64,000 bases of DNA from Crossiella cryophila (GTDB taxonomy: Bacteria > Actinomycetota > Actinomycetes > Mycobacteriales > Pseudonocardiaceae): positions 9,027,501-9,091,500 of the forward strand of contig NZ_JACHMH010000001.1 in the NCBI RefSeq assembly GCF_014204915.1, read 5' to 3'. The first letter of the stretch is position 1. Each line of letters starts with the position of its first letter. The translations under genes were made by a program, and so were the position numbers. Positions 1-64,000 of this stretch are shown one piece after another. Under the pieces are notes generated by a model that was not told where the DNA came from, ran no database searches, and worked only from the letters and a program-made list of their open reading frames with translations.

Positions 1-845
1 GCGACGGCAAGCAGTCGCTGTGAGCCCGCGTTCTGCGGTGCGTCGGTGTGGTGGCGGCGCAGCAGCGCGTTGCCGCCCTCGCGCCGTTGCTTGATCACCT
101 CGAGCGTGCGGTACGCCTTCTCCCAGGCGAGTTCCTCGGTCGGCGCGATGATCGGCCGGAAGGCGACCTGGATGCGTGGCAGGTCAGCGCGGCCCGCCGC
201 CCTGGCCGCGGCGTGCACGGCCTGGATCTGCTCGGCGGTCTGCGCGAGCGGCTCGCCCCACAGGCAGTAGATGTCGGCCTCGGCGCCGCCGGCCGCGTAG
301 GCCGCCGGCGAGGAGCCGCCGAAGGAGACGTTCGGCCTGGGCAGCTGCACCGGGAAGACGTCGCTGACGAAGTCGTCGAACCGGTAGTGCTCGCCGTGGT
401 GGTCGAACGCCTCGCGGGTGGTCCAGATCCGCTTGACGATCTGGATGTACTCCCTGGTCCGGCTGTACCGCTCGTCCTTGGTGAGCCGGTCGCCCTCCCG
501 GCCCTGCTCCCGGTCGTTGCCGCCGGTGATGAAGTGCACGGTCAGGCGACCATTCGCCACCTGATCGAGGGTTGCGAAGGTCTTGGCCGCATACGTCGGG
601 TAGGAGACGTTCGGCCGATGGGCCAGCAGGATCTGCAGGGTGTCCAGTTTGGTGGCGACGAAGGCGGCCACCTGCGCTGGATCGGGTGAACCTGAGCCGT
701 AGGCGAACAGCACCCGGTCCCAGCCGTGTTCCTCGTGCGCGCGGGCGAGTTTGAGCGTGTACTCCGGGTCGAAGGAGGCGCCGGATCGCGGCGCGGTCTC
801 CGAACCGTCGTTGGTGCCACCGATTCCCAGGAACTCCACAGGCAT
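1..845 (-). CDS. LLM-class flavin-dependent monooxygenase, SsuD-like (partial, 3' end outside window)
   Basis: Reading leftward from the ATG at 845 gives an open frame to the window edge, so about 281 residues of the N-terminal part are present and the stop lies outside. The product starts MPVEFLGIGGTNDGSE and contains VHFITGGNDREQ and NVSFGGSSPAA stretches typical of FMNH2-dependent alkanesulfonate monooxygenases (SsuD and relatives), which release sulfite from organosulfonates in the cytoplasm. A purine-rich GAGAGG lies just upstream of the start. A cysteine-containing leader peptide 170 bases upstream supports a sulfur-starvation role. The exact substrate cannot be read; a related sulfone or nitrilotriacetate-type monooxygenase is possible. 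Confidence 0.85.
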   Translation of the reverse strand, partial: MPVEFLGIGGTNDGSETAPRSGASFDPEYTLKLARAHEEHGWDRVLFAYGSGSPDPAQVAAFVATKLDTLQILLAHRPNVSYPTYAAKTFATLDQVANGRLTVHFITGGNDREQGREGDRLTKDERYSRTREYIQIVKRIWTTREAFDHHGEHYRFDDFVSDVFPVQLPRPNVSFGGSSPAAYAAGGAEADIYCLWGEPLAQTAEQIQAVHAAARAAGRADLPRIQVAFRPIIAPTEELAWEKAYRTLEVIKQRREGGNALLRRHHTDAPQNAGSQRLLAV

Positions 846-1013
846 GGTCGGACCTCTCTGGCGCGCGGGCGCTGGTGACGCGGGCGCGCGGCGTCGACCG
901 GCCGCGATGACCGGTGCTGGTGAGGACGCGTGATGACGGGCGAGGAGCCGATCGGCGCCGGGGTCCGGGCTGAGGGGTGGACCGCGAGAGCGTGTGCCGA
1001 CCGGAGAAGGCGG

Positions 1014-1070
1014 TCAGCTACGACACGAGCTGGACCACACTCGACCGAAGTCGATGTGGTCGCGGGTCAC
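1014..1070 (-). CDS. Actinobacterial sulfur-gene leader peptide (18 aa)
   Basis: A GTG-started frame encodes VTRDHIDFGRVWSSSCRS followed by TGA. It carries the H-(I/V)-D-F-x-R-V-x-S-x-x-C pattern of the short putative leader peptides found upstream of cysteine, sulfonate and methionine genes in actinobacteria. There the Cys codon near the end is thought to let ribosome stalling report cysteine supply. It sits 168 bases before the SsuD-like gene on the same strand. The start is uncertain: in-frame GTG codons a little further upstream would add about seven residues, and no strong ribosome-binding site is visible. Identification rests on the motif and on the sulfur-type neighbour. Confidence 0.75.
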   Translation of the reverse strand: MTRDHIDFGRVWSSSCRS

Positions 1071-1327
1071 GAGCGGCGGACGCACCAGCACGGGATCCAC
1101 GGAACCGCAAGGACTTCACCGCGTCAACACCTGCCCACAGGGTGGACGCCCCGGCCGGGTTTCCTTGACACCGCGTGAGCTGCTGCGCACGATCGAAGTG
1201 CCCGGACGCGTTGAGGGGCGCGTCCCGCGTGATGACACCGCCGTCTCCGGCGTTCCACCTGCCTGACCTTCTCCCGACGCGCGCCGCCGTGGCCTCGCGT
1301 TCCCCTCTTCTCGCAAGGAGATCTGGC
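1071..1327. other. Divergent intergenic region between the sulfur leader and the FAD protein gene
   Basis: No credible gene. On the plus strand there is a TTGACA hexamer at 1165-1170, with only a weak -10 candidate (CACGAT) 17 bases later. A good AAGGAG ribosome-binding site at 1315-1320 precedes the ATG at 1328. On the minus strand this stretch must hold the promoter of the leader peptide transcript, but I cannot pick it out. Confidence 0.4.
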
Positions 1328-3301
1328 ATGCCGAGGCCAGCTGTGGTCGTCATCGTGGGCGCCGGTCCGAACGGGGCCGGTCTGCTGGAGCGGATCAGCG
1401 CCAACCTGGACGCGGCCGAGGAATTGCGCACTGGACCGCTGGAGATTCACCTGGTCGATCCCTTTCCGCCTGGCCCCGGACGGGTGTGGCGGCACGCGCA
1501 GTCACCACTGCTGCGGATGAACTCGATGGCCGAGGACGTCACGATGTTCACCGACGAGTCGGTGCGATGTCAGGGGCCGGTGCGCCCCGGACCCTCACTC
1601 GCCGAGTGGGCGACCGCGGTGCGTGCCGGCGAGATCACCGGCGTCGAGCTGGATGCTGAGCTGATGTCGTTGCGCGGCAATGACTTTCCGACTCGCCAGG
1701 TGCAGAGCAAGTATCTGGAGTGGTTCTTCCGTCACACGATCAGGCGACTTCCGGACTCGGTGACGGTGCACGTGCACGCGACCACGGCCACCGCGGTCAC
1801 CGGGAACTGCGACCAGGCCCAGCAGGTCTGGCTGGCCGACCGGGTGGCGCCGCTGGCCGCGGACGCGGTGGTGCTCGCGCTCGGCCACCTGGACGCCGAG
1901 CCAGAGCCGGAACAGCGGCGGCTGGCCGACTTCGCCACCGAGCACGGGCTGGCCTACCTGCCGCCCGAGTACTCCGCCGACGCCGATCTCTCGGCCATCC
2001 CGGCTGGTGAACCGGTTGTCATGCGTGGGTTCGGGCAGGCGTTCATCGACCTCATGGTGTTGCTGACCGAGGGCAGGGGCGGCCGGTTCGAGCCGGTCGG
2101 GGACGGTCTGCGATACCTGCCTTCGGGGCAGGAGCCGGTGCTGTACGTCGGCTCGCGGCGCGGGGTTCCCTATCACGCGAAGACCACCTACCGGTTGCAG
2201 GGCGAGTCACCCGAACTGCCGAAGTTCTTCGACGCCAACACCATCGACGGGCTGCTGGCCCAGCCGGGCCGGCTGGAGTTCCGCCGGGACGTGTGGCCCG
2301 CGATGGCCAAGGAGATCGGCTGGGGGTACTACCGGGAGCTGTTCACCGGGCACCCGGACAAGGTCGCGATGGACTGGGCGGAGTTCGCCGAGCATTTCGC
2401 CGAGCTGGAGTTCCTCGGACAGCGGATGCGGGACCTGGTGGCGCGGGCGGTGCCGGCCAAGGCGGACCGGCTGGACCTGGCCACGCTGGACCGGCCGCTG
2501 CGCGGGATGAGCTTCGACCGGTTCGCCGACCTGGGTGGCTACCTGCATGACTACGTGGAACAGGACCTGGCGCGGCGGTCGGATCCGGCGTTCTCCGCCG
2601 ATCTCGGCGCGTTCCTGGCCCTGCTGTCGGTGTACGGGCAGCTGCCACGGCTGCTGGAGAGCGGGCGGTTGTCGGCGCGTTCGCAGGTCGAGGAGTTCGA
2701 CGGGTGGTGGGCCGGGTTCTTCAGCTTCTACGCCAGCGGTCCGCCGGGTGACCGGCTGGAGCAGTTGCTGGCGTTGTCCAGGGCCGGGGTGCTGCGGTTC
2801 CTCGGGCCGGACATGTGGGTGCGGGCGGATGCCGAGCGCGGGCGGTTCGTGGCGGGCAGCGCCGGGGTCACCGAGGAACTGACCGCGAGCGGGCTGATCG
2901 AGGCGCGGCTGCCCAGGGCGAACGCGCGGCGCAGCGGTGCCGAGTTGCTGCGCAGGCTGGTGCAGGACGGCGACGGCGCCGAGGAGGTGCTGGCCGAGGG
3001 GGCTTTCGGGCACAACACCGGGTTGTTGCTGGTCCGCGGGGACGACGCGCGGGTGCTGGACCGGGACGGGCGGGCGCACCAACGGCGGTTCGCCCTCGGC
3101 GCGCACACCAACGGCCGGTCAGTGGCGGCGTTCGCGCGGCCGCGGACCAACGCGCCTTCCTTCCGCCGCAACGACAACGTGGCCCGGGAGCTGTTGCGGT
3201 TCCTGGCCAGTGCGGAGCGGCCGGAGGACCTGGTGCCGGTTCCGCGCACAGCGGAATCTGAACACGTCTTTGGTGATCTTGCGGGCCGAAGTCGTTGCTG
3301 A
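1328..3301 (+). CDS. FAD/NAD(P)-binding protein (NAD_binding_9 type)
   Basis: A 657-residue protein opening with a beta strand and the dinucleotide-binding motif VGAGPNGAGLLERI at about residues 9-22. A second Rossmann-like segment, ALGHLDAEPEPEQ, lies in the middle. This matches the large actinobacterial FAD/NAD(P)-binding proteins related to lysine/ornithine N-hydroxylase folds; the reaction is not known. The start at 1328 is chosen because AAGGAG lies 7 bases upstream and the glycine-rich motif follows at once; the frame stays open upstream to 1175 but without family-like sequence. It diverges from the SsuD-like gene, and such proteins often neighbour sulfonate-utilisation genes, so a sulfur role is inferred. 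Confidence 0.8.
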   Translation: MPRPAVVVIVGAGPNGAGLLERISANLDAAEELRTGPLEIHLVDPFPPGPGRVWRHAQSPLLRMNSMAEDVTMFTDESVRCQGPVRPGPSLAEWATAVRAGEITGVELDAELMSLRGNDFPTRQVQSKYLEWFFRHTIRRLPDSVTVHVHATTATAVTGNCDQAQQVWLADRVAPLAADAVVLALGHLDAEPEPEQRRLADFATEHGLAYLPPEYSADADLSAIPAGEPVVMRGFGQAFIDLMVLLTEGRGGRFEPVGDGLRYLPSGQEPVLYVGSRRGVPYHAKTTYRLQGESPELPKFFDANTIDGLLAQPGRLEFRRDVWPAMAKEIGWGYYRELFTGHPDKVAMDWAEFAEHFAELEFLGQRMRDLVARAVPAKADRLDLATLDRPLRGMSFDRFADLGGYLHDYVEQDLARRSDPAFSADLGAFLALLSVYGQLPRLLESGRLSARSQVEEFDGWWAGFFSFYASGPPGDRLEQLLALSRAGVLRFLGPDMWVRADAERGRFVAGSAGVTEELTASGLIEARLPRANARRSGAELLRRLVQDGDGAEEVLAEGAFGHNTGLLLVRGDDARVLDRDGRAHQRRFALGAHTNGRSVAAFARPRTNAPSFRRNDNVARELLRFLASAERPEDLVPVPRTAESEHVFGDLAGRSRC

Positions 3302-3422
3302 TCAGCGTTTCCCAACTCCGTTGAGGTGACGCTATGCAGCCAATTTCGTCACCGACCCGAGGGACAGGGTGATGATCACGTTGTTCGGACCGGCCCGGAA
3401 ATCTGGGTAGCGTCCGGAGGCG

Positions 3423-5366
3423 ATGGACGACAACTGGTTCCTGAGTCTGGTACTCGCCCCGGCCAGCTACCTGGTGGTCCTGGTGGCCTTCGTGATCGTG
3501 CTGCGAAGACTGCTGGGCTTCCGGGTGGGTCTGGTGCGGGCGGTGATCGCCGCGGTCATCGGGCTGACCCTGATCCCGCCGCTGGCGCGGGTGCTGTTCG
3601 AGGCGGACAGCAAGGGTTCGCTGATCACCGTCTGGATCGGGCTGGCGGTGCTGGTGCCGATGGTGCTGCTGGTACTGGCCGAGGTGCTGGTGCCAACGGG
3701 CTCGGTGCCGGGTCCGGTGGACTGGCTGCGTGGACTGCGGCGCCGATTCGGGCGCGCGCGGCGGTACTCGCAGATCAGCCGGATCGCCTTCCGGCACGGG
3801 CTCAGCCCCTACCTGCGCGGCAGCCGGAGATCGGTGCCGCAGGGGCAGTCCAAGCTGGCCAGATCGCTGTGGCTGGCGCTGGAGGACGGCGGGGTCACGT
3901 TCGTGAAGTTCGGGCAGGTGCTCTCCACCCGGCGGGACATCCTGCCGGCGGAGTTCATCACCGAGCTGAGCCGGTTGCAGCACCAGGTCGCCGCGGCGCA
4001 GTGGGCCGAGGTCGAGTCGGTGCTGGTGGCGGAGCTGGGTGCGGTGCCGGAGGAGGTGTTCGCCGAGTTCGACCGGGAACCGCTGGCCGCGGCCTCGATC
4101 GCGCAGGTGCACCGGGCCACGCTGCGCTCCGGCGAGCAGGTCGTGGTGAAGGTGCAGCGGCCCGGCATCCGGCCGGTGGTCGAACGCGACCTGGACATCG
4201 TCGACCGGCTCGCCCGCACCCTGGAGGCCAGGACCCGCTGGGGCCGGGCGCTGGGTGTGGTGGAGCTGGCGAAGGGGTTCGCCGACGCGTTGCGGGAGGA
4301 GCTGGACTTCCGCATCGAGGCGCGCAACATGGCCGCGGTGGAGGCAGCCGCCGCGGTGCGTGGCGGCGATCCAGGGATCCGGCTGCCGGTGCTGCACGAG
4401 CAGTTGTGCAGTGCACGGGTGCTGGTGATGGAACGGCTCGACGGGGTGCCGCTGAGCGGGCGGCTGCCGGTGGAGACCGATCGGCAGGAGCTGGCCAGGG
4501 CGTTGCTGCGGTGCCTGCTGCAGCAGGTGATGGTGGACGGGGTCTTCCACGCGGATCCGCATCCCGGCAACATCCTCGCGCTGGCCGACGGCCGGCTCGG
4601 ACTGCTGGACTTCGGGTCGGTCGGGCGGCTCGACGGTCAGCTCCGGGGCGCGGTGCAGAACCTGTTGCTGGCCATCGACCGCGGCGATCCCGCGGCGATG
4701 ACCGACGCGCTGCTGGAGGTGGTGAGCAGACCGGATGACATCGACGAGTCCGCGCTGGAGCGCGCGGTCGGGCAGTTCATGGCCCGGCACCTGGGTCCGG
4801 GCATGCGGCCGGACGTGGAGATGTTCACCGATCTGTTCCGGTTGATCGCCACCTATGACCTGACGGTGCCGCCGGAGGTGGCCGCGGTGTTCCGCGCGCT
4901 GGCCACGATGGAGGGCACGCTGGCGGCGCTGGCGCCCGGGTTCAACATCGTGGCGGAGGCGCGTTCCTTCGCCACGGACAAGGTGAGCGCGGCGTTGCGG
5001 CCGTCCTCGGTGAAGGAGGCGGCGAGCCAGGAGTTGCTGGCGCTGCTGCCGGTGTTGCGCAGGCTGCCGCGGCGGCTGGAGCGGATCACCGGCGCGATGG
5101 AACGCGGGCGGTTCGGGCTGAACGTGCGTTTGTTCGCCGATGAGCGGGATCGGCGAGTGCTGCGCGGGTTCCTGAACCAGGTGCTGCTCACCGTGCTGAC
5201 CGCGACCACCGGCTTGATGGCGGTGTTGTTGCTGAGCACCACGGCCGGTCCGATGGTGGCCGACGGGATCAGCCTGCTGCACGTGTTCGGCTACAACCTG
5301 CTGGTGATCAGCTCGGTGATCGCGTTGCGGGTGCTGCACCTGGTGTTCCGACGAGAGACGACCTAG
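3423..5366 (+). CDS. AarF/UbiB family atypical kinase (ABC1)
   Basis: A 647-residue membrane protein of the ABC1/UbiB family. Three hydrophobic segments lie in the first 95 residues and two more in the last 60. Between them is the kinase-like core: the family-specific VKFGQVLSTRRD motif near residue 161, the alanine-rich loop replacing the P-loop (AAASIAQVH, about 221), VVVKVQRPG with the invariant lysine, HADPHPGN as catalytic loop and LLDFGSVG near 393. UbiB members bind ATP and support isoprenoid quinone or lipid metabolism; the substrate here is unknown. The gene stands alone. A CGGAGG purine run lies 2 bases before the ATG, so translation initiation may be unusual. Confidence 0.9.
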   Translation: MDDNWFLSLVLAPASYLVVLVAFVIVLRRLLGFRVGLVRAVIAAVIGLTLIPPLARVLFEADSKGSLITVWIGLAVLVPMVLLVLAEVLVPTGSVPGPVDWLRGLRRRFGRARRYSQISRIAFRHGLSPYLRGSRRSVPQGQSKLARSLWLALEDGGVTFVKFGQVLSTRRDILPAEFITELSRLQHQVAAAQWAEVESVLVAELGAVPEEVFAEFDREPLAAASIAQVHRATLRSGEQVVVKVQRPGIRPVVERDLDIVDRLARTLEARTRWGRALGVVELAKGFADALREELDFRIEARNMAAVEAAAAVRGGDPGIRLPVLHEQLCSARVLVMERLDGVPLSGRLPVETDRQELARALLRCLLQQVMVDGVFHADPHPGNILALADGRLGLLDFGSVGRLDGQLRGAVQNLLLAIDRGDPAAMTDALLEVVSRPDDIDESALERAVGQFMARHLGPGMRPDVEMFTDLFRLIATYDLTVPPEVAAVFRALATMEGTLAALAPGFNIVAEARSFATDKVSAALRPSSVKEAASQELLALLPVLRRLPRRLERITGAMERGRFGLNVRLFADERDRRVLRGFLNQVLLTVLTATTGLMAVLLLSTTAGPMVADGISLLHVFGYNLLVISSVIALRVLHLVFRRETT

Positions 5367-5425
5367 GAGGCAATTGGTCTGTGACAGAACCATGACGTGC
5401 CACGGGCACGGCTGATACATCGCGG

Positions 5426-6436
5426 ATGGACGGTGTAGGCATGCGTCCCTCCTCGACCAGCCCTGCCGCTGCCTGGCGGATCGCACTGTCGGTGCCACTG
5501 TTCCTGTTCGCCTTCATAGCCACCTACCTGCAGTTCGTGCGCACCCGGGAAGGGCAGCGCTGGGAGAACGAGGTGCTGGCCGCGGGCGGGCGCGGGACGG
5601 GGTGGCTGCGCGACCGGAACTCCGGGCTGCTCGAGGTGATGGACGACCGTCCGTTGCTGATCGGCGCGGTGGTCGGCGTGATCCTGGTGGCGCTGGTCGG
5701 GCGGCGCTGGTGGGCCGGGCTGGCCGCGGTCGTGGGCATGGGGCTCACGGTGGCCGCCTCGCAGGTGCTGAAGTTGTCGCTGCTGGAGCGGCCGCGGTTG
5801 CAGACCGGGCCGTTGCCCTCGCACAACAGCTTCCCGAGCGGTCACGTCAGCCTGGCCATGGCGTTGGTGCTGGCCTTGCTGGTGGTGCTGCCCAGCAGAC
5901 TTCGGGTGCTGGCGGCGGTGCCGGGCGCGCTGTGGGTGGCGTCGGTGTCGACGGCGACCATGGAGGCGGGCTGGCATCGGCTGAGCGACACGCTCGGCGC
6001 CGGTCTGCTCGCGGCCACGGTGTGCTGCCTGGCGGTGGGCCTGTTGCTGGCGCTGGGCAAGGCGCGCCGGGCGGTGTACCGGCCGGGTCCGCTCGGGCTG
6101 GTGCTGGGCTGGGTCGCGGCGGTGGTCGCGGCCGGCTGGTTCCTGGTGCGGTACGGCGATGTGGACGCGACGGCGACGGAGATCGCGATGGCCGCCGCGC
6201 AGTCGGCGAGTGTGCTGATCGTGCTGGCGGTGACCGCGCTGCTGCGGTCGGTCGAGCTGCTCGCGCCCGTGGTGGTGCGCGGGGATTCGCCCGCGCCGCC
6301 GCCGGTGGTCGAGCCGCCGTTGCCGGGCCCGCGACCAGGGTCGTTGCCGGGTCCGATGCCGGGGCCGTTGCCTGGGCAGCGTCGGGTGGCCAGTCCCGAG
6401 GAACTGCGCTACTACCGCCAGCAGCTGGTGCCCTGA
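5426..6436 (+). CDS. PAP2-family phosphatase with proline-rich tail
   Basis: A 336-residue integral membrane protein with about six hydrophobic segments. All three phosphatidic-acid-phosphatase type 2 motifs are visible: LKLSLLERPRL (K-x6-R-P, near 115), SFPSGHVS (PSGH, near 135) and a GWHRLSD version of the third motif near 183. The enzyme would dephosphorylate a lipid or isoprenyl phosphate at the membrane. After the last membrane segment comes a cytosolic or outer tail of about 65 residues rich in Pro and Gly (repeated P-G-P-M/L-P-G). Starts at 5426 and 5441 are in frame; neither has a strong ribosome-binding site. A strong hairpin follows the stop. Confidence 0.88.
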   Translation: MDGVGMRPSSTSPAAAWRIALSVPLFLFAFIATYLQFVRTREGQRWENEVLAAGGRGTGWLRDRNSGLLEVMDDRPLLIGAVVGVILVALVGRRWWAGLAAVVGMGLTVAASQVLKLSLLERPRLQTGPLPSHNSFPSGHVSLAMALVLALLVVLPSRLRVLAAVPGALWVASVSTATMEAGWHRLSDTLGAGLLAATVCCLAVGLLLALGKARRAVYRPGPLGLVLGWVAAVVAAGWFLVRYGDVDATATEIAMAAAQSASVLIVLAVTALLRSVELLAPVVVRGDSPAPPPVVEPPLPGPRPGSLPGPMPGPLPGQRRVASPEELRYYRQQLVP

Positions 6437-6452
6437 GCTGAGGTATTGCCGC

Positions 6453-6486
6453 GCGTGCCGCGTTCCCGGCTGGGGGCGCGGCACGC
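6453..6486 (+). terminator. Hairpin terminator after the PAP2 gene
   Basis: Arms GCGTGCCGCG and CGCGGCACGC pair perfectly (10 bp) around a 14-base loop, 17 bases after the stop codon. There is no T-run, as is usual in this GC range. Confidence 0.65.
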
Positions 6487-6606
6487 TGCTGTGCGGGCTG
6501 TGCGGGCTGTGCGAGTTCGTCGGGCTCGGCAGGCAGGCGGTCGGTGCGGTGCCGGGCCGCACGGGAACGTGCGGCAGCGGCCTGCGGCGTTGTGGTGGTG
6601 GACCGG

Positions 6607-6647
6607 GCGAGGGCTCCACACCTGGTGGTCAGGTGTGGAGCCCTCGC
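6607..6647. terminator. Bidirectional terminator between convergent genes
   Basis: An 18-bp perfect inverted repeat, GCGAGGGCTCCACACCTG / CAGGTGTGGAGCCCTCGC, with a 5-base loop (GTGGT). It lies 14 bases beyond the stop of the kinase gene on the minus strand and faces the PAP2 gene from the other side. It is the strongest hairpin in this intergenic stretch. Confidence 0.8.
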
Positions 6648-6660
6648 TTGTCCGGGTGGG

Positions 6661-9381
6661 CTACGGCTTGTACTTGGGCGGTGGTGTGTTGGCGGCGGTG
6701 GCGCGGGGCATGACGGTGGTGGAGACCGGGCCGTCCATCACCGCGCCGTGGCGCATCAGCCAGGCCGAGACCTCGGTCTTCACCACGGCCAGGGTGGGGC
6801 GGCGGCGGGGATCCGGGTCAAGGGCCGCCGCGAGCAGGTGGCGGTGGGCACTGTGCTGGGGCAGGTGCGTGCAGGGCGTGCCCTTGGCTGCGGCCATCAG
6901 GGCCGAGACCGGGGTCTCGAAGACGCCCCGGGGCGGGTGGGCGGCCAGGGCGTAGCTGACCGTGGCGGCGAGTTGCCAGGCGTCGGCGGCCGGGGAGGCG
7001 GACGCGCCTGCGGCGACCTCGGGGGCGATGAAGTCCGGGGTGCCCATCATCATGCCGGTGGCGGTCAGGGTGCTGTCGCCCTTGGAGCGGGCGATGCCGA
7101 AGTCGATGAGGTGGGCGGTGCCACCCTCGTCGAGGACCACGTTCGCCGGTTTGACGTCACGGTGCAGCACACCCTGCTCATGCGCGTCGGCCAGGGCGCC
7201 TGCCATGGTGGCCCACAGGCGGGCGGCGGAGACATCGTCGACGACGCCGTCGTTGTGCACCGCGTCGGCCAGGGTGCCGCCCTCGATGTACTCCATGACG
7301 ATGGCCAGGCCGTCGGGTTCCTCGACGACGTCGTAGACCCGGACGCAGTTCGGGTGCCGGACGGCGGCCAGGGCGCGGGCCTCGCGGAGCATGCGCTGCT
7401 CGGTCTCGGCGTCGGGGGCGTGCGCCAGCTTCACCGCGACGGTGCGGCCCAGGCTGGTGTCCATGGCGAGCCAGACCTGGCCAAAGCCGCCCGCGCCGAG
7501 TTTGCGCAGCCTGCGGAACCGGCCGCCCGCGGGGTGCCAGACGCCGCCGCGGGGCAGCACCGGGGTGGTGCGGGTGGCGCCGGAGGGCATCCGGCCTGCG
7601 CCCGCGACTCCGGCCGCGGCGGCTCCGGCCGCGCCGCCCAGGAAGGCGGGCAGGGGGCCGGGGGTGTTGGCGAGGGCGGCGGCTGGGGCCTTGAGGGTCG
7701 GGGGCTTGCCGGTGGCGACCATGGGGGGACGGAGTGGGGGCTGGCCGGTGGCGTTGGGCGGGGGCTGCTGACCCGCGGCGTTGGGTTGGCCGGCGGGGTT
7801 GGGCAGGCCGGACAGGTTGGACTGGCCGGGCTGTCCAGGGGTGTTGGGGACGCCGGACTGGCCGGGGGCGTTGGACTGGCCAGGCTGGTTGGGCCCGCCG
7901 GACTGGCCGGGCAGGTTGGGCATGCCGGGCTGGCCGGGGGTGTTGGTCGGGCCGTGCTGGCCCGCGGAGGTCGCGGGGGGTTGACCGGCGACCAGGGTCG
8001 GCGGTAGGTGCTGGGCGGCGGCCTTGGGCTGCTGGCCTGCGGCTGTGGTGGGGGGCTGCTGGCCTGCGGCCGCGCTTGGGGACTGGTGGCCTGCGATGAC
8101 CGTGCGTTCCTGGCCGGTGACCACGGTGCGGGGTTCCTGGCTCCGGACGACCGTGGGGGGTTCCTGGCTTCTGACCACGGTGGGGGGCTCTTGGCCCGCG
8201 GCCACCTTGGGCTTGCCCTGGCCTGCGATCACCGTGGGAGTGCCCTGGCCTGCGACCACGGTGGGAGTTCCCTGACCGGCGGCCGTCTTGGGCGCGTTCT
8301 GGCCGGTGACGACCGTGGGGGGCGCGGGCTGGCCCGCGGAGTGGGGGGCGCCCTGGCGGCCTGGGGCCGGGCGGGGCTGGGGGGACTGGGTTGAGGGGCG
8401 GTGGGTGGCTACTGGGGCCGCGGCGGGGTTGTTCGTCACCTTGGTGGCCGCTACTGGTTCGGCCAGGCGTACTGCCGGGTCGATGCGGGTGGGGTTGGGG
8501 GGTGCGGTGCTGGGTTTTCTCGGCAGTTGGTTGGACGCCGGGCGGACTGGTTCCGCGAGGGGCTTGGGTTTGGGGGGCGGCAGGGGTTTGCGGGGTTCCA
8601 ACTGACGCCTTTCGGCTGGTTCGGGGTCACGTTCGGAGCGGCTGATCACCGAACGCCGGGGGGAGCCGATCAGCATCACGGCGAAGATGCCCGCGATCGA
8701 GGTCGGCAGGAAGCCGAGCCACAGGTGGCCGAGGATGCTGGCGCTCAGCGGGACCGTCAGGACCGCGAGCAGCACGAACGGCAGGCGGAAGAACAGCCAG
8801 GCCGGCCACTTGGGGCCGCGGCGGAAGGCGAGCAGGCTCTGGAAGACGACTGCCAGCAGGATCAGCACCGGCAGCACGCCGAGCAGGATGATGTAGCCGA
8901 TGGCGCCCAGCCAGCTGGTCGCGCCGCCCGGGTTGAACAGGGCGTCCGCCGCCTCCGGGGCGTTGGCCAGGTACTGGCCCTGGGTGCCCAGCAGGCAGAA
9001 GTCGCGGCCGAAGCCGCCCAGGTCGGCTGACAGGCCGCCGGTGGGGACGCCGCGGGCGGCCGCGGTGATGATCCGGTCGGTCGCGGTGAACGCCATCCAG
9101 GGCAGCACCAGGGTGCTCAGCAGGCCGAAGAGGGCGATCGGGATGGTGGTCGCGGGGGTGTACCGGTTGCCGATGCCGTGCCGCAGCAGGGCCACGCACA
9201 CCGCGCCCAGCGGCGGCAGCAGGCCGAAGACCACGCCGGCGGCGGTGACGGTCCAGGCCCAGTCACCTGGGCAGACCGCGAAGCCGAACAGGCGGTGCAG
9301 CGCCGACAACAGCGAGCCGACCAGCTGGACGACCGCGTCCACGAACCCCTCCATCCCCACTTCACCCGAAGCTGACGACAT
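6661..9381 (-). CDS. Membrane Ser/Thr protein kinase with N-terminal membrane domain and C-terminal kinase domain
   Basis: A 906-residue protein. Residues about 35-245 hold roughly six hydrophobic segments. Residues about 260-560 are a Pro/Gln/Gly-rich linker dominated by GQ-P repeats (for example TVVAGQGTP and TVVRSQEPP). Residues about 625-880 are a complete protein kinase: [12 protein letters not shown] glycine loop, VAVKLA lysine, [11 protein letters not shown] catalytic loop, LIDFGIA and GTPDFIAPE. Actinobacterial PknB-type kinases normally carry the kinase first and a membrane segment after it, so this order is reversed. It could phosphorylate cytosolic targets in response to a membrane-sensed signal. 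An alternative start lies nine codons downstream (MEGFVD); neither has a clear ribosome-binding site. Confidence 0.9.
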
Positions 9382-9449
9382 CCACCCTATTAGTCCTTAC
9401 ATCGGGTGTACGTGTCCGCACGCTCCGCGAGTGGGTTTTCCGGGCCCAC

Positions 9450-10856
9450 TTAGCGCACTGGCAACGGAAAAGCCACTGGACTGTGACGTCCGGAGCGGTC
9501 AACGGCGCGCACTCCGAAGAACACGTTGTCCTTCGACCGCTTGACCGTCGCCCGGGTGACATCGCCCACCGGCACCACATGGGTCCACCAGGTGTCCGTG
9601 GTCTCCCGCCAGAGGATCTCGTACCCGGCCAGGTCCGTTTCCTGGCCGCGTTGCCAGACCAGTTCGGTGTCGTTGGTCAGGGCCTGGGTGAGGATGCCGA
9701 CGCCGGTGGGGGTGCCGGGCGCCTGGGCCAGGGACCACAGGGTGGCCAGGTTGACCTTGGCCACGCGGGCGATGTAGTCGAAGTCGCAGAACTCGGGCAG
9801 GTCGCCGTACTGCTTGCCGTCCTGCACCCGGACGTCCTGGTGCTGGTGCGCGAAGTCCTCGTTCGGCTCGGTGAAGCGGGCCGCCGGGAAACCCAGCTCC
9901 AGGAACGGGATGTGGTCGCCGCCGCGCAGGTAGCGGTCCCTGCGGTGGATCACCCGGACGTTCATGCCGGTGACGTCCTCGCCGGCGACCGCTCGCACGT
10001 ACCTGGCCAGCTGGCGGGTGGCCGAGTCGTTCTCACCGCCGACCGAGCGGCGGATGTTGGCCTGCTCGGGGGTTTCCGAGGTGGGCACGCCCTCGGCGAA
10101 GAGCCGGACCGTGCGCGGGTCCCTGCTGCCGTCATCGGCCGTGCTGCTGCCCACGATGTCGTTGGTGAACATGCCCTGCACGTCCGCGCCCGCCGCCTTG
10201 AGCTGCCTGGCCAGGTGCCGGGAGCCGTGCAGGCCCTGCTCCTCCCCCGCCACCGCGGCGAAGATCACCGTGGCCTCGATCGGCCGTTTCGACATGATCC
10301 GGGCCAGTTCCAGCACCACCGCCACGCCCGAGGCGTCGTCGTCGGCACCGGGGGCGTCGCTGACCGCGTCCATGACGTCGGAGGCCCGGGAGTCGTAGTG
10401 GCCGGCGACCACGTAGGTGCGCTTGCCCGCGCCGCTGCCGCGCAGGGTGCCGAGCACGTTGGTGATCTTGGTGGGCACCGGGATGCGCGGGTCGGGCTGC
10501 TGGATGTAGGACTGGAGTTCCACGGTCAGCCTGCCGCCTGCGGTCGCGGCGTAGCGGTTCAGCTCGGCGAAGAGCCAGTCCCTGGCCGCGCCGATGCCGC
10601 GTTTCGGGTCGTCCTGGCTGGACAGGGTGTGCCGGGTGCCGAACGCGGCGAGGGTGCGCACGTTCGCCTCGATCCGCTTCGGGTCGATCTCCCGCAGCAG
10701 GGCCTTCAGTTCCCGGTCGACCGGCCCGCCACCAGCGGCGGAGGTCTCCGGGGCGGCCTGGGCGGCGCCCGCTGGGAAGATCAACGGGGCGGCCGCGGTG
10801 GTGAGGGCGGCCGTCAGGAAGGTGCGTCGGCTGGGCGACTCAGGGGCCATGCCCAC
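9450..10856 (-). CDS. Secreted M28-family metallopeptidase (Tat substrate)
   Basis: A 468-residue protein with an N-terminal Tat signal ([19 protein letters not shown], then an AQA cleavage region). The peptidase domain has the paired-zinc ligands of family M28: [25 protein letters not shown] and TNDIVG, and a late [12 protein letters not shown] segment. M28 enzymes are aminopeptidases or related exopeptidases. The last 90 or so residues look like a fibronectin-III-like beta domain ([15 protein letters not shown]). An in-frame ATG two codons later is an equally good start. It is transcribed alone and diverges from the LLM oxidoreductase. Folding before export via Tat fits a metal-loaded enzyme. 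Confidence 0.9.
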
Positions 10857-10934
10857 TGTCTAGACAGTCAGGGCGTGACTGTAAATACGCCAAGGGAACC
10901 GATTGCCGGGAAGCAGCCGGGCTTCGTTCGCGTT

Positions 10935-11954
10935 ATGTCGAACATGGCCCTGTCTCGTTCTGTTCCGCTGTCCGTGCTCGACCTCGCGACCGTCACCAAC
11001 GGCTCCACCGCCTCGGTCGCGTTGCGCAACACCCTCGACCTCGCCGCGCAGACGGAGAAGCTGGGCTATCACCGGTTCTGGCTGGCCGAGCACCACAACA
11101 TGCCAGGGGTGGCCAGCAGCGCCCCTGCGGTGCTGATCGGCCAGGTGGCCGCGGTCACCAAGACCCTGCGGGTGGGCTCCGGCGGGGTGATGCTGCCCAA
11201 CCACCCGCCGCTGGTGGTGGCCGAGCAGTTCGGCATGCTGGAGGCGCTCTACCCGGGCCGGATCGACCTGGGCATCGGCCGCGCGCCGGGCACCGACCCG
11301 CGGACCGCGCACGCGCTGCGCCGCTCCACCGCGCCGCTGTCCGCCGATGACTTCCCCGAGCAGCTCACCGAGCTGACGCACTACTTCGACGAGATCGCGC
11401 CCGGCCAGCCGGAGCCCGCGGTGCGCGCGGTGCCCGCCCCCGGCAACCGGCCGCCGCTGTGGCTGCTGGGTTCCAGCGGCTACTCGGCCCAGCTCGCCGG
11501 GCTGATGGGGCTGCCGTTCGCCTTCGCGCACCACTTCAGCGCGGAGAACACGCTGCCCGCGCTGCGGCTCTACCGGGACAACTTCCGGCCATCGGCCGAG
11601 CTGGACCGCCCCTACGCCATGGTCTGCGCCTCGGTGATCGCCGCGGACAGCGATGAGCAGGCACGCTGGCTGGCCGGTCCGGGCGGGCTGTCCTTCCTGC
11701 GGCTGCGCAGTGGCCGTCCCGGGCTGATCCCGACCGCGCAGGAGGCCGCTGACTACCCGTACTCGCCGATGGAGCGGGAGTTCGTCGAGGCCAGGCTGGC
11801 CAGTCAGATCATCGGCGGCCCGGAGAAGGTGGCCGCGGGCATGGAGAAACTGCTGGCCGAGACCGCGGCGGACGAGCTGATGGTGACCACCATGGTGGCC
11901 GAGCACGCCGACCGGCTGCGGTCCTACGAGCTGGTGGCCAAGATCGCGGGCTGA
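10935..11954 (+). CDS. LLM-class flavin-dependent oxidoreductase (MsnO8-like luciferase family)
   Basis: A 339-residue single-domain TIM-barrel protein. The opening [16 protein letters not shown], then [36 protein letters not shown] and DLGIGRAPG, are hallmarks of the group-1 bacterial luciferase-like monooxygenases. These use FMNH2 and oxygen; the substrate is not deducible. The ATG at 10944 is an alternative start, three codons inside. It diverges from the M28 peptidase gene, leaving 78 bases for both promoters, and it ends at a strong terminator. Confidence 0.87.
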
Positions 11955-11967
11955 CCCCGGACAAGAG

Positions 11968-12006
11968 AGAGCCCCGAGGCCGCTGGGGGTCCGGCCTCGG
12001 GGCTCT
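11968..12006. terminator. Hairpin terminator between convergent genes
   Basis: AGAGCCCCGAGGCC and GGCCTCGGGGCTCT form a perfect 14-bp stem with an 11-base loop, 14 bases after the LLM gene stop. The next gene arrives from the other strand at 12124, so the hairpin can serve both. Confidence 0.85.
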
Positions 12007-12123
12007 AAGGTCTCATGATCTTGGCGGTGTGAACCACCATCGCGCTGAGACTCAGTAACTATAGCTCGTGGATCGCGGCGGGGCACATCCTCCAATCGAA
12101 CGGATGGGACGCCGTTCTACTAG

Positions 12124-12612
12124 TCACATGGAGTGAGTACTTTTCGCCAACCGGGAGTACTCCGTGAGTTGGGCCACCACGAAGCGATGGTCCTCCACCT
12201 GCGGCAGTCCGGACACCGTCACCGAACCCACCACACCGACACCACGCACCGTCACCGGGAACGAACCGCCGTGCGCGGCGTAGGTGTCCTGGTCCAGCCG
12301 CATGGTCTCCTCGAAGGTGCTGCCCTTGGCCCGGCAGCGTTCGCCGATGAGGAACGAGCTGTGCCCGAACCGGGCGACCACCCTGGCCTTGCGCTCCACC
12401 CAGGCGTCGTTGTCCGCGGAGGTGCCGGGCAGCGCGGCGTGGAAGAGCCGCTGGCCGTTGCGGTGGATGGCCACCACCACCGGCAGTCCGGCCGCCCGCG
12501 CCGCGGCGACGAGCTGGGAGCCCAGTTCCCACGCGGTGTCGTTGTCGAAGCGGTCGAACTGGAGGTCCAGTTCCTGCTCGGTCAGCTCGTCCAGGGTCCA
12601 GGGGCTGGTCAT
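12124..12612 (-). CDS. UPF0303 / heme-degrading-domain-like protein (DUF336 superfamily)
   Basis: A 162-residue protein starting MTSPWTLDELTEQELDLQFDR. It has a central PVVVAIHRNGQRLFHAALPG and ARFGHSSFLIG, and ends with GGSFPVTVRGVGVVGSVTVSGLP, the conserved pattern of the UPF0303 (yeast YBR137W-like) branch of the GlcG/HbpS fold. The biochemical role is unknown. Its ATG overlaps the TGA of the upstream oxidoreductase gene (ATGA), so the two are translationally coupled and probably act in the same sugar or polyol catabolic module. A frame continues upstream but is antisense to nothing real; it merely runs through the neighbour. Confidence 0.82.
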   Translation of the reverse strand: MTSPWTLDELTEQELDLQFDRFDNDTAWELGSQLVAAARAAGLPVVVAIHRNGQRLFHAALPGTSADNDAWVERKARVVARFGHSSFLIGERCRAKGSTFEETMRLDQDTYAAHGGSFPVTVRGVGVVGSVTVSGLPQVEDHRFVVAQLTEYSRLAKSTHSM

Positions 12613-13673
12613 GCCGTCACCACCACGGGCTCGCGGGTTTCGGCGGACCGCTTGGCCGCCTCGATGATCTCCAACGCGGCGATCGCCTCGGCCGGCTGGA
12701 CCGGCAGCGGCGCGTCCTCGCGCAGCGCCGCGACCACCGCGGCGTAGAAGTCCTGGTAGGCGCCGGGCTCGGTCTCCAGCCGCACCGACTCCGCGCCGAC
12801 GCCGAACTGTCCCCAGGCCGACTGAACCTCGGTCCCCCAACCCGGTGAACCTGGCAGGCCGCCCGCGGCCATCGCGTCCTCCTGCGGGTCCAGGCCGAAC
12901 TTGGTGTACCCGGCCTGGTCGCCGAGCACCCGGAAGCGCGGGCCGAGCTGCGCGGCCAGCGCGCTCATCCACAGCTGCGAGCGGGTGCCGTCCTGGTGGG
13001 TCAGCGCGACGAAGGCGTCGTCGTCGACCCGGACGTCGGCCCTGACCTGGCCCAGCTCGGCGTAGACCGAGGTCACCGGACCGAAGAGCTGCAACGCCTG
13101 ATCGACCAGGTGCGCGCCGAGGTCGAACAGGATGCCGCCAGCCTCCTCGGCGCCGGGCAGCTCGCGCCAGTTGTCCCATGGGGTCGGCGCCCAGCGCTCG
13201 AACCGGGACTCGAACCGGTGCACCCGGCCCAGCCGCCCCTGGTCGAGCAGCTTGCGCAGGGTCAGGAAGTCGTTGTCCCAGCGGCGGTTCTGGAACACGG
13301 TGAGCGGCACCCCGGCGGCCGAGGCACGGGTGGCGAGCAGACGGGCCTGTTCGGCGCTGGGCGCGAACGGCTTGTCCACCACCACCGGCAACCCGGCCTC
13401 GATCGCGGTCAGCGCGAGCGGCACGTGGGTGCGGTTGGGCGTGGCCACGACCACCAGGTCGAACTCGTCCCTGGCGGCGAAGAGGTCCTCGGCGGAGTCG
13501 AGCACCCTGGCTTCCGGGTGCCGGGCACGCAGTGCGGACCGGCGTTCCGGGTTGGCGGTGACCACGGCGCTCAGCCGCAGGCCGGGGGTGGCGGCGATGA
13601 GTGGGGCGTGGAACACGGCGCCTGCGATGCCGTAGCCCAGCACCCCGACACGCAAGTCGTCTGTGGAGACCAT
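12609..13673 (-). CDS. Gfo/Idh/MocA family oxidoreductase
   Basis: A 354-residue NAD(P)-dependent dehydrogenase. The N-terminal Rossmann domain shows VGVLGYGIAGAVFHAPLI and VVVATPNRTHVPLAL. DKPFAPSAEQA carries the E/D-K-P motif that holds the catalytic lysine. FDLGAHLVDQALQLFG is the usual substrate-domain motif (G-x-H/D). The family oxidises or epimerises sugars and inositols. It is divergent from the ROK regulator across only 55 bases and coupled to the UPF0303 gene downstream, so ROK control of the pair is likely. Confidence 0.9.
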   Translation of the reverse strand: MVSTDDLRVGVLGYGIAGAVFHAPLIAATPGLRLSAVVTANPERRSALRARHPEARVLDSAEDLFAARDEFDLVVVATPNRTHVPLALTAIEAGLPVVVDKPFAPSAEQARLLATRASAAGVPLTVFQNRRWDNDFLTLRKLLDQGRLGRVHRFESRFERWAPTPWDNWRELPGAEEAGGILFDLGAHLVDQALQLFGPVTSVYAELGQVRADVRVDDDAFVALTHQDGTRSQLWMSALAAQLGPRFRVLGDQAGYTKFGLDPQEDAMAAGGLPGSPGWGTEVQSAWGQFGVGAESVRLETEPGAYQDFYAAVVAALREDAPLPVQPAEAIAALEIIEAAKRSAETREPVVVTA

Positions 13674-13728
13674 ATCCTGATTAAAACAACACTGTTGATT
13701 AACAGCAAGGTGTCATGATCTGAAACTG
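13674..13728. promoter_or_regulatory. Shared divergent promoter/operator of oxidoreductase and ROK regulator
   Basis: This 55-base spacer is strikingly AT-rich against its surroundings. It contains TTAAAACAACACTGTTGATT with the near-palindrome AACACTGTT at its centre and TTAA boxes on both sides (13681-13684 and 13699-13702). AT-rich palindromes are typical ROK-family operators. A role as the binding site of the adjacent regulator is inferred. Confidence 0.55.
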
Positions 13729-14976
13729 ATGTCCGAACCGTCGACCCCGCGACCGCCTGCGAGCGGCGCCAACCTCCGCGCGCTGCGCGGACACAACAGC
13801 ACGCTCGTGCTCGACCTCATCCGCGGCACCGAGGGCCTGAGCCGGGTGGAGATCGCCCAGCGCACCGGGCTGACCGCGCAGGCGGTGTCCAAGATCGTGG
13901 GCAGGCTGATGGAGGAGGGCCTGGTCGCCGAGTCCGGTCAGGCCGCGCCGACCGTGGGCAAACCACGCACGCTGCTGCGGCTGCTGCCCGAGGCCCGGTT
14001 CGCCCTCGGCGCGCACGTGGACCGGGACGAGCTGCGGTTCGTGCTGGTCGACCTGGCGGGCACGGTGCTGGAGCGCCGCCGGGTGCCGCTGCCTGCCGAA
14101 CCCACCCCGGACGTGGTGATCCCGCTGCTCGCCCAGCACGCGCTGGGCATGGTCAACAGCGGTTCGGTGCCGCAGGAACGGCTGCTCGGCCTGGGCATCG
14201 GCTGTCCAGGCCCGCTGGACCACCACACCGGGGTCGTGCACCAGGCCACCCACCTGCCCGGCTGGGTGGACGTGCCGCTGCGGGACCGGGTGGCCCGGCT
14301 GACCGGGTTGCCGGTGATCCTGGACAAGGACACCAACACCGCGATCGTGGCCGAGGGCTGGCGCGCGGAGGGCCTGTCCGAGGCCGCGCTGGTCTACATC
14401 GGCACCGGCATCGGCGCCGGACTGGTGCTCAACGGCGTGGTGCACCGCGGCAGCCGGACCAACGCGGGCGAGTTCGGGCACACCACCCTGCAGGCCACCG
14501 GACCGCACTGCGCGTGCGGGCGGCGCGGCTGTGTGGAGGTGCTCTGCTCCCCCGCCACCGTGCTGGCCAGGGTGCGCCGCAGGCGCGGCACCGGCGGAGC
14601 GCCCTCGCCGATAAGCCCCGAGGTGCTGCCGGAGTTCCAGCGGCTGTGCGCGGACGCGGCGGCCGGTGACATGGTGGCGCGGGCCGAGCTGACCAGGGCC
14701 GCCCGGCTGCTCGGCGGCGCGATCGCGGACCTGGTGAACCTGCTGGACATCGACCAGGTGGTGCTGGCCGGGCGCGCGGTGGACGCGGGCCGGGAATATT
14801 ACGTACGAGAGATCGAGCGCGCGTTGCAGACCCAGATCCGCTCGCCGGAGTGGCAGCCGGTCAAGGTCAGCGTGTCCGACCTGGCGCAGGACCTGGTCGC
14901 GGCGGGGGCGGCGATGTTGCTGCTGTCCACCTTCTACGGGCGGCAGCAGCTGGGCCAGGCACGCAGCGGCGGCTGA
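13729..14976 (+). CDS. ROK-family transcriptional regulator
   Basis: A 415-residue protein with an N-terminal MarR-like winged helix (LDLIRGTEGLSRVEIAQRTG, then QAVSKIVGRLMEEGLV) and a C-terminal ROK sugar-kinase-like domain. ROK features include LGIGCPGPLD, DTNTAIVAE, IGTGIGAGLVLNG, the EFGHTTL motif and the zinc-binding CACGRRGC. Such proteins (NagC/XylR/Mlc type) bind a sugar and release DNA. Context points to control of the divergent oxidoreductase/UPF0303 pair. There is no strong Shine-Dalgarno sequence before the ATG. Confidence 0.9.
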   Translation: MSEPSTPRPPASGANLRALRGHNSTLVLDLIRGTEGLSRVEIAQRTGLTAQAVSKIVGRLMEEGLVAESGQAAPTVGKPRTLLRLLPEARFALGAHVDRDELRFVLVDLAGTVLERRRVPLPAEPTPDVVIPLLAQHALGMVNSGSVPQERLLGLGIGCPGPLDHHTGVVHQATHLPGWVDVPLRDRVARLTGLPVILDKDTNTAIVAEGWRAEGLSEAALVYIGTGIGAGLVLNGVVHRGSRTNAGEFGHTTLQATGPHCACGRRGCVEVLCSPATVLARVRRRRGTGGAPSPISPEVLPEFQRLCADAAAGDMVARAELTRAARLLGGAIADLVNLLDIDQVVLAGRAVDAGREYYVREIERALQTQIRSPEWQPVKVSVSDLAQDLVAAGAAMLLLSTFYGRQQLGQARSGG

Positions 14977-14977
14977 G

Positions 14978-15523
14978 CTACTCGGCCGCGGCGTCCTCGG
15001 CCTTCTTGTCCCGCTCCAGGCTGCCGTCCAGGTTGACCCCGCGGAAGCTGAGCACCAGCAGCGCGACCGCGCCGAAGAACAGCGCGATGTCGGCGACGTT
15101 GCCGACGAACCAGCCGTTGTAGTCGATGAAGTCGACCACGTGGCCGCGGGCAAAGCCGGGATCGCGGAAGAGCCGGTCCAGCAGGTGCGTGCTCGCGCCG
15201 CCGAGCAGCAGGCCCAGCGCCAGTGCCCAGCCGGTGGAGCGGACCCGCACCGCGATCCACACCAGCGCGATCACCGCCACCCCGCTGAGGATGGCGAAGA
15301 CCCAGGTCGAGTCGGCGCCAAGGGAGAAGGCCGCGCCCGGGTTGTAGAGCAGCCGGAAGCGGATGAACTCCCCGATCACCGGGATCGGGGCCTGGCCGGT
15401 GAGCGCGTCCACCGCCCACAGCTTGGTGAGCTGGTCCAGCACCAGCAGCACCGCGGCCACCAGCAGGGTCAGCGGCAGACGGCGGGGCGCGGCGGGGTTC
15501 GCGGGCGTGGTCTCGGTGCTCAT
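14978..15523 (-). CDS. lspA: Lipoprotein signal peptidase (signal peptidase II)
   Basis: A 181-residue inner-membrane aspartyl protease with four hydrophobic segments. It removes the signal peptide from prolipoproteins after lipidation. Family blocks are LVLDQLTKLWAV, LLYNPGAAFSL, the first catalytic aspartate in RGHVVDFIDY and the second in GNVADIALF. Unusually, the block that is normally G-G-A-x-G-N-x-x-D-R reads GGASTHLLDR, so the conserved Gly-Asn is replaced by Thr-His. The ATG at 15523 is preferred because the LspA N-terminus starts there, although the frame is open further. It ends one base after the stop of the convergent ROK gene. Confidence 0.9.
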   Translation of the reverse strand: MSTETTPANPAAPRRLPLTLLVAAVLLVLDQLTKLWAVDALTGQAPIPVIGEFIRFRLLYNPGAAFSLGADSTWVFAILSGVAVIALVWIAVRVRSTGWALALGLLLGGASTHLLDRLFRDPGFARGHVVDFIDYNGWFVGNVADIALFFGAVALLVLSFRGVNLDGSLERDKKAEDAAAE

Positions 15524-15667
15524 CACCCGACAGGGTAAGCCGATCGATCGAACTCCGCCGCTCCCAGCTCCCTCCCAGGCTCGGTCCAGGCTCCTCGCAC
15601 ATCCGGCGGCCATACCTGACACCGGTCGCGAGAAACGCGGCCGTGGCGTGGAGGGTTGGTGATCGAC

Positions 15668-16921
15668 ATGGGTGGTGCGGCCGTGACCAGGGGCGCCGGA
15701 CCCCGTGCTGAACGTCCGGAGCGGCAGCGGACCGCGAGCGTGGACATCGTGGTGCCGGTGTTCAACGAGGAGAAGGCGTTACCCGGCTGCCTGCACGTGC
15801 TGCACGCCTACCTGAGCGCGCACTTCCCGTTCGACTGGACGATCACCGTGGTCGACAACGCCAGCACCGACGGCACGCTCACCGTGGCCGGGCGGCTGGC
15901 CGAGGCGTCCTCGCGGATCCGGGTGCTGCGGCTGGAGGAGAAGGGCCGGGGGCTGGCGCTGCGCACCGCGTGGGGCTGGAGTGACGCCGATGTGGTGGTG
16001 TACATGGACGTGGACCTGTCCACCGGCCTGGACGCGCTGCTGCCGCTGGTCGCGCCGCTGGTGAACGGGCACTCCGACCTGGCCATCGGGTCCCGGCTGG
16101 CGGCGGGATCGCGCACGGTGCGCGGGCCGCAGCGGGAGTTGATCTCGCGTGGCTACAACTCGCTGATCCGGCTGGCGCACGGCGCCCGGTTCTCCGACGC
16201 GCAGTGCGGGTTCAAGGCGGCGCGGGCCGAGGTGATCCGGCCGCTGCTGGACAAGGTCGCGGACAACTCCTGGTTCTTCGACACCGAACTGCTGTTGCTG
16301 GCCGAGCACAACGGGTTGCGGGTGCACGAGGTGCCGGTGGACTGGGTCGAGGACACCGACAGCCGGGTGCGGATCGCGCGGACGGCCTGGGAGGACGTGC
16401 GCGGGCTGCTCAGGGTGGCCAGGGCCAAGGCGAGGGGAACGGCCACTGTGGACAACCTGCCCCGGCGGCCGGAGCCCGCGCCGATCCACCCGGACGCGGT
16501 GCTCGGGCGGCGGGACAGTGGGCTGCTGTGGCAGCTGGTGTCCTTCGGGCTGATCGGCGCACTGTCCACTGTGGCCACCGCGGCGCTGTACGCGTTGTTC
16601 CGCGGCTGGCTGGATCCGTTGCTGGCCAACCTGTTCGCGCTCACCCTGACCACGATCCTGAACACCGAGGCCAACCGGCGGTTCACCTTCCTCGGCTGGA
16701 GCGGGTCGAAACGCCGGGTGCACCTGCAGGGGCTGCTGGTCTTCGCGCTGTACTACGCGCTCACCTCGGGGGCGCTGCTCGCGTTGCACGCCACCGATCC
16801 GGATCCCTCGCGCTGGCTGGAGGTCAGCGTGTTGCTGGGCTCCTCGGTGCTGGGCACGGCGGCCCGGTTCGTGGTGCTGCGCAGCTGGGTCTTCCGTGAT
16901 GGCAAGGAGAAATCGGCATGA
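15668..16921 (+). CDS. Glycosyltransferase family 2 fused to a GtrA-like membrane domain
   Basis: About 417 residues. The N-terminal half is a DPM1-like GT2 domain: DIVVPVFNEEKALPGC, VVDNASTDGT, EKGRGLALRTAW and the D-x-D metal site YMDVDLSTG. The C-terminal 130 residues form four membrane helices of the GtrA type (WQLVSFGLIGALSTV, ILNTEANRRFTF). This is the YkcC-like arrangement, expected to make or move a polyprenyl-phosphate sugar. The ATG at 15668 is chosen; GTG at 15659 is possible, with GAGGG just upstream. Its TGA overlaps the next ATG, coupling it to the GT39 gene that probably uses its product. Confidence 0.88.
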   Translation: MGGAAVTRGAGPRAERPERQRTASVDIVVPVFNEEKALPGCLHVLHAYLSAHFPFDWTITVVDNASTDGTLTVAGRLAEASSRIRVLRLEEKGRGLALRTAWGWSDADVVVYMDVDLSTGLDALLPLVAPLVNGHSDLAIGSRLAAGSRTVRGPQRELISRGYNSLIRLAHGARFSDAQCGFKAARAEVIRPLLDKVADNSWFFDTELLLLAEHNGLRVHEVPVDWVEDTDSRVRIARTAWEDVRGLLRVARAKARGTATVDNLPRRPEPAPIHPDAVLGRRDSGLLWQLVSFGLIGALSTVATAALYALFRGWLDPLLANLFALTLTTILNTEANRRFTFLGWSGSKRRVHLQGLLVFALYYALTSGALLALHATDPDPSRWLEVSVLLGSSVLGTAARFVVLRSWVFRDGKEKSA

Positions 16922-19065
16922 CCAGGACTCGTTGGCGACCGTGGGCGCTGCTCGCGATCTGCGTGCTCGCCGCCGTGCTCTACGGCTGGGCGCTCGGCTC
17001 GGCCGGCTGGGGCAACGCGTACTACTCGGCCGCGGTGAAGTCGATGTCGCAGAGCTTCACCAACTTCCTGTTCGCCTCCTTCGACCCGGCCGGGGTCGTC
17101 ACCGTGGACAAGCCGCCGATGGGTCTGTGGCCGCAGGTGCTGTCGGTGTGGATTCTCGGTTACAGTGGCTGGGCGGTGTTGCTGCCGCAGGTGATCGCCG
17201 GGGTGGCGGCGGTGTTCCTGTTGCACCGCACGGTGCGACGCTGGGCAGGCGAGAACGTCGCGCTGCTGGCGGCGCTGGTGTTCGCGCTGACGCCGATCAC
17301 GGTGGCGATCAACCAGGACAACAACCCGGACACGTTGCTGGTGCTGTTGCTGGTGGCCGCGGCCTACGCGCTCACCAGGGCGGTGGAACGCGGAATCCCG
17401 GCCGGGAGCACGACCAGGTGGCTGCTGCTGGCGGCGTTCCTGATCGGCTGCGGGTTCCTGACCAAGATGTTGCAGGCGTGGATCGTGGTGCCGGTGTTCC
17501 TGGCCGCGTACCTGGTGGCCGGGATCGGCACGGTGCGGCGGCGGATCGCGGATCTCTTCGCGGCGGCGGGAATGCTGGTGGTCTCCTCGTTCTGGTGGGT
17601 CGCGGTGGTGGACCTGTGGCCGGGTGAGAAGCCCTACATCGGCGGGTCGACGGACGGGACCGCGCTGGATCTGGTGTTGGGGTACAACGGTTTGGGCCGG
17701 ATCTTCGGCCGTGGCGCGGGTGGCGGGCAGTTCGGTGGCACGCCGCCTGCCGGGGCCGAGGTGCCCAGCGGCATGATGGGTGGCGGCGGGTTCGGTGGCA
17801 CGGCCGGGCCGTTGCGGATGTTCAACGACCAGATCGCCGGGCAGATCAGCTGGCTGCTGCCGTTGTGCGCGGTGGTGCTGATCCTGGTCGCGGTGACGGT
17901 GTTCCGGCGCGGGGTGAGCGGGCAGGTCCGCGCGGGCTGGGTGCTGTGGGGTGGCTGGTTGCTGGTCACCGGGGCGGTGTTCAGCTTCGCCGAGGGCACG
18001 TTCCACCCTTACTACACAACGATGCTGGCGCCCGCGGTGGCGGCGGTGTCCGCGGCCGGTGCGCGCGAGTTGTGGCGGCGGTACCGGGAACCGACCGGGT
18101 TGCTGTGGTTGTTGCTGCCGTGGGCGGTGGGCGGGACCGCGGTCTGGGCGTTCGCGCTGACCTCGCGGGACACCGGCTGGCAGGGGTGGACCCGGTGGGC
18201 GGTGGCGGTTTCCGGCGGGATCGCGGTGCTGGCGTTGCTGATCGGGCGGCTGCCGCGGGGTGTGCTGGTGCGGCGGGTGGGCGCGGTCGCGGCGGTGGCC
18301 GGGTTGTTGCTGACGCCCGCGGTGTGGTCGGCGGAGAAGGCGTTCGCGAGCACGGCCGGGGCGATGAACGGGACCAATCCGACGGCTGGACCGGCCACGG
18401 CCGGGTTTGGCGGGCGGGGTGGGGCGCGGCCCGGTGGCGCGGGGCAGGGTGCGTTGCCGCCCGGAGCCGATGGACAGCCGCCGGGCGGTGCGCAGGGCGG
18501 CGGGCAATCGCCGGGCGGCGCGGCGAGCGGTGGGCAATCGCCGGGCGGCGCGGCGAATGGCGGGCAATCGCCGGGCGGCGGACAGGTGCCGGGTGGCGCG
18601 GCGAACGATGGGCAATCGCCGGGCGGTGGGCAGGTTCCCGGCGGCGCGGCGGGCGGGATGCGGCAGGGGCCCGGTGGCGGGTTCGCCGGGCGGGGCACCG
18701 CGTTGACCGCGGAGCAGCGGAAGATCCTCGACTACGCCAACGCCAACTCCCGCGGTGCCCAGATCGTGCTGGCGGTGGAGGGCGGGTCGATGGGCGCGTC
18801 CGCGTTCCTGATCAACAGCGACGTCACCGTGATCGGCATGGGCGGGTTCTCCGGTGGGGATCCCGCGCCCAGTGTCGACCAGCTCAGCCAGTGGAAGGCC
18901 GAGGGCAAGCTCGCGTTCGTGCTCAGCGAAGGGCCCGGCGGTCGGGGTGGCCGGGGTGGCGCCACCGGTCGGGCCACCTGGATCGAGCAGAACTGCACGC
19001 TGGTGGATCCGAGCGGCTACGGCGGGACGGCCACCGGGCCGAGGCTGTACTCCTGCCTCACCTGA
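16918..19065 (+). CDS. GT39-family (ArnT/YkcB-like) membrane glycosyltransferase
   Basis: A 715-residue polytopic membrane protein, a GT-C glycosyltransferase of the PMT/ArnT family. The first extracytoplasmic loop has YYSAAVKSMSQSFTNF and VTVDKPPMGLWPQ. About a dozen hydrophobic segments follow to residue 470. Residues about 490-595 are a low-complexity linker of GGQSPGGAA-type repeats. The last 120 residues form a compact domain (ILDYANANSRGAQIVLAVEGG) characteristic of YkcA/B-like mannosyltransferases. It likely transfers a sugar from a lipid carrier outside the membrane. It lies between the GT2-GtrA gene (ATGA overlap) and the two-component genes. Confidence 0.88.
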   Translation: MTRTRWRPWALLAICVLAAVLYGWALGSAGWGNAYYSAAVKSMSQSFTNFLFASFDPAGVVTVDKPPMGLWPQVLSVWILGYSGWAVLLPQVIAGVAAVFLLHRTVRRWAGENVALLAALVFALTPITVAINQDNNPDTLLVLLLVAAAYALTRAVERGIPAGSTTRWLLLAAFLIGCGFLTKMLQAWIVVPVFLAAYLVAGIGTVRRRIADLFAAAGMLVVSSFWWVAVVDLWPGEKPYIGGSTDGTALDLVLGYNGLGRIFGRGAGGGQFGGTPPAGAEVPSGMMGGGGFGGTAGPLRMFNDQIAGQISWLLPLCAVVLILVAVTVFRRGVSGQVRAGWVLWGGWLLVTGAVFSFAEGTFHPYYTTMLAPAVAAVSAAGARELWRRYREPTGLLWLLLPWAVGGTAVWAFALTSRDTGWQGWTRWAVAVSGGIAVLALLIGRLPRGVLVRRVGAVAAVAGLLLTPAVWSAEKAFASTAGAMNGTNPTAGPATAGFGGRGGARPGGAGQGALPPGADGQPPGGAQGGGQSPGGAASGGQSPGGAANGGQSPGGGQVPGGAANDGQSPGGGQVPGGAAGGMRQGPGGGFAGRGTALTAEQRKILDYANANSRGAQIVLAVEGGSMGASAFLINSDVTVIGMGGFSGGDPAPSVDQLSQWKAEGKLAFVLSEGPGGRGGRGGATGRATWIEQNCTLVDPSGYGGTATGPRLYSCLT

Positions 19066-19124
19066 TCGGGGACATCCAGCAAGCTCCCAGGCAACTCCCA
19101 GGTTGGGCGGGAAGACTGAGTGGT

Positions 19125-19850
19125 GTGGACGCCGCTGACTCCTCCCGCCCGGCCAGGGTGCTCGTCGTCGACGACGAGCCCAACATCCTGGAGCTGCTCT
19201 CGGCCGCGTTGCGGCTGAGCGGGTTCGAGGTGCACGCCGCGGACACCGGGGCCAGGGCGCTGACGGTGGCGCGCGAGGTGGTGCCGGACATCGTGATCCT
19301 GGACGTGATGCTGCCCGATCAGGATGGGTTCACCCTGGCCAGGCGGTTGCGGGCGGCACAGGAACAACTGCCGGTGCTGTTCCTGACCGCGCGGGACGGG
19401 GTGGCCGACCGGATCGCCGGGCTCACCGCGGGCGGCGATGACTACGTGACCAAACCGTTCAGCCTGGAGGAGGTCGTGCTGCGGTTGCGGGCGATCCTGC
19501 GGCGCACCAGGGCGGTGGCCGAACCGGCCGGGGTGAGCGGGAAACTGCGTTACGCCGATGTGGAGCTGGACGAGGACGCGCACGAGGTGCGCCGGTCCGG
19601 CACGCTGATCACGTTGTCCCCCACCGAGTTCAACCTGCTCCGCTACCTGATCACCAACGCGGAGAAGGTGGTCAGCAAGGCGCAGATCCTGGACCGGGTG
19701 TGGAGCTACGACTTCGACGGGGACGGCCGGATCGTCGAGTCCTACATCAGCTACCTGCGACGCAAACTGGACTTCTGCGATCCACCTCTGATCCACACCA
19801 TCCGCGGCGTCGGCTACACCCTGCGGATGCCCAGGTCCGGCGCGCGATGA
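19125..19850 (+). CDS. OmpR/PhoB-type response regulator
   Basis: A 241-residue regulator. The receiver domain (RVLVVDDEPNILELL, phospho-acceptor in IVILDVMLPDQDG, TARDG switch threonine, VTKPFS lysine) is followed by a winged-helix DNA-binding domain (LSPTEFNLLRYLITN, VWSYDFDGDGRIVESYISYLRRKL). The GTG at 19125 is used because it opens directly into the conserved N-terminus. Its stop overlaps the kinase start (ATGA). It follows the glycosyltransferase pair by about 60 bases, so control of cell-envelope glycosylation is inferred. Confidence 0.92.
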   Translation: MDAADSSRPARVLVVDDEPNILELLSAALRLSGFEVHAADTGARALTVAREVVPDIVILDVMLPDQDGFTLARRLRAAQEQLPVLFLTARDGVADRIAGLTAGGDDYVTKPFSLEEVVLRLRAILRRTRAVAEPAGVSGKLRYADVELDEDAHEVRRSGTLITLSPTEFNLLRYLITNAEKVVSKAQILDRVWSYDFDGDGRIVESYISYLRRKLDFCDPPLIHTIRGVGYTLRMPRSGAR

Positions 19851-21292
19851 GGCGGCCGCTGACCCTGCGCACCCGGTTGCTGGTGACGCTGCTGTTGCTG
19901 TCCGGACTGGGACTGGCGGTGGTCGCGGTGACCAGTCAGCTGCTGCTCGCCCGCTCCTTGATGTCCAAAGTGGACGAACAGTTGCAGGGGCTGGCCCGGC
20001 CGTTCAGCAACGACCGCCCGCCGCCGCGCAACCGCCCGCAGGACGGCAGGCCGGACCGGCAGCTGCCCACCGACGCCAGGGTGCTGTTCTTCAGCCCGGG
20101 TGGCGATCTGCGGGACAGCCTGGGCAGCCTGCCCGGCGACGCCAGTGGACCCGAGCTGAACCGCGCCGAGTTGCGCGGCCGGACCGACCGGCCGTTCGTG
20201 GTGCCGGACAAGGCGGGCGGCAGCGACTGGCGGGTGCGGGCGATGGTGATCCCCAACGGGGACATCGTGGTCACCGCGCATTCGCTGGCCGGGCTGGAGG
20301 CCACGCTCAACCAGCTGCTGGTGATCGAACTGGTGGTCGGCGTGCTGGTGCTGGGGCTGATGGCCGCGGCGGCGACCGCGGTGGTGCGCATCGGGTTGCG
20401 GCCGTTGAACCGGATCGAGCAGACCGCGCAGGGCATCGCGGGCGGGGAGATCGACCGGCGGGTGCCGGACAGCGATCCGCGCACCGAGACCGGGCGGCTG
20501 GGCGCGGCGCTGAACGTGATGCTCGGACGGCTGGGCGACGCGCTGCGCGAACGCGAGCAGTCCGAGGGCAGGCTGCGGTTGTTCGTCGGGGACGCCTCGC
20601 ACGAGCTGCGCACCCCGCTGACCTCGATCCGCGGCTTCGCCGAGCTGTACCGCAAGGGCGGCGCGCCGGAACGCGCGGACGTGGACCGGATCATGAGCCG
20701 GATCGAGGCCGAGGCCAGCCGGATGGGCCTGCTGGTCGACGACCTGTTGCTGCTCGCCCAGCTCGACCAGCAGCGGCACTTCGACTTCGCCGAGCAGGAC
20801 CTGCTGGTGCTGGCCGGGGACGCCGCGCACGACGCCCGCGCGCACGATCCCGACCGCAAGGTCACCCTGGTGGCCAAGGACGGTCCGGTGCGGGTGCTCG
20901 GTGATGAGTACCGGCTGCGCCAGGTGCTGGCCAACCTGGTGACCAACGCGCTGCGGCACACCCCGCCGGGCACCCCGGTGCGGATCACCCTGACCAGGGA
21001 ATCCGCCGCGGCGCAACGATCCGCGCCGGCGGCGGCGGCCGGGACCGCGCCGCCGACCGGGGGCGAGGTGGCGGTGCTGGAGGTGGCCGACGACGGGCCG
21101 GGCATCCCGCCGGAGCACGCGCCGCACGTCTTCGACCGCTTCTACCGGGCCGATCCGGGGCGGAGCCGGGCCAACGGCGGTTCCGGGCTGGGGCTGGCGA
21201 TCACCGCGGCGATCGTGCACGCGCACGGCGGGCGGGTCGAGCTGCACACCGGGCAGGGCTCCCGATTCCGGGTGCTGCTGCCACTCGCCTGA
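19847..21292 (+). CDS. HAMP-domain sensor histidine kinase, partner of the preceding regulator
   Basis: A 481-residue membrane kinase. Two transmembrane segments (about 10-33 and 155-180) flank an extracytoplasmic sensor of about 120 residues. Then come a HAMP linker, the phosphorylated histidine in DASHELRTPLTSIRG (about 250) and the ATPase boxes NLVTNALRHTPPG, VADDGPGIPPEH, DRFYRADPGRSR and GSGLGLAI. It is an EnvZ/MprB-like kinase. The 4-base overlap with the response regulator gene makes them a cognate pair. A Pro/Arg-rich stretch occurs in the sensor region. Confidence 0.92.
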   Translation: MRRPLTLRTRLLVTLLLLSGLGLAVVAVTSQLLLARSLMSKVDEQLQGLARPFSNDRPPPRNRPQDGRPDRQLPTDARVLFFSPGGDLRDSLGSLPGDASGPELNRAELRGRTDRPFVVPDKAGGSDWRVRAMVIPNGDIVVTAHSLAGLEATLNQLLVIELVVGVLVLGLMAAAATAVVRIGLRPLNRIEQTAQGIAGGEIDRRVPDSDPRTETGRLGAALNVMLGRLGDALREREQSEGRLRLFVGDASHELRTPLTSIRGFAELYRKGGAPERADVDRIMSRIEAEASRMGLLVDDLLLLAQLDQQRHFDFAEQDLLVLAGDAAHDARAHDPDRKVTLVAKDGPVRVLGDEYRLRQVLANLVTNALRHTPPGTPVRITLTRESAAAQRSAPAAAAGTAPPTGGEVAVLEVADDGPGIPPEHAPHVFDRFYRADPGRSRANGGSGLGLAITAAIVHAHGGRVELHTGQGSRFRVLLPLA

Positions 21293-21432
21293 ATACCTAC
21301 TGGCAAAAATTAACCCGTCCGGGAAAATGCCATCAGGTGATCCCATTACCAGCAGTATTCGATTTCCGACTTTTCGCAAATTGCGACTAGACTCGGACGC
21401 GCTGTCTCCGCTTTGAGAAAGCGAGCCCTCGC

Positions 21433-22371
21433 GTGAACTACCTGCTCGCCGACCGCTATCGGCTCGACGGTGAGCTGGGCCGGGGCGGGATGAGCGTGGT
21501 CTGGTACGGATTCGACACCGTGCTGGAGCGCGAGGTCGCGATCAAGGAACTGCGCACCCCGCCGGACTGGTCCGCCGCCACCGCCGCCGCCCACCACGAG
21601 CGCATCCGCCGGGAGGCCACCAGCGCCGCCCGGCTGGATCACCCGAACGTGGTTCGGGTGCACGATCTGGTGAGTGCGGACGGTAGGCCGTGGATTGTCA
21701 TGGAACAAATTCCGAGTCGATCACTGCAACAGGTGGTCGACGAGGACGGCGCATTGCCGCCGATGCTGGTCGCCCGGATCGGACTGGCGGTGGTGGAGGC
21801 ACTCGACAACGCGCACCACCGCGGGATTCTGCACCGGGACGTGAAACCGGCGAACATCCTGATCGCCGACGACGGGCAGATCTTCCTGACCGATTTCGGG
21901 GTGGCCCGGCTGACCGAGGCGGAAACCGCGGCCACCACCGGCGCACTGCACGGCTCCCCCGGCTACATCGCGCCGGAGCGGCTGAAGGGCCAGCTCCCCC
22001 GGCCCGCCTCGGACTTCTGGTCGCTGGGCGCGACGCTGTTCACGGCGGTGGAGGGCAGATCGCCGTACACGCGGGAAACCGCGGCCGCCACGCTGACCGC
22101 GACGATCACCGCGGAACCGCCGACCACCTCGAAGGCCGGGGTGCTGGGGCCGGTGGTCTCGGCCCTGCTGCGGCGCAATCCGGTGGACCGGCCGGGGCCG
22201 GACCAGTTGCGCGAGCAGCTCGGCCGGATCATGGCCGGACGGGCGGGCTCGCCGCCCCCGCCGAAGCCGACCACCGCGCCGCCGCCCCGACGCACCAGCC
22301 TGGTGTTCGCGGGCATGACCATGCTGGCGCTGAGCGTGGCCATCCTGGTGTACCTGTCGCTGACCCCCTGA
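21433..22371 (+). CDS. Ser/Thr protein kinase with a C-terminal transmembrane anchor
   Basis: A 312-residue protein beginning with GTG. The kinase domain fills residues about 8-265: [38 protein letters not shown] and GSPGYIAPERL. A short Pro-rich linker leads to a single hydrophobic segment at the very end (LVFAGMTMLALSVAILVYLSL) with only a few residues after it. It therefore has no extracytoplasmic sensor domain, unlike PknB. The targets are unknown. A 140-base AT-richer gap separates it from the histidine kinase gene, so it probably has its own promoter. Confidence 0.92.
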   Translation: MNYLLADRYRLDGELGRGGMSVVWYGFDTVLEREVAIKELRTPPDWSAATAAAHHERIRREATSAARLDHPNVVRVHDLVSADGRPWIVMEQIPSRSLQQVVDEDGALPPMLVARIGLAVVEALDNAHHRGILHRDVKPANILIADDGQIFLTDFGVARLTEAETAATTGALHGSPGYIAPERLKGQLPRPASDFWSLGATLFTAVEGRSPYTRETAAATLTATITAEPPTTSKAGVLGPVVSALLRRNPVDRPGPDQLREQLGRIMAGRAGSPPPPKPTTAPPPRRTSLVFAGMTMLALSVAILVYLSLTP

Positions 22372-22379
22372 CTCCGTCG

Positions 22380-22527
22380 GAGTGTTGGCCGTTCCGGTAC
22401 GGGGTGTTGGCCGTTCTGGTACAGGGTTTTGGCCGCTTCGGTACGGCCCGGCCGAGGCTGGGGCGCGACGCTGGGTGGCCCTGCGTACAACAAGTGCCAA
22501 CCCGGCGTACGAGAACGGCGAACACCC
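22380..22527. repeat. Extragenic inverted array of 22-bp units (array A, degenerate)
   Basis: Three forward units (22380-22401, 22402-22423, 22424-22445), then a 38-base centre, then two reversed units (22484-22505, 22506-22527). All are exactly 22 bp. The forward core is GTGTTGGCCGTTNNNGTAC. The third forward unit and both reversed units carry substitutions (for example TTTTGGCCGCTT and GTGCCAAC). The array lies between two convergent genes, ends 18 bases before the binding-protein stop codon at 22546, and contains no gene. Compared with the arrays at 38.6 and 60.0 kb the arm order is swapped (forward first). Confidence 0.85.
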
Positions 22528-22545
22528 GGGCGGGGTGGGCGAGGG

Positions 22546-24027
22546 TCAGGCGGCGCGGATGGCCGCCAGGCGGAGGCCGGTGACGGGGTCCGGGGTGACG
22601 TCTGACAGCCGGGTGGACCAGTACAGGTGACCGTGCGGCGACCACAGCGGGGCCAGCGGCAGCTCGCGCAGCGCGATGTTCTCCGCCAGCCGCAGCTCCC
22701 GGTCGGCCGCCGCCGAGGTGTCCGCGCCGGCCAGGAGTTCGGCGAAGGTCGGGTGGGTGAAGCCCACCCGCGCGGCCAGGGTGGCCAGCAGGGCGGTCGG
22801 GTGGGGGTAGGTGGCGCGGGCGGTGAGCAGGTAGGGGCCGTCGAAGCGGCGGTGTTCGAGCCGGTCGGCGTACTCGGCGGCGGGCAGGCCCTTGGTGGTG
22901 ATGGCCTCGGCGTTGAGGGACAGCCGGAGCTGGGCGGCCAGGGGTTCGATCCAGGTGCGGTGGTCGGTGTCCTGGTCGAAGTACACGGTGAGGTTCTTGG
23001 GCAGTTCGCTCTGCCTGGCCAGCAACGCCGCGGCCTGGACGTCGTGGTTGCAGGGGCGGCAGGCGGAGTCCTTGCGGTCCGCGCCCAGGGCCGAGGGCAG
23101 CAGGGCGGTGGCCGGGGTGACCCGGTGCGCGAGCGGGCCGGTGGCCAGGGCCTCGCGGTCGATGGCCATGGACAGGGCGTGCCTGCGGGCCGGGTCGGCG
23201 TACCCGGGTCCGGCCGGGAAGGCCAGGTAGGTGGTCTCCGGTTGCGGCCAGGTGCTGCTGCGGTTGGCGAACTGGCTGGTCAGCTTGCCGTGTTCGGCGG
23301 CGGGGATCTCGGTGGCCAGGTCGATGCCGCCGGCGACGAGCTGGTTGTACTGGGTTTCCGCGGTGGCCACCACGACCTTGATCGACTCGGATTTGGCCTT
23401 GGTGGCGCCGGCGTAGGCCGGGTTGGCGGTCAGCCGGATGCCCTGGGACCACTGGCCTTCGGCGCGGTAGGGGCCGTTGCCGATCAGGGTGGTCCAGTCC
23501 CGGCGGGTCAGGGCCTGCTCGGACAGCGGCGCGAGCAGGCTGCTGGTGAGCGCGACCGGGAAGTGCCGCTGGGCGGCGGCCAGGGAGACCTCCAGGGTGA
23601 GGTCGTCCGGGGTGCCCACCTCCTGGACCTGGAGCTGATCGAGGAGTCCGGCGGCGGCCCAGCGCTGTTGCCGGGCCATCGCCCAGGTCTGGGCGTAGGC
23701 GCGGGCGGTGACCGGGGTGTTGTCGTGGAAGCGCCAACCCGGGCGCAGCCGGATCGTCCACCGACGTTGGTCGGGACTCTCCACCTTCTCCGCGGCCGCC
23801 GGGACCGGGGCCGCCGCCGGGTCGTCCAGGGTCATCAGCGGTGTCCACAGCGCGCCGACCAGCAGCTTCCCTGGCTGGTCCACGGCCTGTCCGGGCAGCA
23901 GCGCGGCGGGTTCGGTGACCGCGACGGTGAAGGCACCTGGCTGGGCGGGCGCCGGGGCCTCCGGGGTGGTGCAGGCGGTCAGACCGCTGATCGCCAGGGC
24001 CATCAGCAGGGCGTTGCGGCGGCGCAT
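22546..24027 (-). CDS. ABC transporter substrate-binding lipoprotein, family 5 (peptide/nickel type)
   Basis: A 493-residue lipoprotein. The signal MRRRNALLMALAISGLTAC ends in an L-T-A-C lipobox. The mature part has family-5 binding-protein features: WTIRLRPGWRFHDNTPVTARAYAQTW near residue 85, GNGPYRAEG, and AIDREAL in the C-terminal lobe. These proteins capture oligopeptides or similar solutes outside the membrane. No permease or ATPase gene is adjacent, so it is an orphan or serves a remote transporter. The ATG at 24027 is chosen because AGGAGG lies 8 bases upstream and the signal peptide starts there; the frame runs on to 24081. Confidence 0.88.
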   Translation of the reverse strand: MRRRNALLMALAISGLTACTTPEAPAPAQPGAFTVAVTEPAALLPGQAVDQPGKLLVGALWTPLMTLDDPAAAPVPAAAEKVESPDQRRWTIRLRPGWRFHDNTPVTARAYAQTWAMARQQRWAAAGLLDQLQVQEVGTPDDLTLEVSLAAAQRHFPVALTSSLLAPLSEQALTRRDWTTLIGNGPYRAEGQWSQGIRLTANPAYAGATKAKSESIKVVVATAETQYNQLVAGGIDLATEIPAAEHGKLTSQFANRSSTWPQPETTYLAFPAGPGYADPARRHALSMAIDREALATGPLAHRVTPATALLPSALGADRKDSACRPCNHDVQAAALLARQSELPKNLTVYFDQDTDHRTWIEPLAAQLRLSLNAEAITTKGLPAAEYADRLEHRRFDGPYLLTARATYPHPTALLATLAARVGFTHPTFAELLAGADTSAAADRELRLAENIALRELPLAPLWSPHGHLYWSTRLSDVTPDPVTGLRLAAIRAA

Positions 24028-24123
24028 CCGGGCTTCCTCCTTCTGGGGGCGGACAGGTCGATGCCTTGTCCCCCACGGCATCCCAGCCTAGGTTGTTCCT
24101 GGCCGAACGATCGGGAGGGCGTT

Positions 24124-25497
24124 ATGGCTCGGGTAGGGAAGCGGTCCGGGATCGTCGCGATGATCACCGCGCTGGCGCTGGCGGCCACCGCGCTGCCGGC
24201 GTGGGCCTGTGACGAGGAGCAACCGGAGTTCCAGGCGCCCGCCGCCGCCTCCGGGCACGCGCACGGCAAGAGCGGCAAGGACACCGGCGCGGTCAAGAAC
24301 GTCGAACTGGTCGGCTCGGTGCCGGGCGCGCAGGGCGCGATCGCGCTGGACTTCCTGCAGTACGGCCGCCAGGACGTGCTGCTGGTCTCCGGGCAGTTCG
24401 GGCTGAAGTCCTACGACATCAGCAAGGACCCGGCCAAGCCGGTGCAGATCGGCGAGCTGTCCATGCCCGGCCTGTGGGAGACCGAGGACACCGAGGTCGA
24501 CCCCAAGCGCAAGCTGGTCTTCCTGGCCAGGGACCCCAGGGCCTTCGGCGGCAACGTGCAGACCGGCAAGTCCGGCGTGTACATCGTCGACGCCAAGGAC
24601 CCGGCCAAGCTCACCGTGCTCAGCTTCGTCGAGTTGCCCGCCGGGCACACCACGAGCTGCATCGAGGACTGCCGCTACCTGTGGACCGGCGGCCCGGCCA
24701 AGGCCGCGGACATGCCAGCCGACTGGGGCGGGCGCCCGGTGTGGGTGACCGACATCCGGGATCCGCGCAACCCCAAGGTCTTCGCCAAGCCCATCGACAC
24801 CGGCCGCAACGACGGCAAGACCGACTACGTGCACGACGTCCAGGTCGACGCCACCGGCATCGCCTGGGCCGCCGGCCGGGGCGGCGTGCGCGGGTACCGG
24901 ACCAGCGGCTGGCACTGGGACCCGGTGGCCAACCGGATCCGCAAGGCCACCCCGTGGGACCCGATCCCCTACGCCGGCGGCGGCATCGACGAGCTGGCCG
25001 CGGCCTCCAAGTTCATGCACAACAGCTACCGCCAGGTCGGCAGGCGGGCCGGGGACGGCGCGAACCCGTGGCACTACGGCGGCGGCGACCTGCTCTTCGC
25101 CACCGAGGAGGCGTTCAACCCCGGCTGCGCCGCCGACGGCGTGCTGGTGATCTCCTCGCTCAAGGGCTCCTACGGCGGCGAGGGCTGGCGCTCCTCCAAG
25201 GAGAAACCGTTCCGGCTCAACACCGTCGGCACCTGGAGCGTGGCCGGTCAGGAGGGCAGCAACCCGGACAGCGGGGACTGCTCGGCGCACTACTTCGACA
25301 TCCGCGGCAACATCCTGGTGCAGTCCTTCTACGCCCAGGGCACCCGGTTCATCGACGTCAGCGACCCGACCAACCCGACACAGGTCGGCTACTTCCGACC
25401 GGTGGACGCCGCGTCGTGGGAACCTGCGTGGCACCGCGGCCTGACCTACGTGGCGGACAACAAGCGCGGCATCGACATCCTCAAGCTCACGAAGTAG
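24124..25497 (+). CDS. Secreted LVIVD-repeat beta-propeller protein
   Basis: A 457-residue exported protein. An N-terminal signal (VAMITALALAATALPAWA) is followed by a short His/Gly/Lys-rich stretch. Repeats of the LVIVD type then appear (QDVLLVSGQFGLKSYDIS, KSGVYIVDAKDPAKLTVLSFVEL, GTRFIDVSDPTNPTQVGYF). Such repeats build a beta-propeller; no catalytic activity is known. Cysteines in TTSCIEDCRY and NPGCAADG could form disulfides outside the cell. GGAGGG lies 5 bases before the ATG. It is followed after 30 bases by a second secreted propeller-like protein. Confidence 0.85.
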   Translation: MARVGKRSGIVAMITALALAATALPAWACDEEQPEFQAPAAASGHAHGKSGKDTGAVKNVELVGSVPGAQGAIALDFLQYGRQDVLLVSGQFGLKSYDISKDPAKPVQIGELSMPGLWETEDTEVDPKRKLVFLARDPRAFGGNVQTGKSGVYIVDAKDPAKLTVLSFVELPAGHTTSCIEDCRYLWTGGPAKAADMPADWGGRPVWVTDIRDPRNPKVFAKPIDTGRNDGKTDYVHDVQVDATGIAWAAGRGGVRGYRTSGWHWDPVANRIRKATPWDPIPYAGGGIDELAAASKFMHNSYRQVGRRAGDGANPWHYGGGDLLFATEEAFNPGCAADGVLVISSLKGSYGGEGWRSSKEKPFRLNTVGTWSVAGQEGSNPDSGDCSAHYFDIRGNILVQSFYAQGTRFIDVSDPTNPTQVGYFRPVDAASWEPAWHRGLTYVADNKRGIDILKLTK

Positions 25498-25527
25498 TCC
25501 GGCCGGCCTGAGAACCTGGGGGAGACA

Positions 25528-27063
25528 ATGACGATTCCCGAGTCGCCACGCGGTATCGACCGACGGCACCTGCTCACCGGACTGGGCGCGCTGGGCGCGG
25601 CCGCCATGGTGGGCGTGGGCACCGGCACCGCGGCCGCCGCCGAGGCCACCCCGGCGGAGACCGCGCTGGCCGAGGCGGCCGGGATCACCCCGATGGACCT
25701 GCGGTTCCGGATCGCCGAGCAGTTCCGGCCGTTCGCGCTGCTGGCTCCCGGGTTCGAGCAGTACGACACGGCCGCGCCGCCACTGCCCAGGACCAGCGGG
25801 GACTTCCTGGTGCGCACCGGGATCAGCCCGCGCGCGCCGTTCGCCTCGGTGCTGGTCGAGGTCAACGAGCTGGCCCCGGGCGCGTCGGTGGTGGCCGGGC
25901 TGGCCGCCAACTCGGCCAACCGGGTGCTGGCCCGCTACGACGCGGCCGCGGGCACCGCCAGCATCGAGGTCACCGTCAACGGCACCACCACCGTGGTGAA
26001 GTCGGTGGCGGCGAGGTTGCGGGCGCCGTTCCGGTTCGCCTTCGTGGTCAACGAGAACGCGGTCACCGCCCTGCACGACAGCACCGGCACCGGCACCGGC
26101 TGGGCGCCGCTGGTCAGCGAGCGCGACGGCGTGTCGGCCAAGCTGGACCTGCGCCGCCCGGCCACCCTGGGCACCTACGCCTACGCCTACGGCGCGGGCG
26201 GCGACGGTTCGGTGGTGCTGGGCCGGGTGCAGGCGGGCTACTTCGGGCAGGCCGGGCTGCGGGACCTGCACGCGGTGCAGACCCCGGACGGGAAACCCCT
26301 GGTCCGCAACGGAAAGCTGTACCTGACCGCGACCTGCGCCGGGCTGGGCTTCTTCCAGCAGGCGCACTGGGGTGTGTGGACCCTGGACCTGAAGGACCCG
26401 AGCCGGATCACCCAGGTCGCGCAGCTGTACTTCAGCCGCGAGGACGGCGTGATCGTCGGCGACCACGCCGGGCAGATCGTGCTGGACGGCGACGAGTTCA
26501 TCGTGGCGATGAGTTCCTGGGGCGATTTCGCCTTCCGCGGCGTGCACATCCGGCACCTGCGGACCAGGGCGAACGTGCTGGCCGGGGTGCACGTGCTGCC
26601 CACCCAGCGGCTCACCGTGCCCACCAACGTCAGCTCATGGGACCCGTCCATCACCAAGATCGACGGCCGCTGGCACGTCGGCTTCGTGGAAAGCCCCAGC
26701 CAGACCCCGTTCAACTTCCACCCGGCACTGGCCGTGGCCCCGCGCGGCGCCGACTACCACGAACGCCTCACCCTGCGCGGCCGCGACGCGACCGTGCGGG
26801 AGTGCGAGGGCACCATCCTGCAGCGCGTCGGCGGCCAGTGGTACCTGCTGGCCAGCGACGGGATCGGGCGGCAGTACCGGGTCTACGACCTGGACGTGAA
26901 GTTCCTCGGCACCCTGGACGCGCCGTACAAGACCAACATCCCGCACCCGCAGATCGTGCCGGTCGGCAAGAACTGGCTGCTGATCACCTTCGACGGCACC
27001 CAGTACGCCGACCCGGTGCTGGGCTACGGCGGGCACGGCGATGTGATCATCATGCGGGCCTAG
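25528..27063 (+). CDS. Tat-exported beta-propeller-like protein of unknown function
   Basis: A 511-residue protein with a Tat signal (IDRRHLLTGLGALGAAAM, then an alanine-rich cleavage region). The N-terminal part of the mature chain is beta-rich. The C-terminal 300 residues resemble five-bladed propellers of glycoside-hydrolase family 43/32 type (KLYLTATCAGLGFFQQAHWGVW, WDPSITKIDGRWHVGFVESP, QWYLLASDG). I cannot place the three carboxylates needed for glycosidase activity, so no reaction is proposed. GGGGGAG lies 7 bases before the ATG. It probably shares a transcript with the LVIVD gene. Confidence 0.75.
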   Translation: MTIPESPRGIDRRHLLTGLGALGAAAMVGVGTGTAAAAEATPAETALAEAAGITPMDLRFRIAEQFRPFALLAPGFEQYDTAAPPLPRTSGDFLVRTGISPRAPFASVLVEVNELAPGASVVAGLAANSANRVLARYDAAAGTASIEVTVNGTTTVVKSVAARLRAPFRFAFVVNENAVTALHDSTGTGTGWAPLVSERDGVSAKLDLRRPATLGTYAYAYGAGGDGSVVLGRVQAGYFGQAGLRDLHAVQTPDGKPLVRNGKLYLTATCAGLGFFQQAHWGVWTLDLKDPSRITQVAQLYFSREDGVIVGDHAGQIVLDGDEFIVAMSSWGDFAFRGVHIRHLRTRANVLAGVHVLPTQRLTVPTNVSSWDPSITKIDGRWHVGFVESPSQTPFNFHPALAVAPRGADYHERLTLRGRDATVRECEGTILQRVGGQWYLLASDGIGRQYRVYDLDVKFLGTLDAPYKTNIPHPQIVPVGKNWLLITFDGTQYADPVLGYGGHGDVIIMRA

Positions 27064-27897
27064 GTGCCCGGCGAGTCCTGGCGGTGGGACCCCTCGCTGT
27101 ACGCGGGCAGTGCGGCGTACTACGCGAGGGGCCGACTCCCCTACCCCGAGGCCCTCGCCGACGCACTCACGGCTGAGCTGGGCCTGGACGGATCCGGGCG
27201 GCTGCTCGACATCGGCTGCGGGCCAGGCTCGCTGACCTTGTTGCTGGCCAACCGGTTCGAGCAGGCGATCGGCATCGACGCGGACGCGGACATGGTCTCG
27301 GCGGCACGCGGGCACGCCGCCGAAGCCGGGATCGCCAACACCCGGTGGCACTGCCTGCGTGCCGAGGAACTACCGGCCGGGCTGGGCGAATTCCGGCTGA
27401 TCACCTTCGCCCAGTCCTTCCACTGGCTGGACCGCCCGCGGGTGGCCGCGGCGGCCCTCGGCATGCTGACCGCCGACGGCGCCTGCGCGCACGTGCACGC
27501 CACCACCCACCAGGGCCGCGCCGACGGCCCGGCACTGCCCTTCCCCCGGCCCCCGCACCAGGAGATCGCCGCTCTCGTGCGCGACCACCTCGGCGAGGTG
27601 CGGCGGGCGGGCCAGGGCAGCCTGCCGAGGGGCACCGCCGGTGGCGAGGACCTGGTCTACCGGGCGGCCGGGTTCCGCGGACCGCGGCGGATCGAGCTGC
27701 CGGGCCGGGTGGTCACCCGGCGAGCTGACGACCTCGTCGCCGCGGTCTTCTCGCTGTCCAGCTCGGCCCCGCACCTGTTCGGCGACCGGCGCGCGGAGTT
27801 CGAGGCCGATCTCCGGCGACTGCTCCGCGCGGCCGGTCCGGACGGGATCTTCAGCGAGCACACCCACCCGGTCGCGGTGGACCTCTGGCTGCCCTAG
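27064..27897 (+). CDS. Class I SAM-dependent methyltransferase
   Basis: A 277-residue cytosolic protein with the SAM-binding motif I LLDIGCGPGSLT near residue 50, the acidic residue of motif II in AIGIDADADM, and LITFAQSFHWLDRPR, a block common in the methyltransferase-11/UbiE-like group. The substrate is unknown. Its GTG start follows the stop of the propeller gene with no gap, so it is translated from the same mRNA. Its 3' end overlaps the VKOR gene stop on the other strand by 4 bases. Confidence 0.87.
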   Translation: MPGESWRWDPSLYAGSAAYYARGRLPYPEALADALTAELGLDGSGRLLDIGCGPGSLTLLLANRFEQAIGIDADADMVSAARGHAAEAGIANTRWHCLRAEELPAGLGEFRLITFAQSFHWLDRPRVAAAALGMLTADGACAHVHATTHQGRADGPALPFPRPPHQEIAALVRDHLGEVRRAGQGSLPRGTAGGEDLVYRAAGFRGPRRIELPGRVVTRRADDLVAAVFSLSSSAPHLFGDRRAEFEADLRRLLRAAGPDGIFSEHTHPVAVDLWLP

Positions 27898-28499
27898 AAC
27901 ACAGTGATCCAGTAATCCCAGAACGCCTGCAACACCCCCGCCAGAATCAGCGCGAACCAGCCCGTGAGGACCACCGTGTGAAAGGTGACCAGGCCCCGCC
28001 GCACCCCGGCCGGGCAAGGCAGATGCCCGTGATGCAGGTTGTGCAGCGTGACGTAGAGGAAGATCGGGATCGTCACCGCCCACACCACCAGGCAGTACGG
28101 GCACAGCGCGCCGATCCGGTACAGGCTCTGGAAAATCAGCCAGTGCGTGAACACGACGCCGAAGGTGACCCCGGCCTGCACGCCCAGCCAGAACCAGCGG
28201 CGGAACCGGGCGCCCGCCAGCAATGCCATGCCGATGGTGGTGATCGCGGCGAACCCGGCCACGCCGAGCAGTGGGTTGGGGAAGCCGAAGACCTCGGCCT
28301 GGGCGGTGCGCATCACCGAACCGCAGCTCAGGATCGGGTCGATGCTGCAACTGGGCACGTAGTCCGGATCGCGCAGCAGCACGATCTTCTCCACGGTCAG
28401 CACGAAGGCCGCGGCCAGGCCGAGCAGGCCGCCGGTGATCAGCAGCCAGGGCAGCAGGCGGAGCGGGAACGGGGCCCGCTCCGCCACTGCGGTGCTCAC
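27894..28499 (-). CDS. Vitamin K epoxide reductase (VKOR) family membrane protein
   Basis: A 201-residue protein with about five membrane helices. The redox cysteines of bacterial VKOR are present: the loop pair in VPSCSIDPILSCGSVM and the active-site CPYC in GALCPYCLVVW. It passes electrons from exported DsbA-like proteins to quinone. It is encoded immediately after, and overlaps (ATGA), the DsbA-like gene, the expected redox partner. Together they form a minimal oxidative protein-folding pathway for the many secreted proteins in this neighbourhood. Confidence 0.92.
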   Translation of the reverse strand: MSTAVAERAPFPLRLLPWLLITGGLLGLAAAFVLTVEKIVLLRDPDYVPSCSIDPILSCGSVMRTAQAEVFGFPNPLLGVAGFAAITTIGMALLAGARFRRWFWLGVQAGVTFGVVFTHWLIFQSLYRIGALCPYCLVVWAVTIPIFLYVTLHNLHHGHLPCPAGVRRGLVTFHTVVLTGWFALILAGVLQAFWDYWITVF

Positions 28500-29173
28500 T
28501 TCGCCAGTGCCGCGTCGATGGCGGACTTCAGGCCCTCGTAGCTGGGGCGGCCGGTGTACTGGGCGCCGTTGACGAAGAAGGTCGGGGTGCCGCGCACGCC
28601 GAGGGTGGTGCCGTCGGCGCGGTCGGCGAGCACCCGGGCCTGGGTGGCCGGGTCGTCCAGGTCGCGCTCGAAGGTGGGCAGGTCAAGGCCGATCCGGCGG
28701 GCGAGGTCGAGGAAGGCGCCGCGCTGGTCGGTCTGCTGCTCGCCCCACTGCGCCTGGGTCTCGTAGAGGCCCTGGTACATCGGCTCCAGCTTGCCCTGCT
28801 TGCTCGCCGCCTCCACCGCACGGGCGGCGAGTTCGGCGTTGCGGTGACTGGGAATCGGGAAGTAGCGCAGCACGAAGGTGACCTTGCCCGCGTACTCCGC
28901 GCGCAGCCGCTCCACGCCGGGGTAGGCCGCGCGGCATGCCTCGCACTCCAGGTCGAGGAACTCCACCACGGTGACCTTGCCGTCGGGCGCGGTGGAGAGC
29001 TTGTGGCTGTTGGGCCGGACGAGCACCTCGGCGGGTGCGGTGGACGGTGTGCCCGCCGGAGCGGGCTGGGCGGCCGGGGCCGGGGTGTTGGGGCGGTTGA
29101 ACACGAACAGGGCGGTGACCACCGCGGCGACGACCGCGATGACGACGAGCGAGATCCTGGCATTGGCAGACAT
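28496..29173 (-). CDS. DsbA-family membrane-anchored thiol oxidoreductase
   Basis: A 225-residue protein. One N-terminal membrane anchor (ISLVVIAVVAAVVTALFVF) and a Pro/Ala-rich spacer precede a thioredoxin-fold DsbA domain. The active site is CEAC in LECEACRAAYPG. The cis-proline loop is RGTPTFFVNG, and YEGLKSAIDAAL closes the domain. It would introduce disulfides into exported proteins. Its stop overlaps the VKOR start. A purine-rich stretch precedes the ATG. Confidence 0.92.
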   Translation of the reverse strand: MSANARISLVVIAVVAAVVTALFVFNRPNTPAPAAQPAPAGTPSTAPAEVLVRPNSHKLSTAPDGKVTVVEFLDLECEACRAAYPGVERLRAEYAGKVTFVLRYFPIPSHRNAELAARAVEAASKQGKLEPMYQGLYETQAQWGEQQTDQRGAFLDLARRIGLDLPTFERDLDDPATQARVLADRADGTTLGVRGTPTFFVNGAQYTGRPSYEGLKSAIDAALAK

Positions 29174-29225
29174 GGGTGTCCCTCGGTTCTGGGTGCGTGC
29201 GGGTGGGCGCGAACGCGCGCGGGCG

Positions 29226-29248
29226 CACGAGGCCGGCGGGACCTCGTG
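29226..29248 (-). terminator. Hairpin downstream of the small membrane-protein gene
   Basis: CACGAGG and CCTCGTG pair around a 9-base loop, 21 bases beyond the minus-strand stop at 29269. It is a modest hairpin, plausible as a terminator separating this gene from the DsbA/VKOR genes. Confidence 0.45.
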
Positions 29249-29268
29249 GCGGATGCGGGCGGATCGGC

Positions 29269-29661
29269 CTACGTGCGCAGCACGCAGAGCAGGGCGAGGC
29301 TGGGCGCGGGGCGGTGTCGCCCGGTGGGCGGGCGTGGGGCGCGGAGCTGGGCGAGCACGGTGGTCACCGTCCGCGGGCCGGGCAGCGCGGCCAGCACGAG
29401 CAGCACCGCCACCAGCAACGCCAGGCAGGCGCCGAGCAGGTCGGCCGGGTGGTCAGGGCCGTGCTGCGGCGCGGCCTGGCCGGGCGCGCAGTTGTCGGCG
29501 ACCAGCAACGCGACCGAGTACAGCGAATGGCAGCCCGCGGTGTGCGGATCGTCGGCGTGCCCGGACTCCTGGGTCAGGAGCAGGCCGACCAGCAGGCCGA
29601 GGACGGCGAGAGCCCGCGCGAGACCCGCTCGCGTGCAGTTCCCTCGCCGTCCGCCGAACAC
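29269..29661 (-). CDS. Small membrane protein, DUF6153-like
   Basis: A 130-residue protein with GTG start. There are two hydrophobic stretches (ALAVLGLLVGLLL and LLGACLALLVAVLLVLAAL) separated by a His/Cys-containing loop (HADDPHTAGCHSLY). The tail RPAPSLALLCVLRT resembles the P-P-S-L-x-x-L-x-V-L-R end of DUF6153 actinobacterial proteins. The function is unknown. Codon usage is typical for this genome, which supports a real gene, but the start has no clear ribosome-binding site. Confidence 0.6.
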   Translation of the reverse strand: MFGGRRGNCTRAGLARALAVLGLLVGLLLTQESGHADDPHTAGCHSLYSVALLVADNCAPGQAAPQHGPDHPADLLGACLALLVAVLLVLAALPGPRTVTTVLAQLRAPRPPTGRHRPAPSLALLCVLRT

Positions 29662-29671
29662 GCCGCTCAGG

Positions 29672-29974
29672 CTACTGGAGCGAGCAGGGCGCCCACTGCG
29701 CTCCGCCCGGACAAGCGTCGAACTGCTCCGGCGTCACCCCGAACGGCTGTGGCTGGTCCACGAGTCGCCGACTCCCGGGCTCGAGCCGGAGGTAGACCTT
29801 CAACGGCTCCGGCTCCGACCTGGTGGCCGGGGCCGCGATCAGCTGCCCGGCAACGGGTTCGGTCACCTTGACCCCGCCCGCCACCGCCACGCCCAGCGGC
29901 ACGATCAGCGATAGCGCGGCCGCCCCCGCCGTCAGCAGACCCCAGCACCCCGGATAGCTCCGCTGCAGTGCCAA
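29672..29974 (-). CDS. Small single-span membrane protein, unknown
   Basis: A 100-residue protein, MALQRSYPGCWGLLTAG onward, with one hydrophobic segment (AALSLIVPLGVAVAGG) and an exposed C-terminal part ending GGAQWAPCSLQ. I place the start at a TTG (29974) because GGGGAGA lies 7 bases upstream; the frame runs open to 30073 without such a site. It has no recognised family. It is followed 10 bases later by the DUF6153-like gene, so the two may be co-transcribed. Confidence 0.5.
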   Translation of the reverse strand: MALQRSYPGCWGLLTAGAAALSLIVPLGVAVAGGVKVTEPVAGQLIAAPATRSEPEPLKVYLRLEPGSRRLVDQPQPFGVTPEQFDACPGGAQWAPCSLQ

Positions 29975-30026
29975 CGTTGATCTCCCCTCGAATGGCAACA
30001 GTCTTTCCCTAAAGCATGTTGGCAGG

Positions 30027-30698
30027 CTACCGGGAACTGTTACAGAACGTCGCTGATAGCCGGTCGTAGGCAAGCCGCAGGTGCGCCACGAACAACTCGG
30101 TGCTGTGCCCGGGATCCCCCGCGCGCAACGCCGCCACCAGCGACCGGTGCTCGCCGGGGACCTGACGGCGGTAGTCGGTGCTGATCGCGATCCGGCTGAG
30201 CAGGAACAGGATGATCTGGGCGCGGATGGCCGACCATGCCTGGTTCAGCCGGTCGTGGCGGGTGGCGGCGTAGACCGTGTCGTGGAACTCCAGGTCAAGG
30301 CGCAGCAGTTCGTGCTCGGTGCCCGCGGTGTGCATCCGGTCCACGATCGCGTCCAGGGCGGTCAGGTCGGCCGGGGTGGCGTGGGCGTGGAAGCGGGCCA
30401 CCGCCAGGCGTTCCAGGGCCTCGCGCAGGGTGTACAGCTCCTCGGCGTCCTCGGCGGACAGGGTGGTGACGGTGGCGCCGCGGTGCCACTGGGTGCGGAC
30501 CAGGCCCTCGCGTTCCAGCTTGGCCAGCGCCTCCCGGATCGGACCCCGGCTGACCTCCAGGCGGGCGGCCAGGTCGACCTCGCGCAGGGGCGCGCCGGGC
30601 GGGAAGGCGCCGTCGAAGATCGCGGCGCGGATGCGGTCGGCGACCTCGTCGGCCAGGCCGCGGCGGTCGGCGGGACGCAGCGGCGTGGTGTCGGTCAC
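30027..30698 (-). CDS. GntR-family regulator, FadR/FCD subfamily
   Basis: A 223-residue repressor. The N-terminal winged helix (LADEVADRIRAAIFDG, LAARLEVSRGPIREALAKLEREGLV) is followed by an all-helical FCD domain (LYTLREALERLAVARF, RLDLEFHDTVYAATRH), which often binds a metal and an organic acid. The GTG at 30698 is chosen because GGAGG lies 5 bases upstream; an ATG at 30743 is in frame but falls inside a palindromic operator. It diverges from the VOC gene, the likely target. Confidence 0.88.
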   Translation of the reverse strand: MTDTTPLRPADRRGLADEVADRIRAAIFDGAFPPGAPLREVDLAARLEVSRGPIREALAKLEREGLVRTQWHRGATVTTLSAEDAEELYTLREALERLAVARFHAHATPADLTALDAIVDRMHTAGTEHELLRLDLEFHDTVYAATRHDRLNQAWSAIRAQIILFLLSRIAISTDYRRQVPGEHRSLVAALRAGDPGHSTELFVAHLRLAYDRLSATFCNSSR

Positions 30699-30731
30699 CT
30701 TGGCCTCCAGCAGCAGGTCGGCAGATTGTCT

Positions 30732-30745
30732 GAATGTTAACATTC
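30732..30745. promoter_or_regulatory. Perfect palindromic operator between GntR and VOC genes
   Basis: GAATGTTAACATTC is a perfect 14-bp palindrome and AT-rich, in an otherwise GC-rich setting. It lies 33 bases before the GntR start and 34 before the VOC start, almost exactly midway. This is the expected position for an autoregulating GntR-family repressor; binding itself is inferred. Confidence 0.7.
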
Positions 30746-30779
30746 TGCCGTCCTGAGTGACCCTGTTTGAGGAGTGCGC

Positions 30780-31193
30780 ATGTCCGTGCCTCGATTCCAC
30801 CTGGCGATCCCGGTCGACGACCTCGGCGCCGCGCGGCGGTTCTACGGCGAGGTGCTGGGCTGCCCGCAGGGGCGGTCCGCGGACAGCTGGGTGGACTGGA
30901 ACTTCTACGGCCACCAGCTGGTCACCCACCTCGCCCCGCGCAACCCGGACGCGCACAACCCGGTGGACGGGCACGACGTGCCGGTGCCGCACTTCGGGCT
31001 GCTGCTGGGCACCGTGCAGTTCGACGAACTGGCCGAACGGCTGCGCGCGGCGGGCACCGTGTTCGTGATCGAGCCCTACCTGCGCTTCGCCGGGGAGAAG
31101 GGCGAGCAGTGGACCATGTTCCTGCGCGACCCGGCCGGGAACGCGTTGGAGTTCAAGGCTTTCGCCGATGACGACCAGGTGTTCGCGGTCTGA
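30780..31193 (+). CDS. VOC-superfamily protein (glyoxalase/dioxygenase-like)
   Basis: A 137-residue protein of two beta-alpha-beta-beta-beta modules: [24 protein letters not shown] at the start, and [18 protein letters not shown] near the end. The first histidine (FHLAI) and the late glutamate (LEFKAF) are the usual metal ligands. The family includes glyoxalases, dioxygenases and thiol-transfer resistance proteins, so no substrate is assigned. GAGGAG precedes the ATG by about 7 bases. Regulation by the divergent GntR protein is likely. Confidence 0.85.
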
Positions 31194-31222
31194 CCCGGAG
31201 GGGGGTGGGCCAGACCGCGAAC
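31181..31222. terminator. Hairpin terminator overlapping the VOC stop codon
   Basis: GTTCGCGGTCTG and CAGACCGCGAAC form a perfect 12-bp stem with an 18-base loop. The left arm runs into the VOC stop codon, so termination begins inside the coding end. The convergent gene ends at 31258, so it may serve both strands. Confidence 0.75.
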
Positions 31223-31257
31223 TTCAGGCGTGGCGCTGGGCGCCGACGGCACGACGG

Positions 31258-31773
31258 TCAGCGTCGCGCCACGCCGGGCTGGTCCTCGATCGCCGGGCTC
31301 ACCACCGGTCCGGGCGAGGAGCTGGTGCCAGGGGTGACGGTGACCTGCCCCTGCGCGGGCACCGGCGGGTAACCCTGACCCGCGTTCTGCTGGGCGTGCC
31401 GTTCCTCGATCCGCTCGTTCATCTCATCGGCCATCAGCTGCTCGCGCTGGCGGGCCCTGATCCGGTTCAGGATCGCCATGGTCACCCCGTGCATGAGGCC
31501 GAGCAGCAGCAACACGATGCCCAGCTTGGTGATCACGGTCTGCACCATGCCGCCGACCTGGACCTCCATCGTTGAGATGATCATGAACAGGCCCAGCACG
31601 ACCAGGTGGAACAGCACCGCGACCAGCCGGGCCATGGACGCGGCCGCCTCCTGGTCCCGGTAGCCCTGCTGGAGGTAGGCCTTCCCGCTGCGCAGGATGA
31701 GCTGGCCGTCGACGAGCACCAGGATCACCCCGAGCACCAGGAACGCGACATACCCGTTGAGGTTCTCGTCCAC
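31258..31773 (-). CDS. Membrane protein of unknown function
   Basis: A 171-residue protein with three hydrophobic segments: GYVAFLVLGVILVLVDG, ARLVAVLFHLVVLGLFMII and KLGIVLLLLGLMHGVTMAIL. A charged region (RIRARQREQLMADEMNER) and a Pro/Gln/Ser-rich tail of about 45 residues follow. The GTG at 31773 is chosen because GAGAAGG lies about 8 bases upstream; the frame is open to 31839. I do not recognise the family. It is divergent from the LCP ligase gene. Confidence 0.65.
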   Translation of the reverse strand: MDENLNGYVAFLVLGVILVLVDGQLILRSGKAYLQQGYRDQEAAASMARLVAVLFHLVVLGLFMIISTMEVQVGGMVQTVITKLGIVLLLLGLMHGVTMAILNRIRARQREQLMADEMNERIEERHAQQNAGQGYPPVPAQGQVTVTPGTSSSPGPVVSPAIEDQPGVARR

Positions 31774-31887
31774 CTGACTCACCTTCTCGACGTCTGGACC
31801 AGCGCGTGTTGGTCTGTTCCCCGGGTACCCGCTGGGCACACACGGTGAAACACCGGTGCCGCCGGGTCACTGACCGCCGGAAATGCG

Positions 31888-31893
31888 TATGGT
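31888..31893 (+). promoter_or_regulatory. -10 element for a probably leaderless LCP transcript
   Basis: TATGGT matches the actinobacterial -10 pattern TANNNT and ends exactly 6 bases before the GTG at 31900, the spacing seen at leaderless genes. No Shine-Dalgarno sequence is present before that GTG, which agrees with leaderless translation. Confidence 0.5.
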
Positions 31894-31899
31894 GACGTC

Positions 31900-32910
31900 G
31901 TGTCTGGTCATTACTACCGGGAGGCCACGCCGGTGCAGGCGAAACCGCGCCGCAAACGGCGCTGGGGCCGAATCGTGCTCATCGTGCTGCTGGTCCTGCT
32001 CATCGGACTGGTCGCCTTCTGGTTCTACCTCGACTCCAAGCTGAACCGGATCAACGCGCTCAAGGACTACCCCGGCAGGCCGGCGGACACCCCAGGCACC
32101 AACTGGCTGGTGGTCGGCTCGGACAGCCGCGAGGGACTGTCCGAGGAGGACCGCGAGGAGCTGGCCACCGGTGGCGCTGCGGGCAAGCGGACCGACACCA
32201 TGATGCTGCTGCACATCCCCGACGGCTCCGGACCGTCCACTTTGGTCTCATTGCCTCGGGACTCCTTTGTGGACATCCCAGGCAAGAAGAAGCAGAAGCT
32301 CAACGCCGCCTTCGCCCTCGGCGGGGCGGAACTGCTGGTGCGCACGGTGGAGACCAACACCGGGATCCACATCGACCACTACGCCGAGATCGGCTTCGGC
32401 GGGTTCGTGCACATCGTCGACGCGGTCGGCGGGGTGGACATGTGCATCGACAAGCCGATGAAGGACCCCAAAGCAGGCCTCGACCTGCAGGCCGGCTGCC
32501 AGGAACTCGACGGCGCGCAGGCACTGGGTTACGTGCGCACCAGGGCCACCCCCCGGGCCGACCTGGACCGGATCGCGCGGCAGCGGCAGTTCCTCTCCGC
32601 GCTGGTGGACAAGGCGACCGGGTTCACCACGATCATCAACCCGTTCCGGGCGATCCCGTTGGCCAACAACACCGTGGAGACGCTGACCGTCAACGAGGGC
32701 GACCACCTGCACAACCTGACCGGGCTGGCCTGGGCGATGCGCGGGGCGGCCGACGGCGGGCTGGTGACCACCACGGTGCCGCTGGGCGCCAGCCGCAGCG
32801 TGGCGGGCGTGGGCTCGGTGGTGCAGTGGGATCCGGCCAGGTCCAAGCGGTTCTTCGACGCGCTCAAGAACGACACCCCACTGCCCCAGGACCTGATCAC
32901 CTCGGGCTGA
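31900..32910 (+). CDS. LCP-family (LytR-CpsA-Psr) cell-wall glycopolymer ligase
   Basis: A 336-residue protein. A basic cytosolic N-terminus (KPRRKRRWGR) and one membrane anchor (IVLIVLLVLLIGLVAFWFY) precede the extracytoplasmic LCP domain. Family blocks are NWLVVGSDSRE, RTDTMMLLHIP, LVSLPRDSFVDIPG, KLNAAFALGG and the arginine-rich YVRTRATPRADLDRIARQRQF, which binds the lipid diphosphate. LCP enzymes attach teichoic acid-like or arabinogalactan-type polymers to peptidoglycan. A -10 element 6 bases before the GTG suggests a leaderless mRNA. Two cysteines in the domain (MCIDKP, AGCQEL) may form a disulfide. Confidence 0.92.
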   Translation: MSGHYYREATPVQAKPRRKRRWGRIVLIVLLVLLIGLVAFWFYLDSKLNRINALKDYPGRPADTPGTNWLVVGSDSREGLSEEDREELATGGAAGKRTDTMMLLHIPDGSGPSTLVSLPRDSFVDIPGKKKQKLNAAFALGGAELLVRTVETNTGIHIDHYAEIGFGGFVHIVDAVGGVDMCIDKPMKDPKAGLDLQAGCQELDGAQALGYVRTRATPRADLDRIARQRQFLSALVDKATGFTTIINPFRAIPLANNTVETLTVNEGDHLHNLTGLAWAMRGAADGGLVTTTVPLGASRSVAGVGSVVQWDPARSKRFFDALKNDTPLPQDLITSG

Positions 32911-33031
32911 CATCAACCGATCGGCTGATGCCGGTCATCAACCGCTCCACCTGCCACCTGGACGATCCGCGAACATCGCCGTCCGCCGCAAGCTGTGTTC
33001 CGACAACGGAACTAGCGAGAGGCGGGCGGCG

Positions 33032-33934
33032 ATGCCGGTTATCGAGGTGGCCAACCTGCACAAGCGCTACCGCGAGCACACCGCGGTGGCCGATGTGTCC
33101 TTCACCGTGGAACGCGGTGAGATCTTCGGGATCCTGGGCCCCAACGGCGCGGGCAAGACCACCACGGTCGAATGCGTCACCGGGTTGCGCGAACGGGACG
33201 GCGGCACGGTCCGGGTGCTCGGCGAGGACCCCGCGCACGGCAGCCTGGCGCTGCGGGCCGCCCTGGGGGTGCAGCTCCAGCAGGGCCGGTTGCCGGACAA
33301 GATCACCGTCTGGGAGGCACTGGACCTCTACGCCTCCTTCTACCCGGAACCCGCCAGCCCACAGCGGCTGATCGAGGAGTGGGGGCTGCGGGAGAAGCGG
33401 AACACCGCCTTCCGCAAGCTCTCCGGCGGGCAGAAACAGCGACTGCTGATCGCGCTGGCCCTCATCGGCAACCCGAAGATCGCGGTGCTGGACGAGCTGA
33501 CCACCGGCCTGGACCCGCAGGCCCGCCGGGACACCTGGGAACTGGTGGAACGGGTGCGGGACAACGGGGTCACGGTGCTGCTGGTCACCCACTTCATGGC
33601 CGAGGCGGAACGACTCTGCGACCGGATCGCGGTGATCGACCAGGGCCGGGTGGTCGCCCTGGACACCCCGGGCGGCCTGGTCGCCAGCGTGCGCGCGGAG
33701 GTACGGATCCGGTTCCGGCCCTCGATCCCGCTGCCGCCAGGGTTCCTGGAATCGCTGCCGGATGTGTCCGGAGTGGACCGGAGCGGATCGGTGATCACGG
33801 TGCGCGGCACGGGAAACCTGCTGCACACGGTGACCGCGACGCTGGCCAGGGCCGGGATCGTGGCCGAGGACCTGCGCCTGGACCAGACCGGCCTGGACGA
33901 CGCCTTCGTGGCACTCACCGGCACCGAACGCTGA
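33032..33934 (+). CDS. ABC-2 exporter ATP-binding protein
   Basis: A 300-residue ATPase: Walker A GPNGAGKTT (about 37-45), Q-loop LGVQLQQG, signature LSGGQKQR (about 130), Walker B IAVLDE (about 150) and the switch histidine in LVTHFMAEAE. The C-terminal 80 residues are the DrrA/CcmA-type extension. It powers the permease encoded 27 bases downstream. The four-gene unit (ATPase, permease, histidine kinase, response regulator) has the layout of antibiotic- or envelope-stress export modules of the LiaRS/DesKR type. GAGAGG lies upstream of the ATG. Confidence 0.92.
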   Translation: MPVIEVANLHKRYREHTAVADVSFTVERGEIFGILGPNGAGKTTTVECVTGLRERDGGTVRVLGEDPAHGSLALRAALGVQLQQGRLPDKITVWEALDLYASFYPEPASPQRLIEEWGLREKRNTAFRKLSGGQKQRLLIALALIGNPKIAVLDELTTGLDPQARRDTWELVERVRDNGVTVLLVTHFMAEAERLCDRIAVIDQGRVVALDTPGGLVASVRAEVRIRFRPSIPLPPGFLESLPDVSGVDRSGSVITVRGTGNLLHTVTATLARAGIVAEDLRLDQTGLDDAFVALTGTER

Positions 33935-33961
33935 GCCCGACTCTCCACAAAGGACACTGAC

Positions 33962-34687
33962 ATGCACGTGCTGCGCAAGCTCTTCGTCGTCGAACTCAAG
34001 CTGCTGCTGCGGGAACCCGCCGCCTGGCTGCTGGTGCTGATGCTGCCGCTGGCCCTGGTCACCATGTTCGGCCTGACGGCCAGCCCGCGGACCAACACCA
34101 ACCCGATCGTCACCTACTTCCCGGCCATGGCGCTCTCCCTCGGCGTGGCCCAGCTCGCGCTGACCCTGCTGCCCGGCGCGCTGGCGACCTACCGGGAGAA
34201 CGGCATACTCCGTCGTATGGCCTCCACCCCGGTGCACCCGAGCAGGCTGCTGGGCGCGCAGCTCGCGGTCAGCCTGCTGATGGCGCTGACCGCGCTGGCC
34301 ATGGTGCTCGTGGTCGGCTCGTTCGTTCTCGGCTTCCCGCTGCCCAAGGAGCCGCTGGGCTTCGCGCTGGCCTTCCTGCTCGGCACCGGCGCGCTGTTCG
34401 CGGTCGGGCTCTGCGTGGCCGCGGTGGCGCCCAGCGGCCGGGTGGCCAGTGGGATCGGCGCCGGGGTGTTCTTCCTGTTGATCATCTTCGGCGGGGTGTT
34501 CATGCCTGCCGAGGTGACCCCGAAGTTCATGACCACCATCGGCTCCTACCTGCCGATCGGGGCGTCCATGCAGGCCATGCGGGCCAGCTGGGCCGGGGAG
34601 TGGCCGGACACGCTGCCGCTGGTGGCGATGGCCGGGCTGATCGTGGTCTTCGGCGCCGTGGCCGCGCGGACGTTCCGATGGGAGTGA
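33962..34687 (+). CDS. ABC-2 type permease
   Basis: A 241-residue membrane protein with six hydrophobic segments (for example AAWLLVLMLPLALVTMFGL and GAGVFFLLIIFGGVFM) and the typical RRMASTPVHPSRLLGAQL cytosolic loop of ABC-2 permeases. It forms the channel for the preceding ATPase. Its 3' end overlaps the histidine kinase start by 10 bases, implying coupled translation. The exported compound is unknown; drugs, lipids and peptides are all possible. Confidence 0.9.
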   Translation: MHVLRKLFVVELKLLLREPAAWLLVLMLPLALVTMFGLTASPRTNTNPIVTYFPAMALSLGVAQLALTLLPGALATYRENGILRRMASTPVHPSRLLGAQLAVSLLMALTALAMVLVVGSFVLGFPLPKEPLGFALAFLLGTGALFAVGLCVAAVAPSGRVASGIGAGVFFLLIIFGGVFMPAEVTPKFMTTIGSYLPIGASMQAMRASWAGEWPDTLPLVAMAGLIVVFGAVAARTFRWE

Positions 34688-35967
34688 TCCAGGAGCTGCA
34701 CGGGCGGCCGGACGCGCCTGCCAGGTGGGTGCACCTGGCCTGGGTGTACGGCACGCTCGCGCTGTCCAGTTCCCTGGTGTGGGTCACCGGCGGCTGGCCT
34801 GCCGGGACCGAGCTGACCGTGTTGCTGGTGCTGCTGGGGCTGGCCGTGTTGTGGCTGCCCTGGCTGCCGGACCTGGTCGCGGAGAACCGGCGGGACGGCC
34901 GGTTCTGGATCCCGGCCGAGCGGCAGACCGGCAGGCGGCGGTGGCTGGCGATCGGCTACTACGCGGTGCTGGTGGCCATCGGCGGCAGCCTGCTGGCGGT
35001 GGACCCGCAGTACGCCGCGTTCGCCTCGGTGGCCTACCCGTCCGCCTTCCTGCTGTTCCCGGCCCGCGGGGCGATGGTCGGGGTCGGGGTGACCGCGGTG
35101 GTCAACCTGGCGGCGCAGACCGACTGGCTGACCGAGCACGTCCAGCCGTACTCGGCGCTGCTGGGGCTGTTGCTGCCGCTGGCCTTCGGCGGCTGGGTGA
35201 TCGGCAGGGAGAGCGAGCGGCGGCGCGCCATGGTGACCGAGCTGACCGCGGCCAACGCGGCACTGCGGGAGACCATGGCGGAGAACGCCGGGCTGCACGC
35301 CCAGTTGCTGACCCAGGCCAGGGAGGCCGGGGTGCGGGAGGAGCGGCAGCGGATGGCGCGGGAGATCCACGACACCCTCGCGCAGGGGCTGACCGGGATC
35401 ATCACCCAGCTCAACGCGGCCGACCGGGTGCCGGGCGAGGCGGAGCGGCGGGAGCACCTGGACCGGGTGCGGACGCTGGCCGCGGACAGCCTGGCCGAGG
35501 CGCGCCGGTCGGTGCGGGCGCTGCGGCCGGAGGCGCTGACCGACTCGCCGCTGCCGGAGGCGCTGGCCGAGCTGACCGCGAAATGGGCCGCCGCCAACGG
35601 GATCACCCCGGAGCTGGCGGTCACCGGTGATCCGGACCGGCTGGCCACCGGGGTGGAGGTGGTGCTGTTCCGGGTGGCGCAGGAGGCGCTGACCAACGTG
35701 GCCAAGCACGCCAAGGCGAGCAGGGTCGGCGTGACACTGTCCTATGAGGACGATGTGGTGCTGCTGGACGTGGTCGACGACGGGGTGGGCATCCAGCCGC
35801 GCACCGGCTGCGCGCCGGGGGTGGAGGGCTACGGTCTCGGCGTGATGCGGCAGCGGGTGCGCGGGGTGGGCGGCACGCTGGAGATCGAGAGCGGTCCGGG
35901 CCAGGGCACCGCGGTGGCCGCCGCGGTGCCGGCGATCCCGTTCGAGGCCGGGGAAGGCGAGGCATGA
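34678..35967 (+). CDS. NarL/DesK-type sensor histidine kinase
   Basis: A 429-residue kinase. About six hydrophobic segments lie in the first 185 residues with little extracytoplasmic sequence, suggesting an intramembrane sensor. A coiled region (ELTAANAALRETMAENAGLHAQ) leads to the HisKA_3 box REIHDTLAQGLTG (His near 230) and a HATPase domain (VAQEALTNVAKHAKAS, DDGVGIQP, GYGLGVMRQR). The ATG lies inside the end of the permease gene. Intramembrane-sensing kinases paired with ABC exporters usually respond to envelope damage or to the exported drug. Confidence 0.92.
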   Translation: MGVIQELHGRPDAPARWVHLAWVYGTLALSSSLVWVTGGWPAGTELTVLLVLLGLAVLWLPWLPDLVAENRRDGRFWIPAERQTGRRRWLAIGYYAVLVAIGGSLLAVDPQYAAFASVAYPSAFLLFPARGAMVGVGVTAVVNLAAQTDWLTEHVQPYSALLGLLLPLAFGGWVIGRESERRRAMVTELTAANAALRETMAENAGLHAQLLTQAREAGVREERQRMAREIHDTLAQGLTGIITQLNAADRVPGEAERREHLDRVRTLAADSLAEARRSVRALRPEALTDSPLPEALAELTAKWAAANGITPELAVTGDPDRLATGVEVVLFRVAQEALTNVAKHAKASRVGVTLSYEDDVVLLDVVDDGVGIQPRTGCAPGVEGYGLGVMRQRVRGVGGTLEIESGPGQGTAVAAAVPAIPFEAGEGEA

Positions 35968-36587
35968 GCCGGATCAGGTTGCTGATCGTGGACGACCACC
36001 CGATCGTGCGGAACGGGCTGGCCGTGGCCTTCGGCGCGGAACCGGACATCGAGGTGGTCGGCGAGGCGGCCAACGGCCTGGAGGCGGTCGAGCTGGCCGC
36101 GCGGGTGGCCGCGGACGTGGTGCTGATGGACCTGCGGATGCCGGAGCTGGACGGGGTGCGGGCGATCCGGCGGCTGCGCGAGCAGCACCCGGAGCTGCGG
36201 GTGCTGGTGCTGACCACCTTCGACACCGATTCGGACGTGCTGCCCGCGATCGAGGCCGGGGCCACCGGCTACCTGCTCAAGGACGCCCCGCCGGAGGAGC
36301 TGCTCAAGGCGGTGCGGGCGGCCAGCCGCGGTGAGTCGGTGCTGGCGCCGACGGTGGCCGGGCGGTTGATCGGTCAGGTGCGCAAGCCGGCCCGAGGGGC
36401 GCTGAGCAAGCGCGAGCTGGAGGTGTTGACGCTGGTCGCGGGCGGGGCCACCAACCGGGAGGCGGCGCGCAGGCTGTTCATCAGCGAGGCCAGCATCAAG
36501 ACGCATCTGCTGCACATCTACGCGAAACTGGACGTGCGGGACCGCGCGGCCGCGGTCGGGGAGGCGTACCGGCGGGGCCTGTTGTAG
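35964..36587 (+). CDS. NarL/LuxR-type response regulator
   Basis: A 207-residue regulator. The receiver (RLLIVDDHPIVRNGLA, phospho-aspartate in VVLMDLRMPELDG, LKDAPPEELLKAV) precedes a LuxR-type helix-turn-helix (LSKRELEVLTLVAGG, NREAARRLFISEASIKTHL). It overlaps the kinase stop by 4 bases. It most likely activates its own ABC exporter operon. No inverted-repeat operator stands out before the ATPase gene. Confidence 0.93.
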   Translation: MSRIRLLIVDDHPIVRNGLAVAFGAEPDIEVVGEAANGLEAVELAARVAADVVLMDLRMPELDGVRAIRRLREQHPELRVLVLTTFDTDSDVLPAIEAGATGYLLKDAPPEELLKAVRAASRGESVLAPTVAGRLIGQVRKPARGALSKRELEVLTLVAGGATNREAARRLFISEASIKTHLLHIYAKLDVRDRAAAVGEAYRRGLL

Positions 36588-36614
36588 GCCCCGCCGACGC
36601 GAGCCAGCTCCGGA

Positions 36615-36779
36615 TCAGTCCTCGTCATCCGGCCGGGCGTGGTCCGCGATGCCCGGATTCGGGTCGCGGGACAGGTCGATCAGCGGATGCCGCGGCGCCC
36701 CCTCCGGCAGCGCGTGATCCGGCTTGCCCGGGTTCGGATCCCGGGACAGATCGATCAAAGGTCGTTCGTCCGCACTCAT
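36615..36779 (-). CDS. 54-residue tandem-repeat protein, unknown
   Basis: A short gene with a textbook ribosome-binding site (GAGGAGGG, 3 bases before ATG). It encodes two copies of a 19-residue unit: PLIDLSRDPNPGKPDHALP at residues 7-25 and PLIDLSRDPNPGIADHARP at 32-50. Between them is EGAPRH, and the end is DDED. The two copies differ at many third codon positions (for example GATCTG versus GACCTG) but only at a few residues, so the peptide has been conserved. It is acidic and Pro-rich, with no signal or membrane segment. It diverges from the DNA polymerase-like gene. I know no named family for it. Confidence 0.75.
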   Translation of the reverse strand: MSADERPLIDLSRDPNPGKPDHALPEGAPRHPLIDLSRDPNPGIADHARPDDED

Positions 36780-36879
36780 GTTCCCTCCTCAGAAACTCCC
36801 TCTGCATGGGTGCGCCCGACACGCTACCCATGGCTCGTCCACACAGGATTGTCGGTGCCATCGCGCAGAATCGCTCGTG

Positions 36880-38529
36880 ATGCGTATCGCGGTGGTGACC
36901 AGCCCCAACGGGGAGGCGAGACTGCGCGAGCTGGCCGAGGACGGGCAGCCCGTGAGCGAGGTCACGTCCACCACTGCCCTTGCGGGCACCATGGCGGCGC
37001 TGGAACAGGCCCATCACCCGCGCTGGGTGCTCGCGAGCAGTGCCGAGTTGTACCCGCAGCTGCTGCGGGCCGGGGTGCGGCTGGAGCGGTGCCATGACCT
37101 GGAGCTGACCGAGTCGCTGCTGTCGGGGTACGCGGGCCGGTGGGGGGAGCCGAGGGGGCTGGCGGCGGCGTACGCGCGGCAGGCCGGGTTGCCGGTGCTG
37201 CCGGATCCGCCGGTGCGGCCGCGGGATGAGCACCCGGTGTTGTTCGAGACGGCGCGCAACGATCTGGTGGATCTGGATCCACTCGACGCGGTGATCGCGG
37301 TGCACCGGGATCAGCAGGCCCGGATCGCGGAGCTGCCGCAGCCAGGACGGTTCCGGTTGCTGGTGGCGGCGGAGTCGGCGGGTGGGCTGGCTGCGGTGGA
37401 GCTGGGGCATGTGGGGGTGCCCTGGCGGGTGGACATCCACGACGCGCTGCTGACGGAGTTGCTGGGGCCGCGGCCGCCGCTGGGGGCCACGCCGCCCCGG
37501 CTGGTGGAGCTGACCGAGCAGATCATCGAGGCGTTCGGCGGGCGGCGGTTCCATCCGGATTCGCCTGCCGAGGTGCTGCGGGCGTTCGCCAAGGCGGGGT
37601 TCTCGTTGCCGTCCACGCGGTCCTGGGTGATCAAGGGGGTTGATCACCCGGGGGTGCCGTTGTTGTTGGAGTACAAGGAGCTTTACCGGATCTACACCGC
37701 GCACGGGTGGTCGTGGTTGTCGGCCTGGGTGCGGGGTGGGCGGTTCCGGGCGGAGTGGGTGGCGGGGGGTGTGGTCTCCGGGCGGTGGGCGACCCGGGGC
37801 GGGGGTGCGTTGCAGATCCCGAAGACGGTGCGGCGGGCGGTGGTCGCCGATCCGGGGTGGTCGCTGGTGGTCGCCGACGCGAGTCAGTTGGAGCCGCGGG
37901 TGCTGGCCGCGCTGGCCGGGGATCAGCGGTTGGCGGCGGCCGGGGCCAGTGGGGATCTGTACTCGGCGCTGGCGGATGAGGCTTTTGGCGGGGACCGGGA
38001 TCGGGCGAAGATCGGGATGCTGGGGGTGATGTACGGGCAGACCTCGGGCGGGGCCGGGGAGTTGCTGGCGGCGTTGCGGAAGCGGTATCCGGCGGCGATC
38101 GAGTATGTGGAGCGGGCGGCTCGGGCCGGGGAGTTGGGTGGGCTGGTCCGGTCGCATCTGGGGCGGACCTGTCCGCCGCCGGGGAGTGAGTGGCAGGGGA
38201 TCGTGGAGGACGCGGAGACCGAGACCAGCCAGGCCCGGCAGGCTCGGGCCCGGGGGCGGTTCACCCGGAATTTCGTGGTGCAGGCAACGGCTTCCGAGTG
38301 GGCGCTGGCGTTGCTGGCCTGCTTGCGGACCAGCCTGCCCGCTCCGGCGGAGCTGGTGTTCTTCCAGCACGACGAGGTGATCGTGCACTGCCCGAGCGAG
38401 CTGGCCGAGGCGGTGGTCGAGGTGGTCCGGGATGCGGCGGAGCGGGCTACCCGGTTGCTGTTCGGGGACACACCGGTCCGATTTCCGTTGAGCGCGGCGG
38501 TCGTCGGGTGTTACGGAGATGCCAAGTAG
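36880..38529 (+). CDS. Minimal family-A DNA polymerase (annotated elsewhere as bifunctional 3'-5' exonuclease/DNA polymerase)
   Basis: A 549-residue protein. The C-terminal half keeps the polymerase-A active site: motif A VVADASQLEPRVLAAL (catalytic Asp near 333), motif B RDRAKIGMLGVMYGQ (near 373) and motif C FFQHDEVIVHC (near 496). The N-terminal 280 residues take the place of the 3'-5' exonuclease domain but lack an obvious D-x-E metal motif, and there is no 5' nuclease domain. It is far shorter than PolA (about 900 residues). The ATG at 36880 is chosen (MRIAVV); GTG one codon earlier is possible. A repair or mobile-element-defence role is only a guess. Confidence 0.85.
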   Translation: MRIAVVTSPNGEARLRELAEDGQPVSEVTSTTALAGTMAALEQAHHPRWVLASSAELYPQLLRAGVRLERCHDLELTESLLSGYAGRWGEPRGLAAAYARQAGLPVLPDPPVRPRDEHPVLFETARNDLVDLDPLDAVIAVHRDQQARIAELPQPGRFRLLVAAESAGGLAAVELGHVGVPWRVDIHDALLTELLGPRPPLGATPPRLVELTEQIIEAFGGRRFHPDSPAEVLRAFAKAGFSLPSTRSWVIKGVDHPGVPLLLEYKELYRIYTAHGWSWLSAWVRGGRFRAEWVAGGVVSGRWATRGGGALQIPKTVRRAVVADPGWSLVVADASQLEPRVLAALAGDQRLAAAGASGDLYSALADEAFGGDRDRAKIGMLGVMYGQTSGGAGELLAALRKRYPAAIEYVERAARAGELGGLVRSHLGRTCPPPGSEWQGIVEDAETETSQARQARARGRFTRNFVVQATASEWALALLACLRTSLPAPAELVFFQHDEVIVHCPSELAEAVVEVVRDAAERATRLLFGDTPVRFPLSAAVVGCYGDAK

Positions 38530-38548
38530 GCGGGCTCAAGACCGTCCC

Positions 38549-38702
38549 CGTACCACAACGGCCAACATGCCGTACGAAAACGGCCAACACTCGGTACGAC
38601 AACGGCCAACACGCGCGGAGGTCGGAACTTCGCCCGGCGTGTTGGCCGTTCTTGTACGGAGTGTTGGCCGTTGTGGTACGCCGTGTTGGCCGTTGTGGGA
38701 CG
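38549..38702. repeat. Extragenic inverted array of 22-bp units (array B, best preserved)
   Basis: Six units of exactly 22 bp. Three reversed (38549-38570, 38571-38592, 38593-38614) and three forward (38637-38658, 38659-38680, 38681-38702) flank a 22-base centre. The forward core is GTGTTGGCCGTTNNNGTAC, with the last unit reading GGAC instead of GTAC. Only the 3-base spacer and the unit ends vary. The centre (AGGTCGGAACTTCGCCC) resembles that of the array at 60.0 kb. It lies between the convergent polymerase and MBL genes. Folded as RNA it would give a stem of over 60 pairs with small internal loops at the spacers. Confidence 0.92.
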
Positions 38703-38750
38703 GGGGTTGCGGGTGGAAGCCTTGTGTGGCAAGGGGTTTCGTGGGGTGGG

Positions 38751-39548
38751 TCAGGGTTCTTGGGTGTAGGCGAGGTAGCGGGCTGCTGAGCGTTGGACGA
38801 TTTCGTGGGCGTTGGTTTCGATCTTCGAGTCCCACCAGGCGCCGTAGATCGTGTTGAACGACAAGGGCTTGAGGAGTTCCGCGGCGCGGCGGACCACGGC
38901 CGGGCGTTCGGGGATCAGGTTGGGGTAGCTGTACATGAAGGCCACGTGGGTCCGGTCCGGGATCACCTGGACGATGTCGCCGGTCAGCAGGGTTTGGCCG
39001 CGATGCAGGACCGTGCCGCCGGCGAAGTGGACGCCCAGGTTGATGAGGGTCACCTCGTCCAGGAGGGTCTTGTGGGTGCCGGACCAGAGGTGGATGCCGG
39101 GGTCTGGGCGGCCGATCCACTGGGCGTCGTTCTCGTGCAGGTGGATGGGGGCGTCGAAGGTGTGGGACCACTCGACCATGGTGGTGTAGTAGTGCGGGTG
39201 GCTGATGGCGATGGCGTGCAGGCCGCCCTGGTCGTTGATCTCGGTGATGATCTCGTCGGTCAGGTAGGCGGTGCAGTCCCAGAGGATGTTGCCGTTGGGG
39301 GTGTTCACCAGCAGGGCTCGTTGGCCGATGGCGAAGCGGGGGTTGGTGCCGATACCGGTGAGGCCGGGGCCTTCGGGTTCGATGCGGGCCGAGAGGGCCG
39401 GGTCTGCGCGCAGGTCCTCGAAGGTGGTCCATTGCTGGCCGGTGCTGGGGACGTACTGACGTTCGTCGGTGCAGATGGGGCAGTCCGGGCGGGGCGCCGC
39501 GTATTGGGTGCCGCAGGTCCGGCAGATGGGGCGGGTGTGGCTGGCCAT
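38751..39548 (-). CDS. MBL-fold protein with N-terminal zinc ribbon and atypical metal site
   Basis: A 265-residue protein. The first 30 residues carry two C-x2-C knuckles (CRTCGTQY, CPICTDER), a rubredoxin-like zinc ribbon. The rest is a metallo-beta-lactamase fold: GILWD-like NILWDCTAYL, ISHPHYYTTMVEW, VHFAGGTVLH and LLTGDIVQVI. The signature that is normally H-x-H-x-D-H reads H-P-H-Y-Y-T, so two of the usual ligands are missing. It may bind one metal or be non-hydrolytic. The ATG at 39548 has GGAGG 7 bases upstream; the frame runs on through the opposite genes to 40781 but that part is a shadow. Confidence 0.85.
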   Translation of the reverse strand: MASHTRPICRTCGTQYAAPRPDCPICTDERQYVPSTGQQWTTFEDLRADPALSARIEPEGPGLTGIGTNPRFAIGQRALLVNTPNGNILWDCTAYLTDEIITEINDQGGLHAIAISHPHYYTTMVEWSHTFDAPIHLHENDAQWIGRPDPGIHLWSGTHKTLLDEVTLINLGVHFAGGTVLHRGQTLLTGDIVQVIPDRTHVAFMYSYPNLIPERPAVVRRAAELLKPLSFNTIYGAWWDSKIETNAHEIVQRSAARYLAYTQEP

Positions 39549-39620
39549 AGGGTTTCCTCCCAGTGCGCCGGGTCTGGCCCGGCATACCGGACACGCTAAT
39601 CGGCGGGGCTGGGAGTTGGT

Positions 39621-40211
39621 GTGGGACGGGTCATCGCGGAGATCACCGTGTCGGTGGACGGGTTCGTCGCCGGGCCGGAGGTGAGCGCGGCGCAGCCGAT
39701 GGGCCTGCACGGGCTGCGGTTGCACCACTGGCTGGGGTTCGGCGACACGCCACCCAGTGCCGCGGACCTGGAGGTCGCCGGGCGGATGTTCGCCAACACC
39801 GGGGCGTTCGTGCTGGGGCGGCGGCTCTTCGACGTGGGGATCGGGAAGTGGGGTGGGGACGGAGCCTGGCAGCGGCCTTGTTTCGTGCTCACCAATCGCG
39901 AGCGGAGCGATCACATCCAGGGCGTCACGCGGTTCATGTTCGTCACCGACGGGGTGCGGCGGGCGGTGGATCGGGCGCGGGCCGCGGCCGGTGGGCGGGA
40001 TGTGGTGGTGGCCGGTGGGGCGCAGGTGATCCGGGCGGCCATGCACGCGGGGCTGGTCGAGGAGTTGCGGTTGCACGTGGCGCCGGTGTTGCTGGGGGCG
40101 GGGACCTCGCTGTTCGACCAGGGGCCGCGGCTGGAGCTGGAGCCGGTGCTGGTGGAGAGCAGCGCCGCGGTGACCCACGTGACCTATCGGGTGCCGCTCC
40201 CGACCGGGTGA
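39621..40211 (+). CDS. RibD C-terminal/dihydrofolate-reductase-family protein
   Basis: A 196-residue protein, GTG start, with the RibD-C pattern: RVIAEITVSVDGFVAG at the N-terminus, FVLGRRLFDVG in the middle, and DVVVAGGAQVIRAAMHAGLVEELRLHVAPVLLGAG at the end. Members are NADPH-dependent reductases related to riboflavin biosynthesis RibD and DHFR; stand-alone actinobacterial copies have no assigned substrate. It starts 72 bases from the divergent MBL gene. Confidence 0.87.
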   Translation: MGRVIAEITVSVDGFVAGPEVSAAQPMGLHGLRLHHWLGFGDTPPSAADLEVAGRMFANTGAFVLGRRLFDVGIGKWGGDGAWQRPCFVLTNRERSDHIQGVTRFMFVTDGVRRAVDRARAAAGGRDVVVAGGAQVIRAAMHAGLVEELRLHVAPVLLGAGTSLFDQGPRLELEPVLVESSAAVTHVTYRVPLPTG

Positions 40212-40253
40212 TTGTGCGGGCGAGGCGGGCCCCGGCGTCGGTAGCTTCACCTC

Positions 40254-40850
40254 ATGGGAGATCAGCAGTCGCCGATCAGCCTGGGGGGCGCGGTGTCCGC
40301 GCCGGGGCTGCGGGACCGGGTGCGGGTGGAGTGGGCCGAGGGCGAGCAGGCATTCTCGGTCAGCAAGCAGGAGCACGGGTACCGGTTCGCGCCCGCGGCG
40401 GACAACACCGTGCTGCTGGACGGGCGGGCGTTCCGGATGGTGAACGTGCACTTCCACCGGCCGGTGGAGCACTGGCTGGACGGGGTGCCGGCCGGGCCGC
40501 ACATCGCCGAGCTGCACGCGGTGCACGTGCGCGCCGAGCAGGATCTCCGGGTGTGCGCGGTGGCGATCTTCCTCGATCTGGGCGCCGAGGAGCCGGGGGT
40601 GCCGGTGGAGGTGCCGCCGTTCGCCTTCGACCTGGCCGCGTTGTTGCCGCCGGGGCGGGATTTCTACCGGTACGAGGGGTCGTTGACCACGCCGGGGTAC
40701 GACGAGACGGTGAGCTGGGTGGTGTACCCGGAGCCGGTCGCGGTGGGTGATGACCGGTTGCGCGGGTTCATCCGGGCGCACGCGGACAGCGCACGGGCGC
40801 AGCAGCCGCGGAATCGGCGGTTCGTGTTGTGGTCCGGGGAGTGTGGCTAG
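40254..40850 (+). CDS. Alpha-carbonic-anhydrase-like protein without signal peptide
   Basis: A 198-residue protein showing the alpha-class carbonic anhydrase blocks in order: QQSPISL, VNVHFHRPVEHWLDG (two zinc histidines plus the E-H pair), AELHAVHVRAEQ (third zinc histidine) and YEGSLTTPGYDETVSWVVY. Alpha enzymes interconvert carbon dioxide and bicarbonate and are usually exported. This one starts MGDQQSPIS with no signal peptide and is about 30-50 residues shorter than typical, so it would stay in the cytoplasm. It ends in a 4-base overlap with the convergent AEC transporter gene. Activity is likely but unproven. Confidence 0.82.
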   Translation: MGDQQSPISLGGAVSAPGLRDRVRVEWAEGEQAFSVSKQEHGYRFAPAADNTVLLDGRAFRMVNVHFHRPVEHWLDGVPAGPHIAELHAVHVRAEQDLRVCAVAIFLDLGAEEPGVPVEVPPFAFDLAALLPPGRDFYRYEGSLTTPGYDETVSWVVYPEPVAVGDDRLRGFIRAHADSARAQQPRNRRFVLWSGECG

Positions 40851-41776
40851 GCGAGCAGGTAGGCGACCAGGGTCAGGCTGGCCATCGAGAGCAGGGTGGT
40901 CAGCAGGATCGCGTCCCGGGCCAGCGCGCCGGCCCGGAGTTCGTACTGGCTGGCGAAGACGAAGGCGTTCTGCGCGGTGGGCAGCGCGGCGAAGAGCACC
41001 GCGGCCAGCAGCGGCGGGCCGGTGAGGCCGAAGGCGAAGTGGCCGACCAGGAAGCAGACCAGGGGCTGCAGCACGATCTTGAGCAGCACCACCAGCAGCA
41101 CCTCGCTCCGGCGGGGCAGGTCCGCTGACTGGCCGCGGCCGAACAGGGACATGCCCAGCACCAGCAGCGCGAGTGGCACGCCCGCGGCGCCCAGCAGGTC
41201 CAGGGGCTGGGCGAGCAGGGGCGGGATCTGCCAGCCCAGGGCGGCCATGGCCAGACCGCCCGCGGCGCCCAGGATCACCGGGTTGCGGACCGGGAGCAGC
41301 AGGACCCGGCGGAAGCGGCCGGTGCCGCCGGTGTTGAGGTCGGTGTCGATCAGGGTGAGCACCGTCGGCATGACGACCAGCAGCTGGAACATCAGCGCGG
41401 CCACCACGAAACTCGGGTCGCCGAGCACGGTGATGGCCACCGGGATGCCCAGGTTGGCCGCGTTCACATAGGCCGAGGACATGCCGCCGATGGCCTGATC
41501 GGCCAGCCTGCGGTGGAACAGCCAGCGGCTGGCGGCCAGGCCGATCGCGCCGACCAGGACCGTGCTCACCGCGAAGGCCAGGATCGAGGTGCTGGCCAGG
41601 CCCTTGAGCGAGACCCGGCTCAGCGTGGTGAACAGCACCGCGGGCATCGCCAGGTAGAAGACCACCCTGGTCAGCGCGCGTTCGGCGGCCAGGCCGAACA
41701 GGTTCGTCCGGCGCACCAGGTAACCCACCCCGGTCAGTGCCCAGATCGGCACGAAACCAGCGACAACGGTGGGCAC
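40847..41776 (-). CDS. AEC-family (auxin efflux carrier-like) transporter
   Basis: A 309-residue membrane protein with about ten hydrophobic segments in two halves. AEC features include VPIWALTGVGYLVRR at the N-terminus, SAYVNAANLGIPVAITVLGD in the first-half core, and LPTAQNAFVFASQY near the end, each with the central polar and Pro residues that break helices. Bacterial members move malonate, malate or other organic anions; the substrate here is unknown. It has no regulatory gene beside it. Confidence 0.9.
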   Translation of the reverse strand: MPTVVAGFVPIWALTGVGYLVRRTNLFGLAAERALTRVVFYLAMPAVLFTTLSRVSLKGLASTSILAFAVSTVLVGAIGLAASRWLFHRRLADQAIGGMSSAYVNAANLGIPVAITVLGDPSFVVAALMFQLLVVMPTVLTLIDTDLNTGGTGRFRRVLLLPVRNPVILGAAGGLAMAALGWQIPPLLAQPLDLLGAAGVPLALLVLGMSLFGRGQSADLPRRSEVLLVVLLKIVLQPLVCFLVGHFAFGLTGPPLLAAVLFAALPTAQNAFVFASQYELRAGALARDAILLTTLLSMASLTLVAYLLA

Positions 41777-41853
41777 CCGGTGAAGCTAACCCGGCTGACG
41801 CCGGTGTGGCGGCGGTTGAGATTCACCCAACACGCCGCCACCCCGGGGGTTCG

Positions 41854-43431
41854 TCAGAGCTTGATGGTCCAGGTCAGGATGGTGCCGGTGTCGGCACGGG
41901 CCACGTCCTGCACCCGCAGCTTCCACACGCCGTTCTTGGCCTTGCCCGCGGCGTTCGCGGTGAAGGAGCCCACCACGTCGTCCGCGCTGTCCGAACCGCT
42001 GGAGTTCTTCAGCCGGTACGGGGTGCCGTCCGGAGCCAGCAGGTCGACCACCAGGTCACCACGCCAGGTGTGCTTGATGTTGACGTCCACGGTCACGTTG
42101 CCCGCGTTGCCCGCGCAGTTGGCCACGGTCACCGGGCTCTCCACGGTGGCCAGGTCCGGCACCGGGATGTCGGTGTCGTTGGTGACGGTGCAGGTGGGCG
42201 GCGGCACGGTGCCGCCCTCACCCACGAACAGCAGCTTGTTCGGCGAGCCGGTGCCAGGACCGATCACCTTGTCCGGGGTGGCCGCGTTGACCATGGCGTC
42301 CCGCACCTGCTGCGGGGTGAAGGCCGGGTTGGCCTGCAGGATCAGCGCCGCCGCACCCGCGACGTGCGGGGCGGCCATCGAGGTGCCGGAGATGGTCCGG
42401 GTGATGGTGTCGTTGTCCTTCCACGCCGAGGTGATGTTCACCCCTGGCGCGAAGATGTCGACGCAGGTGCCGAAGTTGGAGAAGGTCGCCTTGTTGTCGT
42501 TGATGTCGGTGGCGCCGACGGTGATGGCCTCCTGGGTCCGCGCCGGGGACACCGTGCAGGCGTCCAGCGGGCGGCCGAAGGGGTCGCCGTTGCCAGCCGC
42601 GAGCGCGAAGGTCACGCCCTTGGCGATACCGCCGCGGACCGCGGCGTCGACGGCGTCACTGGCTCCGCCGCCCAGGCTCATGTTGGCGGCGGCCGGCTTG
42701 ACCGCGTTGTTGGCCACCCAGTTGATACCGGCGATGACCTGCTCGTAGGTGCCAGAGCCCTGGCAGTTCAGCACGCGGACCGCGACCAGCTTGGCGGCCT
42801 TGGCCACGCCGTGCGCGGTGCCACCCACGGTGCCCGCGACGTGCGTGCCGTGCCCCTGGCAGTCATCGGCGTTGGTGTCGTTGTCGATGAAGTCGTAACC
42901 GGAGACCGCCCGGCCGCCGAAGTCCTGGTGCGTCACCCGGATACCGGTGTCGATGACGTGGACGCTCACCCCGGCGCCGTCAACCGGATACGTATACGAC
43001 TGATTCAGCGGGAGGGACCGCTGGTCGATTCGGTCGAGTCCCCAGGATGGCGGATTCGGCTGGGTTCCGGAAATACTCACCGTGCGGTTCTGCTCGACAA
43101 ATGCGACGTTCGGGTCAGCCGCCAGACGCCGCGCCTGCGATTCCCCGGCGGTCACCGAGAAACCACGGAGGGCGGTGTCATAGGTTCGTCCGACCTTTGC
43201 GCCATAGGTGCTCGCGAGGTCACTCGCGACCGTGGCGACCGAGGTTGCCCTGACCTCGGCGCTGTCCTTCAGCACGACGATGAAGCTGTTGGGCACAGCG
43301 CCCTCACCACCCGCGTTGCGGATGGCGGCCTCCGGCGCGGCGACGGCAGGCAGGGCGGCCATGGCGGTGGTGGCAGCGGCCAGCAGCGTTACCGCCACCG
43401 CCTTGCCCCGCCAGTCCCGTGTTCCACTCAT
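41854..43431 (-). CDS. Secreted subtilisin-like serine protease (S8) with C-terminal P domain
   Basis: A 525-residue exported protease. A signal peptide (AVAVTLLAAATTAMAALPAVA) is followed by an I9 inhibitor propeptide (SFIVVLKDSAEV to DPNVAFVEQNRTV). The S8 catalytic domain has Asp in HVIDTGIR (about 157), His in GHGTHVAG (about 192) and Ser in GTSMAAPH (about 348). A linker leads to a proprotein-convertase P domain (about 415-525; HTWRGDLVVDLLAPDGT). The ATG at 43431 is preferred, with AGAGGA 8 bases upstream. It degrades extracellular protein and needs propeptide removal to mature. Confidence 0.93.
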   Translation of the reverse strand: MSGTRDWRGKAVAVTLLAAATTAMAALPAVAAPEAAIRNAGGEGAVPNSFIVVLKDSAEVRATSVATVASDLASTYGAKVGRTYDTALRGFSVTAGESQARRLAADPNVAFVEQNRTVSISGTQPNPPSWGLDRIDQRSLPLNQSYTYPVDGAGVSVHVIDTGIRVTHQDFGGRAVSGYDFIDNDTNADDCQGHGTHVAGTVGGTAHGVAKAAKLVAVRVLNCQGSGTYEQVIAGINWVANNAVKPAAANMSLGGGASDAVDAAVRGGIAKGVTFALAAGNGDPFGRPLDACTVSPARTQEAITVGATDINDNKATFSNFGTCVDIFAPGVNITSAWKDNDTITRTISGTSMAAPHVAGAAALILQANPAFTPQQVRDAMVNAATPDKVIGPGTGSPNKLLFVGEGGTVPPPTCTVTNDTDIPVPDLATVESPVTVANCAGNAGNVTVDVNIKHTWRGDLVVDLLAPDGTPYRLKNSSGSDSADDVVGSFTANAAGKAKNGVWKLRVQDVARADTGTILTWTIKL

Positions 43432-43834
43432 CGAATAATTCCTCTCCCGCAGAGCTGCCGGACGGCACCTGTTGGCACCACCGGGCAGGGTTGGCTCTAG
43501 TGCAGAACGGAAGTGAGGCACGCTCGCGCGAACGTAAGGGCGGACTCTATTCACTGTTTGCACTCACGTACAGCCGTGGACATGCGTGCAGGGGTACGCT
43601 AGAAAAGAGAGTTCACCGTTCGCGGTTGTTGCGGAAACACTCTCGAAGGAAATGGAAGAAAAGCGTAGCTCCATTTCCACATGGGGTCGATAAGCCGAAC
43701 AGGCCGTATTTCTAGACTGCTCGGTTCAGCCCGAAAGTAGGGACCTGATTGGTCTAGACCTAACGGGGGTTGACCGGTTACGGTCAGGGTGCCGCCTTGT
43801 TGTGAGTCGCAACGAATTCCCGAAAGGCCCCGCC
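43432..43834. promoter_or_regulatory. Divergent promoter region of protease and GH3 glucosidase, with a DasR-like site
   Basis: This stretch of about 400 bases holds no gene and is AT-richer than its flanks. Visible elements: a hairpin GGAAATGGA / TCCATTTCC (43648-43656 and 43670-43678); the perfect palindrome GGTCTAGACC at 43751-43760 within TGGTCTAGACCT, one base off the DasR core TGGTCTAGACCA; and a weaker TTCTAGACTG about 40 bases upstream of it. A TTGACC box lies at 43770-43775 without a clear -10. DasR, a GntR-type repressor released by glucosamine-6-phosphate, is a reasonable candidate regulator of this pair of secreted enzymes. Confidence 0.6.
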
Positions 43835-46114
43835 ATGCCCCTTTCACATCGTCGTGAGAGCGCTCACGGAAGCCGGTCGATCGCGAGACTGACCACCGGC
43901 GCGCTCACCCTCGCCCTGCTGAGTTCGACCCTGGTCACCGCGGGTCCCGCCGCCGCGGCCGACCCCATCTACAAGGACCCGGCCCAGCCGGTGGCGGCCA
44001 GGGTCAACGACCTGCTCCCCCGGATGTCGCTGAACGAGAAGATCGGCCAGATGACCCAGGGCGAGCGCGCCTCGGTCAGCGCGGCCGACGTGACCACCTA
44101 CCGGCTCGGCTCGCTGCTCTCCGGCGGCGGTTCCGCGCCCAACCCGAACACGGCCACCGCCTGGGCCGACATGTACGACAACTACCAGCGCTCCTCGCTG
44201 GCCACCCCGCTCAACATCCCGCTGATCTACGGGGTGGACGCGGTGCACGGGCACAACAACGTGCGCGGCGCGACCATCTTCCCGCACAACATCGGCCTTG
44301 GCGCGACCCGCGATCCGGCGCTGGTGCAGCGGATCGGCGAGGCCACCGCCAAGGAGGTCGCGGGCACCGGCATCGACTGGGACTTCGCGCCCTGCCTGTG
44401 CGTGGCCCGCAACGACCGCTGGGGCCGCACCTACGAGTCCTTCGGCGAGCACCCCGAGATCGCCACCTCGATGACCTCGATGATCACCGGCCTGCAGGGC
44501 AGCGCGCTGAACCAGCCCGGTTCGGTGCTGGCCACCGCCAAGCACTGGATCGGCGACGGCGGCACCACCGGCGGCAAGGACCAGGGCGACACCCAGATCT
44601 CCGAGGCCGAACTGCGCTCGGTGCACCTGCCGCCCTTCCGCGAGGCCATCGCGCGCAAGGTCGGCTCGGTGATGATCACCTACAGCAGCTGGAACGGCGC
44701 CAAGCTGCACGGCCACAAGTACCTGATCACCGACCTGCTCAAGAACGAGCTGGGCTTCACCGGCCTGGTGGTCTCCGACTACAACGCGATCGACCAGATC
44801 GACGGCCAGCCCGGCTTCACCGCGGCCGAGGTGCGGCAGTCGATCAACGCGGGCATCGACATGGTGATGGTGCCCGCGGAGTGGCGGAAGTTCATCGACC
44901 TGCTGCGCGCGGAGGTGCAGGCGGGCCGGGTGCCGATGTCCCGGATCGACGACGCCAACCGGCGCATCCTGACCAAGAAGTTCGAGCTGGGCCTGTTCGA
45001 GAAGCCGCTCACCGACCGCTCCTTCACCGGCACCGTCGGCAGCCCCGCACACCGCGCGCTGGCCCGCGAGGCGGTGCGCAAGTCCCAGGTGCTGCTGAAG
45101 AACGCCAACGGCGTGCTGCCGCTGCCCAAGACCGCGAGCAAGGTCTTCGTGGCCGGCAAGAACGCCAACGACATCGGCAACCAGAGCGGCGGCTGGTCGA
45201 TCAGCTGGCAGGGCAGCAGTGGTGACATCACGCCGGGAACCACTGTGCTGCAAGGGATCCGGGCGGCGGTCTCGCCGCAGACCACGGTGACCTACGAGCG
45301 CGGCGGCAACGGCGTGGACGGCAGTTACCAGGCCGCCATCGCGGTGGTCGGCGAAACCCCGTACGCGGAGTTCAACGGCGACCGCCCCGGCGGCCTCGGC
45401 CTGGACGCGGAGGACCTGGCCACGCTGAACCGGCTGAAGGCGGCAGGCATCCCGGTGATCACCGTGCTGGTCTCCGGCCGCCCACTGGACATCGCCCCGC
45501 AGCTGCCGGACTGGACCGCGCTGGTGGCCGCCTGGCTGCCCGGCACCGAGGGCAACGGCGTGGCCGACGTGCTCTTCGGCGACCACAAGCCCACCGCGAC
45601 CCTGCCGGTGAGCTGGATGGCCAGCGCCGCCCAGCAGCCGGTCAACGTGGGCGACGGCAAGACCCCGCTGTTCGGCTACGGCTTCGGGGACCGGTTCCCG
45701 GCCACCCAGAGCCCGTACAGCCTGATCGGCGCCAGCTACTACGACGAGCAGCGCGGCACCGATGTGCAGCGCTGCACCGACTCCGGCTGCGGGCAGAACG
45801 TGGGCTGGCTGGCCGCTGGCGACTACCTCGCCTACGCCGACGTCGACTTCGGCGCCACCGCCCCGCGCACGGTGACCACCAGGGTGGCCTCCGGCGCGAC
45901 CGGCACCGGGACGCTGGAGTATCGGCTCGGCTCGCCGACCGGTCCGGTGGTCGCCACCGTGTCGGGGGCGAGCACGGGCGGCTGGCAGACCTGGCAGAGC
46001 CGGGTGGCCAACGTCAGCGGCAACGCCACCGGGGTGCAGCGGCTGTACCTGGTGGCCGCCGGTGGCGGCGGGGCGAACTTCGTGAACGTGAACTGGTTCC
46101 AGTTCGCCCGGTGA
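43835..46114 (+). CDS. Secreted GH3 beta-glucosidase-like enzyme with C-terminal CBM6
   Basis: A 759-residue exported hydrolase. A signal peptide (about 1-45, ending AGPAAAA) is followed by the GH3 barrel: LNEKIGQMTQGE, YGVDAVHGHNNV, AKHWIGDGGT and the nucleophile aspartate in VVSDYNAID (about 314). The GH3 C-terminal sandwich (VLLKNANGVLPLP, GNQSGGWSISWQG) comes next, and residues about 628-759 form a CBM6-like carbohydrate-binding module ending NFVNVNWFQFAR. It likely cleaves beta-glucosides from plant or fungal polymers. GAAAGG supports the ATG at 43835; a GTG at 43802 is in frame. TGAGAGCGCTCACG at 43855-43868 resembles the CebR operator. Confidence 0.9.
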   Translation: MPLSHRRESAHGSRSIARLTTGALTLALLSSTLVTAGPAAAADPIYKDPAQPVAARVNDLLPRMSLNEKIGQMTQGERASVSAADVTTYRLGSLLSGGGSAPNPNTATAWADMYDNYQRSSLATPLNIPLIYGVDAVHGHNNVRGATIFPHNIGLGATRDPALVQRIGEATAKEVAGTGIDWDFAPCLCVARNDRWGRTYESFGEHPEIATSMTSMITGLQGSALNQPGSVLATAKHWIGDGGTTGGKDQGDTQISEAELRSVHLPPFREAIARKVGSVMITYSSWNGAKLHGHKYLITDLLKNELGFTGLVVSDYNAIDQIDGQPGFTAAEVRQSINAGIDMVMVPAEWRKFIDLLRAEVQAGRVPMSRIDDANRRILTKKFELGLFEKPLTDRSFTGTVGSPAHRALAREAVRKSQVLLKNANGVLPLPKTASKVFVAGKNANDIGNQSGGWSISWQGSSGDITPGTTVLQGIRAAVSPQTTVTYERGGNGVDGSYQAAIAVVGETPYAEFNGDRPGGLGLDAEDLATLNRLKAAGIPVITVLVSGRPLDIAPQLPDWTALVAAWLPGTEGNGVADVLFGDHKPTATLPVSWMASAAQQPVNVGDGKTPLFGYGFGDRFPATQSPYSLIGASYYDEQRGTDVQRCTDSGCGQNVGWLAAGDYLAYADVDFGATAPRTVTTRVASGATGTGTLEYRLGSPTGPVVATVSGASTGGWQTWQSRVANVSGNATGVQRLYLVAAGGGGANFVNVNWFQFAR

Positions 46115-46125
46115 CCGGCTGATCC

Positions 46126-46161
46126 GTGGCACCCCCGCCGCACTTCGGGCGGGGGTGCCAC
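46126..46161 (+). terminator. Strong hairpin terminator after the GH3 gene
   Basis: GTGGCACCCCCGCC and GGCGGGGGTGCCAC form a perfect 14-bp stem with an 8-base loop, 11 bases after the stop. It separates the glucosidase from the toxin-antitoxin pair. Confidence 0.88.
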
Positions 46162-46166
46162 GGCCG

Positions 46167-46184
46167 GTATAACTGGGTTATACT
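46167..46184 (+). promoter_or_regulatory. Autoregulatory operator and -10 element of the toxin-antitoxin operon
   Basis: GTATAAC-TGG-GTTATAC is a perfect inverted repeat with 7-bp arms. Its right arm contains the -10 hexamer TATACT (46179-46184), which ends 6 bases before the ATG at 46191. The transcript would therefore begin at or next to the start codon, and a repressor bound to the repeat would block it. The ribbon-helix-helix antitoxin is the expected repressor. Confidence 0.75.
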
Positions 46185-46190
46185 CGGGCC

Positions 46191-46454
46191 ATGACGACGC
46201 TGAGTACCAAAACTGCGATCTCCGTGCCAAGGGAGACGTTTCTCCAGGTAGAGGTGTATGCGGACCGACTGGGAGTCACCCGCTCGGAGTTCTTCACGCG
46301 GGCCGCGCGATTCTATCTTGAACATATCGACGAAGAATCACTGACAAATCAGATCAATGCCGCCCTGGCCTACGTCGAGGGCCCGGACACGACCACCACC
46401 GCCGCGGTCGCCGCGGGTCGCCGCCACCTGGCCGGGATGGCTGACGAGTGGTGA
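46191..46454 (+). CDS. Ribbon-helix-helix antitoxin (MazE-like)
   Basis: An 87-residue protein. The N-terminal 45 residues form a ribbon-helix-helix DNA-binding unit (TKTAISVPRETFLQVEVYAD, then RLGVTRSEFFTRAARFYLEH). The C-terminal tail is the likely toxin-wrapping segment. It should neutralise the MazF-like product of the next gene and repress the operon through the palindrome at 46167-46183. There is no Shine-Dalgarno sequence; the -10 element is 6 bases before the ATG, so it is probably leaderless. Its stop overlaps the toxin start. Confidence 0.85.
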   Translation: MTTLSTKTAISVPRETFLQVEVYADRLGVTRSEFFTRAARFYLEHIDEESLTNQINAALAYVEGPDTTTTAAVAAGRRHLAGMADEW

Positions 46455-46792
46455 TCGAACGCGGCGGCATCCACTGGGCCGATCTCGGCGAGGCCGAGGG
46501 TTCCCGCCCGGCCAAGCTGCGCCCGGTGCTCGTCGTGCAGTCCGCCCCCTACAACGTGAGCAGGCTGGGCACCGTGCTGGTCGCGGCCGTCAGCTCGAAC
46601 ACCAAACTGGCCCTCTTCCCCGGCAACGTCTACCTGCCCAGGACCGCGACCGGGCTGCCCAAGAACTCCGTGATCAACGTGACCTCGCTGGTCACCCTCA
46701 ACAAGGAGGACCTGTCCGAGCAGGTCGGCATGCTGCCGCTCCGACTGATGCGCGATGTGGACGCCGGGCTGCGCCGGGTGCTCGCGCTGTGA
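46448..46792 (+). CDS. mazF: MazF/PemK-family mRNA interferase toxin
   Basis: A 114-residue protein with the PemK/MazF fold: RGGIHWADLGEAEGSRPAKLRPVLVVQ at the N-terminus, LVAAVSSNT, and the late NVTSLVTLNKEDLSEQVGML. The Arg in KLRPVLVV and the Thr/Ser in VTSLVTL sit at the usual active-site positions. MazF toxins cut single-stranded mRNA at short sequences and stop growth when the antitoxin decays. The GTG start (46448, or 46451) overlaps the antitoxin stop, the standard coupling for such pairs. Confidence 0.9.
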   Translation: MVIERGGIHWADLGEAEGSRPAKLRPVLVVQSAPYNVSRLGTVLVAAVSSNTKLALFPGNVYLPRTATGLPKNSVINVTSLVTLNKEDLSEQVGMLPLRLMRDVDAGLRRVLAL

Positions 46793-46795
46793 ACC

Positions 46796-47241
46796 TCAGT
46801 CGCTGCGGGGCAGCCGGACCACGGTGAGGAAGAAGTCGTCCACCTGCCGCACCACCTTCACGAACTGCTCGAAATCCACCGGCTTGGTGACATAGGCGTT
46901 GGCGTGCAGCTGGTAACTGCGCAGCACGTCCTCCTCGGCCTCCGAGGTCGTCAGGATCACCACCGGGATCCGGCGCAGCGCCGGATCGTTCTTGATCTCC
47001 GAGAGCACCTCCCTGCCGTCCATCTTGGGCAGGTTGAGGTCCAGCAGCACCAGGTCAGGGCGCGGGGCGTCGGCGTACTGGCCCTCGCGGCGCAGGAAGG
47101 ACATCGCGGCCACGCCGTCGCTGACCACGTGCAGCCGGTTGCCGACCTTGTTCTCCTCGAATGCCTCGGTGGTCATCAGCACATCACCGGGATCGTCCTC
47201 GACCAGCAGGACCTCGATGGGGCGGGTGATGGACGGATCGA

Positions 47242-47245
<4 letters not shown>
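46796..47245 (-). CDS. Single-domain response regulator (CheY/Rcp1-like)
   Basis: A 149-residue receiver without an output domain: [19 protein letters not shown], phospho-aspartate in [30 protein letters not shown] and [10 protein letters not shown]. The D-P-G-D/N-L-N-L-P style is that of Rcp1-like regulators that partner phytochrome-type kinases. The GTG at 47245 has GAGGAG 6 bases upstream and overlaps the stop of the histidine kinase gene (GTGA). It is the last gene of a three-gene coupled operon and presumably relays phosphate to or from that kinase. Confidence 0.88.
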
Positions 47246-48821
<1,576 letters not shown>

Positions 48822-48825
<4 letters not shown>

Positions 48826-50111
48826 CCGGCTGAGGGGTGGAAGGACAGTTGCAGCATGGCCACGTCGTCGGTGAGCGGGCCGCCGTTGAGCTGCTGCACC
48901 TCGTTGATCACCTCGTCCAGCCAGCGCGCGGGATCGGGGCCGGGTTGCGGACGCGCCCGCAGCAGCCGGACCAGACCGTCCTCGCCGAGCCGTTCCCTGC
49001 CCCGCCCGGTCCGGCCCTCGAACAGCCCGTCGGTGTAGAGCAGCAGCGTCCACTCCGGCGGCAGGTCCAGCCGCAGCGCGGGCCACTCGCTCCGCTCGAA
49101 GATGCCCAGCGCGGGCCCGCTCGGCCGTTCCGGGAGCTGCCGGGTGTCCGGACCGGCCAGCGCGATCGGCGGCGGGTGCCCGGCCAGGTACTGGTGCGCG
49201 ATCCGCCGGTCCGGCGAGATGATCAGCATGCACACGGTGGCGAACACCATCCGCGGGTACGGATGCCGGATGATCTTGCGGTTGAGCGCGGGCAGCATCC
49301 GCTCCGGCGGGGTCTCGGCCAGCACCAGGGTCCGCCAGCCCGCACGCAGGCACACGCCGAGCGCGGCCTCGTCCGGCCCGTGCCCGGAGACATCGCCGAT
49401 GAGCACGAACAGGGTGCCGTCGTCGGCCTCGACCAGGTCGTAGAAATCGCCGCCGACCAGGGTCTGGCTGCGGCCGGGCCGGTACCGGGTGCGGTGGCCG
49501 ATCCGCGGGTCCGACAGCAGCGGGGTGGGCAGCAGACCGCGTTCCAGCCGGGAGTTCTCCTGCGCGAGCAGCTCGGCCTCGCGCAGTTTGCGCAGGCCCT
49601 CCTCGACCCGCTTGCGCTCCACCGAGAACCGGATCGCCTTGGCCAGCAGCCCGCCGTCGACCTGCCCCTTGACCAGGTAGTCCTGCGCGCCTGCTGCCAC
49701 CGCTCGGACGCCACGCTGCTCGTCGCTGTGCCCGGTGAGCACCAGGATGGCCGCGCCCGGCACCCGTTCCAGCACGGTGTGCAGGGCCTGCAGGCCGTCG
49801 GCGTCGGGCAGGTTGAGGTCCAGCAGCACGCAGTGCACGCCCGGCCGCAGGTACGGGCGGGCGTCCGCGACGCTGCGCGCCCAGTGCAGGTCAACGCTCA
49901 GCCCTGCCTCGGCGATCAGCTCCTCGACCAGGAACGCGTCCCCGCGATCGTCCTCGACCAGCACGATCGAGAGCCGTCCGTCGCCCTGTGGGTCACCCAC
50001 CTCCGGCCTGCCTCCCTCGTCCCCCGGAGAATACGCAGCGGGTGACGCGAGTGCCGGAGCGGAGTGCGGGCCGGCCATGGGGGTACCCGAGCTTTCTGTA
50101 GCCGTCGTCAT
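48822..50111 (-). CDS. Receiver-PP2C fusion: response-regulated RsbU/SpoIIE-type phosphatase
   Basis: About 429 residues. A receiver domain (LSIVLVEDDRGDAFLVEEL, phospho-aspartate in [22 protein letters not shown]) is joined by a helical linker (EEGLRKLREAELLAQENSRLERG) to a PP2C/SpoIIE phosphatase (VGGDFYDLVEADDG, LIGDVSGHGPDEAA, LLYTDGLFEGR, LTDDVAML). Such proteins dephosphorylate STAS anti-anti-sigma factors when the receiver is phosphorylated. The start is uncertain: ATG at 50111 is only 12 bases from a divergent gene, and ATG at 50078 or later is possible. It is first of the coupled operon with the CHASE3 kinase. Confidence 0.88.
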
Positions 50112-50123
50112 AGGAGGAGCCGG

Positions 50124-50378
50124 ATGGAAAACAAGGCCAAGTCCACTGTGGACAAGCTGGAACTGCTCCAGGGTGTGCTGAAGCTGGCCTTCGCCGCGGT
50201 GTCGGCGATCAACACGGTCCGGCTGCTGGTCCGGCTGACCAAGGAGAAGAACCTGGTCAGCGTGAAGGGCGCGGTCGCCGTCGGGCAGGCCGTCGCGGCG
50301 GTGTTCGCGGCCAAGACGGCCATCACCGACTTCCGCAGCAGCCAGACCCCCGGGGACCAGACCTTCGGCACCGACTGA
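50124..50378 (+). CDS. Small protein of unknown function
   Basis: An 84-residue protein starting MENKAKSTVDKLELLQGVLK, with a very good ribosome-binding site (AGGAGG, 5 bases before ATG). It is rich in Ala and Val with two moderately hydrophobic helices (KLAFAAVSAINTVRLLV and AVAVGQAVAAVFAAKTAITDF) and charged ends, suggesting a membrane-associated helical hairpin. No family is recognised. It lies between two phosphatase genes of the stress-signalling block and is transcribed away from them. Confidence 0.65.
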   Translation: MENKAKSTVDKLELLQGVLKLAFAAVSAINTVRLLVRLTKEKNLVSVKGAVAVGQAVAAVFAAKTAITDFRSSQTPGDQTFGTD

Positions 50379-50431
50379 GCCGGTGCGGGGAGTGGGCACG
50401 CAGGCCGCGGCCTCGCCGGGCGGTGTCGCGG

Positions 50432-51925
50432 TCAGCGTGTCCTCACCTCGGCGTAGGCGTCCAGGCCGGTGAGCCGGGCGACATAGCCCGCCGAGGTTCC
50501 CGGCGGGGCGCACAGCACCAGCCGTCCACCAGCCGCGGCGGCCTCGGCGGCCAGCTCGAAGAACATCCGGACCCCGGCGCTGGCCAGGTAACCGACCTCG
50601 GCCAGGTCCACGGTCAGCGCCAGCGCGCCGCCCCGGCCGGTCCGGCGCAGCACGGGTTGCAGCAGGTCGACGGTGGTGGAGTCGACCACGCCGCGCAGCC
50701 GCACCAGCGGGCCGCCAGGACCGGTCTCGATCACCACGGCCAGCTCGTCCAGCCCGGGTTCGACCTCCCGGCCGGGCCCGGCGCCCAGTCTGCGGCGCAG
50801 TTCCACCGTGGTGCCGGCCTCGGTGTGCCGCACCCGCACCGAGTCCATCGCGGCCTGCATCAGCAGCAGTCCCCTGCCCCGCCCGTGCGGGTCCTCATCC
50901 GGCACCCGCCAGCTCCCGGCGTCGGTGACGGCGAGCAGCAGCGTGCCTGCCGGGTCGAGTTCGGCGGTCAGCGTGACCGGGCCCGGATCGGCGCCGGGAT
51001 AGGCGTGTTCGACCGCGTTCGCGGTGGCCTCGCCGACCGCGATCTGCACCGCCAGCGCGTCCTCGCCGTCGATCTCCCGCTCGGCCAGCCAGTCCCGCAG
51101 CTCCCGGCGCAGCACGCCGAGCTGGTCGGAACGCCCTGGCACGGTCCGGTCCAGCGGGGCGTGCGGTGAGCGCACCCGCAGCAGCAGCAACGCGATGTCG
51201 TCGGCCGGTGGGCCCTCGGGCAGCAGCCCGGCCAGCAGCCGGTCGCAGCAGGCGTCCACGGTGGCCTCGTGGTCGGCGGCGATCTCCGCGATGCGGGCCA
51301 GCAACCCGGCCGCGCCGCGATGCGGGGGCCTGCCGGTGCGGTCCACCGCGCCGTCGGAGTAGAGCAGGAGCAGGTCACCGGGTTCGACCGGGGCCCGGCG
51401 CAGCGCGAAGTCGCCGTCGCCGAGCCCGAGCGGGTTGCCGTCGGCCCTTGGCAGGAACACGGCCCGGCCACCAGGGCGGGCCCGCACGATCGGCGGGTGC
51501 GCGGCGCTGGTGTAGCTCAGTTCGCCCAGGGCAGGGTCGAGCACCGCGATGCAGGCGGTGGCCCCGGCCGCGCCGGGGATCCGGCGGGCGAACTCGCCCA
51601 GCCGGGTGATCACCTCGGCCAGTTCCATCCCGGCCAGCAGGTAGGCCGAGAGCGCGCTGCGCAGCTGGCCCATCACCGCGGCCGCCGCCGGTCCGCTGCC
51701 CACCACGTCACCGACGCTGAACGCCAGCCTGCCGTCGCCGAGGCTGATCGCGTCGTACCAGTCCCCGCCCGCGCTGCGCGCCGATCCGGCGGTGGCGTAG
51801 CGGGCGGCCAGCCTGGCCCCCGGCAGCACCGGCAGCGCGGTCGGCAGCAGGCGTTCCTGCAGGACCCTGGTCAGGTCCGGCCGCGTCCCGAGCAGGTCCT
51901 CTCCCCCACCGCGCTCACCAGCCAC
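50432..51925 (-). CDS. PP2C-HATPase-STAS fusion: complete partner-switching set on one chain
   Basis: A 497-residue protein with three parts. Residues about 15-230 are a SpoIIE-type PP2C phosphatase (SAGGDWYDAISLGDG, FSVGDVVGSGPAAAA, LLLLYSDGAVDRTG, PADDIALLLL). Residues about 250-375 are an RsbW-like ATPase (VQIAVGEATANAVEHAYPG, VTDAGSWR, GRGLLLMQAAMD). Residues about 390-497 are a STAS domain (VVIETGPGGPLVRLRGVV, GYLASAGVRMFFELA). These are the three activities of anti-sigma partner switching. The GTG at 51925 is chosen because AGGAGG lies 9 bases upstream; the frame runs on to 52036. It diverges from a separate STAS protein gene. Confidence 0.9.
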   Translation of the reverse strand: MAGERGGGEDLLGTRPDLTRVLQERLLPTALPVLPGARLAARYATAGSARSAGGDWYDAISLGDGRLAFSVGDVVGSGPAAAAVMGQLRSALSAYLLAGMELAEVITRLGEFARRIPGAAGATACIAVLDPALGELSYTSAAHPPIVRARPGGRAVFLPRADGNPLGLGDGDFALRRAPVEPGDLLLLYSDGAVDRTGRPPHRGAAGLLARIAEIAADHEATVDACCDRLLAGLLPEGPPADDIALLLLRVRSPHAPLDRTVPGRSDQLGVLRRELRDWLAEREIDGEDALAVQIAVGEATANAVEHAYPGADPGPVTLTAELDPAGTLLLAVTDAGSWRVPDEDPHGRGRGLLLMQAAMDSVRVRHTEAGTTVELRRRLGAGPGREVEPGLDELAVVIETGPGGPLVRLRGVVDSTTVDLLQPVLRRTGRGGALALTVDLAEVGYLASAGVRMFFELAAEAAAAGGRLVLCAPPGTSAGYVARLTGLDAYAEVRTR

Positions 51926-52062
51926 CGTCCCGGCCCTCCTGAGCGTTGGCCCACCGACCACACCGGTGTCACCAACCCCGGCTATGTTGTGCCTTACCCC
52001 GTAGCTGCCTACGGTAAAAGTGAAACGCCTGTTCACTTCGGGAAGCTTCAGTGGAGGACGCA

Positions 52063-52452
52063 GTGTCGACGGCCGGCGAGCAGTCAGAGGACCAGGCCCG
52101 CGCGGCGGCGCTGATCGATCTTGACTCGGCGGCCTCCACCGAGTCAGCCGGGGTGCTCAAGGTCGGCGGCGAGGTCGACCTGCTGACCACCCCGCTGCTC
52201 AAGTCCGGCATCGAGGAACAGCTCGCGATCAGCCGCCCGCTGCTGGTGATCGACCTGAGCGGGGTCTCCTTCCTCGGCTCCAGCGGCCTGGCCGCGCTGG
52301 TCGAGGCGCGCGAGGCGGCGCAGGGCAAGGGCACCGCGCTGCGCCTGGTCGCGGGCAACCGCACCGTGTTCCGGCCGCTGGCCACCACCGGTCTGAGCAC
52401 CCTGTTCGACCTGCGGGAGACCCTGGAAGAGGCGCTGGCCGCGCCGATCTGA
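52063..52452 (+). CDS. STAS-domain anti-sigma factor antagonist
   Basis: A 129-residue protein of the SpoIIAA/RsbV type: LKVGGEVDLLTTPLLKSGIEEQL, then the phosphorylation-site region LLVIDLSGVSFLGSSGLAALVEA with the serine pair in GSSGL. Unphosphorylated forms bind the anti-sigma kinase and free the sigma factor. The GTG at 52063 is chosen because GGAGG lies 5 bases upstream; a GTG at 52051 is in frame. It is divergent from the PP2C-HATPase-STAS gene, whose ATPase may phosphorylate it and whose phosphatase may reset it. Confidence 0.9.
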   Translation: MSTAGEQSEDQARAAALIDLDSAASTESAGVLKVGGEVDLLTTPLLKSGIEEQLAISRPLLVIDLSGVSFLGSSGLAALVEAREAAQGKGTALRLVAGNRTVFRPLATTGLSTLFDLRETLEEALAAPI

Positions 52453-52489
52453 GCGGTGGACGCGGCCCGCGCCTCCGGAACTCGCCGGG

Positions 52490-53053
52490 TCAGGTCCTGC
52501 GCACCGCCCTGGCGAGCTGGTCTTTGGACATGTTCGACCGCCCGGGGATGTCGGCGGCCTTGGCCTGCTGGTACAGCTCTTCCTTGGTGACCTGTGCCGG
52601 CACGTCCGGGGCGATCCCGGCTGCGGTCAGGTAGGTCTGCCGCGCGTGGTCGAACAGCTCGCCGAGGCGCGTCAGCTCCTCCCGGTCCACCGCCGCGCGC
52701 AGGGCGGGGAGCAGCTCGGTCTCCTCCTCCTTGACGTGGTGGTCGATCGCGTCGACGAACTTCCGGAAGGCCACGGTGAAATTCGGCTTGCCCGCCTTGG
52801 CCTTGGCCAGCAGCTCGGCCGCCTCCAGGTGCTCCTCGGTGCCGTGCCGCACCTGCGCCTGCTCACCGGGGTCGGCGACCATCAGCACCGGGTAGACGTG
52901 GATCTCCTCGGCCCGGCTGTGCGCGGCCAGGCGCACCTCGATCTCGTCGAGGCGCTGCGCCCGCTCCGCCGGCTTGGCTTGCTTGAGCTGCTCGAACAAC
53001 CGCTCCATGAGGCGATGATCGGCCTTGATGAGCGAAACCGCGTCGCGGGCCAT
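52490..53053 (-). CDS. Hemerythrin-domain protein with C-terminal Rho-N/SAP-like motif
   Basis: A 187-residue cytosolic protein. Residues 1-145 form an HHE four-helix hemerythrin domain with iron ligands in IKADHRLMERLFEQL, HSRAEEIHVYPVL, TEEHLEAAELL and IDHHVKEEETELLP. Such proteins hold a di-iron centre and sense or carry oxygen or NO. The last 35 residues (TKEELYQQAKAADIPGRSNMS then KDQLARAVRR) resemble the short Rho-N/SAP-like helix-extended-helix found at the ends of actinobacterial stress proteins. GGAGGA lies 5 bases before the ATG. Its position beside the STAS gene suggests membership of the general stress regulon. Confidence 0.88.
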   Translation of the reverse strand: MARDAVSLIKADHRLMERLFEQLKQAKPAERAQRLDEIEVRLAAHSRAEEIHVYPVLMVADPGEQAQVRHGTEEHLEAAELLAKAKAGKPNFTVAFRKFVDAIDHHVKEEETELLPALRAAVDREELTRLGELFDHARQTYLTAAGIAPDVPAQVTKEELYQQAKAADIPGRSNMSKDQLARAVRRT

Positions 53054-53135
53054 GGGGTCCTCCTCGTGGTGGGTACGCCCAGCCGAATACCCGGACCGGC
53101 CAGCCTCAACCACACCCCTTTAGGCTGATCCGGCC

Positions 53136-53903
53136 ATGGCGAACATCGAGTACAGCGGCCACGGGGACCCGGCGCGCAGCCTGGCCCTGTTGTGGCGCAC
53201 CAGCGAACGGGCCAGCCGCAAGGGCAAGCCCGAGCTGAACGTGGACCGGATCGTGCGCACCGCGATCGACCTGGCCGACACCGAGGGCCTCGGCGCGCTG
53301 TCCATGCGCCGGGTGGCCGAGGAACTGGGCGTGGGCACCATGTCGCTCTACACCTACGTGCCAGGCAAGGGCGAGCTGATCGACGTCATGCTGGACACCG
53401 TCTTCGGCGAACTCCCCCGCGAGCACCCCGAGGGCGGCTGGCGGGACCGGCTGGAACACCTGGCCCGGCAGAACCAGGCGCTCTACCAGCGGCACGCCTG
53501 GCTGCCGCACGTGCTGATGAGCCGCCCGGTGCTGGGCCCGAACGTCACTGCCAAGTACGACCACGAACTCAGCGCCATCGACGGCATCGGCCTCAGCGAC
53601 GTCGAGATGGACTCGGTGCTGTGGCTGGTGCTGGACTACGTGCACAGCGCGGTGCGCAACGCCGCCGAGATCGCGGTGGCCAACCAGAGCAGCGGCGTCA
53701 CCGACGAGCAGTGGTGGCAGGCGCACGCCCCGCTGCTGAGCAAGGTCCTGGACCCGGCGCGCTACCCGGTGGCCAGCCGGGTCGGCCAGGCCGCCGGGAT
53801 GCAGCACGGCGGCGCGGTCGACCCGGCGCACGCCTTCGAGTTCGGGCTGGCCAGAGTGCTGGACGGGGTCGAGGTGCTGGTCCGCCAGCGCTCCGCCGAC
53901 TAG
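53136..53903 (+). CDS. TetR-family regulator (TetR_C_1 type)
   Basis: A 255-residue repressor. The helix-turn-helix occupies residues about 30-85 (VDRIVRTAIDLADTEGLGALSM, RRVAEELGVGTMSLYTYVPGK), preceded by a 28-residue N-terminal extension. The larger C-terminal ligand domain resembles the tetracycline-repressor-like subgroup. No efflux pump or other obvious target is adjacent; the neighbours are a hemerythrin gene and a membrane-protein pair, so the regulon is unknown. Confidence 0.88.
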   Translation: MANIEYSGHGDPARSLALLWRTSERASRKGKPELNVDRIVRTAIDLADTEGLGALSMRRVAEELGVGTMSLYTYVPGKGELIDVMLDTVFGELPREHPEGGWRDRLEHLARQNQALYQRHAWLPHVLMSRPVLGPNVTAKYDHELSAIDGIGLSDVEMDSVLWLVLDYVHSAVRNAAEIAVANQSSGVTDEQWWQAHAPLLSKVLDPARYPVASRVGQAAGMQHGGAVDPAHAFEFGLARVLDGVEVLVRQRSAD

Positions 53904-53915
53904 ACCGGGGCCCGG

Positions 53916-54236
53916 CTAGATCTTCTCGCCCGCCTGGACCTTGCGGGTCACCCAGCGCTCGGCCACGAAGGACAGGAACGGCACCGTCCCGGCCAGCAGC
54001 ACCAGCAGGGTGCCGCCGATCGACCACTTGGCCTTGAGCGCCAGATCGAAGGCCAGCACCAGGTAGACGGCGTAGAGGAAGCCGTGGATGGGGCCGATGA
54101 AGGCGACCAGCAGCGGCATGTCCGCGAGGTACTTCAACGGCATGGCCACCAGCACCAGCGCGAGCAGGCCGACGCCGACGATGTAGGCCATGATCCGGAA
54201 CCGGGACAGGGTTCCGGGCTTCACCTTTGTTGCCAC
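53916..54236 (-). CDS. DUF3817-family membrane protein
   Basis: A 106-residue protein with three membrane segments: RIMAYIVGVGLLALVLVAMPL, LLVAFIGPIHGFLYAVYLVLAF and SIGGTLLVLLAGTVPFLSFV. The HGFLY motif and the closing FVAERWVTRK are the DUF3817 pattern common in actinobacteria. The function is unknown. The GTG at 54236 overlaps the end of the upstream membrane-protein gene by 16 bases, so both are made from one mRNA. Confidence 0.85.
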   Translation of the reverse strand: MATKVKPGTLSRFRIMAYIVGVGLLALVLVAMPLKYLADMPLLVAFIGPIHGFLYAVYLVLAFDLALKAKWSIGGTLLVLLAGTVPFLSFVAERWVTRKVQAGEKI

Positions 54237-54655
54237 TGTTCCGCCTTCTGCTTGAGGTAGCGGTTGTACTCCGCCAGCTCGGGGTCGATGTCCGCGTCCT
54301 GGGCCGCCGGCCGGGGCCGTCCTGGCAGCCACTTCTCCGCCACCGGCTCGGCGGGCTGCTCGGGCACCTCGGGTTCGGGCGCCTCGGCGCTCTCGTCCTG
54401 GTCCTCGTCCGCGCGGGTGGACTCCATGCGCAGGAACCGGATCCAGCCGACGATGCCGAAGATGCCGAACAGCGGCCACTGCAACGCGTAACCCAGGTTC
54501 AGGCCGCTGCCGGTGGTGGAGAGCGCCCGTTCGAGCTGCCACCAGCCGAGCCAGCCGCACACGAGCGCGACCAGCAGCACCAGGACATGCCCGGCCAGCC
54601 ATCCAGGGCTCAGGTACCGGCTGCGCACGGCATTGACGGTAGCACCGCGACTCAT
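54221..54655 (-). CDS. Conserved actinobacterial membrane protein, unknown function
   Basis: A 144-residue protein. Two hydrophobic segments (LAGHVLVLLVALVCGWLGWW and ALQWPLFGIFGIVGWIRFL) are linked by NLGYALQ. A long acidic, Pro-rich cytosolic tail (DEDQDESAEAPEPEVPEQPAE) follows, ending DIDPELAEYNRYLKQKAEQW. The N-terminal hairpin with W-L-G-W-W-Q recalls SURF1-like proteins of cytochrome oxidase assembly, but the similarity is weak. A GTG at about codon 11 (VRSRYLSPG) is an alternative start. It is coupled to the DUF3817 gene. Confidence 0.75.
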   Translation of the reverse strand: MSRGATVNAVRSRYLSPGWLAGHVLVLLVALVCGWLGWWQLERALSTTGSGLNLGYALQWPLFGIFGIVGWIRFLRMESTRADEDQDESAEAPEPEVPEQPAEPVAEKWLPGRPRPAAQDADIDPELAEYNRYLKQKAEQWQQR

Positions 54656-54695
54656 CCGACCGGATGAGCGGTCCGGTTGCCCGGATCCGGCTGAA

Positions 54696-55316
54696 TCAGG
54701 ACAGATCAGGCAGGTACGGCGCGACCGCGTCGACGCCGACCGCGACCATGGCGAGCTGGAAGAAGCCGCGCTCCAGCAGCTCCAGCAGCCCGTCCCGGTC
54801 GACCTCCTCCTGCCGCAGCCAGGTGATGGTGACCTCCTCGGCGAAGGCGACCCAGCCGCGCACGGTCATCGCCAGCTTCGGGGTCGGCTCGATGCCCAGG
54901 TCGTCCACGTTGTGCAGGACGATCTCCGCGATCGCGGTCCTGGTCTGCTCGAACAGCGCGCGCATGGCCTCATCGCCGGTGGCCGCGCCGCGCACCAGCG
55001 AGGTGTAGGCGTCCCGGTTCTGCGTCACGTAGTCCACGAAGCCGATCAGGCTCTGCCGCATCCGCGGCACCGGCGGCAGTGCCGGGTCGGGGGCCAGGAA
55101 GTCCAGCAACTGGGTGGCCGCGGCCCTGGCCACGGCCAGGTGGAACTCGCGCTTGGAGCCGAAGTAGTGGAACAGCAGGCCGGTGGAGATGCCCGCCTCG
55201 GCGGCCAGATCGTCGATGGACAGCTCGTCCAGGGTGCGCGTGCTGAGCAGCTCCACACCGAGTTTGAGCAGCTGAGCCCGCCGGAGGTCGGGGCTGAGAC
55301 GAGTGCGCTGGGCCAC
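54696..55316 (-). CDS. TetR-family repressor of the divergent monooxygenase operon
   Basis: A 206-residue repressor with the helix-turn-helix at about 10-60 (RRAQLLKLGVELLSTRTLDEL, IDDLAAEAGISTGLLFHYFGSK) and a helical ligand domain. It is divergent from the Baeyer-Villiger-type monooxygenase and SDR genes. Two copies of the inverted repeat TTATTGA-N7-TCAAYAA lie in the 74-base spacer, one abutting this gene and one covering the monooxygenase transcription start. It probably represses both its own gene and the operon until a ketone, steroid or fatty inducer binds. Confidence 0.9.
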   Translation of the reverse strand: MAQRTRLSPDLRRAQLLKLGVELLSTRTLDELSIDDLAAEAGISTGLLFHYFGSKREFHLAVARAAATQLLDFLAPDPALPPVPRMRQSLIGFVDYVTQNRDAYTSLVRGAATGDEAMRALFEQTRTAIAEIVLHNVDDLGIEPTPKLAMTVRGWVAFAEEVTITWLRQEEVDRDGLLELLERGFFQLAMVAVGVDAVAPYLPDLS

Positions 55317-55326
55317 GCCGTCCAGC

Positions 55327-55347
55327 TTATTGACTTCGGTTCAACAA
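55327..55347. promoter_or_regulatory. TetR operator site 1
   Basis: TTATTGA-CTTCGGT-TCAACAA: 7-bp arms with one mismatch and a 7-base spacer. It covers the -35 hexamer TTGACT (55330-55335) of the monooxygenase promoter and lies 10 bases from the repressor start. Confidence 0.75.
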
Positions 55348-55359
55348 CACCAGTAGCTT
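55330..55359 (+). promoter_or_regulatory. Promoter of the monooxygenase-SDR operon
   Basis: -35 TTGACT (55330-55335), 18-base spacer, -10 TAGCTT (55354-55359, TANNNT class). The expected start near 55366 lies inside operator site 2. AAGGAGG at 55377-55383 is 7 bases before the ATG at 55391. Confidence 0.7.
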
Positions 55360-55378
55360 ATTGAATAGCACTCAATAA
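55358..55378. promoter_or_regulatory. TetR operator site 2
   Basis: TTATTGA-ATAGCAC-TCAATAA: perfect 7-bp arms with the same 7-base spacing as site 1. The centres of the two sites are 31 bp apart, about three helical turns, so repressor dimers would sit on one face of the DNA. Confidence 0.8.
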
Positions 55379-55390
55379 GGAGGCGGACCC

Positions 55391-56896
55391 ATGCACGAGG
55401 TGCACGTAGCCGTCATCGGCACCGGATTCGCCGGCCTCGCCATGGCCATCCGGATGAAACAGCGCGGCATCACCGACTTCGTCCTGCTCGAGCGCGCGCA
55501 GGAGGTCGGCGGCACCTGGCGGGACAACACCTACCCTGGTGCGGCCTGCGACGTGCCCTCGCACCTGTACTCCTTCTCCTTCGCGCCCAACCCGGACTGG
55601 ACGCGCTCGTTCTCCCCGCAGCCGGAGATCTGGCGCTACCTGCGCCGCACCGCGCGGGACCAGGGCGTGTACCCGCACATCCGGTTCGGCCACGACGTGG
55701 AGCGGGCGGACTGGGACGAGCAGCGCGGCCGGTGGATCGTGCGCACCACCCAGGGCGTGTTCGCGGCCAAGGTACTGGTCTCCGGCATGGGCCCGCTGTG
55801 CGAGCCGCAGCTGCCCGACATCAAGGGCCTGGACACCTTCCAGGGCAACGCCTTCCACTCCGCGCGCTGGGACCACGAGCACGACTTCGCGGGCAAGCGG
55901 GTGGCGGTGATCGGCACCGGCGCCTCGGCGATCCAGTTCGTGCCGCAGATCCAGCCGAAGGTGGCCGAGCTGCACCTGTTCCAGCGCACCGCGCCCTGGG
56001 TGATGCCGCGCCGGGACCGGCCGATCACCGCGATCGAGCGCACCCTGTTCCGCGCCTTCCCGCCGTTGCAGCGCCTGGTGCGCGCGGCGATCTACTGGGG
56101 CCGGGAGACCTACGTGATCGGCTTCACCCGGCAGCCCAAGATGCTGCGGATGGGTGAGCGGTTCGCGAAGAAGAACCTGTTCCGCGCGGTGAAGGACAGG
56201 GAGCTGCGGAAGAAGCTGCTGCCCACCTTCGCCATGGGCTGCAAGCGGATCCTGATCTCCAACGACTACTACCCCGCTCTCGCACAGTCCAATGTGGACG
56301 TCGTGACGGACCGGATCACCGAGGTGCGGGCCAACTCCGTGGTCACCGCGGACGGCACCGAGCGCCCGGTGGACACCATCATCTACGGCACCGGCTTCCA
56401 CGCCACCGACCCGCCCGCGATGGAGAAGGTCTACGGCAAGGGCGGCGTGCGGCTCGGCGAGGCGTGGAAGGAGGGTATGGAGGCGTACAAGGGCACCACG
56501 ATCGCCGGGTTCCCCAACCTGTTCATGCTCGTCGGCCCGAACACCGGCCTCGGCCACAACTCGATCGTGTTCATGATCGAGTCGCAGGTCAACTACGTGA
56601 TGGACGCGCTGAAGGTGCTGGGGCGCGAGGAGGTCGTGGACATCGACCCCCGGGTGGACCGGGTGCACAAGTTCAACGAGCGGGTGCAGAAGCAGATGAA
56701 GGGCACGGTCTGGCTGACCGGCGGCTGCGAGAGCTGGTACCTGGACCCGAAGGGCCGCAACACCACCCTGTGGCCGACCTTCACCTGGACCTACCGGCAG
56801 ATCACCCGCAAGTTCGACGCGCACGCCTACTCGATCCGGTTGCGCGCCACCACCGACGCGACCGCGTTGCCCAAGGCCGACAAGGCGGTGCGCTGA
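55391..56896 (+). CDS. Flavin-dependent monooxygenase, Baeyer-Villiger type
   Basis: A 501-residue cytosolic enzyme. The FAD-binding GTGFAGL near residue 10, the GGTWRDNTYPGAACDVPSHLY block, the Baeyer-Villiger fingerprint FQGNAFHSARWDHEHDF near 150, and the second dinucleotide motif VIGTGASA near 172 are all present. These enzymes use NADPH and oxygen to turn ketones into esters or lactones. AAGGAGG precedes the ATG by 7 bases. It is cotranscribed with an SDR gene one base downstream, which could supply or use the ketone, and is under the divergent TetR repressor. Confidence 0.92.
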   Translation: MHEVHVAVIGTGFAGLAMAIRMKQRGITDFVLLERAQEVGGTWRDNTYPGAACDVPSHLYSFSFAPNPDWTRSFSPQPEIWRYLRRTARDQGVYPHIRFGHDVERADWDEQRGRWIVRTTQGVFAAKVLVSGMGPLCEPQLPDIKGLDTFQGNAFHSARWDHEHDFAGKRVAVIGTGASAIQFVPQIQPKVAELHLFQRTAPWVMPRRDRPITAIERTLFRAFPPLQRLVRAAIYWGRETYVIGFTRQPKMLRMGERFAKKNLFRAVKDRELRKKLLPTFAMGCKRILISNDYYPALAQSNVDVVTDRITEVRANSVVTADGTERPVDTIIYGTGFHATDPPAMEKVYGKGGVRLGEAWKEGMEAYKGTTIAGFPNLFMLVGPNTGLGHNSIVFMIESQVNYVMDALKVLGREEVVDIDPRVDRVHKFNERVQKQMKGTVWLTGGCESWYLDPKGRNTTLWPTFTWTYRQITRKFDAHAYSIRLRATTDATALPKADKAVR

Positions 56897-56897
56897 C

Positions 56898-57716
56898 ATG
56901 CGCGAGTTCCGCGGCCGGGTGGCGGTGATCACCGGCGCCGGTTCGGGCATCGGCCGGGCACTGGCCCTGGACCTGGCCAGCCGGGGCAGCCTGCTCGCAC
57001 TGTCCGATGTGGACGATTACGGCCTCGGCGAGACGGTCCGCCAGTGCACCAGGATCGGCGCGAAGACCCAGGGCTACCACCTGGACGTGGCCGACCGGGC
57101 CGCGGTGCTGGCGCACGCGGATGAGGTGGTGGCCGAGTTCGGCCGGGTCGAACTGGTCATCAACAACGCCGGCGTCACGGCCACGTCCAGCTTCACCGAG
57201 ACCGACATCGCCGACTTCGACTGGGTGATGAACATCGACTTCGGTGGCGTGCTCAACGGCACCAAGGCTTTCCTGCCGCACCTGATCGACTCCGGGGACG
57301 GCTACCTGGTCAACATCTCCAGCCTGTTCGGTCTGTTCACCGTGCCAAGGCAGACGGCTTACCACGCGGCGAAGTACGCGGTGCGCGGCTTCACCGAGTC
57401 GCTGCGCCAGGAACTGCGCATCGACGGCCACCCGGTCGGCGTGAGCTGCGTGCACCCCGGCGGGATCAAGACCAACATCGTGAACAACGCCCGGCACCAG
57501 AGCCCGGAGGCGGGCAAGGCGATGAGCACCTCCTTCGACCGGATCGCCGGCACCAGCGCCCGCGTCGCGGCCAAGACCATCATCCGCGGCATCCAGCGCG
57601 ACCAGGCCCGCATCCTGATCGGCCCGGACGCGCACGCGCTCAACGCGCTACAGGCCCTGCTCGGCTCCCGGTTCGCCTGGTTCACCGAGAAGGTCAGCCG
57701 CCGCACGATGTACTGA
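56898..57716 (+). CDS. Short-chain dehydrogenase/reductase
   Basis: A 272-residue NAD(P)-dependent enzyme: cofactor motif ITGAGSGIGRAL (about 11-22), aspartate in LSDVDDYG favouring NAD, LVINNAGV, and the catalytic Ser/Tyr/Lys in NISSLFGLF and YHAAKYAV. The start lies one base after the monooxygenase stop, so translation is coupled. With the Baeyer-Villiger-type enzyme it would form an alcohol-to-ketone-to-ester route for an imported hydrophobic compound. A strong hairpin follows the stop. Confidence 0.92.
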   Translation: MREFRGRVAVITGAGSGIGRALALDLASRGSLLALSDVDDYGLGETVRQCTRIGAKTQGYHLDVADRAAVLAHADEVVAEFGRVELVINNAGVTATSSFTETDIADFDWVMNIDFGGVLNGTKAFLPHLIDSGDGYLVNISSLFGLFTVPRQTAYHAAKYAVRGFTESLRQELRIDGHPVGVSCVHPGGIKTNIVNNARHQSPEAGKAMSTSFDRIAGTSARVAAKTIIRGIQRDQARILIGPDAHALNALQALLGSRFAWFTEKVSRRTMY

Positions 57717-57719
57717 GCC

Positions 57720-57748
57720 GATGGGGGCGGCCCGCCGCCGCCCCCATC
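57720..57748. terminator. Bidirectional terminator between convergent SDR and TetR genes
   Basis: GATGGGGGCGGC and GCCGCCCCCATC form a perfect 12-bp stem with a 5-base loop. It follows the SDR stop by 3 bases, and its right arm touches the stop of the minus-strand TetR gene. Confidence 0.82.
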
Positions 57749-58316
57749 ACCTCGGCTCGACCAGGTCCCTGATCACCTTCTCCACCAAGGCCCGCTGCCC
57801 GTCCCTGGTGGCGGGCCCGAGCTGTCGCAGCTCCGCGTCGGTCGAGTTGGACCACAGCGAGGCCACCCCGGTCACCAGCAACAGCAACTCCCCCGGCGTG
57901 TACCGGTCAGTGATCCGCCCCGCCAGCTGCGCTTCACGGATCCGCTCGGCCTTGTCCCCATTGGCCTTGAGCACCACATCCAGCATCTCGCCCTCGGTGG
58001 CCTCCAGCCGATGCCAGGCGACCAGTCGCATGATCGCCGGATTGTCCTGCTGCGCCTCGAAAAGCGCGCCCGCGTACCCCGGCAGGTCCTCAGCGGTGAT
58101 CGGCGCCCCCTCGACCACCTGCGCCACGATGAACCCGTACACCGCCTGGAACAGCTCCTCCTTGCTGCCGAAGTGCGTGTAGACCAGCCCCGCACTGCAC
58201 CCGGCCCGCGCCGCGATCCGGTCCACCCGCGCCCCCGCGATGCCGTACTCGGCGAACTCGGCCAGCCCCGCCTCGATCAACTGCCGTCGCTTCGCAACCG
58301 GATCCCGTGGCGCCAT
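57747..58316 (-). CDS. TetR-family repressor divergent from an SDR gene
   Basis: A 189-residue repressor with the helix-turn-helix KRRQLIEAGLAEFAEYGIAG then DRIAARAGCSAGLVYTHFGSKEELF (residues about 8-52) and a compact ligand domain. The ATG at 58316 is chosen from the family N-terminus (MAPRDPVAKRR); the frame runs open a further 15 codons, but those lie in the operator. It should bind the TGAAC/GTTCA elements in the divergent spacer and control the SDR gene. Confidence 0.9.
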   Translation of the reverse strand: MAPRDPVAKRRQLIEAGLAEFAEYGIAGARVDRIAARAGCSAGLVYTHFGSKEELFQAVYGFIVAQVVEGAPITAEDLPGYAGALFEAQQDNPAIMRLVAWHRLEATEGEMLDVVLKANGDKAERIREAQLAGRITDRYTPGELLLLVTGVASLWSNSTDAELRQLGPATRDGQRALVEKVIRDLVEPR

Positions 58317-58334
58317 GCCCGCCAAGTTACTAAA

Positions 58335-58402
58335 TGAACGTTCACTTGACAACGCCGACAAGCCCCTCCTACCGTCATCCTCACCAAGTGAACAACCATT
58401 CA
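58335..58402 (+). promoter_or_regulatory. SDR promoter flanked by two TGAAC-type operator elements
   Basis: The palindrome TGAACGTTCA (58335-58344) abuts the -35 box TTGACA (58346-58351). An 18-base spacer leads to the -10 box TACCGT (58370-58375). A second element with the same half-site AAGTGAAC, then AACC, then ATTCA (58386-58402) lies just downstream of the expected start. A repressor on both would block polymerase binding and escape. The TetR protein encoded divergently is the natural candidate. Confidence 0.75.
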
Positions 58403-58422
58403 GTTACCTACCCGGAGCCCTC

Positions 58423-59346
58423 ATGCCCAAGAAGAACCCCACCACCTGGCCCGTCCCCACCCAACACGGCCGCCGAGCCCTGGTGACCGGCGCCAACAGC
58501 GGCATCGGCCTGGAAACCGCCCGAGCCCTGGCCACCGCGGGCGCCACCGTCATCCTCGCGGGCCGCGACCACACCAAACTCACCACCGCCGCCGCAGACA
58601 TCCGCACCACCACCCCCAACGCCAAACTCCAACTACTCCCCCTGGACCTGGCCAACCTGGCCTCGATCAAGGACGCCGCCGCAGACCTGCTCACCCAAGG
58701 CCGCCCCCTCGACCTCCTGATCAACAACGCCGGCGTGATGGCCGTACCCGACCGCCGCCGCACCCACGACGGCTTCGAGCTGACCTTCGGCACCAACCAC
58801 CTAGGCCACTTCGCCCTGACCGGCCGCCTACTCCCCCTGCTGCTGGCCGCCCCCAAGCCCAGGGTGGTGACGGTGAGCGCCGCCGTGGCCCGCACCCCCG
58901 GCACCACCCTCACCGACCCGAACAGCGAACAGACCTACCGCCCCATGGCGGCCTACACGAAAAGCAAATACGCCAACGTCGTCTTCGCCAACGAACTAGC
59001 CCGCCGAGCCACCAAAACCCCCCTGACCTCGGTCTCAGTCCACCCCGGCACCAGCATGACCGGCCTGCAACGCCACACCCCCCGCCTGATCCAAGCCCTC
59101 GCCAACGCCCTACTCGAACCCCTGCTCGGCCAGTCCCCAGCCGAAGCAGCCCTCCCCTCCCTCTACGCGGCCACCAGCCCCGAAGTACGCCCCGGCCAGT
59201 TCTTCGCCCCCACCGGCCGCCGAGAACTCCGCGGCACCCCCGGCCAGGTCCCCCTCCCCCCGGAAACCACCGGACAGGAAGTCGGCCACACCCTCTGGTC
59301 CCGCTCCGAAACCCTCACCCAAGTCCACTACGACTTCCCCGCCTGA
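58423..59346 (+). CDS. Short-chain dehydrogenase, retinol-dehydrogenase-like
   Basis: A 307-residue SDR: cofactor motif VTGANSGIGLETA (about 21-33), arginine in ILAGRDHTKL favouring NADP, LLINNAGVMA, TNHLGHFALT, and the catalytic VTVSAAVAR and YTKSKYAN. It belongs to the larger SDR group that includes retinol dehydrogenases and WW-domain oxidoreductase relatives. The substrate is unknown. The start is at 58423, 21 bases after the second operator element. Its last 32 bases overlap the end of the convergent DoxX-like gene. Confidence 0.9.
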   Translation: MPKKNPTTWPVPTQHGRRALVTGANSGIGLETARALATAGATVILAGRDHTKLTTAAADIRTTTPNAKLQLLPLDLANLASIKDAAADLLTQGRPLDLLINNAGVMAVPDRRRTHDGFELTFGTNHLGHFALTGRLLPLLLAAPKPRVVTVSAAVARTPGTTLTDPNSEQTYRPMAAYTKSKYANVVFANELARRATKTPLTSVSVHPGTSMTGLQRHTPRLIQALANALLEPLLGQSPAEAALPSLYAATSPEVRPGQFFAPTGRRELRGTPGQVPLPPETTGQEVGHTLWSRSETLTQVHYDFPA

Positions 59347-59905
59347 CCCCCGAAGCCACCACAAACATCCCCGAAGCCAACAAGAACACGCTGTAAGAGA
59401 ACTGCTGCTCAGGCGGCAAACTAATACTCATAGAAACCCCAAACGAAACCAACAAGACCCCCGCCCCCAATGCCACCCACCGAACCCAAACCCCCACCAA
59501 CAACCCAACCCCCAACACCAATTCCCCCACCGTGGCCGCATGCGCCAAAACAGGCGCAGTCCACTCCGGCAAAAACAAAGAAATCTGCCGAGTAAACCCA
59601 ACAAAACTGTCATAATTCCCCCAAGCCACCCCACCAGTCCCCGGCGGCCCCCAAACCCCAAACCGATCCGCAACCGCATTCAAAAACTGCGCCGCAACCA
59701 CGATCCGAGCCACCAACTCCACCCACTCGACAGCAGCCCCCCGCCGAACCACCCCCAAAGCCCCCATACTCACCAAAGCGACAACCCCCAGCCACCCCAG
59801 CCCCGGCGACCGACCCAAAACAAACTCATTAAGCAAAACCCACCCAACCTGCACAACCAAAGCCAGCCACAACACCGGAACCGCACAACGCCGCAAGATG
59901 TCCAT
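59315..59905 (-). CDS. DoxX-like membrane protein
   Basis: A 196-residue protein with about six hydrophobic segments (PVLWLALVVQVGWVLL, VGELVLGVGLLVGVWV, GAGVLLVSFGVSMSIS). RIVVAAQFLNAVADRFG and EWTAPVLAHAATVGELVLG follow the DoxX/MauE-like arrangement. Such proteins are often linked to redox or thiol stress; no function is established here. The ATG at 59905 (MDILRRC) is chosen; the frame continues upstream through the 22-bp repeat array, which is not coding. Its 3' end overlaps the convergent SDR gene by 32 bases. Confidence 0.75.
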   Translation of the reverse strand: MDILRRCAVPVLWLALVVQVGWVLLNEFVLGRSPGLGWLGVVALVSMGALGVVRRGAAVEWVELVARIVVAAQFLNAVADRFGVWGPPGTGGVAWGNYDSFVGFTRQISLFLPEWTAPVLAHAATVGELVLGVGLLVGVWVRWVALGAGVLLVSFGVSMSISLPPEQQFSYSVFLLASGMFVVASGVRRGSRSGLG

Positions 59906-59958
59906 ACCAGCCAAGACACCCCACCCCACCAATCTGCGACACCCACCCCCCGTGACCC

Positions 59959-60133
59959 CGCCCACAACGGCCAACACCCCGTACAACAACGGCCAACACA
60001 CCGTCCCAGAACGGCCAACACGCCGAGAGCTTGAAACCTCAGCCCGCGTGTTGGCCGTTGTCGTACCGAGTGTTGGCCGTTCTGGTACAGGGTGTTGGCC
60101 GTTGTGGGACACCACGTTGGCCGTTGTGGGACG
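59959..60133. repeat. Extragenic inverted array of 22-bp units (array C)
   Basis: Three reversed units (59959-59980, 59981-60002, 60003-60024), a 21-base centre, then four forward units (60046-60067, 60068-60089, 60090-60111, 60112-60133). Every unit is 22 bp. The forward core is GTGTTGGCCGTTNNNGTAC; outer units have GGAC, and the last begins ACGTTGGCC. The centre (GAGAGCTTGAAACCTCAGCCC) can be aligned with that of array B. It lies between two genes in the same orientation, so it is not confined to convergent gene ends. Confidence 0.92.
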
Positions 60134-60151
60134 GGGATGCGGCCTGGTGGG

Positions 60152-60250
60152 CGGGCGGAGCCCGGAGCGGTGGGCGTTGGTGGCAGGCGGGCGAAGCCCG
60201 GGAACGATGCGGCTAGGCGGTGAGGACGCGCCGCGACCGGGCGAAGCCCG
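60152..60250. repeat. Three CGGGCGRAGCCCG mini-hairpins
   Basis: CGGGCGGAGCCCG at 60152-60164, CGGGCGAAGCCCG at 60188-60200 and again at 60238-60250. Each is a 5-bp stem with a GNA triloop. Spacing is 36 and 50 bases. They sit between array C and the GNAT gene and resemble short interspersed palindromes of other actinobacteria. Confidence 0.7.
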
Positions 60251-60360
60251 AACACAAGCAGACGGGGTGGCTTTTCAACACTCCCCGAGCGGTTCCCCCA
60301 TCCTTTGATTTCTGCCCGTCCGGCGAGGACGCCCTTGATCTTGATCTCCCTAACTGAAGA

Positions 60361-60945
60361 TCAACCCACCGGCCGCCACATAGGCAAGCACGAAGGCCCA
60401 CCCGGCAAATGAATAGCCTCCCCCAAAGCCCCAAAGCCATACCGCCCAAACAACCCGGCACTACGCCCGGTAGTAGCCTCCAAATAAACCGGCAATTCAG
60501 CCCCCACCACCCGATGCCCCAACAACCGCCCCCCATGCCCCCGCCCCCGAGCCTCCGGCAACACCCCCAGCAACGCCAGATACAAATGCCGCTCCCCCCG
60601 AGGATGCCGCCGACTGAACTCCCCACCCACCAAGGTCAACCGCTCCGCCGCACCCCCGAAAGCCTCCCGCAGCGCCACCAACTCCCCCTCGGTAAGCCCA
60701 GCGAACTCCCCATTCGCCTCCACCCGCAACCACAACGCGACCGCCGCCCCATCCCCCGTGGTATCCAGCTCAGCCTCACCGGTGGCCAGCAAGAACCGGA
60801 TGAACCCCCGCTGGAACCGCAACCTCCCCGTAGGTTCCGGAAACAGCCAGGCCACCAGCGGATCATCAAGGAACGCCACCGCCAACGTCTCCACCGCGGC
60901 GTCGAAGGCATCCCCCTGCGGACTCAGAACCGACGTGGGAGTCAT
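60361..60945 (-). CDS. GNAT-family N-acetyltransferase
   Basis: A 194-residue protein. The acetyl-CoA-binding motif A is LYLALLGVLPEARGRGHGGRLL (R-G-x-G-x-G at about 138-143), followed by LPVYLEATTGRSAGLFGRYGF, the usual motif B end. The N-terminal half carries VAFLDDPLVAWLFP, a feature of the subgroup near puromycin N-acetyltransferase-like enzymes. The substrate is unknown. The AT-poor, Gly/Leu-rich codon pattern is like that of the neighbouring DoxX-like gene. Confidence 0.87.
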   Translation of the reverse strand: MTPTSVLSPQGDAFDAAVETLAVAFLDDPLVAWLFPEPTGRLRFQRGFIRFLLATGEAELDTTGDGAAVALWLRVEANGEFAGLTEGELVALREAFGGAAERLTLVGGEFSRRHPRGERHLYLALLGVLPEARGRGHGGRLLGHRVVGAELPVYLEATTGRSAGLFGRYGFGALGEAIHLPGGPSCLPMWRPVG

Positions 60946-61027
60946 GCCTCCGACAGTGCCACAGAACCCAACCGGAGTGATCTTGGACAGGCCGGATTTC
61001 GCCCACCCAGCCGACCACGACCGGGCG

Positions 61028-62578
61028 TCAGCCAGGCGAAAGGTTCAGCCCGAGGTAAAGATCCACCCGATCGGGGAACGACCCCAGATCGCGCCCCGTC
61101 AGCTCCTCGATCCGCGCGATCCGGTACCGCAACGTGTTCACGTGCACATGCAGCTTCGCCGCGGTCTTGGTCGGCGAGCCCGAGCACTCCAGGAACACCC
61201 GCAACGTGGCCAGCAGATCAGACCCGTGTTCCGCGTCGTAGGCCCGCAGCGACCCGAGCAACCGATCCGCGAACGACCGCCGCAACTCCTCCGGCACGGT
61301 GGCCAGCAACAACAAATGCGAGGCGATCTCCTCGGCCGCCACCACCGCGGTCCGCCCGTCCCGGTGCTCGGCCAGCGTCCGCGCGTGCCGCGCCTCCTCC
61401 ACCGCCCCCGCCAGCCCGGCCGCACCCGTGATCCCACTGATCCCGATCACCAGCCGGGCCGACCCCAGCCCCGGCTCGACGATCTCCACCGCCGCCCGCA
61501 ACTCCCGCAGCGCCACGGTCAGCTTCTCCGCACTCCCCGACAGCACCGCGCACGCCTGTTCCCCGATCGTGCCCAACAGCACCCGATTGGCCCGCTCAGC
61601 CGCCAGCTCCCCCAGCACCAGCGCGGCCAGCCCAGGCCCACCGCCCACGGTCGCGGCGAAAAGAACACACACCGGATCCCCAGGTGCCAGCCCGGCCGCC
61701 GCCAACCGGGACTCGATCTCCCCCGGCCCGGCCCGCCCGGCCGTGATCGCGTGCAACAGCGGCGCGAACGCGCGGTTCTCCACCCGCCGCCGCTCCTCCA
61801 GCCGGGTCCGATCCAGCGACACCAGCGTGGCCAGCTCCCCGGCCACCTCCCGCTGCCCGGCGTCCCACTGCTCCTGATCCCCGTCGACCACCAGGAACCA
61901 GCTCGCCATCCGCTGCCCGCCGCGACCGGGCACCGGCAGCAGCGTGCAGGGCGAACTGTCCCGGTGCCGGACCGTGCGCGGCAGCCGGTCGGCCTGCAGG
62001 AACTGGCGGACCAATAGTTCCCGTCGGGCGGGTGAAGGTGGGCGACTACTTCCCGCTACCACCCGACCGGTCGGGGAGAGCACCCAGCAATGCGCGCCGA
62101 TGCCGGTCGAGCCGAGTTCCAGCAACGTCGTGAGGCCCGCGCCGTCGGCCACCGCCTCGACCAGGCGGCGGTGCCGGTCCAGTGCGAGGGCCGCGCCGTC
62201 CGACCGGTCGTTGGCCAGGGTGAGCACGATCCGCTCGGTGATGGTGGCGAAGGAGACGTCGATCGGCACCTCGAACAGCGGCACCCCGTGCCGTGCGCAC
62301 GCCTCGATCAGGTCCACCGGCACCGAGCCGAACTCGGCGTCGCCCGCGGCCAGTCCGGCCACCCCGGCCGCGGCGATGGCCGAGACGAACGCCTCCGCGT
62401 CCGCCGGGCCGCGCCGCCAGACCATGCCGGTGAGCACCAGCTCCCCACCGGAGAGATACCGGCTCGGGTCGCGCTGGTCGGTGGTGTACACCCAGCGCAC
62501 CGGCCGGTCCAGGTGCTCGCCGCCGGTCAGCAGGACCAGCTTCAGCTCCGAAACCGCCAGCACCGTGCGCAACCGCAT
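61028..62578 (-). CDS. PucR-family transcriptional regulator
   Basis: A 516-residue regulator. The N-terminal PucR domain (VLAVSELKLVLLTGGEHLDRP, WVYTTDQRDPSRYLSGGELVLTG) is followed by a GGDEF-like middle part. The C-terminal helix-turn-helix of the PucR/CdaR type is LRVFLECSGSPTKTAAKLHVHVNTLRYRIARIEELTG split over about 455-490. The ATG at 62578 has GGAGG 8 bases upstream. PucR activates purine-degradation genes in Bacillus; here it is divergent from the urate genes, which strongly suggests it controls them. An upstream extension to 62710 is open but not family-like. Confidence 0.9.
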   Translation of the reverse strand: MRLRTVLAVSELKLVLLTGGEHLDRPVRWVYTTDQRDPSRYLSGGELVLTGMVWRRGPADAEAFVSAIAAAGVAGLAAGDAEFGSVPVDLIEACARHGVPLFEVPIDVSFATITERIVLTLANDRSDGAALALDRHRRLVEAVADGAGLTTLLELGSTGIGAHCWVLSPTGRVVAGSSRPPSPARRELLVRQFLQADRLPRTVRHRDSSPCTLLPVPGRGGQRMASWFLVVDGDQEQWDAGQREVAGELATLVSLDRTRLEERRRVENRAFAPLLHAITAGRAGPGEIESRLAAAGLAPGDPVCVLFAATVGGGPGLAALVLGELAAERANRVLLGTIGEQACAVLSGSAEKLTVALRELRAAVEIVEPGLGSARLVIGISGITGAAGLAGAVEEARHARTLAEHRDGRTAVVAAEEIASHLLLLATVPEELRRSFADRLLGSLRAYDAEHGSDLLATLRVFLECSGSPTKTAAKLHVHVNTLRYRIARIEELTGRDLGSFPDRVDLYLGLNLSPG

Positions 62579-62691
62579 CCGCGTCGCCTCCACTGACTTC
62601 ACCACCGCATTGGAGGAAGCCACAAAAGAGCGGCCCGCACAAGACGGCGTTTTCATGCTTCTCATACCTAGTCGAAGCCGGGCCAACCTGG

Positions 62692-63234
62692 GTGTACTGG
62701 CCGACACCACCTGGTGAGCACCGTGTTACGGGGGTCCGGGAGTTGCTGGAGGAGTTCAACAAGCTGCCCGAGTCCAGGGCCGCCGAAGCGCTGCGCGCCT
62801 GCTGCGCGAGTCCGGTGTGGGTGCGCAGGGTGCTGGCCGCCCGCCCCTACCGGGACCTGCGCGCGCTGCAGACCGCCTCGGCCGACGCGCTCAAATCCCT
62901 CGACTGGACCCAGCTCCGGCAGGCCCTGGACGCGCACCCGCGGATCGGTCAGCGCGCCACCGGGGAGACCCAGGAGGCCCGCTGGTCCCGCGGTGAGCAG
63001 GCCGCGGCCAAGACCGTCGAGGCCGATGTGCAGCGCCAGCTGGTGGAGGGCAACCAGCGTTACGAGGCCAGGTTCGGGCACGTCTTCCTGATCTGCGCGA
63101 CCGGCAAGTCGGCAGGCGAGATCCTCTCCGCGCTGCGGCACCGGCTGGGCAACGAGCCCTACGCCGAACGCGAGGTGGTCAAGGCCGAGCTGGCCGGGAT
63201 CGTGCGCCTGCGACTGAACAAGATGGTGGGTTGA
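62692..63234 (+). CDS. uraD: OHCU decarboxylase
   Basis: About 163-180 residues. The enzyme converts 2-oxo-4-hydroxy-4-carboxy-5-ureidoimidazoline to S-allantoin, the last step of urate breakdown. Family blocks: LLEEFNKLPESRAAEALRAC, VLAARPY, the catalytic histidine in DAHPRIGQR, the glutamate in SRGEQAA, and FGHVFLICATGKSA. The N-terminus is uncertain: GTG at 62692 starts the open frame without a ribosome-binding site, while TTG at 62743, after GGGGG, would begin exactly where the family does. Its stop overlaps the next ATG (TGATG). Confidence 0.9.
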   Translation: MYWPTPPGEHRVTGVRELLEEFNKLPESRAAEALRACCASPVWVRRVLAARPYRDLRALQTASADALKSLDWTQLRQALDAHPRIGQRATGETQEARWSRGEQAAAKTVEADVQRQLVEGNQRYEARFGHVFLICATGKSAGEILSALRHRLGNEPYAEREVVKAELAGIVRLRLNKMVG

Positions 63235-63557
63235 TGGCGATCTCCACGCACGTGCTGGACGCGGCGCTGGGCCGTCCGGCCGCCGGGGTCCGGGTGCACC
63301 TGGAACACCTGCGCGCCGCGGTCTGGACCCAGGTCGCCGAGGGCGTCACCGACGCCGACGGCAGGCTCAAGGACCTGCCCGTGGCCGAGGGCGCGCACCG
63401 GCTGGTCTTCCACACCGGGGAGTACCTGGCAGCCACCGACCGGCCGGTGTTCTACCCGGAGGTGGTGGTCAGCTTCCTGGTCGCCGACGTGGGCCAGCAC
63501 CACCACGTGCCGCTGCTGCTGAGCCCGTTCGCCTACTCGACCTACCGGGGGAGCTGA
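63234..63557 (+). CDS. uraH: 5-hydroxyisourate hydrolase (transthyretin-like)
   Basis: A 107-residue enzyme that hydrolyses 5-hydroxyisourate, the product of uricase, to OHCU. The active-site signature is complete: ISTHVLDAALGRPA at the N-terminus (His), RLVFHTGEY with FYPEVVVSF in the middle, HHHVPLLLSP, and the C-terminal YRGS tetrapeptide that separates HIU hydrolases from transthyretin. It is coupled to the OHCU decarboxylase gene by a TGATG overlap and is followed one base after its stop by the uricase gene. Confidence 0.94.
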   Translation: MAISTHVLDAALGRPAAGVRVHLEHLRAAVWTQVAEGVTDADGRLKDLPVAEGAHRLVFHTGEYLAATDRPVFYPEVVVSFLVADVGQHHHVPLLLSPFAYSTYRGS

Positions 63558-63558
63558 G

Positions 63559-64000
63559 ATGGGCATCGTCCTGGGCCCGAACCAGTACGGCAAGGCCGAG
63601 GTCCGCCTGGTGCGGATCGACCGGGGCGCCGCCGAGCACCGCATCACCGATCTGAATGTGAGCGTGGCCCTCTCGGGCGACCTCGCGGACACCCATCTCA
63701 CCGGCGACAACGCCAAGGTGCTGCCCACCGACAGCCAGAAGAACACCGTCTACGCCTTCGCCCGCGACGGCATCGGCGAGATCGAGGACTTCGGGCTACG
63801 GCTGGCCCGGCACTTCGTGGACTCCCAGCCCGCCGTCCACCGGGCCAGGGTGCGCCTGGAGCAGTACGGCTGGCAACGGACCACTGTGGACGGTCAGCCC
63901 GCCTCGCACTCCTTCCACCGCACCGGCGACGGCACCCGCACCGCCACCATCACCTACGACGGCGGCACCGCCTGGGTGGTCTCCGGCCTGGCCGACCTCA
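63559..64000 (+). CDS. Urate oxidase (uricase), partial at right edge
   Basis: The first 147 residues of a cofactor-independent uricase, which oxidises urate to 5-hydroxyisourate. The catalytic lysine lies in NQYGKAEVRLVRI and the Thr/Asp site in VLPTDSQKNTVYAFA. FGLRLARHFV and the SFHRTGDG segment also match the family. The frame runs off the window with no stop, so the second half is unseen. It is the third gene of the coupled uraD-uraH-uricase operon and probably under the divergent PucR regulator. Confidence 0.94.
   Translation, partial: MGIVLGPNQYGKAEVRLVRIDRGAAEHRITDLNVSVALSGDLADTHLTGDNAKVLPTDSQKNTVYAFARDGIGEIEDFGLRLARHFVDSQPAVHRARVRLEQYGWQRTTVDGQPASHSFHRTGDGTRTATITYDGGTAWVVSGLADL

Follow-up and report, generated by a model that had tools for sequence, protein, structure and literature searches.

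Two rows of near-identical units face each other between the ends of two convergent genes in Crossiella cryophila. This locus raises the question of what maintains such an array, and in particular whether its arms pair as an RNA stem or its units are read one by one. The array (array 2) lies in the window, which is the whole stretch of 64,000 nucleotides that was analysed. A scan of the window with GTGTTGGCCGTTNNNGTAC at up to three mismatches identified 18 matches, compared with a mean of 0.33 in 100 shuffles (largest 3). The features discussed below are as follows.

21433..22371, plus strand: protein kinase domain protein, left neighbour of array 1
22382..22525, no single strand: array 1, three plus units (22382, 22404, 22426) facing two minus units (22485, 22507)
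22546..24027, minus strand: extracellular solute-binding protein family 5, right neighbour of array 1
36877..38529, plus strand: DNA polymerase family A domain protein, left convergent neighbour of array 2
38550..38612, minus strand: left arm of array 2, three units (38550, 38572, 38594) at a 22-bp step
38613..38638, no strand: centre of array 2, 26 bp between the arms, GCGCGGAGGTCGGAACTTCGCCCGGC
38639..38701, plus strand: right arm of array 2, three units (38639, 38661, 38683) at a 22-bp step
38751..39548, minus strand: right convergent neighbour of array 2, no Pfam match at E 0.001
59959..60132, no single strand: array 3, three minus units, centre 60022-60047, four plus units, 22-bp steps
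60147..60350, no strand: non-coding repeat module adjoining array 3, a separate repeat

Array 2 contains six units (38550-38701) at exact 22-bp steps, three per strand, with 0-1 mismatch each. The stop codon of the left gene lies 20 bp ahead of the first unit, and that of the right gene 49 bp past the last unit. Array 1 is also placed between convergent genes; its minus units at 22485 and 22507 have 3 and 1 mismatches, respectively, and follow 22-bp steps. The NNN triplets of array 2 are GTG, TTC, and GTC in the left arm (minus-strand reading), and CTT, GTG, and GTG in the right arm. The sequence-only reading had described six units, three in each orientation, with a near-invariant core, had pointed out TTC facing GTG, and had announced two further arrays of the same family; all of this was borne out, including the core, which is also constrained between species. 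No known Rfam RNA matched the window at gathering score.

We favour the explanation, at a rough probability of 0.45, that the arrays are operator-like rows for a putative sequence-reading, probably DNA-binding factor, and that they might form a two-way boundary at gene ends. The reader, we infer, would be a protein that binds double-stranded DNA and is common to several genera.

Unit, step and pairing of the arms

The unit was searched in the whole genome (a 10,058,141-bp contig, in which the window occupies 9,027,501-9,091,500). At up to two mismatches, 929 units were found (473 plus and 456 minus), compared with 14 copies of the reversed control word (6 plus, 8 minus). The strands are also mixed among the 100 of 163 places listed (to 7.3 Mb). 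The strand polarity of a replichore-polar motif (KOPS type), as one kind of segregation site would show, was thus not supported. The spread along the chromosome is patchy. Between about 0.40 and 1.74 Mb (1.3 Mb), no exact unit is among the matches listed, and the only triple-core matches listed there are two at 633 kb, which look coding-like.

The sampled DNA of this genome, comprising 80 evenly spaced 20-kb stretches and targeted loci, contains 644 units in 129 clusters. The unit extension behind the cluster and arm-pairing counts considered 22-bp neighbours only; the step count from exact cores is free of that restriction. Among 577 exact cores, 435 are followed by a same-strand TTGGC within 38 nt, at 22 bp in 374 cases, at 21 bp in 57, and elsewhere in 4. 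The strict 22-bp period claimed earlier therefore holds for the arrays of the window and fails genome-wide. The step also differs among relatives: it is 22 for 61 of 71 following cores in the congener G016, and 21 for 43 of 46 in G092. The congener G108 has 69 at 22 and 36 at 21 (118 following cores), and the congener G055 has 40 at 22 and 6 at 21 (50 following cores). In the even 1.6-Mb sample, 156 of 181 exact cores have a second core no more than 60 bp away; the other 25 are isolated and in no excess over the 29 copies of the reversed word. A common sequence with random spacing was thus not borne out.

The site in this genome can be written TTGGC...T.G.AC (positions 4-8, 14, 16, 18, and 19). 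The 374 units followed at 22 bp were selected by the exact core TGTTGGCCG, which fixes positions 2-10; beyond the core, they keep T14 in 369, G16 in 373, and both A18 and C19 in all 374. Positions 13, 15, and 20-22 are widely variable. Position 17 is T or G with a single exception, and 17=G is coupled to 15=G in 83 of 87 units (up to two mismatches). T14 and G16 are conserved although they are flanked by the free positions 13, 15, and 17.

Neighbouring runs of units have opposite orientation in 103 of 106 cases (sampled DNA of this genome). Two geometries were found. In minus-centre-plus arrays, the unit starts on either side of the centre are mostly 44-48 or 53-55 bp apart; in plus-minus arrays, the length of the centre varies between a few bases and about 800 bp. 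Helical phasing was not found for the distance across the former centres.

Inverted rows of this kind could act in RNA. In the transcripts of both convergent genes, the array would form one long stem serving as a terminator or as a 3' stabiliser of the mRNA, and array 2 is indeed predicted to fold as a single 160-nt hairpin (-127.9 kcal/mol for the plus strand and -118.8 kcal/mol for the minus strand). Such an RNA hairpin is rather unlikely in our judgement, even with several observations in its favour. Of 87 convergent or tandem gaps in which three or more cores occur, 85 hold both strands (54/55 convergent, 31/32 tandem). This also counts against operator rows, because the inversion is kept even between same-direction genes, and a hairpin would need inversion whereas operators would not. 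Of 34 distinct centres of minus-centre-plus arrays, 20 fold with z below -1 relative to shuffled sequence, and the mean z is -1.8; the centre of array 2 folds no better than its own shuffles (z 0.1). The location at gene ends is likewise expected of a hairpin.

Covariation of the facing units speaks mostly against pairing. In the minus-centre-plus set (57 arrays, 141 facing pairs), the variable positions -3, -1, 13, and 15 are identical in 39.0% of comparisons versus 40.7% permuted, and positions 20-22 in 46.6% versus 45.9%; identity in the innermost pairs falls below the permuted value (43.0% vs 51.6%, P 0.0025). In the plus-minus set (42 arrays, 91 pairs), the pooled value for positions -3, -1, 13, and 15 is 45.1% versus 40.0% permuted, an excess that disappears under index-by-index comparison, and the linkers at positions 20-22 are less alike than permuted ones (33.3% vs 38.9%). 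Selection against pairing was considered for the innermost and linker deficits and rejected, since these are few among many tests and absent in other sets. On the side of separately read sites, one array has GTT opposite GAA in the two outer pairs, both in this genome and in G055. On the side of the hairpin, positions 11-12 of the innermost plus-minus pairs are alike in 63% versus 46% permuted. Pairing may therefore matter at the centre. The earlier statement that pairing is not maintained base by base is correct for the variable positions of minus-centre-plus arrays; it does not extend to positions 11-12 of the innermost plus-minus pairs.

Pairing inside one array does not require an identical core across the genome. 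The genome-wide core identity, together with T14 and G16 between free positions, is unexplained by a stem, and a trans-acting reader would fit. The core constraint, the phased spacing within arms, and the lack of pairing upkeep at variable positions favour repeated factor sites. The folding centres, the likeness at positions 11-12, and the unphased distance across the centre are evidence to the contrary. The earlier preference for protein-binding sites over an RNA stem thus gains from the core constraint and the phasing, while the near-universal inversion and the folding centres leave room for a hairpin role.

Placement at gene ends

Genes were predicted by a codon-based caller trained on this genome, which was also applied to the relatives. 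The clusters are intergenic: 127 of 129 overlap predicted genes by at most 20 bp, and only 11 of the 156 clustered exact cores in the even sample lie within predicted genes. Arrays lying inside coding sequence, which the sequence-only reading had named as refuting it, were thus not borne out. Among the 124 of 129 clusters that have both neighbours, 73 are between convergent genes, 42 between same-direction genes, and 9 between divergent ones. In the background, convergent gaps account for 236 of 1346 (binomial P 9e-25 for the enrichment). Among gaps of at least 150 bp, an array is present in 17 of the 45 that are convergent, in 7 of the 152 tandem ones, and in 2 of the 113 divergent ones; Fisher tests of gap occupancy support the convergent concentration (P 4.5e-9 and 8.8e-8). 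Mapping against gene ends, which the sequence-only reading had proposed, placed a flanking stop codon within 30 bp of 90 of the 124 clusters (median distance 15 bp). The unit nearest the stop codon points away from the gene in 63 cases and towards it in 54, so there is no orientation preference, which suits a two-way element.

Relatives show a similar placement. Arrays are between convergent genes in 10 of 11 cases in G055, 7 of 12 in G016, and 20 of 28 in G108 (with five more at locus edges, and at least one locus counted twice). The signal is weaker in G092 (8 of 21 convergent, 12 tandem).

The arrays do not fit the pattern of intrinsic terminators, in which a T tract follows a GC hairpin. 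A simple in-house rule identified T-tract terminators in 8 of the 89 array gaps that are convergent or tandem (one of the 8 spans 5.6 kb and probably contains overlooked genes), and in 12 of 264 array-free convergent or tandem gaps of at least 100 bp. At L155, in the gap after position 2148, the array has a stop codon on one side and a classical T-tract terminator on the other; this terminator is conserved in G108 (L276). Both the rarity of T tracts and this separate conserved terminator weigh against the RNA hairpin. A gene for the binding protein adjoining the arrays was also considered. Ten neighbours at five loci, covering six of the nine divergent-context clusters (L017, L095, and L104 were left out), encode seven enzymes, one LysR regulator, and two proteins without a Pfam match, and this candidate was rejected.

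Under the preferred reading of operator-like rows, each 21-22 bp unit would carry one site. A step of about two helical turns would stack neighbouring sites on one face of the DNA, so that several copies of the factor might bind side by side. With inverted row pairs placed directly after stop codons, chiefly in convergent gaps, the bound factor could form a two-way boundary, which would stop or slow RNA polymerase arriving from either gene, or hold the torsion accumulating there. The factor might be common to part of the Pseudonocardiaceae, with the dialect of the site altered between genera. Two observations count against a boundary: 218 of 236 convergent gaps of any length are array-free (18 with an array), and the congener G086 lives almost without arrays.

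Conservation and spread among relatives

The loci of arrays 1 and 2 were compared in four congeners, and arrays were found at three of the eight relative loci. In G108, both loci carry short arrays built from a variant unit (TTGGCCCAA...GTAC). In G055, the array 1 locus contains seven units and the array 2 locus a hairpin module; G086 has overlapping convergent gene ends (stops) at the former and module sequence at the latter; G016 has no array at either. In the reverse direction, 17 distinct gaps of relatives, each with three or more cores, were placed in the sampled DNA of this genome, and three (L132, L140, and L142) were excluded because they had been fetched on account of arrays in this genome. 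Among the 14 distinct gaps that remain, 13 also hold at least three cores here, the exception being L200 without cores; part of this DNA had been selected for its arrays, and within the even sample by itself the figure is 2 of 3. The chance expectation is about a quarter, an estimate from the 18/236 occupancy and the sampling rates under independence.

The alignment between species comprised 64 units from 18 gap comparisons, two of which repeat one gap pair (9 units). There are 1-2 changes at each of positions 4-8 and none at G16, compared with 24 at position 11, 24 at 12, 27 at 13, 28 at 15, 31 at 21, and 33 at 22; positions 13, 15, 21, and 22 thus differ in 42-52% of the aligned units. Intermediate numbers were found at positions 2 (20), 9 (10), 10 (8), 14 (8), and 17 (12). 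Most of the compared rows stay in place, while constraint covers only part of the unit.

These comparisons bear on a selfish REP-like repeat, which would spread by a transposase or by copying and settle at gene ends, where harm is least. The high copy number, the palindromic layout, the patchy occurrence within the family, and the near-absence in G086 are consistent with it, as are arrays at only three of the eight loci matching arrays 1 and 2, and the spread of the adjoining non-coding modules. We consider it quite unlikely, because the gaps of relatives are mostly shared, the free positions have strongly diverged while the cores have not, a Y1 transposase domain was found in only 3 of 13 array-bearing genomes tested, and no matches were found in viral contigs, plasmids, or phages.

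The module at 60147-60350 is itself dispersed, with at least 39 further places in this genome at 81-98% identity (40 of 217 candidates scored). It is often inside or beside arrays, and matches are also present in G055, G086, and G108. At L037, L047, and L031, paired arrays of this genome lie in gaps of 845-995 bp, compared with gaps of 87-356 bp with arrays in relatives; these large gaps look as if the arrays were insertion targets. A mobile-core gene between paired arrays was sought at L038, L036, and L032 and rejected, since the 700-800 bp share no gene. The intervening DNA is hairpin-rich non-coding sequence that matches the dispersed module.

The core at its spacing, whose search in this and related genomes had been suggested earlier, was found in arrays across this genome and in relatives. 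At up to one mismatch, the full unit has 157 matches in G016, 201 in G055, 239 in G108, and 3 in G086, and 32 of 244 other family genomes have 1-6 matches each. Triple-core matches within the genus number 408 in this genome, 236 in G108, 140 in G055, 64 in G016, and 3 in G086 (control 0-1). G086, nearly array-free, still carries module sequence. In the G108 draft, arrays lie near contig ends, and beside a run of N at L206; arrays may break short-read assemblies. Among named genomes, a tandem unit pair was found in 25 stretches, all from Crossiella sp. S99.2 (this genome was possibly outside the scan).

Across 120 genomes of the family, a looser triple-core pattern was present in 21, of which 12 reach at least 20 matches, in six genera. 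The control gave few matches, the largest number being 18 in G030, itself without a true match. Close relatives inside array-bearing genera can be empty: G019 has 64 matches, and G057 and G109 have none. Arrays of other genera were inspected at ten loci of G159, G009, G111, G010, and G197, and at ten of twenty of G092; those of G019, G020, G024, G062, and G090 are known from pattern counts alone. The core has different dialects, such as GTGTTGGCC in this genome, GTGTTNGCC at a 21-bp step in G092, and rows of GTGTCCGCA and GTGTTTGCA in genus g24. At L188-L192 and L194-L195 of genus g24, units of GTGTCCGCA, GTGTTTGCA, and GTGTTGGCA occur in mixed rows, so several dialects stand side by side, and in one array the step is about 21 bp. 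In G019, G020, and G009, the number of TTGGCC pairs is close to that of the control, which suggests that the cores there are mostly others. The units of G092 share little beyond a 9-10 bp core (judged by eye), a further point against the RNA hairpin. Outside the family but within the phylum, the pattern GTGTTNGC matched none of 395 genomes; this pattern is narrower and would not detect units of the g24 type.

A topology or nucleoid site might also be considered, at which gyrase, another topoisomerase, or a nucleoid protein absorbs positive supercoils, as proposed for E. coli BIMEs, which are linked to gyrase. It would account for the concentration in convergent gaps and for phased multi-site rows. 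We regard it as unlikely, since an array is present in so few convergent gaps, the region of about 0.40-1.74 Mb has no exact unit or triple-core array listed (bar one coding-like repeat), and G086 is nearly without arrays. A pan-actinobacterial enzyme would also leave unaccounted for why arrays occur so unevenly among family members and are absent from genomes outside the family.

The operator-like rows can be framed more specifically as a family-restricted boundary. A putative oligomerising DNA-binding protein would have an estimated 200 docking rows and would form a factor-dependent two-way transcription boundary; its dialects would change together with the protein by genus, with occasional near-complete loss as in G086. 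This fuller version is doubtful, and we hold it only tentatively.

Comparison with known systems

To our knowledge, bacterial gene-end repeats are mostly hairpin terminators or REP elements. Here, the constraint lies on a phased non-palindromic word in inverted rows; the gap is usually retained between species, and the remainder drifts. Literature searches, judged from their listings, gave no description of these arrays, and searches with exact unit strings gave matches that were unrelated by title and abstract. The repeats in the portion of PMC4210621 that was consulted differ from these arrays.

The closest comparison is with the REP elements and BIMEs. In the parts consulted, REP elements are described as hundreds of intergenic copies in opposite orientations, mostly after genes, in convergent or same-direction gaps (PMC3733652), and BIMEs as binding several proteins (PMC2817692). 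As far as these parts go, the REP/BIME systems (GTAG and CGTC superfamilies, RAYT-associated) resemble the arrays in copy number, intergenic place at gene ends, and alternating orientation, and the roles proposed for them are termination, stability, and supercoiling. The arrays share the intergenic position, the location after genes, and the alternating orientation. However, each REP forms a palindrome of its own, 20-40 bp long and with a GTAG or CGTC end, whereas the array unit is non-palindromic: GTGTTGGCCGTTNTNGTAC is not self-complementary, and only facing rows pair. Unlike in REP, it takes a pair of rows, with units spaced 21-22 bp apart, to make the palindrome. A cognate RAYT (Y1_Tnp, PF01797) was absent in 10 of the 13 array-bearing genomes tested; matches were found in this genome (G000, with an internal stop), G108, and G024. 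Among nine other genomes (including G058, with few triple cores), G109 gave a weak partial match. RAYT was thus rejected as the mover of the arrays. The suggestion of a REP-like mobile element, in the strict sense, is not supported by this distribution or by the 13 of 14 shared gaps.

Plasmid iterons are phased direct repeats of about 22 bp that are read by Rep proteins. The arrays resemble them in direct repeats at about two helical turns, with one protein site each in the iterons, and, as judged from sequence, also in phasing and constraint per unit. They differ in being chromosomal, in forming 129 clusters in the sampled DNA, in their inverted rows at gene ends, and in having no plasmid match; array 2 had none among 72,556 plasmid records.

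A word for DNA uptake or self-recognition, as in Neisseria or Haemophilus, would also be present in hundreds of copies, with inverted pairs after genes and dialects between genera. Neisserial and Haemophilus uptake sequences occur as inverted pairs in terminators, and uptake words are scattered singly, also inside genes. Unlike these, the arrays have no isolated copies above the control and consist of phased rows instead of pairs, which makes an uptake word extremely improbable.

If the arrays are read by a protein, these actinobacteria would own a factor-dependent insulation of convergent genes. G086, which belongs to the same genus and is yet nearly array-free, offers a natural comparison for finding the protein that would read them. 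In eukaryotes, rDNA terminators (TTF-I/Sal box, Reb1) place rows of protein sites after genes as roadblocks. The proposed operator-like rows might be compared with these terminators by analogy, in their way of working only.
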